Below, one piece after another: positions 1-38,269 of a DNA stretch of 38,269 nucleotides. The notes beneath the pieces are model-generated. The model made no database searches. It was not told the origin of the DNA and saw nothing but the letters and a program-made list of their open reading frames with translations. The first letter of the stretch is position 1, and every line of letters starts with the position of its first letter. The position numbers and the translations under genes were made by a program. Source of the stretch: Bacillus sp. (in: firmicutes) (GTDB lineage: Bacteria; Bacillota; Bacilli; Bacillales; Bacillaceae); contig JAPSLL010000013.1 of NCBI GenBank assembly GCA_031180805.1, positions 64,246-102,514 on the forward strand, written 5' to 3'.

Positions 1-18
1 CCTTTTTAAACAACTATT

Positions 19-792
19 TTATTGAAGTGCTTTAGTAGTAGGAGGTATTTCTTTTAATGACAAGAAAAGCACGATGATATTTACAAACCAATTAAGTAAA
101 AATCCGCTTGGAACGGAAATTTGTAAACAATCCATAATAAAGAAAAAAGCTGTAGCTAGTGTTGTTGCGTATGCTGATATAATCCAAATTTGTTTAAAAT
201 TAAGCTGACGTTGCAAGCTATTTTTAAAAATTAATCCAAACAAAGCTAATAAGGTTACTTCTAAAAATTTAAAGAAAGCACCAAATAAAAACATGAAGAC
301 GATAAATACAGTATTAACAATAGGAAGAATTTGATTTAAGCCCTCGGAAAAATTGATTATATCCTCATTTGTTATTGTCATATTTAATAAACGATACTCG
401 TAAGATTGAACTTGACCAGCAGCGGCAATTACAAACCGATCCTTTAAAATGCCAATCGCATTCTCCATTTCCTCGAGTTCATCAACTCCATTTGTTCCTG
501 TATCATCTAACACAATAATAAAATCATCATGCCTAATTTCTAATGGGATATCAGAATCAGCTGAAAGCTCTCCATCATTTATTGAAAACGCAGGTAATTC
601 ATTTTTAATTGTCTCATGAAATCCTTTCAATCCATGAGATATTTCGGTACCGAAATAATACGCTGAGGGAATTGTACTTACTAATGTTAAAATAAATACA
701 AATAGAATGGTCTTTCCAATCCCTTGAAATCGAAAAGTGGAGATCGTCCTTGGTGAATAAATACTTGTAAAAAGTTGTTTAAATATATTCAT
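19..792 (-). CDS. yqgB: DUF1189 family membrane protein (YqgB-like)
   Basis: A 257-residue integral membrane protein of unknown function. The N-terminus (MNIFKQLFTSIYSPRTIS) and the layout, one membrane segment near residues 27-47, a long extracytoplasmic loop (about 50-155) and three to four membrane segments in the last 100 residues, match the DUF1189 family, which includes B. subtilis YqgB. Its position next to sodA, transcribed away from it, agrees with that assignment. The ATG has only a distant AAAGGAT upstream, so the start is a little uncertain. No catalytic motif is visible; function unknown. Confidence 0.75.
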   Translation of the reverse strand: MNIFKQLFTSIYSPRTISTFRFQGIGKTILFVFILTLVSTIPSAYYFGTEISHGLKGFHETIKNELPAFSINDGELSADSDIPLEIRHDDFIIVLDDTGTNGVDELEEMENAIGILKDRFVIAAAGQVQSYEYRLLNMTITNEDIINFSEGLNQILPIVNTVFIVFMFLFGAFFKFLEVTLLALFGLIFKNSLQRQLNFKQIWIISAYATTLATAFFFIMDCLQISVPSGFLLNWFVNIIVLFLSLKEIPPTTKALQ

Positions 793-943
793 GTTTTTTC
801 AACACATCCTTTTAAATATGTATAGGTGTAAGCAGATTTTTTACTTCCACAAAGTTTTTATAAAAAATTGTTATCCTGAGCATATGTTTTTATTTTATAT
901 CTCGATAATTGATAATACAAGAAAAGAACAAATAGATGAGTTT

Positions 944-973
944 TTGACCTGTATAAAATTTTTCTAATATTAA
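944..973 (+). promoter_or_regulatory. Putative sigma-A promoter for the Na/Pi cotransporter gene
   Basis: TTGACC at 944-949, an 18-bp spacer, then TATTAA at 968-973. It is the best promoter-like pair in the 280-bp gap between the divergent DUF1189 and Na/Pi genes. No Pho-box periodicity was seen here. Confidence 0.4.
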
Positions 974-1074
974 TTATTCAAAATATCTTTACAAAAAAAC
1001 AATAAATCGTTAATAATTGTAGAGGTTGTAGATGTTTGTCGATTATAGACGAAGTATATGAGGGGTTGGACATT

Positions 1075-2706
1075 TTGGAAATAGATATCCAGAAGATCGT
1101 GTTTGAATTTGTTGGCGGCCTTGGTATCCTTCTCTTTGGTATCAAATTTATGGGTGATGGTCTTCAAAAGACTGCTGGTGAAAAAATTAGGGATTTACTA
1201 GATAAATATATCTCTAATCCAATAATCGGAGTATTGACGGGAATTATTTTAACAATAATTTTACAATCAAGTGGGGGAACTACAGTTATAACAGTGGGGT
1301 TAGTAAGCGCTGGTTTTATGACACTTAGACAAGCTATCGGTGTTATTATGGGAGCCAATATAGGAACTGCACTTAAAGAGTTTTTAGTTGGCGTAGAAAT
1401 AGCTGATTATTCCTTACCAATTATTTTTGTCGGTGCGTTATTACTTTTCTTCTATAAAAGAAAAAAGATACATAATTTTGGACAAATTGTTTTTGGGTTC
1501 GGTACTTTGTTTTTTGGGTTGGAACTAATGTATGACGGGTTAGAACCATTAATAAATTTGCAGGTATTTCAGGATTTGACAATTAGTATAAGTGACATTC
1601 CTATTCTAGGAGTTTTTGTTGGGACATTTTTTACAGTTATTGTCCAAAGCTCTAGTGCAACAATTGGTATCTTACAAGACTTATATAAACAAGGTGTCAT
1701 CGATCTTTACTCTTCTCTACCTGTATTATTTGGGGACAATATCGGAACTACTATTACAGCTGTTTTAGCTTCTATTGGAACCTCGATAGCAGCGAGACGA
1801 ACAGCATTAACCCATGTTATTTTTAACATAATTGGGACGATTATTTTCATGATATTCCTTCCTTTATTCTCTATCGTTATGGAATATTTGCAAGGCATTT
1901 TTAATTTAAAACCAGAACTAACAATAGCTATGGCACATAGTACATTTAATATTACAAATACTGTTATTTTATTACCTTTTATCGGATCAATCGCGTGGTT
2001 AGTGATAAAGCTTATTCCTGGTAAGGACAATATGAATGAGTATAAAACAAAATACATAAATCCTGTATTCGTTGAACAATCGTCATCGATTGCCTTAGGT
2101 CAAGCGAAAGAAGAGGTTTTACGTGTCGGTAAGTTAGCAGCTACTGGCTTAGAGGAAGCAAGCCTTTATCAAAGGACGTATTTACAGAAGCACGCAGATA
2201 CAGCTATTCAGATCGAAGATATTATAAATAATTTAGATAAAAAAATTACTGATTATTTAGTTTTAATTTCTAAAAGTAAAATGTCTCATACTGAATCTCA
2301 AGAACACAGTATGTTAATGGATACAATCAGAGACATTGAACGAGTAGGGGATCATTTTGAAATTGTTGTAGATTTGGTAAGTCAGCAATTGTCAAATAAA
2401 GTAAAAATGACTGAATATGCTAAAGAAGATATTGAGAATATGTTTAATTTGACTATAAAAATTTTAAAAGATGTTCTTACTGTGCTTGATGATAAGGACA
2501 TAGCACTTGCAGCAAATGTTCAAAGGATAGGTGAGCAACTAGATAAAATGGAACGTAGCTTGCGGAAGAAACATATTAGTAGAATAAATCAAGGAATTTG
2601 CACAGGAACTGCAGGTATTATTTTTGTCGATATCATTAGTAACTTAGAACGCATCGGAGATCACTGTGTCAATATAGCTGAAAATATTTTAGGGTATCGG
2701 AACTAA
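1075..2706 (+). CDS. Na/Pi cotransporter family protein with C-terminal PhoU-like domain
   Basis: Sodium-dependent phosphate symporter of the NptA/PNaS family, 543 residues, in the cytoplasmic membrane. It has the two inverted family repeats, seen as QSSGGTT (near residue 65) and QSSSATIG (near 195), each followed by hydrophobic segments. After about residue 340 the protein becomes a soluble helical domain with two PhoU-type signatures (DIERVGDHFE and NLERIGDHCVNIAEN). The frame is open from a TTG at 1036, but the TTG at 1075 has GAGGGG nine bases upstream and puts the first helix at the usual distance, so it is preferred. The nearby pst-phoU genes support a phosphate role. Substrate is inferred from family only. 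Confidence 0.85.
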   Translation: MEIDIQKIVFEFVGGLGILLFGIKFMGDGLQKTAGEKIRDLLDKYISNPIIGVLTGIILTIILQSSGGTTVITVGLVSAGFMTLRQAIGVIMGANIGTALKEFLVGVEIADYSLPIIFVGALLLFFYKRKKIHNFGQIVFGFGTLFFGLELMYDGLEPLINLQVFQDLTISISDIPILGVFVGTFFTVIVQSSSATIGILQDLYKQGVIDLYSSLPVLFGDNIGTTITAVLASIGTSIAARRTALTHVIFNIIGTIIFMIFLPLFSIVMEYLQGIFNLKPELTIAMAHSTFNITNTVILLPFIGSIAWLVIKLIPGKDNMNEYKTKYINPVFVEQSSSIALGQAKEEVLRVGKLAATGLEEASLYQRTYLQKHADTAIQIEDIINNLDKKITDYLVLISKSKMSHTESQEHSMLMDTIRDIERVGDHFEIVVDLVSQQLSNKVKMTEYAKEDIENMFNLTIKILKDVLTVLDDKDIALAANVQRIGEQLDKMERSLRKKHISRINQGICTGTAGIIFVDIISNLERIGDHCVNIAENILGYRN

Positions 2707-2736
2707 TTTTTATATTATAGATAATAATTTTATTGA

Positions 2737-2761
2737 AGCAGGGTTATTCCTTGCTTTTTTT
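2737..2761 (+). terminator. Intrinsic terminator after the Na/Pi cotransporter gene
   Basis: A 7-bp stem (AGCAGGG with CCTTGCT, one G-U pair), a 5-nt loop and a run of seven T. Confidence 0.85.
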
Positions 2762-2834
2762 ATATCAATCTCCTTATGTTCCTTTAATAGACAGAGGTGG
2801 TCGAATTCAAATGGATTTTTATTTTCATATTAAT

Positions 2835-2863
2835 TTGCCATAATGTTATTGTTTTTTTATGAT
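2835..2863 (+). promoter_or_regulatory. Putative sigma-A promoter for sodA
   Basis: TTGCCA, a 17-bp spacer and TATGAT. Use of this pair would give a leader of about 185 nt containing the hairpin at 2954-3006. Confidence 0.4.
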
Positions 2864-2953
2864 TTATTGGATATTTATATATATCGTGATATGAGAATAA
2901 AGAATATTATGCATATAACAATAAAAAAAGCATAAAATGATAGTTGGGATTAA

Positions 2954-3006
2954 AGCTTTTCAATTGAAAGAAATCAACAATTTTGGTAATCTTAATTTGA
3001 AAAGCT
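2954..3006 (+). other. Inverted repeat in the sodA leader
   Basis: AGCTTTTCAA at 2954-2963 pairs perfectly with TTGAAAAGCT at 2997-3006, with a 33-nt loop. No T-run follows, so it is unlikely to be a terminator. It lies 50 bp before the sodA start and could be a leader-stabilising hairpin or a protein site. Confidence 0.4.
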
Positions 3007-3055
3007 AAATGGCTTTCTCGTTAAAAGTTGTACATAACAAAGGAGGATATTTAAA

Positions 3056-3664
3056 ATGGCTTATGAATTACCACAATTACCTTATGCATACGATGCACTA
3101 GAACCACATATCGACAAAGAAACAATGAATATTCACCACACAAAGCATCACAATACTTATATTACAAATGTAAATGCTGCATTAGAAGGTCATTCAGATC
3201 TTGCAAGCAAAAGTGTTGAAGAATTAGTTTCAAATTTAGATGCTGTTCCTGAAGCAATCCGTACCGCTGTTCGTAACAATGGTGGTGGACATGCAAACCA
3301 TAGCTTATTCTGGACAATTCTTTCTCCAAATGGTGGTGGTGAGCCAACGGGTGAACTTGCAGAAGCAATTAATGCTAAATTTGGAAGCTTTGACAGCTTT
3401 AAAGAAGAGTTTGCAAAAGCTGCAACTACTCGTTTTGGTTCAGGTTGGGCTTGGTTAGTTGTTAACAATGGTGAGCTAGAAGTTACAAGCACTCCGAATC
3501 AGGATTCTCCATTAATGGAAGGGAAAACTCCAATTCTTGGATTAGATGTTTGGGAGCATGCTTACTATTTAAATTATCAAAACCGTCGTCCTGACTACAT
3601 TGCATCATTCTGGAATGTAGTAAACTGGGATGAAGTGACAAAACGTTTTAACGCTGCAAAATAA
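3056..3664 (+). CDS. sodA: Superoxide dismutase (Mn)
   Basis: Converts superoxide to hydrogen peroxide and oxygen in the cytoplasm. The 202-residue protein has the usual Fe/Mn-SOD length and ligands: His27, His82, Asp164 and His168 (DVWEHAYY). GGGHANH near residues 76-82 and the NQD at 148-150 fit the manganese type. The ATG is preceded by AAAGGAGG. It is monocistronic: a leader hairpin lies upstream and a strong terminator downstream. The next gene is yqgE, as in B. subtilis. Identity is very secure; the metal preference is inferred from motif residues. Confidence 0.98.
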
Positions 3665-3680
3665 GTAATTGTCTGAAAAG

Positions 3681-3708
3681 GAGTTAACCTAGGTTAGCTC
3701 TTTTTTTT
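3681..3708 (+). terminator. Intrinsic terminator after sodA
   Basis: GAGTTAACC pairs with GGTTAGCTC (9 bp, one G-U), followed by eight T. Confidence 0.9.
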
Positions 3709-4060
3709 AGGCTCTTTTCTAAAAAAATGTTGTTCTGGCACTATTATATTAGGGTTGATTGTAGCTACTCGCAAGACACCTACTTAGATAAGTGGAACAG
3801 GTAAATGGTATGCAGTTGTTTACACAACAGGAGGCTCACCGCTCACCACGGAAAGCGAGTATTACACGAAGAAATCAAGCAAAACCGTAATCTAATAAGG
3901 TGCAACAATGTTTACGAAAACATCCTTTTTTAATGACTCGAATTGATAAAATTTTACCTTCTTATCCCCTTGTTAACATAAAAACCCCTCAAATATATAG
4001 TCGATTCAAATAAGTATACATATCTACAAAATGATAAGACAGACTATGTAGTAGAAGTTG
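3709..4060. other. Gene-free gap with a decayed dispersed repeat
   Basis: About 350 bp without a convincing ORF. The reverse complement of roughly 3832-3875 contains CGCTTTCC followed by GAGCGGTGAGCCTCC, which matches from memory the core of a GC-rich intergenic repeat widespread in Bacillaceae. The segment is visibly richer in GC than its surroundings. The rest is AT-rich and probably carries the yqgE promoter. Confidence 0.35.
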
Positions 4061-4075
4061 AAGGGGAGTTTTTTT

Positions 4076-5365
4076 ATGTCTAAATTGCAAAAGATTTTTG
4101 GAGATGTCCATGTAAGTAAAGATTTATTATTGTTATTAGCCATAGGTGGTTTATATTCCTTAAGCATCGCTTTATCAAATACCTTCGTTAATGTGTATTT
4201 ATGGAAACAATCAGGTGAATTTCTTGACTTGGGAATTTACAATCTTTCCATAGTAGTAATGCAGCCATTAACATTTATTTTTGCAGGAAGATTAGCTAAA
4301 AAAATAGACCGTGTCATTATTTTGCGTTTAGGAGTAATCTTTTTAGCAATATTTTTTCTAACTGTATTAGTAATAGGTGATTTAGCAGCTAAGCTATTAG
4401 TTGTAATTGGTGGTACGCTAGGAATTGGCTATGGTTTCTATTGGTTAGCCTTTAATGTGCTTACATTTGAAATTACTGAGCCTGAAACAAGGGATTTTTT
4501 TAATGGTTTCTTAGGGATTATGAATTCCACTGCTGGTATGGTTGGCCCAATAATCGCGGGATATGTAATTTCTCGATTGAAAAACTTCACAGGGTACACT
4601 ACCATTTTCACAATTTCCCTAATTCTATTTTCGGGTGCAGTAGTACTAAGCTTTTTTTTAACAAGGAGACCAGCAGAAGGAAGTTATTTGCTCAAACGAA
4701 TAATACAAGAACGCAAACACAATCAAAATTGGAGAAGAATTACAAATGCCCATTTTTTTCAAGGGTTACGTGAGGGTACATTTGCTTTTGTTATTGGTGT
4801 ATTTGTTTTTATAACAACAGGCAGTGAATTAGCTTTAGGAAAATTTGGATTAATTAATTCAGCAGTTGCGTTTTTAGCCTATTTTTTAGCAGCAAGAATT
4901 ATAAAAAAGTCAAAAAGGAAAATTTATATTTTATTGGGAGGCATCCTATTATATTTATCGATTTTCATCATCTTGTTCGATTTGACATATCAAAAGTTAA
5001 TTATATATGCAGTGTTAATCGCGATTGGTTATCCAATGCTTTTAGTTCCATACTCTTCTATAACGTATGATGTAATAGGACGTGCCTGGAATATTGCAAA
5101 AGCAAGAATTGAGTATATCGTTGTAAAAGAAATTTTTTTAAATGCAGGTAGGATTGGCTCAATAGTGTGCTTTATTATTGCAGTTAGATTTTTTAATGAA
5201 AAGCATAGTATTCCTATATTATTAGCTATTATTGGGATGGGCCATTTACTCATTTTCTTTTTTGTAAGAAAGATACAGCTTAAGGAAAGCAAAGAAACTA
5301 TTGAAGAAACAGGACAAAAGCCAGTAAGAAAAGCAAATTTGGTTGATGGTGATAGCGGTGCATAA
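4076..5365 (+). CDS. yqgE: MFS transporter (YqgE-like)
   Basis: A 429-residue major facilitator superfamily permease with about twelve hydrophobic segments. A central cytoplasmic loop (around residues 200-225, rich in Arg, Lys and Gln) divides the two six-helix halves. Its place between sodA and the pst operon is that of B. subtilis yqgE. The frame extends to a TTG at 4058, but the site AAGGGGAG at 4061-4068 lies inside that extension and is seven bases before the ATG at 4076, which is therefore the start. The substrate is unknown. A very long hairpin terminator follows. Confidence 0.85.
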   Translation: MSKLQKIFGDVHVSKDLLLLLAIGGLYSLSIALSNTFVNVYLWKQSGEFLDLGIYNLSIVVMQPLTFIFAGRLAKKIDRVIILRLGVIFLAIFFLTVLVIGDLAAKLLVVIGGTLGIGYGFYWLAFNVLTFEITEPETRDFFNGFLGIMNSTAGMVGPIIAGYVISRLKNFTGYTTIFTISLILFSGAVVLSFFLTRRPAEGSYLLKRIIQERKHNQNWRRITNAHFFQGLREGTFAFVIGVFVFITTGSELALGKFGLINSAVAFLAYFLAARIIKKSKRKIYILLGGILLYLSIFIILFDLTYQKLIIYAVLIAIGYPMLLVPYSSITYDVIGRAWNIAKARIEYIVVKEIFLNAGRIGSIVCFIIAVRFFNEKHSIPILLAIIGMGHLLIFFFVRKIQLKESKETIEETGQKPVRKANLVDGDSGA

Positions 5366-5401
5366 AAAAAGTATCTAATAGATAGCTTCCAGTTTGTATA
5401 C

Positions 5402-5514
5402 AAAAGAGGGTAGCTCAAAACCAAAGGTTCAGACCCCTCAAACACAATATATAGACAATGACTATATATCAGTGTTTGTTGAAGGGTCAGCCTCAATTGA
5501 GCCACCCTTTTTTT
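5402..5514 (+). terminator. Unusually long nested hairpin terminator after yqgE
   Basis: A near-palindrome of about 113 nt. From outside in: AGGGT/ACCCT, GCTCAA/TTGAGC, AGG/CCT, GACCC/GGGTC, CAAACAC/GTGTTTG and ATATATAG/CTATATAT, with a 7-nt apical loop at 5455-5461, then T-run 5508-5514. It is much longer than needed for termination. Confidence 0.8.
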
Positions 5515-5787
5515 GTATTTTTATTTAGATTATAATCGAAAAATTAAACGTTGGAATAGGGAAAGCCAATCTGTATTTCTGGGAAGGTGAGAGATGATTT
5601 AATCAAACTTGCTCCCTTAATAGTTTTATAAACATATTTAAGTCATTTCTTTTTGATTACATACAACTGTAAAAGTAAAGAACAAATTTGCAAATATGCT
5701 TATTTTAGTATTAATTTTTAACCTAGCTAGCCGTTCTTCGAAAGTTAACTCCGTTATTAAACAAAATATGACATACTCCATCACGAA
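5515..5787. other. Gene-free gap before the pst promoter
   Basis: No ORF with a ribosome site was found in these 270 bp. In B. subtilis the penicillin-binding protein gene pbpA lies between yqgE and pstS; nothing resembling it remains here. Confidence 0.5.
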
Positions 5788-5826
5788 TTTACAAAACCTT
5801 TACATTTAATTAAAACGTCATTAATA
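5788..5826 (+). promoter_or_regulatory. PhoP-binding Pho box upstream of pstS
   Basis: Four direct repeats at an exact 11-bp period: TTTACA (5788), TTTACA (5799), TTAAAA (5810) and TTAATA (5821), each separated by 5 bp. This matches the known PhoP~P consensus TT(A/T/C)A(C/T)A. A TATTCT/TAATAC stretch at 5836-5846 is the likely -10 region. Phosphate-starvation induction of the pst operon is inferred. Confidence 0.85.
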
Positions 5827-5888
5827 CTCAAACGTTATTCTAATACTCGTAGGACAAAACAAAAACAGTATTTAGGGGGAATATGGCA

Positions 5889-6881
5889 ATGAAAAGCTTT
5901 AAAAGCTTAGTATTACTATTAGTAATGGGAGTTTTAGTAATATTCTCAGCTGCATGTGGCAGTGGAACAACTTCAGAAGAAGATACAAGCACAGGCTCAG
6001 GAGATACTAAAGAAAAAGAAACTGCATTAGAAGGTAGTGTCGTAATCGATGGCTCTGGTACAGTTTATCCTTTCATGTCGAAAATGGCAGAAAATTACAT
6101 GGGTGAAAACGAAGAAGTTTCTGTAGAAGTAAGTCGTGCAGGTACTTCTGCTGGATTTGAAAAGTTTCTTGTAGCTGACAACGGAACTGATTTCAATGAT
6201 GCATCTCGTGAAATCAAAGACGAAGAAAAAGCAAAAGCTGAAGAATTAGGTATTGAATACAAAGAATTTCAAGTTGCTCTTGACGGTTTAACATTCGTTA
6301 TCAACAAAGAAAACGATTGGGCAACTGAAATGACTCAAGAAGAAGTTGTGAAAATCTTCCTTGCTGAAGGTGGAGTAACAAAATGGTCTGATATTAACCC
6401 TGATTGGCCAGCAGAAGAAATAAAGCCAATGGGTCCTAACGAAAACCATGGTACAAACGAATTTATGTTTGAAACTATTATGGAAGAAAAAGATTTTGTT
6501 GATACAGTAAATTTACAACAAGAATACTCTACTCTAGTAGATCTTGTTTCTAAAGATAAAAATGCAATTGCGTTCTTTGGATATGGCTACTACGATAGCA
6601 ATAAAGATAAACTAAACGCAGTAAAAGTTGACTTTGGTAATGGTCCAGTTGCTCCAAGTTTAGATACAATCGGTTTAGATGATGCTGCTGCTTACAAACC
6701 ATTTACTCGTCCAGTATTCACATACTTAAACGTTGGAATGGCAAAAGAGAAGCCTCAAGTTCTTGATTATGCTATCTACACTATGGAGAATGCTCAAACT
6801 GTAGCTTCTGAAACTGGATTTGCTCCATTAAAAGATGAAGTAATTGATGAGTCTATCAAATACTTAGAAGGATTAAAATAA
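5889..6881 (+). CDS. pstS: Phosphate ABC transporter substrate-binding lipoprotein PstS
   Basis: Captures inorganic phosphate outside the membrane for PstCAB. The 330-residue protein begins with a lipoprotein signal (KSFKSLVLLLVMGVLVIFSAAC; lipidated Cys23) and a Ser/Gly/Glu-rich linker. Phosphate-site motifs follow: DGSGTVYP, SRAGTSAG and DFNDASREI. An ATG also lies at 5883, but AGGGGGA ends two bases before it and eight before 5889, so 5889 is the start. It is the first gene of the pst operon, behind a Pho box, and is separated from pstC by a 15-bp hairpin. Confidence 0.97.
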   Translation: MKSFKSLVLLLVMGVLVIFSAACGSGTTSEEDTSTGSGDTKEKETALEGSVVIDGSGTVYPFMSKMAENYMGENEEVSVEVSRAGTSAGFEKFLVADNGTDFNDASREIKDEEKAKAEELGIEYKEFQVALDGLTFVINKENDWATEMTQEEVVKIFLAEGGVTKWSDINPDWPAEEIKPMGPNENHGTNEFMFETIMEEKDFVDTVNLQQEYSTLVDLVSKDKNAIAFFGYGYYDSNKDKLNAVKVDFGNGPVAPSLDTIGLDDAAAYKPFTRPVFTYLNVGMAKEKPQVLDYAIYTMENAQTVASETGFAPLKDEVIDESIKYLEGLK

Positions 6882-6911
6882 TCATCTTTACCTAATAATA
6901 AGAAGATGAGA

Positions 6912-6944
6912 AGTAGATGAGAAGTAAAACTTCTCATCTACTTA
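6912..6944 (+). promoter_or_regulatory. Strong intercistronic hairpin between pstS and pstC
   Basis: A perfect 15-bp stem (AAGTAGATGAGAAGT with its complement) and a 3-nt loop, with no T-run after it. It fits an RNA-processing or 3'-stabilising element that raises PstS above the membrane components. That role is inferred. Confidence 0.75.
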
Positions 6945-7027
6945 AGTGTTTCCTCTAAACTAACTATCTACTAATATTCACCTCACATAATGTCATCATA
7001 TATGGAGGATGAAAGGGGTTTTCGATC

Positions 7028-7960
7028 TTGGATAATAAGGTAAGCATCCGTGACATGATTGAAAAAAAGAGAAGCTCTACAAATCTAACTTCTGTCACAG
7101 AAAAGGTTATACCTAAATTCTTATTAATAATTGCTACTATATCAATACTCACAACTCTCGGAATAGTTATTACTCTTTTAACTGAAACTATAAACTTTTT
7201 CAAAGATGTTCCATTTTTAGATTTCTATACTGGAACAATTCTAAAACCACTTGGTGATGATGCACAATTTGGAGTACTGCCATTGCTTACAGGAACAATT
7301 TATTCAACAGTTATTGCAATGTTTGTGGCAATTCCAGTTGGTTTAATGGCAGCAATTTTTTTAAGTGAATATGCTTCCGATAAAGTGCGAAGAATTTTAA
7401 AGCCTATACTTGAGATTCTTGCAGGTATCCCAACAATTGTATATGGATTCTTTGCATATACTTTTGTTACACCGCTATTAAGATCATTTATTCCAGCTTT
7501 AGATCCAACAAATATTTTAAGCCCAGGAATTGTAATGGGAATCATGATTATACCTATGGTTGCTTCACTTTCAGAGGATGCAATGAGTTCTGTTCCTAAC
7601 TCAATGCGGGAAGGCGCTCTTGCTCTTGGTTCAACCAAACTTGAGGTAACTTGGAAAGTTGTTATTCCAGCAGCTATATCTGGAGTTATAGCCTCATTTG
7701 TCTTGGGAATTTCTCGTGCTATTGGGGAAACGATGATTGTTGCAATTGCAAGTGGAAGTAATAAGGACTTCACTTTTGATATAACACAATCAATGCAGAC
7801 GATGACTGCTTATATCGTTGAAGTAACAGGTGGAGAAGCTCCTGCTGGTTCGACGATTTACTACAGTTTGTACGCTGTTGCAATGACATTATTTGTTTTT
7901 ACACTCATAATGAACCTCATTGCCCAGTATATTTCTCGTAAATATAGGGAGGAGTATTAA
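7028..7960 (+). CDS. pstC: Phosphate ABC transporter permease PstC
   Basis: One of the two permeases of the PstSCAB phosphate importer. The 310-residue protein has an N-terminal membrane segment near residues 35-55 and five more within an ABC permease (BPD_transp_1) domain. The EAA-loop, which contacts PstB, is seen at MREGALALGSTKLEVTWKVV. Translation starts at TTG 7028 with GAAAGGGG about ten bases upstream. The stop is followed after two bases by pstA, indicating coupled translation. Confidence 0.95.
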   Translation: MDNKVSIRDMIEKKRSSTNLTSVTEKVIPKFLLIIATISILTTLGIVITLLTETINFFKDVPFLDFYTGTILKPLGDDAQFGVLPLLTGTIYSTVIAMFVAIPVGLMAAIFLSEYASDKVRRILKPILEILAGIPTIVYGFFAYTFVTPLLRSFIPALDPTNILSPGIVMGIMIIPMVASLSEDAMSSVPNSMREGALALGSTKLEVTWKVVIPAAISGVIASFVLGISRAIGETMIVAIASGSNKDFTFDITQSMQTMTAYIVEVTGGEAPAGSTIYYSLYAVAMTLFVFTLIMNLIAQYISRKYREEY

Positions 7961-7962
7961 TT

Positions 7963-8847
7963 ATGAAGTATGTAGATGTTGAACAAGTACAAAAGAAGAT
8001 GGGGTCACGATTACTTGTAAATAACCTTGCAAAAACTCTTTTTCTATTAGCAACACTGTTCGGATTAGTCGTGTTATTAACGCTGATTTATAGAGTGGTC
8101 TCAGATAGTATTGGATGGATTGATTTTCAATTTATCACAAGTAAGCTGTCAACAACTGCCGAACGAGCAGGAATAATGGGTGCAATTGCAGGTACATTAT
8201 GGTTAATGGTCGTTGTTGCACCTGTTACAATGTTTTTAGGAGTTGGTACAGCAATTTATTTAGAAGAGTATGCAAAGAATGGAAAATTAAAATCTTTTAT
8301 TCAAACAAATATTTCTAACTTAGCTGGTGTTCCATCCGTTGTATTCGGTATTTTAGGATTAACTGTATTTGTGCGTGGCCTAGAGTTAGGAAACATTGTT
8401 CTTGCCGGTGGTCTAACAATGTCTTTATTGGTGCTTCCAATAGTTGTAGTTGCAAGTCAGGAGGCTATTCGTGCCGTACCACAATATCTTAGAGAAGCAT
8501 CTTATGGTATGGGAGCTACAAAATGGCAAACAATTAAAAACATTGTCTTACCTGCAGCGATTCCAGGAATATTAACTGGTCTTATACTCTCTCTTTCAAG
8601 AGCTATTGGTGAAACAGCTCCACTCGTTGTTATTGGTATTCCAGCATTGTTAATTCCACTTCCAGATGGAATTTTTGATAAATTTACTGTTTTACCAATG
8701 CAAATTTATTATTGGACTGTTGACTCAGCACTTGTAGCTGAGTACGCAAATCTTGCTGCTGCTACAATTGTTGTTCTATTAATTGTCCTATTTTTAATGA
8801 ATTCAATTGCAATTTTTATTAGAAATAAGTTTCAGAATAGATTTTAA
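7963..8847 (+). CDS. pstA: Phosphate ABC transporter permease PstA
   Basis: Second permease of the phosphate importer, 294 residues with about six membrane segments. The EAA motif [26 protein letters not shown] (only partly diagnostic residues named here: E, A, G, G) lies near residues 175-200. [11 protein letters not shown] is typical of PstA. It begins two bases after pstC, with AGGGAGGAG inside the end of pstC, and is followed after 20 bases by pstB. Confidence 0.95.
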
Positions 8848-8867
8848 TTTCTTGGGGGTTTTTAAAT

Positions 8868-9695
8868 ATGGCAGTTTTATCCGATAGCAAAAAGAATAAT
8901 GTAACGAATTTTGAAAGAGATGAGAAGCCAATGGATAAAAAGGATATTGTTTATGATACAAAAGATTTAAATTTATGGTACGGCGAGGATCACGCTTTAA
9001 AAAATATTAATCTTTCAATTTTTGAAAATGAAGTAACAGCAATCATCGGTCCTTCTGGTTGTGGAAAATCAACATTTATTAAAACTCTAAATAGAATGGT
9101 TGAATTGATACCGGTAGTTCGAATTTCAGGGGATATCCGATATAGAGATAATAGTATATTAGATAAAAGCTATAAGGTTGAAGATTTAAGAACTAGAGTA
9201 GGGATGGTTTTCCAAAAACCAAATCCATTTCCTAAGTCAATATATGACAATATAGCTTATGGACCTAAAATACACGGTATAAGAGATAAAAAAATTCTAG
9301 ATGAAATTGTTGAAAGAAGCTTACGTGGAGCCGCAATCTGGGATGAAGTTAAGGATCGATTAAAAGAAAATGCATATGGCCTTTCCGGAGGTCAGCAGCA
9401 GCGTCTATGTATTGCTCGATGCTTAGCTATAGAGCCAGATGTTATATTGATGGATGAACCAACATCAGCTCTTGATCCAATATCAACTCTTAAGGTGGAA
9501 GAATTAATCCAAGATTTGAAAAAAGATTATAGTATTATTATTGTTACACATAATATGCAACAGGCTGCTCGTATTTCAGATAGAACTGCGTTCTTCTTAA
9601 ATGGGGAAGTTGTTGAATTTGATGTAACTGACAAAATCTTTGCAAATCCAAATGATAAAAGAACAGAGGATTATATAACAGGTCGATTCGGTTAA
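8868..9695 (+). CDS. pstB: Phosphate ABC transporter ATPase PstB
   Basis: ATPase that powers phosphate import, 275 residues. Walker A is GPSGCGKST (near residue 63), the ABC signature is LSGGQQQRL, Walker B is [13 protein letters not shown], and the switch His is in VTHNM. The first 25 residues are polar and may be an extension, since a second ATG lies at codon 22; the site CTTGGGGG supports 8868. B. subtilis has two tandem pstB genes, but only one is present here. A terminator follows. Confidence 0.96.
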
Positions 9696-9704
9696 TCAAA
9701 ATAG

Positions 9705-9740
9705 AAAAAATCGTGCATGTGCAATATGCACGATTTTTTT
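9705..9740 (+). terminator. Intrinsic terminator after pstB
   Basis: AAAAAATCGTGCA pairs with TGCACGATTTTTT around a 9-nt loop, ending in seven T. Confidence 0.85.
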
Positions 9741-9820
9741 CATTATATCTATATTTAATTATGAAAGCATTATAATCGGAATATATATTTATGTATGTAA
9801 GTGGATAGGAGGTAATGAAT

Positions 9821-10480
9821 ATGAGTATTAGAGAACGGTTCGAAATAGATCAAAAAAAATTGAGAGATAAATTAATCGAAATTGGAAGTCTTACTGAAGT
9901 GGCACTTAGCAAGTCAATTGATGCATTAGAGAAGCAAAATATTGAAGAATCATTAAGGATTATAAAAGAAGATTCCAGAATTGATGATTTGGATGAAGAA
10001 ATTAATGATTTAGCAATTATCTTAATAGCTAAGCAACAGCCCGTAGCGGTAGATTTAAGACGAATTATCGCTACTATTAAAATATCATCTGATATAGAAC
10101 GAATGGCAGATTTTGCAGTAAATATAGCAAAATCAACAATAAGAATAGGTGATCAACCGTTAGTAAAGCCAATTCATCATATTAAGAAGATGCATACAAT
10201 TGCTTCTAGTATGTTATCGCTATCGATTAAAGCATTTAATGAGGAGGACATAGTATTGGCAAAAAAAGTAGCTGATATGGATGATCAAGTTGACGCCTTG
10301 TATGGCGAGACTTTAGTAGAAATTATCGAGCTAATGGAGACGAAAAAAGAATTTTCACAGCAACTCATTCAATTATTATTTATTTGTAGATATATAGAAA
10401 GAACAGCTGATCATACTACAAATATTTCAGAGAGTATTATGTATTTAGTAAAGGGTAAGAGGTATGATTTAAATGGTTAA
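9821..10480 (+). CDS. phoU: Phosphate-signalling protein PhoU
   Basis: Cytoplasmic helical regulator linking PstB activity to Pho signalling. The 219-residue protein has the two PhoU repeats, each with its metal-binding signature: SSDIERMADFAVNIAKS (near residue 95) and CRYIERTADHTTNISES (near 195). An in-frame ATG at 9815 is only one base after AGGAGGT; ATG 9821 has a 7-base spacing and is preferred. The gene lies after the pstB terminator, so it may be read from its own promoter or by readthrough. Confidence 0.93.
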   Translation: MSIRERFEIDQKKLRDKLIEIGSLTEVALSKSIDALEKQNIEESLRIIKEDSRIDDLDEEINDLAIILIAKQQPVAVDLRRIIATIKISSDIERMADFAVNIAKSTIRIGDQPLVKPIHHIKKMHTIASSMLSLSIKAFNEEDIVLAKKVADMDDQVDALYGETLVEIIELMETKKEFSQQLIQLLFICRYIERTADHTTNISESIMYLVKGKRYDLNG

Positions 10481-10520
10481 AAGTTTAAGCTCTATTGGAT
10501 AAATATATTTGAAATATGAG

Positions 10521-10548
10521 AAAAACCAGCCTTTGAGGCTGGTTTTTT
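10521..10548. terminator. Bidirectional terminator between phoU and the yqzDC pair
   Basis: Stem AAACCAGCC with GGCTGGTTT, a loop of five and T-runs on both strands. It serves the convergent phoU (plus) and yqzC-like (minus) genes. Confidence 0.9.
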
Positions 10549-10553
10549 AAAAA

Positions 10554-11084
10554 TTATCTTGTAATTGCTTCTGCAAGTTGATGGAAGTCCATTCCTTTTT
10601 TGACTTGGAATGTTCCTAATTGAACTTTTTGGTGATAATTATTTTTTATAAGGTATTGATCAAAATTGAATGAATCTTCGATTATTCCGTTTTGTTCAAG
10701 TAAATCAGAAACAGTACTTGTTGTCATACCTGCTGTAATTGTTAAGTTGTAGGTAATTGGTTCTTCTTTCTTTTCTTCAGCTGGTGCTTCTTTAGCTGGT
10801 GTTTCTGTTGTTGTTTCTTCCTGTGCTTTATCTTCTTTTGTTTCTTTAGCTGTCTCTGTTTTTTGTTCAGAAGAATTTTTTGCTGCTAATAATTCTTCAT
10901 ATTCTTCAGCCTCAACAGCCATTCTCCCATTTTCGGCTAAGTATTTTTCGACATTTTTTTCGGTAATCTGATTTTTATCATCAGCAGCTGCTGATTTATT
11001 ATCTGTTAGAAGGTAAGTGCCTCCTAATAGAGTTGTTGCCACAATCATTCCTGCTGCAAACGCCTGATAACTGGTTTTACTCAT
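10554..11084 (-). CDS. yqzC: Membrane-anchored protein with MltG-type LysM-like domain (YqzC-like)
   Basis: A 176-residue protein with an N-terminal membrane anchor or signal (about 7-27), a long low-complexity Glu/Lys/Thr/Ala spacer (about 70-110), and a C-terminal domain from YNLTITAGMTTSTVSDLL to the end. That domain resembles the small LysM-like part of the endolytic transglycosylase MltG/YceG (the region ending in a 'G T F x V K x G M' pattern). The catalytic YceG domain is missing, so no lytic activity is expected; binding to peptidoglycan outside the cell is inferred. Its ATG overlaps the stop of the upstream gene by four bases. The yqzC name is positional. Confidence 0.6.
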   Translation of the reverse strand: MSKTSYQAFAAGMIVATTLLGGTYLLTDNKSAAADDKNQITEKNVEKYLAENGRMAVEAEEYEELLAAKNSSEQKTETAKETKEDKAQEETTTETPAKEAPAEEKKEEPITYNLTITAGMTTSTVSDLLEQNGIIEDSFNFDQYLIKNNYHQKVQLGTFQVKKGMDFHQLAEAITR

Positions 11085-11440
11085 GTTAAAACCCTCTCAT
11101 TCTTTTCAACGATTGAACGAATGTTATCTGTTGAAGTTCCTTCAGATAAGGCGATAGCTTCTAAGGACATACCTTGGCGATATTTTGCAAGAATGCGTGA
11201 CTTGTTTAATGGATTATCCTGTTCTTCTTCTTTTGTTTCTACTTTTAATGGGGCATCGTTTTGTAGGAGCTCTTCTTCAACGATTCGCATTTTCTTTTTT
11301 AACTTGTAGATTTCTTGCATTGCTGATAATTGTAAATGGTCAAGCTCTTGCTCAAGTTCTTTTACATTATCACGTTGTAAGAACGATATCCCAAGCAGGA
11401 CGATACTTATAATAAATAATATTATAATCATCACTGTCAT
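11081..11440 (-). CDS. yqzD: Small membrane protein with coiled coil and HTH-like C-terminus (YqzD-like)
   Basis: A 119-residue protein. One membrane segment covers residues 2-20, a heptad-rich stretch (about 25-65, ELEQELDHLQLSAM and onward) looks like a coiled coil, and the last 40 residues (RILAKYRQGMSLEAIALSEG) look like a helix-turn-helix of the resolvase or sigma-70 region 4 kind. AAGGTGAT stands before the ATG. It is first in a two-gene operon with the yqzC-like gene (ATGA overlap). Function unknown; the yqzD name rests on position and length. Confidence 0.6.
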   Translation of the reverse strand: MTVMIIILFIISIVLLGISFLQRDNVKELEQELDHLQLSAMQEIYKLKKKMRIVEEELLQNDAPLKVETKEEEQDNPLNKSRILAKYRQGMSLEAIALSEGTSTDNIRSIVEKNERVLT

Positions 11441-11613
11441 TTTATCACCTTCTTTGATTATTTCCCTTTAATCTTTATAACATAAAATTTGTTCTTAAAG
11501 AAGTACTTTTTCAAAAACTGTAGGTTTTTGACGAATTTTTTCTGAAACTTAATTAAGTTTAGATAAAGTTTACATGATATGATTAATTGAAACTGAAAAT
11601 AAGGAGAGAATGA

Positions 11614-12072
11614 ATGGATTTTCCATCTTTTTATCAAACAGAACAATATAAAATTCGAAATGAATCGACATTTTATGGGGATCACTTGAAAATAATTTTA
11701 TATCCTAATTATTCTATACTTTCCTGGAAAATTTCCTTAAGAACACAAAGAATATTAAGTAATCTCCTTAATGAAGATTTTAATGATCTCCTGCTTCGAA
11801 TGAACATTATTTCTCATATAAACCAGCATCGATTCGAAGATATCTATCTTCGGGAGCCAAGTGGAACATTATCATTATACTTTTTGAAAAATGGGATATT
11901 TGATTTCGAATTGGTAGTAAGTAATTCTTTAAATGAAAACATTACAATAAAAAAAATACAGGTTTATTCTCATTGTCATCGTGTGAATGAATTAACTGAA
12001 GAATTAATAAATCGTGGAAAAGAAGCGCCAAAATGGCTGTATAATTTTTCTGGATATACATTTTATGAGTAG
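11614..12072 (+). CDS. DUF4912-like protein
   Basis: A 152-residue soluble protein with no signal or membrane segment. The central region (YPNYSILSWKISLRTQRIL, then a beta-rich stretch to NENITI) resembles DUF4912, a small domain often encoded beside glycosyltransferases in Firmicutes. The typical aromatic 'YWE' of that family is replaced here by SWKI, so the match is tentative. AAGGAGAG precedes the ATG. The glycosyltransferase gene starts 16 bases downstream, suggesting one operon. In B. subtilis this slot is yqgL. Confidence 0.5.
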   Translation: MDFPSFYQTEQYKIRNESTFYGDHLKIILYPNYSILSWKISLRTQRILSNLLNEDFNDLLLRMNIISHINQHRFEDIYLREPSGTLSLYFLKNGIFDFELVVSNSLNENITIKKIQVYSHCHRVNELTEELINRGKEAPKWLYNFSGYTFYE

Positions 12073-12087
12073 AGGTAACATTTTGAC

Positions 12088-13239
12088 ATGAAGATAAATC
12101 CGACAATTTTAGTTTTAGCAACAGAATACTCACCTAATATAGTAGGAGGGCTCGGTAGACATGTAAGTGACATAGTAGCAGAGGGGAATAGAAAGGGACT
12201 TAAGTTTATTGTTGTCACAACTTCTTCAAATGAAAATGAATCATATACGTTTGAGGACGGTATTCATGTTTATCGTTTAGTACCATTACAACTTCATCCT
12301 AGAACTTTTATAGATTATATATTAAACGTGAATTTTAGATTGATTCAATTTGTCCTTTATGAATTAAAGCTCTCATTTGATATTATACATGTCCATGATT
12401 GGTTGACAGGGATTGCTGGGGTTGAATTGAAGACTGAAATAGGAAAGCCCTTATTGGCAACGATTCATTCAACTGAAAATGGTAGAATGAATAGAAAAAC
12501 TCATTATTCTAATCGAATCCATTCCTTTGAGACAAGTCTAATAGAAGCATCAGATAATATCATCGTATGTAGTCACTATATGGAAAATATTCTCATTAAG
12601 GAATTTAATTGTACTAAAGATAAATTAACAATAATACCGAATGGAATTATTCCTAAAAGTTATCTTCCACCTTTACATTATAAATTACCATTTTCTAACT
12701 CACCTTACTTGTTGGGAATGGGTAGGCTTGTAAAGGAAAAAGGTTTTCAATATCTTTTAAAGGCCTTTTCTATATTTCATAAACAATTTCCTGAATTCCG
12801 ATTAATTATTGCTGGAGAAGGGCCTTTTCATGAAGAGTTAGTTCAATTAGCTTATGGATTACATATAGATAAATATGTTTCATTTACTGGATTTGTCCAA
12901 GAAGAAAAAAGGAATTTATTATTACATCATTGTGAAATGTTAGTTGTACCAAGTTTATATGAACCTTTTGGTATTATTGCTTTGGAAGGAATGGTCGCTG
13001 CTAAGCCAACAGTTTCTTTCCAAATAGGAGGATTAGCAGAACTACTAAATGATGGAAGAGGAATTTTGGTGAATGATACCACAAGTAGTTCTCTTGCAGA
13101 CACTATGTGTGATTACTTTAGTGAACCGCAAAAATATAACGAGATCGTTCAGAAGGGCTTTTATGCGGCAAATACAATTTATAACTTATCCTTTTTAATC
13201 GAAGAAACTGTACTATTATATAAGAAATTAATGAAATAA
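12088..13239 (+). CDS. yqgM: GT4-family glycosyltransferase (YqgM-like)
   Basis: Probably transfers a sugar from an activated donor. The 383-residue protein has the two-Rossmann GT-B layout. The N-terminal ATEYSPNIVGGLGRHV recalls glycogen/starch synthases, and FDIIHVHDWL is a classic acceptor-domain motif. The C-terminal half has GMGRLVKEKGFQYLLKAF and the EPFGIIALEG motif (EX7E) that contacts the nucleotide sugar. No membrane segment. Acceptor and product are unknown. It follows the DUF4912-like gene closely. The B. subtilis counterpart is, as recalled, much shorter, so this may be the full-length form. Confidence 0.85.
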   Translation: MKINPTILVLATEYSPNIVGGLGRHVSDIVAEGNRKGLKFIVVTTSSNENESYTFEDGIHVYRLVPLQLHPRTFIDYILNVNFRLIQFVLYELKLSFDIIHVHDWLTGIAGVELKTEIGKPLLATIHSTENGRMNRKTHYSNRIHSFETSLIEASDNIIVCSHYMENILIKEFNCTKDKLTIIPNGIIPKSYLPPLHYKLPFSNSPYLLGMGRLVKEKGFQYLLKAFSIFHKQFPEFRLIIAGEGPFHEELVQLAYGLHIDKYVSFTGFVQEEKRNLLLHHCEMLVVPSLYEPFGIIALEGMVAAKPTVSFQIGGLAELLNDGRGILVNDTTSSSLADTMCDYFSEPQKYNEIVQKGFYAANTIYNLSFLIEETVLLYKKLMK

Positions 13240-13352
13240 TTCTGGTTATATGAAATTATTCATTTTGATGTGGAATTTGTCTAATAAAAATGATATTATA
13301 TTAAAGTCTGATTTGTTTTATTAGTTTTTTTATGTTTGGAGGGAAAGATAAC

Positions 13353-13502
13353 ATGCGTGTAAATATTACATTAGCTTGCACTGATTGTGGCGAACGTAAC
13401 TATATTTCTAAAAAGAATAAACGTAATAACCCAGATCGTCTTGAGCTTAAAAAATATTGCTCAAGAGAGAAAAAAATGACATTACACCGTGAAACAAAGT
13501 AA
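13353..13502 (+). CDS. rpmG: 50S ribosomal protein L33
   Basis: A 49-residue ribosomal protein ([20 protein letters not shown] start), with GGAGGGAAA before the ATG. The first zinc-type pair is intact (Cys9, Cys12). In the second pair only Cys36 remains, because the position of the fourth Cys is Glu39 (KKYCSREKK). Length and basic composition fit the family exactly. It corresponds to B. subtilis rpmGA. It appears monocistronic, with a terminator that begins within its stop codon. Confidence 0.93.
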
Positions 13503-13533
13503 CAGTAGGGATTTATTTTCCTACTGTTTTTTT
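13502..13533 (+). terminator. Intrinsic terminator after rpmG
   Basis: ACAGTAGG pairs with CCTACTGT, 10-nt loop, then seven T. Confidence 0.85.
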
Positions 13534-13728
13534 ATACCTCTGTATTTAGTGTAAGGCTAATAAATAAATACCTCTTTATAAACCTCAAACAATGTTCCAT
13601 ACTCTACTCTAAAATTTTACATTTAAAACGGTCGAAATAGTTGACTGCACAAACACGATATCCTCCTAATTAAAGTCTCGATTAAATGAATAAGGTACAT
13701 ATATAATGAAGGAAGGAGGTATTATGAA

Positions 13729-14292
13729 ATGAATAAACAAGAAATCCGAAAAAAAATAAAAACTAAACTCGATAAAATGTCTTTGGAAGATTATTGGAAT
13801 AATTGTTTTGAAATACATAAAAAATTATTCAATCATGCTGCATGGAAGAATTCATCAATTGTAGCCATTACTGTTTCAAGAGGAAAAGAGATTGATACAG
13901 CTTCCATTATAAAACAGGCATGGAAGGAAAAGAAGCAAATAGCTGTACCTAAGTGTGACCCTGCCACGAATACAATGGAATTTAGAGTAATTTCAACCTT
14001 TGAACAGCTCGAAGAAGGATATTTTGGGATTTTAGAACCAATTGTAACCGAAACAAAAGTTATTACTTCAAAGGAAATTGAATTAATGATTGTTCCTGGT
14101 GTAGCTTATGATTTTAATGGATATAGAATAGGTTATGGCGGTGGTTATTATGATCGATATTTAAGTAATTATCACAACAAATTTTTATCGTTAGCATTTA
14201 CGCAACAATTCGTTAATCATATTCCCGCAAAATCCTTTGATATTGCAATTCCGATAATTATAACTGAAAAGAGTGTATTTACATGGAATTAA
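13729..14292 (+). CDS. yqgN: 5-formyltetrahydrofolate cyclo-ligase
   Basis: ATP-dependent conversion of 5-formyl-THF to 5,10-methenyl-THF in folate metabolism. The 187-residue protein has the family C-terminal motif PGVAYDFNGYRIGYGGGYYDR (nucleotide/folate loop), and basic residues near the N-terminus (EIRKKIKTKL). AAGGAGGT lies eight bases before the ATG. A two-codon reading frame (ATG AAA TGA at 13724) sits between the ribosome site and the start and overlaps it. The last ten bases overlap the DUF92 gene, implying co-translation. Confidence 0.93.
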   Translation: MNKQEIRKKIKTKLDKMSLEDYWNNCFEIHKKLFNHAAWKNSSIVAITVSRGKEIDTASIIKQAWKEKKQIAVPKCDPATNTMEFRVISTFEQLEEGYFGILEPIVTETKVITSKEIELMIVPGVAYDFNGYRIGYGGGYYDRYLSNYHNKFLSLAFTQQFVNHIPAKSFDIAIPIIITEKSVFTWN

Positions 14293-15062
14293 TTGTTGTA
14301 TGTTTCGTTATTGCTATTGCTTCCGTAATGGGGTGGAAGGCGGAATCTTTAACGAAAGATGGTGCAATTGCTGCTTTTATAGTTGGCCTTTTTATTTTTC
14401 TTGGGTTTTCCTATCAAGGATTATTTTTATTAGGTTGTTTTTTCTGTAGTTCTAGTTTCTTTAGTAAGTATCAAAATAAAAGGAAGCGAATTGCAGCAGA
14501 CATATTGGAAAAGGGGGAGCAGAGAGATATTATTCAAGTGATTGCGAATGGAGGAATTCCAGCTTTTTTAGTTTTTATGTATTCATTTGGATATATACCT
14601 CAGCAAACTGCATTAGTATGCTTTTGTATATCACTTGCTGCAGCAAATGCAGATACATGGGCGTCTGAAATAGGTACTATGAGTAAAAAGGAGCCTAGGT
14701 TATTACTAACTATGAAAAAAGTTCCAAGAGGTACTTCTGGTGCTGTATCAATGCTCGGTACGACAGCAGCAATAGGTGGTGCATTATTTATTGCTTTCAT
14801 ATCGTACCTATTATTTTCACTTTCATTAATATCGGTATTTTACATTGCTTTATTTGGTTTTTTCGGAAATTTACTCGATACGATAATTGGTCAAACAATA
14901 CAGGTCAAATATAAATGTACTTATTGTGGGAAAATAACTGAAAAACAAAACCACTGTAATTTTAAAGGTGTAAAAATATCTAAGTATAGCTTCTTAAACA
15001 ATGATGCAGTAAATTTTCTCTCGATTATATTAGCAACAGGTTTTGGATTTCTCTTTTCATAA
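14283..15062 (+). CDS. DUF92 family membrane protein
   Basis: A 259-residue protein with about six membrane segments. The family motifs are clear: a Lys/Asp-bearing N-terminal loop (ESLTKDGAIAA), ANADTWASEIG near residue 120, and PRGTSGAVSMLGT near residue 145. Plant and cyanobacterial DUF92 members include phytyl-phosphate kinase (VTE6), so a prenyl- or CTP-related kinase activity is possible but not shown. A CxxC near residue 211 (KCTYCGKITEKQNHCNFKG) could bind a metal. It overlaps yqgN by ten bases and seems to form an operon with it. Confidence 0.8.
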   Translation: MELIVVCFVIAIASVMGWKAESLTKDGAIAAFIVGLFIFLGFSYQGLFLLGCFFCSSSFFSKYQNKRKRIAADILEKGEQRDIIQVIANGGIPAFLVFMYSFGYIPQQTALVCFCISLAAANADTWASEIGTMSKKEPRLLLTMKKVPRGTSGAVSMLGTTAAIGGALFIAFISYLLFSLSLISVFYIALFGFFGNLLDTIIGQTIQVKYKCTYCGKITEKQNHCNFKGVKISKYSFLNNDAVNFLSIILATGFGFLFS

Positions 15063-15107
15063 AATGTTCATAAAAACGATGAAAAATACGTTAAAGATCA
15101 TGTAAAA

Positions 15108-15130
15108 TATAATTGTGAAGTATTTCACAA
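15108..15130 (+). promoter_or_regulatory. Rex operator over the ldh -10 element
   Basis: TTGTGAA GTAT TTCACAA at 15113-15130 is a perfect copy of the known Rex palindrome (TTGTGAA-N4-TTCACAA). A consensus -10 TATAAT lies at 15108-15113 and shares its last base with the operator, so bound Rex should block transcription when NADH is low. No good -35 is seen. Confidence 0.88.
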
Positions 15131-15161
15131 AGTTTAACTACAAATTTCATTAGTTCAATAA

Positions 15162-16121
<960 letters not shown>

Positions 16122-16131
16122 AAACAGGTAA

Positions 16132-16161
16132 TCCTACTCAAAATATAAGTAGGAGGGATGT
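16132..16161 (+). promoter_or_regulatory. Hairpin overlapping the ribosome site of the YqgO-like gene
   Basis: TCCTACT at 16132-16138 pairs with AGTAGGA at 16148-16154 (7 bp, 9-nt loop). The right arm contains the first part of the Shine-Dalgarno AGGAGGG (16151-16157). Five T follow at 16161. It could limit translation, or act as a weak terminator of ldh. Confidence 0.5.
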
Positions 16162-16165
16162 TTTT

Positions 16166-16333
16166 ATGAAAAGAATGATTATGTTAATTGCTGGATCATT
16201 TGCTTTGTATCGTTATAGATATCAGATTGTAAATGCTGTTTTGGGGCAACCCCAATTACGCAGGTTTTTCATTCGATTATCAATGAGAATTCCTTTTATA
16301 AGAGATCGTTTTGTACAACGAGCTTTTCATTAA
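16166..16333 (+). CDS. yqgO: Small basic membrane-associated protein (YqgO-like)
   Basis: A 55-residue protein with a short hydrophobic stretch (MIMLIAGSFAL) followed by an Arg-rich region (YRYRYQ, QLRRFFIRLSMR, FIRDRFVQR). AGGAGGG stands ten bases before the ATG, and a terminator follows, so it is probably a real gene. No known domain was recognised. Size and place, just before the rhomboid protease, match B. subtilis yqgO; the name is positional. It may be co-transcribed with ldh, 44 bases upstream. Confidence 0.6.
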   Translation: MKRMIMLIAGSFALYRYRYQIVNAVLGQPQLRRFFIRLSMRIPFIRDRFVQRAFH

Positions 16334-16344
16334 GGGTAAAAGGG

Positions 16345-16382
16345 GAGGCTGATTTGCTATAGCAATGTCAGCCTCTTGTTTA
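16345..16382 (+). terminator. Terminator after the YqgO-like gene
   Basis: GAGGCTGA pairs with TCAGCCTC, with an inner TTGC/GCAA helix and TATA loop. The T-tract is weak (TTGTTT). The GGCTGA core recurs in other terminators of this window. Confidence 0.65.
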
Positions 16383-16487
16383 TTAATTCTTTACAAATAA
16401 ACAATCAAACGAGGAAAAAACATGATCCTTCCTTTTCGTTTATAGTTATTGATATAATAAAGGAAAAATGATGTCGGAGCGGATAAA

Positions 16488-18029
16488 ATGGTTTTAGAGC
16501 AAGATTTTTTATATTGGTCAATCATTGAGAAGCTAGTTTTAAACGAAAAATATTCAATACTAGCGCTTTCTCAAGATGGTGGAGAAATTTTACTTCAGCC
16601 TTATCGCCAGAAGCAATTTACGATTGTAAGATTAAAAAGAATTGACGTTGACTGGGGAAATACACTATCTATTGATATTGAGCAAGCAGGGAGGAAATTT
16701 GAACAATTATTAAAAAATGGTGTAAGAGGTCCAATTCGCGTAATGAATGTTTACATATCATCGCTACCCCCTGTTGACGATTATCCAAGTGTATTTGAAG
16801 ATGGATATAGCATATTAAAAGGGAAAATTGATATTAGTTCAATTTTAATACATAGTGAACAACGTTTAGAGGGTATGAGTAAATTAGCGGATTTATTAAG
16901 TGTACCATTAAAAGTTGAAATGGACTCATTCATTGAAGAGGATGATGTTCAAAGAATACGGAACCATGTCATTGCATCCCATAATAAACAAAGAGAAGAA
17001 GAAAAGGAAATTTTTCAACATGGAAAGCCATTTTTTACTTATATATTTCTAGGCATACAAATCATCATGTTTGTCTTATTGGAAATGTTCGGGGGCAGTA
17101 CAAATAATCAAACCTTAATTGATTTTGGTGCTAAATTTAATCCACTTATATATGAAGGTGAATGGTGGCGTTTTTTAACTCCCATTATTTTGCATATTGG
17201 TTTTTTGCACCTCTTTATGAACAGCCTTGCTCTTTATTACATAGGTCCAGCAGTAGAAAAGGCATATGGACGTTTTAGATTTTTACTTATTTATATTATT
17301 GCTGGAGTTGCAGGTACATTTGCAAGCTTTGCATTTAGTCCTAATTTATCGGCAGGTGCATCAGGAGCAATATTTGGTTGCTTTGGAGCATTATTGTATA
17401 TTGGGGTACAGAATCGCCAGGTGTTTTTAAGAACAATTGGTCCAAATATATTAATGGTAATTGCAATTAACTTAGCCTTTGGATTTGCAGTGCCTAATAT
17501 TGATAATGCTGGCCATATTGGTGGCTTGGTTGGTGGTTTTCTAGCTGCTTTTATCGTTCAATTGCCAAAAAAGAGAAATATTTCTTTTAGACTAATAGGA
17601 GTGATTGCGACAGCATTACTTTTTATTATTTTGTATCGATATGGATATCCACAAGCAAAGGAGCAATATTCTCAATATACAGCAATGCAAGGACAAGAAA
17701 TGATACAGGATAATAAGTATGATGAGGCGTATGATTATTTAAATAATGCAATATCGAATAATACACGCTCAAATGATATTATCTTCATGTTATCTGTGGC
17801 TGAAATAGGTATAGGTAAATTTGATGAAGCTTTAAAGCATTTACAAGAGGTTGTTGAAAACGATGACTCATATCACCAAGCTCATTTTAATCTTGCACTT
17901 CTATACGTTAACACAGGAAATTCATCTGAAGCGTTAAATCATATTAATAAAGCTCTACAATATGATCCTGAAAATGAAAATTATAAGACTTTGAAAAATG
18001 AGATTACACAATCAAATAATGAAACATGA
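16488..18029 (+). CDS. gluP: Rhomboid intramembrane serine protease GluP
   Basis: Cleaves membrane proteins within the bilayer. The 513-residue protein has an N-terminal cytoplasmic domain (1-180), a rhomboid core of six to seven membrane segments (about 185-385), and C-terminal TPR repeats (about 400-500, e.g. AEIGIGKFDEALKHLQEVVEN). The catalytic Ser292 (GASGAIFG) and His343 (AGHIGGLVGG) are present, as is the HLFMN motif of helix 2. The layout and residues match B. subtilis YqgP/GluP, which is reported to act in membrane-protein quality control including the Mg transporter MgtE. The ribosome site is weak. A strong terminator follows. Confidence 0.93.
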   Translation: MVLEQDFLYWSIIEKLVLNEKYSILALSQDGGEILLQPYRQKQFTIVRLKRIDVDWGNTLSIDIEQAGRKFEQLLKNGVRGPIRVMNVYISSLPPVDDYPSVFEDGYSILKGKIDISSILIHSEQRLEGMSKLADLLSVPLKVEMDSFIEEDDVQRIRNHVIASHNKQREEEKEIFQHGKPFFTYIFLGIQIIMFVLLEMFGGSTNNQTLIDFGAKFNPLIYEGEWWRFLTPIILHIGFLHLFMNSLALYYIGPAVEKAYGRFRFLLIYIIAGVAGTFASFAFSPNLSAGASGAIFGCFGALLYIGVQNRQVFLRTIGPNILMVIAINLAFGFAVPNIDNAGHIGGLVGGFLAAFIVQLPKKRNISFRLIGVIATALLFIILYRYGYPQAKEQYSQYTAMQGQEMIQDNKYDEAYDYLNNAISNNTRSNDIIFMLSVAEIGIGKFDEALKHLQEVVENDDSYHQAHFNLALLYVNTGNSSEALNHINKALQYDPENENYKTLKNEITQSNNET

Positions 18030-18041
18030 TTCAACACAATG

Positions 18042-18090
18042 AAAAATGAGCATTAGACAATTGATTATAATTGTCATGCTCATTTTTTTT
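18042..18090 (+). terminator. Intrinsic terminator after gluP
   Basis: AAAAATGAGCAT and GACAATT pair with AATTGTC and ATGCTCATTTTT, with a 2-nt bulge, ending in eight T. Confidence 0.85.
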
Positions 18091-18112
18091 CATGAAACTA
18101 GCAGAACAAATA

Positions 18113-18190
18113 GGGACAGATTTAATATTTTTTCAACTTCTTAATTTCATACTCATCCCAATGTCTTTGTACTCCATCAATTTATACAGG
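18113..18190 (-). pseudogene. Possible decayed C-terminal coding remnant
   Basis: The minus strand reads an in-frame stretch ending DGVQRHWDEYEIKKLKKY and a stop, with no start or upstream continuation. CTGTCCCT just beyond the stop recalls the 3' end of REP-associated transposase genes. The evidence is compositional only and weak. Confidence 0.2.
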
Positions 18191-18250
18191 TATGTTTTAC
18201 CATTCTTTCGTCAATGATGAAGATAAATTGTTGTGAAATGGAGAAAGCGT

Positions 18251-19714
18251 ATGACTTTTGAAGGTGAGAAAAAACTTGTTTCAGATGATTTCAAAGAAAA
18301 TACAACGTATATTGCAGAACAATTAGGGGTTAAAAAGAGCTTTGATGTTATTCAACTCGATGTTGAATATGCTGAACGAAAAATGACTCTTTTTATGGTC
18401 GATGGTTTTGTTAAGGATGACATCCTTCATCTGTTAATGAAATATTTAGCTCGAGTTACTAAAGAACAACTAGAGGGAAATACGTTAGACAAACTCCTAA
18501 AAACCCATTTACCGTATGTTGAACTGGATAAAACAGATGATTTGAATAAGGTAGTTCATATGGTACTTGCAGGTCCAACAGCATTAGTGGTCGAGGGAGT
18601 TAATGAGGTTATCTTAATTGATGCAAGGACTTATCCGGTAAGAGGGCCACAGGAGCCTGATACAGAAAGGGTAGTAAGAGGCGCAAGGGATGGATATGTC
18701 GAAACGATTGTCTTTAATACTGCACTTACAAGAAGAAGAATAAGGGATCGTTCATTAAGAATGGAGTATCTTCAAGTTGGAAGGCGTTCAAAAACAGATG
18801 TTGTAATCTGTTACCTAGAGGAGATTGCGGATTTAGACCATGTTAAGGATTTAAAGAAATCGCTAGAAGCAATTGATACCGATGGACTTCCAATGGGAGA
18901 AAAAACAATTGAAGAATTCCTTGGAGGACGTCATTTTAATCCCTATCCAACAGTCCGTTATACGGAAAGACCTGATACAGCAGCTTCTCATTTGTATGAA
19001 GGTCATGTAATTGTGTTTGTTGATGGCTCACCGAGTGCTATTATTACACCAACGACCTTTTGGCATCATTTGCAGCATGCCGAGGAATATCGAAATAAAC
19101 CAATTGTTGGTGCTTATCTTCGACTAGTTCGGTTTGTCGCGGTTTGGGTGTCGATGTTTCTATTACCATTATGGTATTTATTTGCACAAAACCCAGAGCT
19201 TTTACCACCAGGTCTTGATTTTATTGGAATTAACGAACATGGGTATATTCCATTATTATTACAATTTATAATAGTGGAACTAGGGATTGATATGTTGAGG
19301 ATGGCCGCAATTCATACTCCTTCTTCATTAGCAACTGCTCTAGGGTTAGTTGCAGCCCTTATGATTGGCCAGGTTGCAGTCGAAGTAGGATTATTAACGT
19401 ATGAGGTCGTCTTGTATTTATCGATTGCTGCAATTGGTACATTTGCAACTCCAAGTTATGAGCTTAGTTTAGCAAATCGTATGTTCCGAATGATTCTATT
19501 GCTATTTACTGCATCGTTAGGGGTTAGTGGCTTTGTTGTTGGAATAGTTCTATGGATCATTTTACTGGCAAAAACGAAGTCATTTAATGTACCTTATTTG
19601 TATCCATTTATCCCATTTGATTATCGAGGCCTACGAGATGTTTTATTTAGAGCGCCGATGCCTTTGAAAAATAGACGACCACGCTTTTTGCATCCGAATG
19701 ATCCAGATCGATAA
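18251..19714 (+). CDS. spoVAF: SpoVAF-type GerA-family spore germination protein
   Basis: A 487-residue inner-spore-membrane protein of the GerA A-subunit family. The N-terminal soluble region (1-285) carries RTYPVRGPQEPDTERVVRGARDG, a signature of the family and closest in memory to SpoVAF, and FVDGSPSAIITPTTFW precedes about five membrane segments (290-445). The Arg/Pro-rich tail (PLKNRRPRFLHPND) also fits. A GTG at 18233 is in frame, but GGAG seven bases before ATG 18251 decides the start. No spoVA genes and no GerB/GerC partner are nearby, so it is an orphan. It is not in this place in B. subtilis. No convincing sigma-G promoter was found. Confidence 0.85.
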   Translation: MTFEGEKKLVSDDFKENTTYIAEQLGVKKSFDVIQLDVEYAERKMTLFMVDGFVKDDILHLLMKYLARVTKEQLEGNTLDKLLKTHLPYVELDKTDDLNKVVHMVLAGPTALVVEGVNEVILIDARTYPVRGPQEPDTERVVRGARDGYVETIVFNTALTRRRIRDRSLRMEYLQVGRRSKTDVVICYLEEIADLDHVKDLKKSLEAIDTDGLPMGEKTIEEFLGGRHFNPYPTVRYTERPDTAASHLYEGHVIVFVDGSPSAIITPTTFWHHLQHAEEYRNKPIVGAYLRLVRFVAVWVSMFLLPLWYLFAQNPELLPPGLDFIGINEHGYIPLLLQFIIVELGIDMLRMAAIHTPSSLATALGLVAALMIGQVAVEVGLLTYEVVLYLSIAAIGTFATPSYELSLANRMFRMILLLFTASLGVSGFVVGIVLWIILLAKTKSFNVPYLYPFIPFDYRGLRDVLFRAPMPLKNRRPRFLHPNDPDR

Positions 19715-19726
19715 AGCAATTAATGT

Positions 19727-19758
19727 AGAATTGTCATTTAGATGACAATTCTTTTTTT
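19727..19758 (+). terminator. Intrinsic terminator after spoVAF
   Basis: AGAATTGTCAT pairs with ATGACAATTCT (11 bp, 4-nt loop), followed by seven T. Confidence 0.9.
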
Positions 19759-19877
19759 ATGAAGTTTTCATTTTATTGTTAACGATTCCTTGACGAGTAT
19801 TTCAATTCCTTTATACTTTAAATTAGGCATTTCTAATTAACTAATATAATGAATGTTAATGTTTAGTAGGTGATCAA

Positions 19878-20072
19878 TTGAAAACGATTTATGATGTACA
19901 ACAGCTATTGAAGAAGTTTGGAATTATTATTTATGTTGGGGATCGAATAGCTGATTTAGAGTTGATGGAAGAAGAAGTTAGACAATTATACCAGTCAAAC
20001 TTAATAGAACCAAATGACTATCAAATGGCGATTTTACTCTTAAGAAGCGAAGTGCAAAGATTAAAAGGGTGA
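19878..20072 (+). CDS. yqgQ: YqgQ family (DUF910) small protein
   Basis: A 64-residue, mainly helical cytoplasmic protein (MKTIYDVQQLLKKFGIIIYV start), the usual DUF910 length. Translation starts at TTG with TAGGTGAT nearby. It lies directly upstream of glucokinase, as in B. subtilis, where YqgQ is thought to bind nucleic acid on structural grounds; the cellular role is not known. No terminator separates it from glcK, so they may be co-transcribed. Confidence 0.85.
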   Translation: MKTIYDVQQLLKKFGIIIYVGDRIADLELMEEEVRQLYQSNLIEPNDYQMAILLLRSEVQRLKG

Positions 20073-20128
20073 GTGAATTCAAATACTAGCTAGCCAGCAA
20101 AAAAGAAAAGGTTATTATTTCCTTTGAT

Positions 20129-20142
20129 TGAAAACGATTTCT
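20129..20142 (+). promoter_or_regulatory. Possible cre site upstream of glcK
   Basis: TGAAAACGATTTCT fits the CcpA consensus TGWNANCGNTNWCA except for its last base. It lies 40 bp before glcK. The same 14-mer ATTGAAAACGATTT also occurs at the yqgQ start (19876), so chance is possible. Confidence 0.3.
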
Positions 20143-20180
20143 GGTAGATGCATATATAAATAGGGAAAAAGGTGAATAGA

Positions 20181-21149
20181 ATGAATGAACAATGGTTAGT
20201 CGGTGTTGATTTAGGTGGAACTACAATTAAAATGGCGTTTATTAATTATTATGGTGAAATTGTAGAAAAATGGGAGATACCTACTGATAAAACTGGAAAG
20301 GAAATTACAACCGATATTGCTAAATCAATTGATACTAAATTAACCGAGTTAGGTTTCACAAAGGAGAAGCTGGCTGGAATTGGTATGGGTGCGCCAGGAC
20401 CAGTTAATCTTGAAAGTGGCCTTATTTACGAAACTGTTAATTTAGGTTGGAAAAACTACCCACTACGAGATCATCTTGAATTAGAAACGGGTTTACAAGC
20501 TATCATTGATAATGATGCAAATATCGCTGCACTTGGTGAAATGTGGAAAGGTGCTGGAGATGGTGCGAAAGACCTCGTATGCGTGACGCTTGGAACAGGT
20601 GTTGGGGGAGGCCTTATTTCTAATGGAGAGGTCATCCATGGTGTTAACGGTGCAGGTGGAGAAATCGGGCATATTACTGTTGTTCCAGACGGTGGAGCAC
20701 AATGTAATTGTGGAAAGACAGGATGTATCGAAACCATCGCATCTGCAACGGGAATTGTTAGGGTGGCAAAAGAGAAGCTATCAACAAGTGATAAACAAAG
20801 TATTCTTAGGGAAATCCTTGAAGCAAATGGTGATTTAACCTCGAAGGATGTCTTTGATGCACTAGAGAAAAAGGATCCTTTAGCGGAAGAAATTATTGAT
20901 TATGTAACGTTTCATTTAGGTTTAATGTTAGCTAACGTAGCAAATGGCTTAAATCCTGAAAAAATTGTTATCGGTGGTGGAGTTTCAAAAGCTGGTGATA
21001 AGCTTATAAAAAAAGTTGACCATTATTTTAAACGTTTCGCTTTTCCTCGTGTTGGTGATGCAGCAACTATTACTGTTGCTACATTAGGTAATGATGCGGG
21101 AGTAATTGGAGGAGCATGGCTAGTGAAAACGAAATTATTAAATAAATAA
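20181..21149 (+). CDS. glcK: Glucokinase (ROK family)
   Basis: Phosphorylates glucose with ATP in the cytoplasm. The 322-residue protein begins with the ATP-binding [10 protein letters not shown] (residues 10-19), has the catalytic-region [10 protein letters not shown] (Asp near 105), and the ROK zinc motif [10 protein letters not shown]...[10 protein letters not shown] near residues 165-190. A GTG at 20172 is in frame, but AAAAAGGTG fits ATG 20181. It follows yqgQ as in B. subtilis (yqgR/glcK). A possible cre site lies upstream and a strong terminator downstream. Confidence 0.96.
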
Positions 21150-21159
21150 GTTATTAAAC

Positions 21160-21208
21160 AAAAATAAGAAATGAGTCCAACCAAGTTGTTCTCATTTCTT
21201 ATTTTTTT
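21160..21208 (+). terminator. Intrinsic terminator after glcK
   Basis: AAAATAAGAAATGAG pairs with CTCATTTCTTATTTT (15 bp) around a 15-nt loop, followed by T-run. Confidence 0.9.
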
Positions 21209-21458
21209 ATATTCTGAATATTACAACTTTTATAAAAACGAAACTTTTTTTCAACTCATACGTCTAATAATTAGGCTATTGGAATAAGGTAAAGATTATA
21301 ATTCTATCATGTGTTTGTTATGACAATATTAAAAAGGATTGATTTTTTGTAAAAGAAGTATTAAGATATGTTTTAGTTGTTTTATTGTATACCTAATATA
21401 TGGAAACTTGAGAGATAAAACGAAAGCGCTATTGTCCTGTGGGATGAGGAGGTTATTT

Positions 21459-23360
21459 ATGCGTAAGAAATCTTTTTCGAAAATTTCATTTTTATTAATA
21501 GCAACGCTTTTTATGTGGATTAAAACATATATTGTCTATAAAACTAGCTTTGATATTAAAATTGAAAACTTTAAACAAGAGTTTATCCTATTCATTAACC
21601 CTTTAAGTTTTTTACTTTTCATATTTGGTATTGGATTGTTTATGAAAGAAAAGAATCGGAATCGATATATCTTTGGTGCTAGTATTTTTGTGACAATACT
21701 ATTACTCGCAAATATGGTATTTTATCGATTTTACAATGATTTCTTAACAATTCCGGTCTTATTTCAGACAAGTAATATGGGGGATTTAGGAAGTAGTATT
21801 AGTAGTTTATTTTTACCTACAGACTTGTTAATGCTCGTCGACTTAGCAATATTATTTTGGTTATTAAAAAAACCAACCTTTAAATCAGATTCTCAATTAA
21901 CTAAAAAAGAAAAATCAGCATATTTTTTATTAGTAGCAGCGGTATTTTTCTTTAACTTAGGTTTAGCGGAAACTGAAAGACCTCAATTACTAACACGTAC
22001 ATTCGACAGAGAAATTCTTGTTAAGAATATTAGTGTTTATAATTTCCATATTTATGACGCATTTTTACAATCGAAAACTACGGCACAAAGAGCGCTAGCA
22101 GATAGTGATAATTTGACTGAAATTGAAAACTATGTAAATGCAAACCGTAAGGAGCCTTCAGAAGATTTATTTGGAGTAGCAAAAGGTCGTAATGTTATCT
22201 TAATTTCATTAGAATCACTACAAAGTTTTGTCATTAATGAGAAATTAAATGGCCAAGAAATTACTCCATTCCTAAACGATTTAATTGGAGAAAGCTACTA
22301 TTTTGATAATTTCTACCATCAAACTGGCCAAGGGAAAACATCAGATTCAGAGTTTATTGTCGATAATTCATTGTATCCATTAGGACGGGGGGCAGTATAC
22401 TTTACAAACAGTAGTAACGAATATACTGCTACGCCTGAGTTATTAAAGGATTATGGATATTATTCAACAATTTTCCACGCAAATAATAAGAGCTTCTGGA
22501 ATCGTGACATAATGTATGAAACTTTAGGGTATGACCGTTTCTTTGATGTTAATGATTATGAAGTGACAGCGGAAAATTCGATTGGTTGGGGATTAAAAGA
22601 TATCGACTTTTTTGAGCAAACTGTCCAACATATAGATAATCTTCCACAGCCGTTCTATACAAGACTTATTACATTAACAAACCATTTCCCATTTGATCTT
22701 GGGGAAGAGGATAAAATGATTGATGAATTTGATTCAAATAGTAAAACACTAAATCAATATATTCCGACAGTTCGATATATGGATGAGGGTGTTAAGCATT
22801 TCTTTGAGAAATTAAAGCAAACCGATGTATATGAAAATTCAATCATCATTCTATATGGTGACCATTATGGTATCTCTGAGAACCATAATAAAGCAATGGA
22901 GCAATTTACAGGAAAAGAAATTACTCCATTTGAAACAATTCAATTACAGCGTGTTCCGTTTATCGTTCATATACCAGGAGTAACTGATAAAGAACCAAAG
23001 ACAATATCAAAAGTAACTGGACAAATTGATATTCGTCCTACAATTATGAGCTTACTTGGTATAGATACTTCTGATCAGATTCAATTTGGTTCAGATGCCT
23101 TCTCTGATGAAAAACTATCATTTGTAGCATTAAGAGACGGAAGCTTTATAACAGAAAATAATGTTTATACTCGTGGCGTATGTTATGACAAAGCAACAGG
23201 TGAGGAAGTCGATGAAGCTGTTTGTGAGCCTTATATGGAAAAGGCTAAGCAGGAATTAAGCTATTCAGATGAAATCATCTATGGTGATTTACTACGCTTT
23301 TACGGTAAACAGGGATCCTCTGAAGTGAAAAGCGATACGAAAACAAATGATAATAAATAA
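21459..23360 (+). CDS. yqgS: LTA synthase family protein (YqgS-like)
   Basis: Membrane enzyme that polymerises glycerol phosphate from phosphatidylglycerol onto lipoteichoic acid. The 633-residue protein has five N-terminal membrane segments (residues 10-205) and an extracellular alkaline-phosphatase-like sulfatase domain. Catalytic Thr294 lies in QGKTSDSEF; a metal-site Glu is in ISLESLQ; LYGDHYG supplies Asp and His ligands. The frame extends upstream to 21339, but GAGGAGGT lies five bases before ATG 21459. B. subtilis YqgS occupies the same position and is one of four paralogues; whether this one is a main or minor LTA synthase cannot be told. Confidence 0.92.
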
Positions 23361-23368
23361 TAATTAAG

Positions 23369-23425
23369 AAAGCTGACTATTTGCTAGTTCCATTATGGAA
23401 TAAACTGGCGAGGTCAGCTTTTTTA
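23369..23425 (+). terminator. Terminator after the LTA synthase gene
   Basis: AAGCTGAC pairs with GTCAGCTT, with an inner TTCCATTATGGAA hairpin, and a run of six T. The GCTGAC core is shared with other terminators here. Confidence 0.8.
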
Positions 23426-23770
23426 TATTGGCGCTGCTAATCTTGGTTGTTTAATTTCCTCTTGCAGCGTTTGCTTTTCGCTGACGGGCCAGGAGCCTCC
23501 CGTAGCATTAACTATCGTGTGGTTTCACTTTGACACGCTTCTTATGTATTCTCTCCACTTAACAAAGTGTTAAGAAGCAACAATAAGCTTTAACATAGCC
23601 TTTAGATGGAAAATCGCTTTTCTACATCATGATTTAAGGATATGTTAGTTCTGTTGTATATTAACTTGAAAATTGAATATATATGAAAAGTCAATGCTAT
23701 TACGAAGTTGAACATTATAGATCATAATGTTTAGCTTTCTTAAAAAATGTACATAACGATGGAGGTTGGT
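23426..23770. other. Gene-free gap with a decayed dispersed repeat
   Basis: About 345 bp with no ORF. Around 23465-23512, TGCTTTTCGCTGACGGG followed by AGGAGCCTCCCGTAGC is GC-rich against its surroundings and resembles the repeat proposed at 3832-3875. The remainder is AT-rich and probably contains the yqgT promoter. Confidence 0.35.
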
Positions 23771-23775
23771 ACGTA

Positions 23776-24903
23776 ATGCTGATTTACATTAAAAAGAAGA
23801 TATTATTAAATGATTTATCGTTACTGCTCCAAGTAGATAAGCGTTTAATTTTAGATAGTAATAAAAAACTAAAAAACTTACAATCAGGACTTATTAATGA
23901 AGATACATATTTGTTGATTCCTTATAAGGAGTCAGTGTTGGACATAAGTAGTGAATATGTAGAACTTATGAACAATGACATAAAAATAATGCATGAAACG
24001 CAGGGAAATGGTACAATTCTTAATACTAAAAAACCTTATGATTCATTAGAATTATATTCAGAGCTGAATCAATTAGTTACTTTATATCCATTTTTACAAA
24101 AAGAAATAATAGGCTATAGTGTTTTAGGAAAACCGATAGTAGAATTAAAAATTGGAAATGGTCCTAAAAAGATTCATATGAACGGATCCTTTCATGCAAA
24201 CGAGTGGATTACAACGAGTATTATGATGTATTGGTTAAAAAATTTTTTGGCATCTTTAGTTAATAATCAGCTTTTAGATGGCAATAGCTGCAGTTCATTA
24301 TACAAAGACGTAACTCTCTCATTTGTGCCAATGGTAAATCCAGATGGCGTTGATCTTGTTCGGAATGGCTTACCAAATAACTCAAAGTACAATAAGTTAA
24401 TTCTAGAAATAAATGAATATAGCCTTGATTTTTCACAATGGAAGGCAAATATTAGAGGCGTTGATTTGAATAATCAATATCCAGCAAATTGGGATATCGA
24501 AAAAGAGAGAAAAATTCCTAAAGATCCTGCTCCACGTGATTACCCAGGAGATGCCCCGTTAACTGAACCCGAAGCAATTGCATTAGCAGATTTAGTCCAG
24601 AATCGTCAATTTGACCGTGTCCTTGCTTTCCATACACAGGGAGAAGAAATTTATTGGGGTTACTTAGGGAAGGAGCCCCAAGAAGCTGGCCTAATTGTTG
24701 CTGAATTTGAAAGATTAAGCGGATATAAAGCAATAAGAAATATTGATAGTCATGCTGGTTTTCGAGACTGGTTCGTCAATGAATATGAAAAGCCGGGCTT
24801 TACTATTGAATTAGGATTAGGTGTAAATCCATTGCCCTTTGAACAGTTTGATGAAATGTATACAAAAAGCAAAGGGATATTTTTTGCTGCATTATTTATG
24901 TAA
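23776..24903 (+). CDS. yqgT: Gamma-D-glutamyl-L-diamino acid endopeptidase, M14 family (YqgT-like)
   Basis: A zinc carboxypeptidase-fold enzyme that cuts the gamma-D-Glu-diaminopimelate bond in peptidoglycan peptides. The 375-residue protein has the zinc ligands His140 and Glu143 (HANEW) and His286 (AFHTQGEE), substrate residues in NPDGVDLV and RGVDLNNQYPANW, and catalytic Glu345 (FTIELGLG). The first 70 residues resemble a degenerate LysM-like region. There is no signal peptide, suggesting action on imported or released peptides in the cytoplasm or mother cell. GGAGGT stands before the ATG. Position matches B. subtilis yqgT. Confidence 0.9.
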   Translation: MLIYIKKKILLNDLSLLLQVDKRLILDSNKKLKNLQSGLINEDTYLLIPYKESVLDISSEYVELMNNDIKIMHETQGNGTILNTKKPYDSLELYSELNQLVTLYPFLQKEIIGYSVLGKPIVELKIGNGPKKIHMNGSFHANEWITTSIMMYWLKNFLASLVNNQLLDGNSCSSLYKDVTLSFVPMVNPDGVDLVRNGLPNNSKYNKLILEINEYSLDFSQWKANIRGVDLNNQYPANWDIEKERKIPKDPAPRDYPGDAPLTEPEAIALADLVQNRQFDRVLAFHTQGEEIYWGYLGKEPQEAGLIVAEFERLSGYKAIRNIDSHAGFRDWFVNEYEKPGFTIELGLGVNPLPFEQFDEMYTKSKGIFFAALFM

Positions 24904-25150
24904 ATTTCACAGGTTTATGAAACAAAATCTCATGTAATACGTATTAATAAGTAGAAGAAGATTTACTATAAGATAGGCTGTTTGCGCAATAAATTTGGTA
25001 TAAACTGAGAGTGGTTGATTTCCGCGGGACTGCGTAGCTAACTCGGCTCTCTTTGCCTCTGTGTAAGCTTCATTAGTTCCGTGTATTCAACCTATTTATT
25101 TTACCTGTAAAAAACAGCAATCTTATAGAAAATTAATAACGACAAATAGA
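24904..25150. other. Gap with a decayed dispersed repeat
   Basis: About 250 bp, no ORF. Near 25012-25075 the sequence GGTTGATTTCCGCGGGACTGCG is followed by CTCGGCTC and TGCCTCTGTG. This recalls another section of the same Bacillaceae intergenic repeat (the GTTGATTTCCGC portion). Confidence 0.35.
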
Positions 25151-25166
25151 GAGGTGAAAATGAGAG

Positions 25167-26285
25167 TTGATGAGATTAATTAAGTTAGTTTTTCTCCTTA
25201 TGTTCACATTACTTCTTTGTGCAGGCTGTATATCATCTCATCAACAAGAGAAAAATAAGGACCTTCCAGCGACGGAGGATGTACAAAAGTCGAAAGAGGA
25301 ATCTAATCAGCAAAGTAGACATGATGAAGTTATTTCTACTGAAATAGATGAAAGTGTGTTCCATTCAGTAGCTGATTGGAAAGATGAGGAATCAGTTTTC
25401 TACATTACTAATACAGCAAATGGGTCAACAATCCATTCCTATAATATATATACAGGAGATTCTTCTATATTTTTCCGCTCTGAAGCACCGATAGTACAGT
25501 TTGAAGCAAATAGCGACCATTCCTTGTTTTTAGTACATACAAGTCCAACAACATATGAAGCTAATTTAATCATATTAGATGAAAAAGGTGAAATACAATA
25601 TAATACAAAAATTCAGTCCTTTGAATTAGAGTTCACTTGGAATCAGCTTAATCATGAAGAATTATTTGTGTCTAGTTTTAATGAGGATTGGACATATAAT
25701 ACATATATAATAAATACTACGGAAAAGTCTGTAACAGACAATCCAGTTAATATTCCTTTTATGCAATGGGTTGGGGATACTAAAATTTCTTATCTGAAGT
25801 GGAATCAGGATGTACCGACTTTAACTGCACCAATGTATGTCTATGATCGAAAAACGAAAGAAGAGACACTTTTTGCAAGTAATGTTTTAACAAATAGTAA
25901 TTATTCAAATGTCATGACAACGGTTGAGGTTTTCGATGATAAAGGAAATGCATCTGTAAAGTTTTATGAATTAAGTACTATGAAGCTAATAAATGAGTTG
26001 CCAACAAGAGTTGTGTCACTTTATTCAGATTGGTCAATTCCATATCAGGATTATAATGAAGAGAAAAAAATTTTTTATTTACTAGAAGTAAACGAGGGAA
26101 ATACTTCTTATTCTTTAATATCGTATAATATTGAAACAAAAGAAAAGAAAGTATTAATTGAAAAGCTTGAAAATTATCAATTTAAATTATCTCCTAACGG
26201 GGATTATGCATTATACGGTCCAAGATTTGAGTATATGATTGATTTAAAAAACAAAAAACTAGTGGATTTAATAACATTCAAATAG
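25167..26285 (+). CDS. yqgU: YqgU-like lipoprotein
   Basis: A 372-residue predicted lipoprotein: the signal MMRLIKLVFLLMFTLLLCAGC ends in a lipobox (Cys21), followed by a charged linker and a beta-rich domain with recurring motifs such as ITNTANGSTIHSYNIYTGDSS, as in a beta-propeller. Function unknown. GAGGTGA is nine bases before TTG 25167 and twelve before ATG 25170, so the start is one of these. A seven-codon out-of-frame ORF (ATG 25160) begins in the same region. It is followed after 24 bases by yqgV, as in B. subtilis. Confidence 0.75.
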   Translation: MMRLIKLVFLLMFTLLLCAGCISSHQQEKNKDLPATEDVQKSKEESNQQSRHDEVISTEIDESVFHSVADWKDEESVFYITNTANGSTIHSYNIYTGDSSIFFRSEAPIVQFEANSDHSLFLVHTSPTTYEANLIILDEKGEIQYNTKIQSFELEFTWNQLNHEELFVSSFNEDWTYNTYIINTTEKSVTDNPVNIPFMQWVGDTKISYLKWNQDVPTLTAPMYVYDRKTKEETLFASNVLTNSNYSNVMTTVEVFDDKGNASVKFYELSTMKLINELPTRVVSLYSDWSIPYQDYNEEKKIFYLLEVNEGNTSYSLISYNIETKEKKVLIEKLENYQFKLSPNGDYALYGPRFEYMIDLKNKKLVDLITFK

Positions 26286-26309
26286 TGAATCAGAAAGGGA
26301 AAGATTATC

Positions 26310-26618
26310 ATGGCTATAGTAGATGTAACAGTAATTCCTATTGGAACTAGCGATCCAAGTGTAAGTAAATATGTGGCTAATATTCAGACGATCTTAAAAA
26401 AGTATGAGCTCGAGGGGAAGATTACGTATCAATTAACACCTATGAATACTATAATAGAAGGAGAATTATCAACTTTGTTTGAAGTCATTAAGGCTATTCA
26501 TGAAGCACCTTTCAACATGGGGATTAATCGAGTAGCTACTAATATTCGCATAGATGATCGCCGCGATAAAAATACAACAATGCAAGGAAAGTTGGAGAGT
26601 GTTCAAAAGCACTTATAA
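26310..26618 (+). CDS. yqgV: MTH1187/UPF0045 family thiamine-binding-type protein
   Basis: A 102-residue protein of the MTH1187/YkoF-like family (MAIVDVTVIPIGTSDPSVSKYV start), an alpha-beta ferredoxin-like fold that assembles into multimers. Some members bind thiamine or its hydroxymethylpyrimidine part; that is family knowledge and not visible here. The strands VTVIPIG and TPMNTIIEG and the GINRVATNIRIDDRRD segment fit well. It starts 24 bases after yqgU and is followed by a bidirectional terminator. Confidence 0.88.
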   Translation: MAIVDVTVIPIGTSDPSVSKYVANIQTILKKYELEGKITYQLTPMNTIIEGELSTLFEVIKAIHEAPFNMGINRVATNIRIDDRRDKNTTMQGKLESVQKHL

Positions 26619-26623
26619 TGATT

Positions 26624-26679
26624 AAAAAGAGGCTGACTCATTGTGGATTTATATCCCTTGCTTGAGACAGCCTCTTTTA
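26624..26679. terminator. Bidirectional terminator between yqgV and yqgW
   Basis: AAAAGAGGCTGACTCA pairs with TGAGACAGCCTCTTTT with one mismatch. T-rich tracts follow on both strands, so it can end yqgV (plus) and yqgW (minus). Confidence 0.8.
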
Positions 26680-26770
26680 AATTAACTTCGAGCTCCAATT
26701 GTTTATCACAGATTTACCGTTCTTTTAAATGATAGCGTTTTAATACGAAAGGATAAAAGTTATGTATGCA

Positions 26771-26944
26771 TTAGTGTGTAGTAGGAAATCCGTTGTTTAA
26801 TACAGTCATAACTGCAAACCATCCGAACACAGCCAAAGCACCGAACGCAAAAATCATTCCAAGAAAGTTTTTTTCTTTTAATGAACGAATCAATCCAAAA
26901 ATAGCTAGAATGGTAACAAGTCCGAAAATAATTACTAAACCCAT
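26771..26944 (-). CDS. yqgW: DUF2759 small membrane protein (YqgW-like)
   Basis: A 57-residue protein (MGLVIIFGLVTILAIFGLIR start) with two membrane segments separated by the short basic loop RSLKEKNF, and the tail NNGFPTTH. Length and motifs fit DUF2759. On the minus strand AAGGGGG stands seven bases before the ATG. Its position between yqgV and yqgX agrees with B. subtilis yqgW. Function unknown. Confidence 0.8.
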   Translation of the reverse strand: MGLVIIFGLVTILAIFGLIRSLKEKNFLGMIFAFGALAVFGWFAVMTVLNNGFPTTH

Positions 26945-27193
26945 TAAAAAGCCCCCTTACGCTATATAAATTATATTCATTGTACCATGTAAAAAAAAGA
27001 GAAGATACAAACAATTCCTTATAATATTTTAATCGGTTTCATTAGCTTTGTCGAGTTAATTTTGGATTCATTTGCCACAGTTTACTAATAGAATACCCAA
27101 AGGTACGACATATCAAACTGTTAAAAGTAAAGCTTGAACAGTGAAAAAATAAGTGTAAAATAAGAGTAATTCATCAAATAGGAGTTGGTTAAA

Positions 27194-27826
27194 ATGAATT
27201 GGAGACAAATACCACTAGGCCCACTTCAAACAAATTGTTATTTATATATTAATGACAATAAGGAATGTTTAATATTTGATCCAGGTGGTGAAGCACAAAA
27301 ACTGACGAGTATTATTCAACAACAGCATTTAAAACCTCTAGCAATTTTGTTGACACATGCTCATTTTGATCATATAGGAGCTGTAGATGATATCCGAAAT
27401 GAATGGAAAATTCCGGTTTATGTACATAAAAATGAAAAGGATTGGCTAACGAATCCGTCATTAAATGGGTCAGAATATTTTATGGCTGGAAAAATTAAGG
27501 CCTATGAGCCAGATCATCTTATTAAAGGTGAAGGAATGATAGAAATAGGGAATTTTAAGCTGAGAGTCTTTGAAACACCAGGCCATTCACCAGGAAGTGT
27601 TTCGTATTATGATATTCAGGCCGGTATTGTCTTTTCTGGGGATGCATTGTTTGCAGGAAGTATTGGGAGAACTGACTTGCCTGGGGGTAGTCATGAAACT
27701 TTACTGAAAAGCATTCATGAAAAGTTACTAACACTACCGGAAGAAACACTTGTATTATCAGGTCACGGACCCGATACAACGATAGAATTAGAAATGGAAG
27801 GAAATCCATTTTTGAATGGATTTTAA
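27194..27826 (+). CDS. yqgX: MBL-fold metallo-hydrolase, glyoxalase II-like (YqgX)
   Basis: A 210-residue zinc hydrolase. The metallo-beta-lactamase motif THAHFDHIG, the His of TPGHSPGS, the bridging Asp of FSGDALFAGSIGRTDLPGG, and the final His of LSGHGPDT are all present. The GSIGRTD stretch is typical of the YcbL/YqgX glyoxalase II-like group; Bacillus YqgX is linked to methylglyoxal detoxification (family knowledge). It lacks the glutathione-binding C-terminal domain of classical GloB. The frame opens at TTG 27185, but AGGAG fits ATG 27194. Confidence 0.92.
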   Translation: MNWRQIPLGPLQTNCYLYINDNKECLIFDPGGEAQKLTSIIQQQHLKPLAILLTHAHFDHIGAVDDIRNEWKIPVYVHKNEKDWLTNPSLNGSEYFMAGKIKAYEPDHLIKGEGMIEIGNFKLRVFETPGHSPGSVSYYDIQAGIVFSGDALFAGSIGRTDLPGGSHETLLKSIHEKLLTLPEETLVLSGHGPDTTIELEMEGNPFLNGF

Positions 27827-27900
27827 AATTAGTTATAAGTACTGCGTGAGTTTCCAATGTCAAAGGGAACAAGTACAGCCTTGGAATATCTACGTCTAAC

Positions 27901-27945
27901 AAAAAAAGAAACAGACAGTAAAAATAGCTGCCTGCTTCTTTTTTT
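27901..27945. terminator. Bidirectional terminator between yqgX and yqgY
   Basis: A7GAA-CAG-CAG pairs with CTG-CTG-TTCT7 with single mismatches between the helices. Poly-T on both strands suits the convergent yqgX and yqgY genes. Confidence 0.75.
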
Positions 27946-27956
27946 ATTCATGAAAT

Positions 27957-28205
27957 TTAATGTCCAGCACCTTGTCCTGGAATCATCATAAATGTTGTCC
28001 AATACGTAAATCCGACAAAGAAAATAGTTAAGTATGCACCAAAGATATAAATGTACATACGTTCAGTTAATTTTAAGTAAGATAAAAAGACAAAAAACCC
28101 TGTTTGCCCGAAAAATAGTAAGGAAGTAGTCTTCATGTCTCCAAGATAAAACATGACTGCGAAGATTCCTGTCCAAAAACCTAATACTCGGAACATACGA
28201 TCCAT
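27957..28205 (-). CDS. yqgY: DUF2626 small membrane protein (YqgY-like)
   Basis: An 82-residue protein (MDRMFRVLGFWTGIFAVMFY start) with three membrane segments and the tail MMIPGQGAGH, which matches DUF2626. The minus-strand site AGGGAGGA stands just before the ATG at 28205; the frame continues upstream to 28310 but without a ribosome site. Position before comGA agrees with B. subtilis yqgY. Function unknown. Confidence 0.85.
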   Translation of the reverse strand: MDRMFRVLGFWTGIFAVMFYLGDMKTTSLLFFGQTGFFVFLSYLKLTERMYIYIFGAYLTIFFVGFTYWTTFMMIPGQGAGH

Positions 28206-28497
28206 ATGTATTCCTCCCTTTGTTGGTTTTGCCACAAACTGCCATGTTGTTTTAATACATGAGTCATTCCTATGTGATGAAATAACAACGTTTATAATAG
28301 CTTTAGACAATTCATCCTCATGTATAAGAAACTGCCACTTTCATTATTATAATGTACCTTTCCCATAATTGTAAATAGCGTTTACATTTCTCTTTTCAAA
28401 TAAAAAATGATGTCTATTAAGGAAAAAGATAATAAATTCTATTTTAAATAATGAAATTTTGAACAATTGACCATATCATTCAATAAAAAACCATTAG
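28206..28497. other. Divergent intergenic region between yqgY and comGA
   Basis: About 290 bp, AT-rich, with no ORF supported by a ribosome site. It must hold the yqgY promoter. The mgsR (yqgZ) and neighbouring genes that B. subtilis has between yqgY and comGA are missing. Confidence 0.5.
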
Positions 28498-28559
28498 AAA
28501 ACAAAATTGTTTTGTTGAATAATTACTTTTTTGTAAGATGCTCTTCCTTTTATTATTTT
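28498..28559 (+). promoter_or_regulatory. ComK-type box and promoter of the comG operon
   Basis: AAAA-N5-TTGT at 28498-28510 and ATAA-N5-TTTT at 28519-28531 are separated by 8 bp. This is the known ComK architecture (two AAAA-N5-TTTT boxes, spacing 8) with one mismatch per box. It abuts TTGTAA (28531-28536), a 17-bp spacer and TATTTT (28554-28559). Competence control is inferred. Confidence 0.65.
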
Positions 28560-28603
28560 GTACAATTACCTTGTAAATATACAAATTGAAGGGAGATGAC
28601 TAT

Positions 28604-29671
28604 ATGCAAGCAATTGAACAATTAAGTGAACGATTAATAGAGGAGGCATGTGCGTTACATGCGTCAGATATTCATTTAATTCCAAAGGCACAAGAAACAC
28701 AAATACATTTTCGTGTTGATGATGAACTAATAGAAAAGCATTCGATGAAAAAAGAAATATGTGAAAGAATTATCTCTCATCTGAAATTTTTAGCATCGAT
28801 GGATATAGGTGAGCGAAGAAGACCTCAAAGTGGTGCTCTCTCTCTAGAGACACCAAACATAAATGTCCACCTACGCTTATCAACATTGCCTACGATTCAT
28901 GAAGAAAGCTTAGTTATCCGAATTTTACCACAAGGAAAAATACCAGCGATTGGGGAACTATCGCTATTTCAAGCAACAACGAAAAAGTTATTATCGATTT
29001 TAAATCACTCACACGGGCTGATGATCTTCACTGGACCAACTGGCTCAGGGAAAACAACTACTCTATATTCACTTATGCACTATGCAAAACGACATTTCAA
29101 TCGAAATATAATCACGCTAGAAGATCCGGTTGAAACGAGAAGTGATGAGGTTTTGCAAGTACAAGTAAATGAAAAGGCTGGAATTACTTATGCAACAGGT
29201 TTAAAAGCTATTTTAAGACATGATCCAGATATTATAATGGTTGGTGAAATCCGCGATAGGGAAACAGCACAAATCGCGATAAGGGCAAGCTTAACAGGAC
29301 ATTTAGTACTTTCTACAATGCATACAAGAGATGCGAAAGGGGCGATATATAGATTGCTTGAATTTGATGTTAGTATATCGGAGATTGAGCAGACTCTAAT
29401 TGCTGTTTCTGCCCAGCGACTCGTTCAGATAAAATGTCCTTTTTGTGAAGGGCACTGTTCTCCATTTTGTCGGAAGCTTCGAAAAAATAGAAGGTTAAGT
29501 GTATATGAAATCTTATATGGAAGGAATTTAGCAGCGGTTGTTAAGGAGGCGAAAGGAGAATCAACTGTATACCGATATCCTACATTAAAGGATGTGATTA
29601 AAAAAGGGATCGCATTAGGTTATTTATATCCAAATTCATATGACCGTTGGGTATATAACTATGAAGATTAA
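28604..29671 (+). CDS. comGA: Competence pseudopilus ATPase ComGA
   Basis: GspE/PilB-type traffic ATPase that drives assembly of the DNA-uptake pseudopilus at the cytoplasmic face. The 355-residue protein has Walker A GPTGSGKTTT (near residue 144), the Asp box (LEDPVETRSD), Walker B IIMVGEIRD and the His box (LSTMHTRDA). A zinc-type cluster Cys278, Cys281, Cys285, Cys289 lies in the C-terminal part. The frame opens at TTG 28586, but AAGGGAGATGA precedes ATG 28604. First gene of the comG operon; it overlaps comGB. Confidence 0.96.
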   Translation: MQAIEQLSERLIEEACALHASDIHLIPKAQETQIHFRVDDELIEKHSMKKEICERIISHLKFLASMDIGERRRPQSGALSLETPNINVHLRLSTLPTIHEESLVIRILPQGKIPAIGELSLFQATTKKLLSILNHSHGLMIFTGPTGSGKTTTLYSLMHYAKRHFNRNIITLEDPVETRSDEVLQVQVNEKAGITYATGLKAILRHDPDIIMVGEIRDRETAQIAIRASLTGHLVLSTMHTRDAKGAIYRLLEFDVSISEIEQTLIAVSAQRLVQIKCPFCEGHCSPFCRKLRKNRRLSVYEILYGRNLAAVVKEAKGESTVYRYPTLKDVIKKGIALGYLYPNSYDRWVYNYED

Positions 29672-30695
29672 ACAAGTATGGAGTATAAAAGAGCAAGCAA
29701 CACTGCTAAAAAGATTAAGTACTTTATTAGAGAAGGGTTATACACTTAATGAAGCTTTAAATTTTCTGTACGTAAATGAAAAAGGAAAGAAAAAAGATGA
29801 TTTGAATATTTGCATGTCACAGCTGACTGCTGGCTATTCACTTAGGAAAGCCTTCACTATCCTTCGTTTTCACCGTGATGTACTAAGCTATTTGTATTTC
29901 GCAGAAGAGCATGGGGATTTGGAATTTGCATTAAAAGAAGGCAGTGAAATACTTCATAAAAAAATAACCCATTTAGATAAAATATCTAAAATTCTTCGAT
30001 ATCCAATATTTTTAATTATTACCGTCTTTGTTATTCTTGGATTTGTACAGTCAGTTATTACTCCACAGTTTGAACAACTATATTCCTCTATGAACATCGA
30101 GTCTTCATTCTTCTCGCAATTTCTATTAATTATATTTTCATCACTTCGATGGTTAACGATTTTTGTTTTTATAACCTTTATAGTTTTAGTTATTTATTAT
30201 TTTACCTCTTATAAGAAAAAATCCAGTGAAGAGAAAATGAGAATTATAATGAAAATTCCCATATTAAAGTCGTTTTTTGTAATGATATTTAGCTATTTTT
30301 TTGCATTACAGCTAAGTAATTTATTGCGGGGCGGGATGTCAATTTTTGAAAGCCTGAAAACATTTGAAAAACAAAGAATTATGCCTTTTTATCAAGTTGA
30401 AGCAAAAATTCTAATTCAAAAATTAAAGACTGGCACAGGGTTGCATCAAATAATTTATGAGCGTGACTATTATGAAAAGGAGCTCTCACAGGTTATTTTA
30501 CACGGACAGGCAAATGGTCAATTAGCAAGAGAGCTATATATGTATAGTCAATTTGTCATTGAAAAGCTAGAAAGTAAATTGAATAGAATAACCATGGTCA
30601 TACAGCCGACGATATATGGGTTTGTTGGAATCATCGTATTATTTGTCTACTTATCTATGCTATTACCGATGTATAAAATGATGGAAAGTATTTGA
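29661..30695 (+). CDS. comGB: Competence pseudopilus platform protein ComGB
   Basis: Polytopic GspF/PilC-type platform protein, 344 residues, that couples ComGA to pseudopilin insertion. Two GspF-like halves are visible, each with a soluble helical part followed by a hydrophobic segment (about 110-135, 160-185 and 315-340). An upstream in-frame ATG (29640) lies inside comGA without a ribosome site; ATG 29661, overlapping the comGA stop by 11 bases, is preferred. Part of the seven-gene operon. Confidence 0.92.
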   Translation: MKIKQVWSIKEQATLLKRLSTLLEKGYTLNEALNFLYVNEKGKKKDDLNICMSQLTAGYSLRKAFTILRFHRDVLSYLYFAEEHGDLEFALKEGSEILHKKITHLDKISKILRYPIFLIITVFVILGFVQSVITPQFEQLYSSMNIESSFFSQFLLIIFSSLRWLTIFVFITFIVLVIYYFTSYKKKSSEEKMRIIMKIPILKSFFVMIFSYFFALQLSNLLRGGMSIFESLKTFEKQRIMPFYQVEAKILIQKLKTGTGLHQIIYERDYYEKELSQVILHGQANGQLARELYMYSQFVIEKLESKLNRITMVIQPTIYGFVGIIVLFVYLSMLLPMYKMMESI

Positions 30696-30705
30696 GGTGG
30701 AAAAC

Positions 30706-31020
30706 ATGAAAGATCAAAAGGGTTTTACATTGATTGAAATGTTAGTTGTATTACTAGTTATTACGATATTATTGCTAATTACAATTCCAAACGTTACAAA
30801 ACATAATAGTAGAATCCAAAAGAAAGGCTGCGAAGGATTAGTTAATATGGTACAAGCACAGGTTACGGCTTATAAAATTGACAATAATAAAACACCTACG
30901 ATGGATGATTTGCTTAATGCTGGTTACTTAAAGGGAGAGCAGGCTCCTGTCTGTCCAAATGGAAATAGCATTATTATTGGTGCTGGTGGAGAGGTTACTG
31001 CTAGTGGAGAAGGTCAGTAA
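30706..31020 (+). CDS. comGC: Major competence pseudopilin ComGC
   Basis: Main subunit of the DNA-uptake pseudopilus, 104 residues. It has a class-3 signal (KDQKG, cut before FTLIEMLVVL by the prepilin peptidase ComC) and a hydrophobic helix with Glu5 of the mature chain. Two Cys residues (KKGCEGL and APVCPNG) are placed for the intramolecular disulphide known in ComGC. GAGGTGG lies six bases before the ATG. It overlaps comGD by 17 bases. Confidence 0.95.
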   Translation: MKDQKGFTLIEMLVVLLVITILLLITIPNVTKHNSRIQKKGCEGLVNMVQAQVTAYKIDNNKTPTMDDLLNAGYLKGEQAPVCPNGNSIIIGAGGEVTASGEGQ

Positions 31021-31450
31021 CAATCTAGGTTATACTTTATTAGAATCGTTAGTTGTACTTTCAATAGTAAGTATCATGAGTTTTGTTCTAATAGCAAATT
31101 TAGTTCCAATCCACCAAGCGAAAATTATCGAAACGTTTTTTGACCAATTTGAAAAGGATATGATGTACGCTCAACAATATGCTCTTCTTAATGAGGAGAC
31201 GATTTATATATTATTCAGAGGAAATCGTTATCAATATACGATTGAACAAAGCAACTTAGCGGGGTCATTAATTGTTAGGAATTATCATCAAGGTATAAAA
31301 ATTGAAGGTGGTACGATGAAAAATCGGGTTACCTTTCGGGCGAACGGAGCAATTCAAACGAGTGGCTCTTTGCTCATTACCTATAACAATCGTACGTATA
31401 AAGTCACCTTTTATCTGGGAAAGGGGAGATTAAATATTGAAGAATTGTAG
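31004..31450 (+). CDS. comGD: Minor pseudopilin ComGD
   Basis: Prepilin-like protein of 148 residues. The leader VEKVSNNLG precedes YTLLESLVVLSIVSIMSFV, a typical cleavage site and helix with Glu5. The start is GTG 31004, eight bases after GAGGT (30991-30995) inside comGC. The frame is open from 30959, but without a ribosome site. The C-terminal region is beta-rich, as in minor pilins. It overlaps both neighbours, showing coupled translation. Confidence 0.9.
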   Translation: MEKVSNNLGYTLLESLVVLSIVSIMSFVLIANLVPIHQAKIIETFFDQFEKDMMYAQQYALLNEETIYILFRGNRYQYTIEQSNLAGSLIVRNYHQGIKIEGGTMKNRVTFRANGAIQTSGSLLITYNNRTYKVTFYLGKGRLNIEEL

Positions 31451-31769
31451 TAAAGGATTCTCCTTTTCAGAAACCCTTGCTGCCTTTAGTATATGGACGA
31501 TTATTACATCTTTATTAATCCCTCAAGTTATCATGATAACTATTGAAAGAGTGAATACGAAACAATCCATTACAGCGTATAAGCTACTTCATGAAAAAGT
31601 ACAGTATGCAGCATTCCACAAAGGTGAAATCCATGATGAGGTGCTAATAAAGGATAATATTGTTTATAAATTAAAATGGGAGGAGGAAGAAGCTTATAGA
31701 AAACCATGTGTTTTCTGGGAGAGTGCAAGTAATAAAGAGAAAAAAGCTTGTTTATTATTATCGAAATGA
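31437..31769 (+). CDS. comGE: Minor pseudopilin ComGE
   Basis: A 110-residue prepilin-like protein: leader MKNCSKG, then FSFSETLAAFSIWTIITSLLIP with Glu in the conserved position. It starts at a TTG inside the end of comGD (14-base overlap), with AAGGGGAGAT well placed upstream. The last part is Lys/Glu-rich. Identity comes from position, length and the prepilin N-terminus, as sequence conservation in ComGE is low. Confidence 0.85.
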   Translation: MKNCSKGFSFSETLAAFSIWTIITSLLIPQVIMITIERVNTKQSITAYKLLHEKVQYAAFHKGEIHDEVLIKDNIVYKLKWEEEEAYRKPCVFWESASNKEKKACLLLSK

Positions 31770-32190
31770 ACAAGGATATACCTTTTTGAACATGTTACTA
31801 TCCTTCATAGTTTACGCCATTATTATTTCTTCTCTCTCAATGGTTTTTCATTTTCTTATGAGTCATTCACTGCATTCACATGATTTAAAGCCTTTTGAAT
31901 GGGAGCTTTTTACTGTTCAATTACATCGGGAATTGAAGGAAGCAACTGATATTCAAGTTAAGGATGGACAGCTCTCATTTAAGAATAAATTAGGCGAGAT
32001 TGTAACAGTCGAGCAATATAAAAATTTAATCCGCAGACAAGTAAATGGGAAAGGGCATGAAATCTATCTATTTCGAGTAAAAGGTATTGAAATAAATAAA
32101 ATAGAATATGGGATAAAAATAAAAGTCCTTAGTAATTTTGGGAAAGATTATGAACATATATTTCGAATATTTAAGGATTTGAAAGTATGA
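31708..32190 (+). CDS. comGF: Minor pseudopilin ComGF
   Basis: A prepilin-like protein of up to 160 residues. After a basic leader ending RNEQG comes YTFLNMLLSFIVYAIIISSL; the usual Glu5 is replaced by Asn (YTFLN), as is common in ComGF. The following region (PFEWELFTVQLHRELKEA) is typical of ComGF. The start is unclear: GTG 31708 and GTG 31723 are both in frame and neither has a well-spaced ribosome site, so coupling to comGE is likely. It overlaps comGE by about 60 bases and comGG by four. Confidence 0.82.
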   Translation: MFSGRVQVIKRKKLVYYYRNEQGYTFLNMLLSFIVYAIIISSLSMVFHFLMSHSLHSHDLKPFEWELFTVQLHRELKEATDIQVKDGQLSFKNKLGEIVTVEQYKNLIRRQVNGKGHEIYLFRVKGIEINKIEYGIKIKVLSNFGKDYEHIFRIFKDLKV

Positions 32191-32567
32191 GAAAAGAAGA
32201 TGGATTTATTTTACCAACAACAATGGCTGTTATTTTCTTTTGCTTACTAATCATTACCCATATTTCAACCGCAGCAATTAGTGAAAAAAAGTTCTATAGT
32301 GAAACTGAACAATACTATATTGTTGATCAGTTAATGCTCATAGCTGTAGAAGATTCATTAAAAAAGTTACAAACGACAGAGGTTGATGTTGAGAAGACTA
32401 TTTATAAAAGTACAAATATTGGTGAAATATCATATTCTTATGTGAAGGTGTCATCCCAGATATATGAAGTTCAGTTGAAATGCACTACATTAAAAAATAA
32501 AGGCTATACAGCAAAATATCAATACGATATCGTGAAAAATGAAATGATTGTATGGTCTGAATATTAA
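32187..32567 (+). CDS. comGG: Minor pseudopilin-like protein ComGG
   Basis: Last comG protein, 126 residues: MRKEDG followed by FILPTTMAVIFFCLLIITHIS. It lacks a Glu at position 5 of the mature helix (FILPT), as is usual for ComGG-type (GspK-like tip) subunits. Its ATG overlaps the comGF stop (ATGA). aroK follows, with 41 bases between this stop and the chosen aroK start and no terminator visible. Confidence 0.85.
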   Translation: MRKEDGFILPTTMAVIFFCLLIITHISTAAISEKKFYSETEQYYIVDQLMLIAVEDSLKKLQTTEVDVEKTIYKSTNIGEISYSYVKVSSQIYEVQLKCTTLKNKGYTAKYQYDIVKNEMIVWSEY

Positions 32568-32608
32568 AGATTATGTTATTGTTAAAGAAAACCGTGGAGG
32601 AATTTTTG

Positions 32609-33124
32609 GTGAAGGCAATATATTTAACTGGGTTTATGGGGGCAGGTAAAACAACTATAGGGGAACAACTTGGAGTCGAATTAAATCTACCTGTCATTGA
32701 TACAGATAAAGAAATTGAAAAAAAGCAAGGATTAACAATTAAACAAATTTTCGAACAATATGGAGAAGCGTATTTTCGTGAACTCGAAACAGAAATTTTA
32801 AAAACTCTACCTAGAGAGAATGTCATCATAACTACTGGTGGCGGCATAGTCATTAAAAGAGAAAATCGTGAACTAATGAAAAATAACGGCCAAATAATTT
32901 TACTACATGCTGAGATTGATGTGGTATATGAGCGTATTCATGCTGATCCCAATCGCCCGATTGCAAGTAAAAAGTCGAAACAACAGCTTGATTCTTTATA
33001 TATATCCCGCCAATCGTTTTATGAAGATTGCACTATTAAAATTGAAACAGGAAACAAAAGTATAGCTGAGATTGTTAAAGAAATGATTATACGATTAAAA
33101 AAGGTAGAAATTGGTCATAACTAA
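32609..33124 (+). CDS. aroK: Shikimate kinase
   Basis: Phosphorylates shikimate in aromatic amino-acid synthesis. The 171-residue protein has P-loop GFMGAGKTT (residue 8 on), DTDKEIE binding Mg and shikimate, FRELETE, the shikimate loop TTGGGIV, and the Arg of the lid (NRPIASKK). The frame opens at 32573, but GGAGGA lies seven bases before GTG 32609, giving a normal N-terminus (KAIYLTGFMG). It follows comGG closely, as in B. subtilis, and may receive operon readthrough. Confidence 0.94.
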   Translation: MKAIYLTGFMGAGKTTIGEQLGVELNLPVIDTDKEIEKKQGLTIKQIFEQYGEAYFRELETEILKTLPRENVIITTGGGIVIKRENRELMKNNGQIILLHAEIDVVYERIHADPNRPIASKKSKQQLDSLYISRQSFYEDCTIKIETGNKSIAEIVKEMIIRLKKVEIGHN

Positions 33125-33156
33125 AATCAGAAACTGATAATTAAGGAGTTTTGATT

Positions 33157-33354
33157 TTGTCTACAAATGATTATGTTAAGTATCTTACTCAACAAATCGT
33201 AAAGTTTATGGATACTCCAAAGGAAACGAGAAAACAACAACGAGAGGAGAAAAAGTTAGTTGAGACATCGTCGACTTTCTATACAAATAGATGGTTTGGC
33301 GTTTTACCATTTTCAATAAAACTGTTTGTGAAAAAACGGAAAAATAATGAGTGA
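33157..33354 (+). CDS. yqzE: YqzE family small protein
   Basis: A 65-residue basic protein (STNDYVKYLTQQIVKFMD start, RKQQREEKK in the middle, hydrophobic FGVLPFSIKLFV near the end), matching YqzE. AAGGAG lies eight bases before TTG 33157; an in-frame TTG at 33151 is too close to it. In B. subtilis yqzE lies beside comGG and is reported as competence-related by co-expression; its function is unknown. Confidence 0.85.
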   Translation: MSTNDYVKYLTQQIVKFMDTPKETRKQQREEKKLVETSSTFYTNRWFGVLPFSIKLFVKKRKNNE

Positions 33355-33370
33355 AATATTTTAATATTGT

Positions 33371-33407
33371 AAAAAGGCAAACCAATTAAAAAGTTTGCCT
33401 TTTTTTA
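33371..33407. terminator. Bidirectional terminator between yqzE and yqzG
   Basis: AAAAAGGCAAAC pairs with GTTTGCCTTTTT, with poly-T on both strands, between convergent genes. Confidence 0.9.
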
Positions 33408-33434
33408 AATGAAAATTTATTAAGAAAGATGTTT

Positions 33435-33749
33435 TTAAGCCTCTGGGATTACTTGAACTGTTTTAATTTTTCCAGAATTTGAATCATATGTGATCGTCGT
33501 ATATACGGCAAAGTCTTGAAGGCCTTCTCTTAATGTAAGACGATATTGTTTGACTGTAATATCTTTTTTGGCTTTATCCCATATTTTTTGAGAAAACAAT
33601 ACCTGTGATAGAGGATACCTCTTTTTTGTTTCCTTAACAGCAACATCTTCCCAAGATTCAGAGGAAGCAGCAAGACTGTGACTTAATTCAAATCCTTGTG
33701 TGAGTGTAAGTCCTAATAAAAAAGAAATACAAAAAAACCACTTTTTCAA
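33435..33749 (-). CDS. yqzG: YqzG/YhdC family secreted protein (DUF3889-like)
   Basis: A 104-residue secreted protein with a signal peptide (KKWFFCISFLLGLTLTQGF, likely cut after SLAAS) and a small domain (VKETKKRYPLSQVL, VKQYRLTLREG, FAVYTTITYDSNSGKI) resembling YqzG/YhdC (DUF3889). The frame extends to 33782, but minus-strand AAGGTGG fits TTG 33749. Located between yqzE and the sin genes; in B. subtilis tapA-sipW-tasA come next, and they are absent here. Function unknown. Confidence 0.8.
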   Translation of the reverse strand: MKKWFFCISFLLGLTLTQGFELSHSLAASSESWEDVAVKETKKRYPLSQVLFSQKIWDKAKKDITVKQYRLTLREGLQDFAVYTTITYDSNSGKIKTVQVIPEA

Positions 33750-33934
33750 TATAAACACCACCTTATTACTTATTTTTTCCAATCTGTTAAGATCTATACT
33801 AAGTGGTGCTATATCTTATTAGGGGAACGGAAAATAATAATTCATTATTGAGGGAAACATAAAGTCGAATGGTTTAGAGGATGGAAATAGCATATCAGTT
33901 AGAAAAAGTGTTAATTAATGGAATACTACGGTTA

Positions 33935-33957
33935 GACCTCTCAATATTTGAGAGGTC
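33935..33957 (-). terminator. Hairpin downstream of sinI
   Basis: GACCTCTCAA pairs perfectly with TTGAGAGGTC (10 bp, 3-nt loop), 18 bp beyond the sinI stop. No T-run on either side, so it may be an RNA 3'-end stabiliser instead of a terminator. Confidence 0.5.
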
Positions 33958-33974
33958 CGAAGTCATTTAATTGC

Positions 33975-34112
33975 TTATTTTGCAGCATGTCCATTTTGAA
34001 GAAAAAGGAGAATTTCATCAAATGACAATCCAATTTGTTTTGCCTCTTTTATTAATTCTACCCATTCAATGTCTAAATCTATTAATTGAATATTCTTCTC
34101 TGGATTATCCAT
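33975..34112 (-). CDS. sinI: SinI-like antirepressor
   Basis: A 45-residue protein too short for usual gene calling. The central LDIEWVELIKEAKQIGLSFDEILLFL matches the SinI/SinR dimerisation helices (D-x-EWVEL-x-x-EA in B. subtilis SinI). Such proteins bind SinR and release it from DNA, starting biofilm matrix expression. AAGGTC and AGGAGG precede the ATG on the minus strand. It lies 33 bases after sinR in the same direction, the reverse of the sinI-sinR order in B. subtilis, so the two are probably co-transcribed from the sinR promoter. Confidence 0.85.
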   Translation of the reverse strand: MDNPEKNIQLIDLDIEWVELIKEAKQIGLSFDEILLFLQNGHAAK

Positions 34113-34145
34113 TTTGACCTTGTCCTCCTGAATAAGTTTGTCCTC

Positions 34146-34487
34146 TTATTTTTTCTCTTCCTGCCATTTTTTAAATTTTAAATAGTCACGGAACTCTTCG
34201 AAATCTTTTTTGCTCATTCCTTCTTCAATAGCTTTGTTTAGTAACCTGCTCCATTCATCATCTAAAATAAACTCTTTCGATTGACTTCCTGACGTTGAGC
34301 CTAATAAATCTTCAACATCTATTTCAAGTGTTGAAGCAATCTTCTTTAAAAATTGAAGCGAGGGATTTTTTTGTACATCACGTTCAATGTAGCTTAAGTA
34401 TGATTTTGAAACTCCTGCTAACTCAGCTAACTCACTTATAGAATATCCCTTCTCAAGTCTCAACTCCTTTAATCGTTCTCCAACCAT
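34146..34487 (-). CDS. sinR: Biofilm master regulator SinR
   Basis: A 113-residue repressor. Residues 1-65 are an XRE helix-turn-helix (GERLKELRLEKGYSISELAE, recognition region VSKSYLSYIERDVQKNPS) closely like B. subtilis SinR. Residues 75-108 (LDDEWSRLLNKAIEEGMSKKDFEEFRDYLKFKKW) form the SinI-binding dimerisation domain. It could in principle be the paralogue SlrR, but the adjacent sinI favours SinR. AAGGAGAAC precedes the ATG. It is transcribed away from epsA, and the gap between carries SinR boxes. Confidence 0.93.
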   Translation of the reverse strand: MVGERLKELRLEKGYSISELAELAGVSKSYLSYIERDVQKNPSLQFLKKIASTLEIDVEDLLGSTSGSQSKEFILDDEWSRLLNKAIEEGMSKKDFEEFRDYLKFKKWQEEKK

Positions 34488-34535
34488 ATACGGTTCTCCT
34501 TATATTCTTTTACCAATTTTATACTAACTAAATTC

Positions 34536-34564
34536 ATTATATGAAACAAAATGTTCTTAATAAA
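34536..34564 (-). promoter_or_regulatory. sinR promoter with a SinR box
   Basis: On the minus strand TTTATT (34564-34559), a 17-bp spacer and TATAAT (34541-34536). AAGAACA, which matches the known AAGAACR form of the SinR site, fills the start of the spacer (34558-34552). Autoregulation is inferred. Confidence 0.5.
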
Positions 34565-34616
34565 ATAACATAATTGTATGATATAAAGAGTAAGTAGGAG
34601 AGAATAGAAGTAATTT

Positions 34617-34623
34617 GTTCTTT
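34617..34623 (+). promoter_or_regulatory. SinR box in the middle of the sinR-epsA gap
   Basis: GTTCTTT, a perfect match to the SinR consensus GTTCTYT, 126 bp upstream of the epsA -35. Confidence 0.45.
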
Positions 34624-34748
34624 TTAACGAAAAAATGGTAAATTTTCAGAGTTTTTAAAAATAGGTAATATAGCTTATATTAATTTTTGTGCATTCAGAG
34701 AAGGATAAAATGGTGATCAATAAAAATAATGAATTATTAGAAAAAATA

Positions 34749-34793
34749 TTGACTTGTTCTTTATAGTGAACTATTCTAAATTATAGAGAGAAC
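34749..34793 (+). promoter_or_regulatory. epsA promoter with SinR operators
   Basis: TTGACT (34749-34754), a 17-bp spacer and TATTCT (34772-34777). The spacer holds GTTCTTT (34756-34762) and, in inverted orientation, GTGAAC (34766-34771). A second consensus site, AGAGAAC (GTTCTCT on the minus strand, 34787-34793), lies around +5. SinR bound here would exclude RNA polymerase. Confidence 0.75.
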
Positions 34794-34849
34794 GAACTCG
34801 GTTAAAGTGTTTGAGTATTTTAATGATAAAAAGTAGGTGGATAAATTAT

Positions 34850-35590
34850 ATGTCTAGTTTTCCAGATTTAGAAGATAAACATAAAAATGAACATAAGAAA
34901 ATAAAGGAAATCGATATTAGAGAAATATTCATTGTATTAAAACGATATATATGGATCATAATTATGATTACTTTTATAACAACTTCTTTAGGAACCTATT
35001 ACACGATTTCAACCTTCACCCCTTTGTATCAATCTACGAACAGAATTATTTTTGGATCAGCTGATGTCAATTTAATTACAACATTAAAGGTAATTATCAA
35101 GGATACTACAGTACTAGATAAAGTTATTAATAAACTAGATTTACCTTATACATCAGAAATATTAGCAGGAAAAATTGATGTAGGGACTATAGATAATTCA
35201 TCAGTTGTAACGATTACTATTACAGATAATGATCCGGAGCAAGCTGCCCTGATAGCAAATGTTGTAGCGGAAACTTATAAAGAAGAAATCCCAAAAATTA
35301 TGGGATTTAATGATGTAAAACCTTTATCAGAAGCTAAGGTAAATCATACTCCAATAAATCAGAGCCAAAACCGAAATATCATTATATCGATTTTAGGTGG
35401 TATCGTTATTGGGGTAGGGTTAGCTTTCCTATTGGAATCACTAAACAATAGTATAAGAAAAGAAGATGAGGTTGAAGAGTTACTAGGTATTCCAGTGTTA
35501 GGTTCTGTCTCAACAATGAAAAAGAAAAATATGCAAAATAAAAGAAAAAACGACAAACTTATGTATAGAGGTGAGACTCTTGGTTCTTAG
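34850..35590 (+). CDS. epsA: Polysaccharide chain-length / kinase-modulator protein EpsA
   Basis: A 246-residue Wzz-type membrane protein that partners the tyrosine kinase EpsB in exopolysaccharide synthesis. Membrane segments lie near residues 32-54 and 183-203, flanking an extracytoplasmic region. The second is followed by LLESLNNSIRKEDEVEELLGIPVLGSV, the classic cytoplasmic juxtamembrane stretch that contacts the kinase. GTAGGTGGAT precedes ATG 34850; the frame also opens at 34811 without a site. The end overlaps epsB by 11 bases. Directly divergent from sinR. Confidence 0.9.
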   Translation: MSSFPDLEDKHKNEHKKIKEIDIREIFIVLKRYIWIIIMITFITTSLGTYYTISTFTPLYQSTNRIIFGSADVNLITTLKVIIKDTTVLDKVINKLDLPYTSEILAGKIDVGTIDNSSVVTITITDNDPEQAALIANVVAETYKEEIPKIMGFNDVKPLSEAKVNHTPINQSQNRNIIISILGGIVIGVGLAFLLESLNNSIRKEDEVEELLGIPVLGSVSTMKKKNMQNKRKNDKLMYRGETLGS

Positions 35591-36248
35591 GATAAGCAGG
35601 AATAAATCAGTAAGGGAAAATTCAAAACGTCATTTTGTCTCATATTCTAACCCAAGCTCACAAATTGCAGAACAGTTTCGAACGATACGAACAAATATAC
35701 AATTTTCCTCTATTAATAAAAAACATAAAACATTAATCATTACATCTCCATCAGAAGGAGAGGGAAAAACTACATCCGCAATTAATTTGGCCATTTCACT
35801 TTCGCAACAAGGGGATAAGGTCTTGTTAGTTGATGCTAACTTGCGAAGACCGACAGTACATTCTACTTTTAATCTAAAAGATGCATTAGGTCTATCAGAA
35901 GTTTTAATTGGAAAGGCAACGATAGAAGATGCAATAGTTCAAACTCAAATTGGTCAACTTGAAGTTTTACCTAGTGGTATGACTCCTCCTAATCCAGCGG
36001 AACTAATCGGTTCTAAAGCAATGAGTCAACTTATTAAGGAAATAACGGATGAATATGATGTAATTCTATTTGATTCCCCTCCAGTACTTGAAACAACAGA
36101 TACTAAATTACTTGCTGGTCAGTGTGATGGAGTGATTTTAGTATTAACGAGTGGTAAAACAGATAGAGAAAAAGCAATTGAGGCTAACCGATTATTAAAT
36201 TTAGTAAGAGCAAAGGTATTAGGTGTTATATTAAATGAACGAAATTAA
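35580..36248 (+). CDS. epsB: Bacterial tyrosine kinase EpsB (CpsD/BY-kinase family)
   Basis: Cytoplasmic BY-kinase of 222 residues that works with EpsA. It has Walker A SPSEGEGKTT (near residue 55), Walker A' VLLVDANLRRP, and Walker B VILFDSPPVLETTD; the N-terminal AEQFRTIRTNIQF is the typical oligomerisation motif. Translation starts at TTG 35580, with AGAGGTGA six bases upstream, inside epsA. Oddly the C-terminus stops at VLGVILNERN and has no tyrosine cluster, the usual autophosphorylation target. It precedes the EAR RNA element. Confidence 0.92.
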   Translation: MVLRISRNKSVRENSKRHFVSYSNPSSQIAEQFRTIRTNIQFSSINKKHKTLIITSPSEGEGKTTSAINLAISLSQQGDKVLLVDANLRRPTVHSTFNLKDALGLSEVLIGKATIEDAIVQTQIGQLEVLPSGMTPPNPAELIGSKAMSQLIKEITDEYDVILFDSPPVLETTDTKLLAGQCDGVILVLTSGKTDREKAIEANRLLNLVRAKVLGVILNERN

Positions 36249-36304
36249 TCGTTTTGCTTTTTTATTATAACGTTTTGTTCTTTATTACGCACAAATAAAA
36301 TAGT

Positions 36305-36441
36305 GTTTTTATAGGTGATATCTCCTAACCTTTATAAATGGAGGTACTCGGCCATGCTGTGGGTTGAAGAAACCTTAGACACGAGTTGTCAAGAGTGTGG
36401 TGTGAGGGCGGGTTAAATGCCCATTTATTTAAAATTCCCGC
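36305..36441 (+). ncRNA. EAR / epsC-type RNA antitermination element
   Basis: The 390-nt gap between epsB and epsC carries a structured GC-richer segment: TCTCC/GGAGG helix (36321-36343), CTCGGCCATGC, GTGGGTTGAAGAAACC (a GGTT/AACC helix), GTTGTC and GTGTGAGGGCGGG. GCGGG at 36408-36412 pairs with CCCGC at 36437-36441. Position (epsB-epsC) and the conserved-looking loop sequences match the eps-associated RNA that allows processive antitermination in Bacillales polysaccharide operons. Recognised from memory and context, without a covariance model. Confidence 0.7.
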
Positions 36442-36445
36442 AAAG

Positions 36446-36469
36446 ATATCTCGGCGGTGAGATATTTTT
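36446..36469 (+). terminator. Intrinsic terminator just after the EAR element
   Basis: ATATCTC (36446-36452) pairs with GAGATAT (36459-36465) around GGCGGT, followed by TTTT. It lies within the eps operon, so it would need to be read through. Confidence 0.6.
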
Positions 36470-36638
36470 GTGGGGATTTTGAAAGAAAGCTAAATATATG
36501 AAGTAAATATATTTCCGATAGTTTTGCCATATTGTTCGCTATATAATTTGTTCATTCATATAACTATAAATGTTAGTAAATAGAAGCTTATTTAATCCTG
36601 AAGAATAAAACCAATTTAACTTGAAAGGAGGAAATAAA

Positions 36639-38269
36639 ATGACCTATAAAAGTAGGTTATACTTCTTAATTAGCTTAGACTCCTGCATTGTCTTATCAAC
36701 TATTTTTTTAAGCCATTTATTATTTAATCAGGTTTCAAGCACTCCTACTTCTGCAATGCTACTAAGTGCAGTAACCTTATTGATTTGTCATCATATTTTT
36801 TCATTCGTATACCACCTTTATAAAAAGGCATGGGAGTATGCAAGCGTTGGAGAGTTATTAAGCATATTTAAGGTTATCTCTTTCTCTATTTTTACAACAG
36901 CAATAGTTCAAGTGATAACTTACCAGCAAGTTAACTATCGTGTACTAGTTGTTACATGGATGACACATTTATTATTAATCGGAGGATCGCGATTTATATG
37001 GAGAATCTATCGGGATAATTATTTAAAACCAACAGTAAACAAAAAGAGAACCCTAATCGTAGGTGCAGGCTCTGCAGGAACTATGGTAGTAAGACAGCTA
37101 TTATCAAATCCAGAAGCAGAATTATTACCAGTAGCTTTTATCGATGATAATAAAAAGAAACAGAAGCTAGATATATTTGGAATACCAGTAATAGGAGGGG
37201 TGGAGGATATTCCACTACTTTCAGTTAAATACAAAATTGAAAATATCGTGATAGCTATTCCATCGTTGAATAAGAAACAGCTCAATTTAATTTTTAAGCA
37301 ATGTGCAAAAACAACTGCAAAAACGCAAATGATTCCAATGCTTGAGGACATTATGACAGGAAAAGTGTCAGTTAATCAATTTCGAGATGTTCAAGTTGAA
37401 GATTTATTAGGTAGAGAAACAATCGAATTAGACATGACAAGTATTAGTGAGTCTATAACAAATAAGGTGGTGCTTGTAACAGGTGCCGGTGGGTCAATTG
37501 GTTCAGAGATTTGTAGACAAATTTCAAATTTTAGCCCAAAGAGATTAGTCTTATTAGGTCACGGTGAAAATAGCATTTACTCAATAGAAATGGAATTAAA
37601 AGAATCATGTAAAAACAAAGGAATTGAATTTATTACTGAAATAGCGGATTTACAAGATTATGAAAAACTACTATCTGTCGTAGATATCTATCGACCTAAT
37701 GTTATTTATCATGCTGCTGCACATAAACATGTCCCACTTATGGAACGAAATCCAGAGGAGGCAGTAAAAAACAATGTAATTGGAACTAGGAATATAGCAC
37801 AAGCCGCAAGTCAAAATGGTGTTGAAACATTTGTAATGATATCAACAGATAAAGCAGTAAATCCGACAAGTGTAATGGGAGCAACGAAAAGATTAGCGGA
37901 GATGATCATTCAGCATTTCGACCAAATTAGCTCTACGAAATTTGTTGCAGTTAGATTTGGAAATGTGCTAGGGAGCAGAGGCAGTGTAATCCCATTATTT
38001 AAAAAGCAAATTCAAAATGGCGGACCAGTTACTGTTACTCATCCTGATATGGTTCGTTATTTTATGACAATACCCGAAGCCGCACGATTAGTAATTCAGG
38101 CAGGTGCATTAGCAAAAGGTGGAGAAATCTTTGTGCTTGACATGGGAGAGCCTGTAAAGATCGTTGATTTGGCCATAAATCTAATCAAACTATCAGGTAA
38201 TTCAATTGATGATATAGGGATTGAATTTACCGGTATAAGACCAGGGGAAAAACTTTTTGAAGAGTTGCT
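36639..38269 (+). CDS. epsC: Polysaccharide biosynthesis nucleotide-sugar 4,6-dehydratase EpsC (partial, 3' cut)
   Basis: The first 543 residues of a protein that normally has about 600; the gene runs off the window. It is a CapD/WbpM/PglF-like UDP-N-acetylglucosamine 4,6-dehydratase. Four membrane segments (residues 7-120) are followed by a CoA-binding-like Rossmann domain (LIVGAGSAGTMVV) and the SDR domain with VTGAGGSIGSEI near residue 280. The active-site stretch is STDKAVNPTSVMGATKR (Ser402), where Met takes the usual Tyr place as in WbpM-type enzymes. AAGGAGG lies seven bases before the ATG. It is expected to supply the UDP-diNAcBac-type precursor for the biofilm polysaccharide. Confidence 0.93.
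   Translation, partial: MTYKSRLYFLISLDSCIVLSTIFLSHLLFNQVSSTPTSAMLLSAVTLLICHHIFSFVYHLYKKAWEYASVGELLSIFKVISFSIFTTAIVQVITYQQVNYRVLVVTWMTHLLLIGGSRFIWRIYRDNYLKPTVNKKRTLIVGAGSAGTMVVRQLLSNPEAELLPVAFIDDNKKKQKLDIFGIPVIGGVEDIPLLSVKYKIENIVIAIPSLNKKQLNLIFKQCAKTTAKTQMIPMLEDIMTGKVSVNQFRDVQVEDLLGRETIELDMTSISESITNKVVLVTGAGGSIGSEICRQISNFSPKRLVLLGHGENSIYSIEMELKESCKNKGIEFITEIADLQDYEKLLSVVDIYRPNVIYHAAAHKHVPLMERNPEEAVKNNVIGTRNIAQAASQNGVETFVMISTDKAVNPTSVMGATKRLAEMIIQHFDQISSTKFVAVRFGNVLGSRGSVIPLFKKQIQNGGPVTVTHPDMVRYFMTIPEAARLVIQAGALAKGGEIFVLDMGEPVKIVDLAINLIKLSGNSIDDIGIEFTGIRPGEKLFEEL

Follow-up and report, generated by a model that had tools for sequence, protein, structure and literature searches.

The 362-bp gap between epsA and the repressor gene divergent from it corresponds, in Metabacillus, to the known slrR-epsA control region and is a variant of a known arrangement. 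We assign a probability of roughly 0.75 to the following reading: the gap is a region of the slrR-epsA type; a SinR-family repressor acts on a dyad in the epsA promoter and on an array at the divergent promoter; the divergent gene codes for a paralogue with tyrosine at residue 33 (Tyr33) and not for SinR; and SinI-like peptides relieve the repression. Two features deserve follow-up, namely the less well-known paralogue and the clean rule of spacing. The genes, the sites, their spacing, their conservation and their clustering in the eps island were established directly.

Locus and gene order

The window, i.e., the whole stretch of 38,269 nucleotides that was analysed, comes from a genome of 4.58 Mb. 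The closest named relatives of the window's repressor protein belong to Bacillus sp. SA1-12 and to Metabacillus species. The gene order is comG-type genes, an aroK-like gene, a DUF3889 gene, a SinI-like ORF, the SinR-like gene on the minus strand, the 362-bp gap, epsA, epsB and the epsC RNA (EAR element); the comG, aroK and eps names are in part our presumption. Coordinates of the features in and around the gap are listed in Table 1.

Table 1. Features of the repressor-epsA region, in coordinates of the window
Feature	Coordinates	Strand	Evidence or remark
SinI-like ORF, 45 aa from ATG, GGAGG ahead	33975..34112	-	PF08671 SinI, E 1.5e-9, 37.9 bits vs cut-off 31.4
SinR-like repressor gene, 113 aa, Tyr33 paralogue in slrR position (sinR in the earlier note)	34146..34487	-	HTH_3, E 3.7e-17
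E1, imperfect inverted repeat over the -10, ATTCATTATATGAAAC; GTTCATTATAAGGAAC in some relatives	34532..34547		alignment
Repressor-gene promoter TTTATT-17-TATAAT	34536..34564	-	read from sequence; same layout at slrR
E2, GTTCTTAATAAAATAAC, the AAGAACA box of the earlier note, adjoining and over the -35	34553..34569		10/17 columns invariant
E3, GTTCTTTTTAACGAAA, box with degenerate second half	34617..34632		10/16 columns invariant
E4, conserved AT-rich block (AGAGTTTTTAAAAATAGG...TATATT), near-fixed distance from E3	34643..34685		alignment
epsA promoter TTGACT-17-TATTCT	34749..34777	+	21/29 columns invariant; in promoter-scan list
E5, predicted eps operator, dyad of 16 bp (GTTCTTTATAGTGAAC) that takes up the spacer between -35 and -10	34756..34771		13/16 columns invariant
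AGAGAAC near +5, probably no selected site	34787..34793	-	0/7 columns invariant
Place of leader dyad (GTTCTTAATTAAGAAA type), absent or degenerate in window	34815..34831	+	carried by 14/17 relatives
epsA (Wzz chain-length determinant)	34850..35590	+	PF02706, E 1.1e-7
epsB (tyrosine autokinase)	35571..36248	+	TIGR01007, 200 bits vs cut-off 108
Half-decayed dyad GTTCTTTATTACGCAC, 20 bp before EAR RNA	36277..36292		window retains left half only
epsC RNA (EAR element)	36313..36423	+	RF01735, 107.5 bits vs gathering score 42

Identity of the divergent repressor gene

The window repressor aligned with SinR (PDB 1b0n_A) over residues 1-111 with E 1.3e-30 and shares with SinR of the SinR/SinI structures (PDB 1b0n, 3zkc) an HTH and a Sin domain over the whole length; its Sin domain scored E 1.3e-6 and 28.5 bits, below the Pfam SinI cut-off of 31.4. 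Residue 33 of the recognition helix, described in PMC3163267 as a notable Ser/Lys difference between SinR and SlrR, is tyrosine here. Moreover, SinR of B. subtilis has serine at this residue, sinI upstream and yqhG as a neighbour, whereas the window gene adjoins eps and has its SinI-like ORF behind it. Another contig (G000:C89) codes for a second SinR-like protein with Ser33, a SinI-like ORF upstream, which we take to be sinI, and a neighbour that is presumably yqhG. This closer orthologue does not agree with the identification of the divergent gene as SinR in the earlier note. In our reading, the SinR proper of this genome is the Ser33 protein, encoded outside the window and probably at the other end of this eps island.

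The window gene resembles slrR in its position divergent from epsA and in the layout of its promoter. On the other hand, SlrR has Lys33 and carries a further Sin-like domain in the same chain, while the window has Tyr33, a protein of 113 aa and a separate SinI-like ORF. The NCBIfam SlrR model (NF046032) gave the window repressor 92.3 bits against a cut-off of 250, which none of the 21 genus members reached. The SinI-like ORF, a Sin domain without HTH, starts 33 bp past the repressor stop codon in the same frame and aligns to positions 113-148 of the SlrR model. In 4 of 21 Metabacillus-type genomes, this one included, the Tyr33 gene and the SinI-like ORF together match the whole model with one stop between them. 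Among 80 genomes searched, the model was matched above the cut-off without a stop in 43 of the 44 genomes of the B. subtilis genus and in none of the other 36. Searching with a profile for SinI-like ORFs beside SinR-like genes, we found one downstream of the Tyr33 gene at 14 of the 17 aligned loci and, within 450 bp downstream, in 35 of the 91 Tyr33 rows.

Residue 33 was Tyr in 91, Ser in 29, Lys in 33, Gln in 5 and Glu in 1 of 159 SinR-like rows; the Tyr33 rows were collected with the window protein as the query and their share is therefore biased. Twenty-nine of the Lys33 rows were SlrR above 90 bits, and the Gln and Glu rows were weak relatives. A tree was built for 117 rows, with 16 Paenibacillaceae Tyr33 and 15 Lys33 rows thinned out and rows below 90 bits dropped. 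It fits each residue-33 group on one side of a branch, at a support of only 70 for Tyr33 and 92 for Ser33. With an SlrR branch of 3.26 changes per column, the tree is undecided as to whether SlrR is nearer to Tyr33 or to Ser33, and it cannot root SlrR. A literature search over titles and beginnings of abstracts returned no description of a Tyr33 paralogue or of this locus, which is no proof that they are unpublished.

Significance and conservation of the operator sequences

Every element named in the earlier note (boxes, hexamers and 17-bp spacers) is present at its position in the sequence. In the window as a whole, exact GTTCTYT boxes were not enriched (16 observed compared to 14.4 expected). 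The gap holds 3 of these 16, with 0.14 expected at the window rate (Poisson P ≈ 4e-4). When up to 3 mismatches were allowed, the ideal dyad GTTCTTTATAAAGAAC occurred 3 times in the window compared to 0.66 expected, a count reached by 2 of 100 shuffles, and two of the three sites fall inside the gap. The promoter hexamers alone had no significance (5 in the scan compared to 12.6 expected in shuffles), and the minus-strand TTTATT-17-TATAAT was not among the matches of the promoter scan of the window. The case for operators is carried by the dyad and its conservation.

Gaps between a divergent Tyr33 gene and epsA were found at 26 distinct loci. We aligned 17 of them (346-565 bp); the other 9 gaps were 665-3657 bp long, 5 of them above 1.2 kb, and 8 of these 9 also contain a GTTC-8-GAAC dyad. 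In the 17 aligned gaps, the mean identity of the eps dyad and the three repressor-side elements was 0.945-0.971, compared to 0.64 in non-element columns; 10/15, 10/17 and 10/16 columns of the three repressor-side elements were invariant. This alignment across relatives, which the earlier note had called for, rules out a chance origin of the boxes in E1, E2, E3 and E5. The proposal that both divergent promoters contain operator sequences of the SinR family was borne out as well: they are present and conserved in the 17 gaps. Because of these conserved sequences, it is likely that eps and the repressor gene are regulated together, as suggested earlier; the part of that suggestion that made SinR the product of the controlling gene was not supported, since the gene codes for a paralogue.

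The epsA promoter and its operator

The epsA promoter consists of TTGACT (34749-34754), the 17-bp spacer TGTTCTTTATAGTGAAC and TATTCT (34772-34777). A GTTC-8-GAAC dyad was found between TTGAC(A/T) and the epsA -10 in all 17 aligned gaps. It reads GTTCTTTATAGTGAAC in 12 rows, differs by 1-2 changes in 2, and has the perfect form GTTCTTTATAAAGAAC in L021, L024 and L048. E5 can be read as an inverted pair of GTTCTTT and GTTCACT, the second box having two mismatches, and so as an inverted pair of the SinR-operator kind. Its right half retains T (GTGAAC or ATGAAC) in the 14 core rows, i.e., the asymmetry is itself conserved: GTTCTTT faces GTTCACT or GTTCATT in 14 of 14 core Metabacillus genomes. 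E5 has the marks of a genuine operator.

The epsA leader contains a further dyad in 14 of 17 gaps; it is missing in the window (L001), L012 and L018. The AGAGAAC near +5, previously taken for a SinR box, is unconserved across the 17 gaps, and we accept chance as its origin.

The repressor-gene promoter and the fixed array

On the minus strand, the repressor-gene promoter consists of TTTATT (34564-34559), a 17-bp spacer starting with AAGAACA, and TATAAT (34541-34536). The sequence TTCATTATA, which contains this -10, was invariant in 17 of 17 aligned gaps. E3 contains GTTCTTT at 34617-34623. The spacing was 20 bp from E1 to E2 and 64 bp from E2 to E3, each constant in all 17 gaps. The 53 bp between E2 and E3 had a mean pairwise identity of 0.60 and no change in length (n=17). 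We also observed that E4 matches no SinR box; RemA is one candidate binder.

The array recalls the upstream regions of slrR, where TTCATTATA was followed by the next box at 20 bp and by the dyad GTTCTYTAAARAGAAC 62 bp further in 29 of 29 cases. The two kinds of locus share the SinR-family gene divergent from epsA, the TATAAT inside TTCATTATA, the box 20 bp away, a further SinR-type site beyond it and inverted repeats of the SinR type. The divergence of a SinR-family gene from epsA is not new, being already present at slrR-epsA in the B. subtilis-type genome that was examined. The far site of slrR is a full dyad at 62 bp, while the far site here is half decayed and lies at 64 bp. The slrR-epsA rows shown have no dyad in the eps core promoter, whereas the Metabacillus eps operator lies inside it. 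Residue 33 is Lys in SlrR and Tyr here, and the SinI-like part, fused in 43 of 44 genomes of the B. subtilis genus, is a separate ORF here. Also, the one B. subtilis-type genome checked has no dyad before the EAR RNA.

Distribution of the operators and of the Tyr33 genes

Upstream of the 50 Bacillaceae Tyr33 genes outside the aligned 17, a pair of boxes 62-65 bp apart occurred at 17 (0 in shuffles) and was absent at 33. It was found at 1 of 24 Paenibacillaceae-type Tyr33 genes and at none of the 28 Ser33 sinR genes; only 10 of the 29 slrR regions were counted by this pattern, since its stricter form excludes GTTCTCT. Many of the 17 extra genes had no epsA found adjoining. Because the pair occurs at such Tyr33 genes and is absent at Ser33 genes, the array belongs to the Tyr33 gene and not to adjacency to eps. 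A dyad in the gene's own upstream region was present at 26 of the 50 Bacillaceae and 23 of the 24 Paenibacillaceae-type Tyr33 genes.

At 23 tandem loci epsA lies downstream of the Tyr33 gene in the same orientation, and dyads lie upstream of the Tyr33 gene and directly before epsA in 23 of 23. Of these loci, 21 are titled Paenibacillus, one is from Bacillus sp. FJAT-26390 and one from Ammoniphilus; the count excludes L032, L033 and L111, which had weak same-strand epsA matches. The Paenibacillaceae tandem loci share with the window the same paralogue beside epsA and the dyads before both genes; they differ in that the repressor gene is upstream on the epsA strand and not divergent. A Ser33 protein was also encoded in 10 of 10 Paenibacillaceae tandem-locus genomes checked.

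Dyads with up to 2 mismatches were concentrated in the segment from sinR to epsA. In this genome 6 of 13 were found there compared to 0.04 expected, a figure that depends on our inference that contigs C44 (at its end) and C89 (at its start) belong to one island. In four relatives the counts were 6/19, 6/17, 8/12 and 6/12, with 0.10-0.14 expected. Genome-wide, dyads were modestly above the reversed-pattern control (13 compared to 8 here, 12-19 compared to 5-12 in relatives); the control is known as genome totals (5-12, five genomes). The B. subtilis-type genome G031 had 11 dyad sites compared to 3 in the control, with one in the slrR-epsA gap and one 2.2 kb from sinR. A GTTC-8-GAAT dyad between epsB and the EAR RNA was present in 11 of 11 relatives and might act as a roadblock or as an internal operator. 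This dyad and the leader dyad are two sites common in relatives that have decayed in the window.

Several further observations concern the surroundings of sinR on contig C89 (locus L171). Dyads at 686-701, 4209-4224 and 4282-4297 flank an apparent lasso-peptide cluster between the eps cluster and sinR; we take its genes to be a short precursor ORF, asparagine-synthase-like and HPr-kinase-like genes and an ABC transporter. Two more dyads (10570-10585 and 10701-10716) are found in the interval from sinR to a signal-peptidase-like gene. A masked run of N (about 1913-2098) falls inside a sulfotransferase/asparagine-synthase-like ORF. The TasA/camelysin family members of this genome sit on yet another contig (C42).

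Proposed mechanism and alternative explanations

In B. subtilis, SinR represses slrR and eps (PMC10134886, PMC5733473), prefers inverted repeats of the GTTCTYT type, shared by the window, with a Kd of 0.3 uM (PMC3163267), and has been interpreted as an anti-activator in competition with RemA (PMC8481266). In the reading that we prefer, a SinR-family dimer would bind the 16-bp dyad in the epsA promoter spacer and occlude RNA polymerase. Members of the same repressor family would also occupy the three rigidly spaced elements at the divergent repressor-gene promoter, and the SinI-like peptide encoded behind the paralogue, as well as SinI at SinR, would relieve the repression. We infer which protein binds, the repression by occlusion and the antagonism by SinI-like peptides. 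Residue 33 is not the same in SinR and the Tyr33 protein, and the dyad at eps is asymmetric, so that there is room for a mixed SinR/Tyr33 dimer; heterodimers were raised for SinR and SlrR in PMC3163267.

The earlier note proposed that SinR is the divergent gene product and bridges both promoters in a loop. SinR is tetrameric and looping at SinR promoters has been proposed (PMC3163267 and PMC8481266). However, the window gene is a paralogue. In addition, the eps dyad and the nearest repressor-side box (E3) were 139-295 bp apart in the 17 genomes, and these distances showed no periodicity of 10.5 bp (Rayleigh P 0.17), while the spacings on the repressor side were the same in 17 of 17. We therefore rejected the inter-promoter loop as a conserved feature and regard this explanation as very improbable. 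A better loop candidate is the repressor-side array with its constant 64-bp spacing. Somewhat less remote, though still improbable, is the binding of the repressor-side elements by another factor, such as RemA or AbrB. RemA binds AT-rich periodic sites overlapping SinR sites at B. subtilis eps and slrR (PMC8481266, PMC5519356), and E4 fits no SinR box; yet E1-E3 have GTTC/GAAC cores, and E3 aligns in position with the full slrR dyad.

Two other alternatives, each possible though doubtful in our estimate, concern the role of the Tyr33 protein. It may itself be the repressor of eps and of its own gene, with the Ser33 SinR minor here. Such a role would suit a gene linked to eps in several layouts (divergent at 26 loci of varying gap length, tandem at 23) that often has dyads upstream of itself (26/50 and 23/24, as above). 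It would also suit a protein that keeps the Glu and Tyr of the SinR tetramer contacts, with Phe and Lys in place of Trp104 and Arg105 (residues as given in PMC3163267). Nevertheless, dyads also lie beside sinR and other island genes, the Ser33 SinR accompanied the paralogue in all 10 of the Paenibacillaceae genomes checked, and no genome was found that needs Tyr33 alone. Alternatively, the Tyr33 protein may act like SlrR, binding and redirecting SinR without repressing eps by itself. The slrR position, the slrR-type promoter and the match of gene plus SinI-like ORF, separated by a single stop, to the SlrR model over its entire length (4/21 genomes) point in this direction. Against it stand Tyr33 instead of Lys33, 92 bits compared to the SlrR cut-off of 250, and tetramer contacts better kept than those reportedly lost in SlrR (PMC3163267); the tree, with its long SlrR branch, leaves kinship with SlrR undecided.

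Implications for the SinR/SlrR switch

In the biofilm switch of B. subtilis, SinR has SlrR as its double-negative partner. As a tentative suggestion, which we would rate below an even chance, an eps-dedicated Tyr33 repressor with a SinI-like partner may be old in the switch of Bacillaceae and Paenibacillaceae, SlrR may be its fused Lys33 descendant, and the asymmetric Metabacillus operator may suit a SinR/Tyr33 dimer. If the two-gene Tyr33 locus is widespread, the history of the SinR/SlrR switch becomes directly testable. The exact 64-bp spacing with diverged intervening sequence allows short-range looping by a tetramer of the SinR family to be tested sharply, and the upstream operator and the core-promoter operator provide two forms of eps repression to compare.
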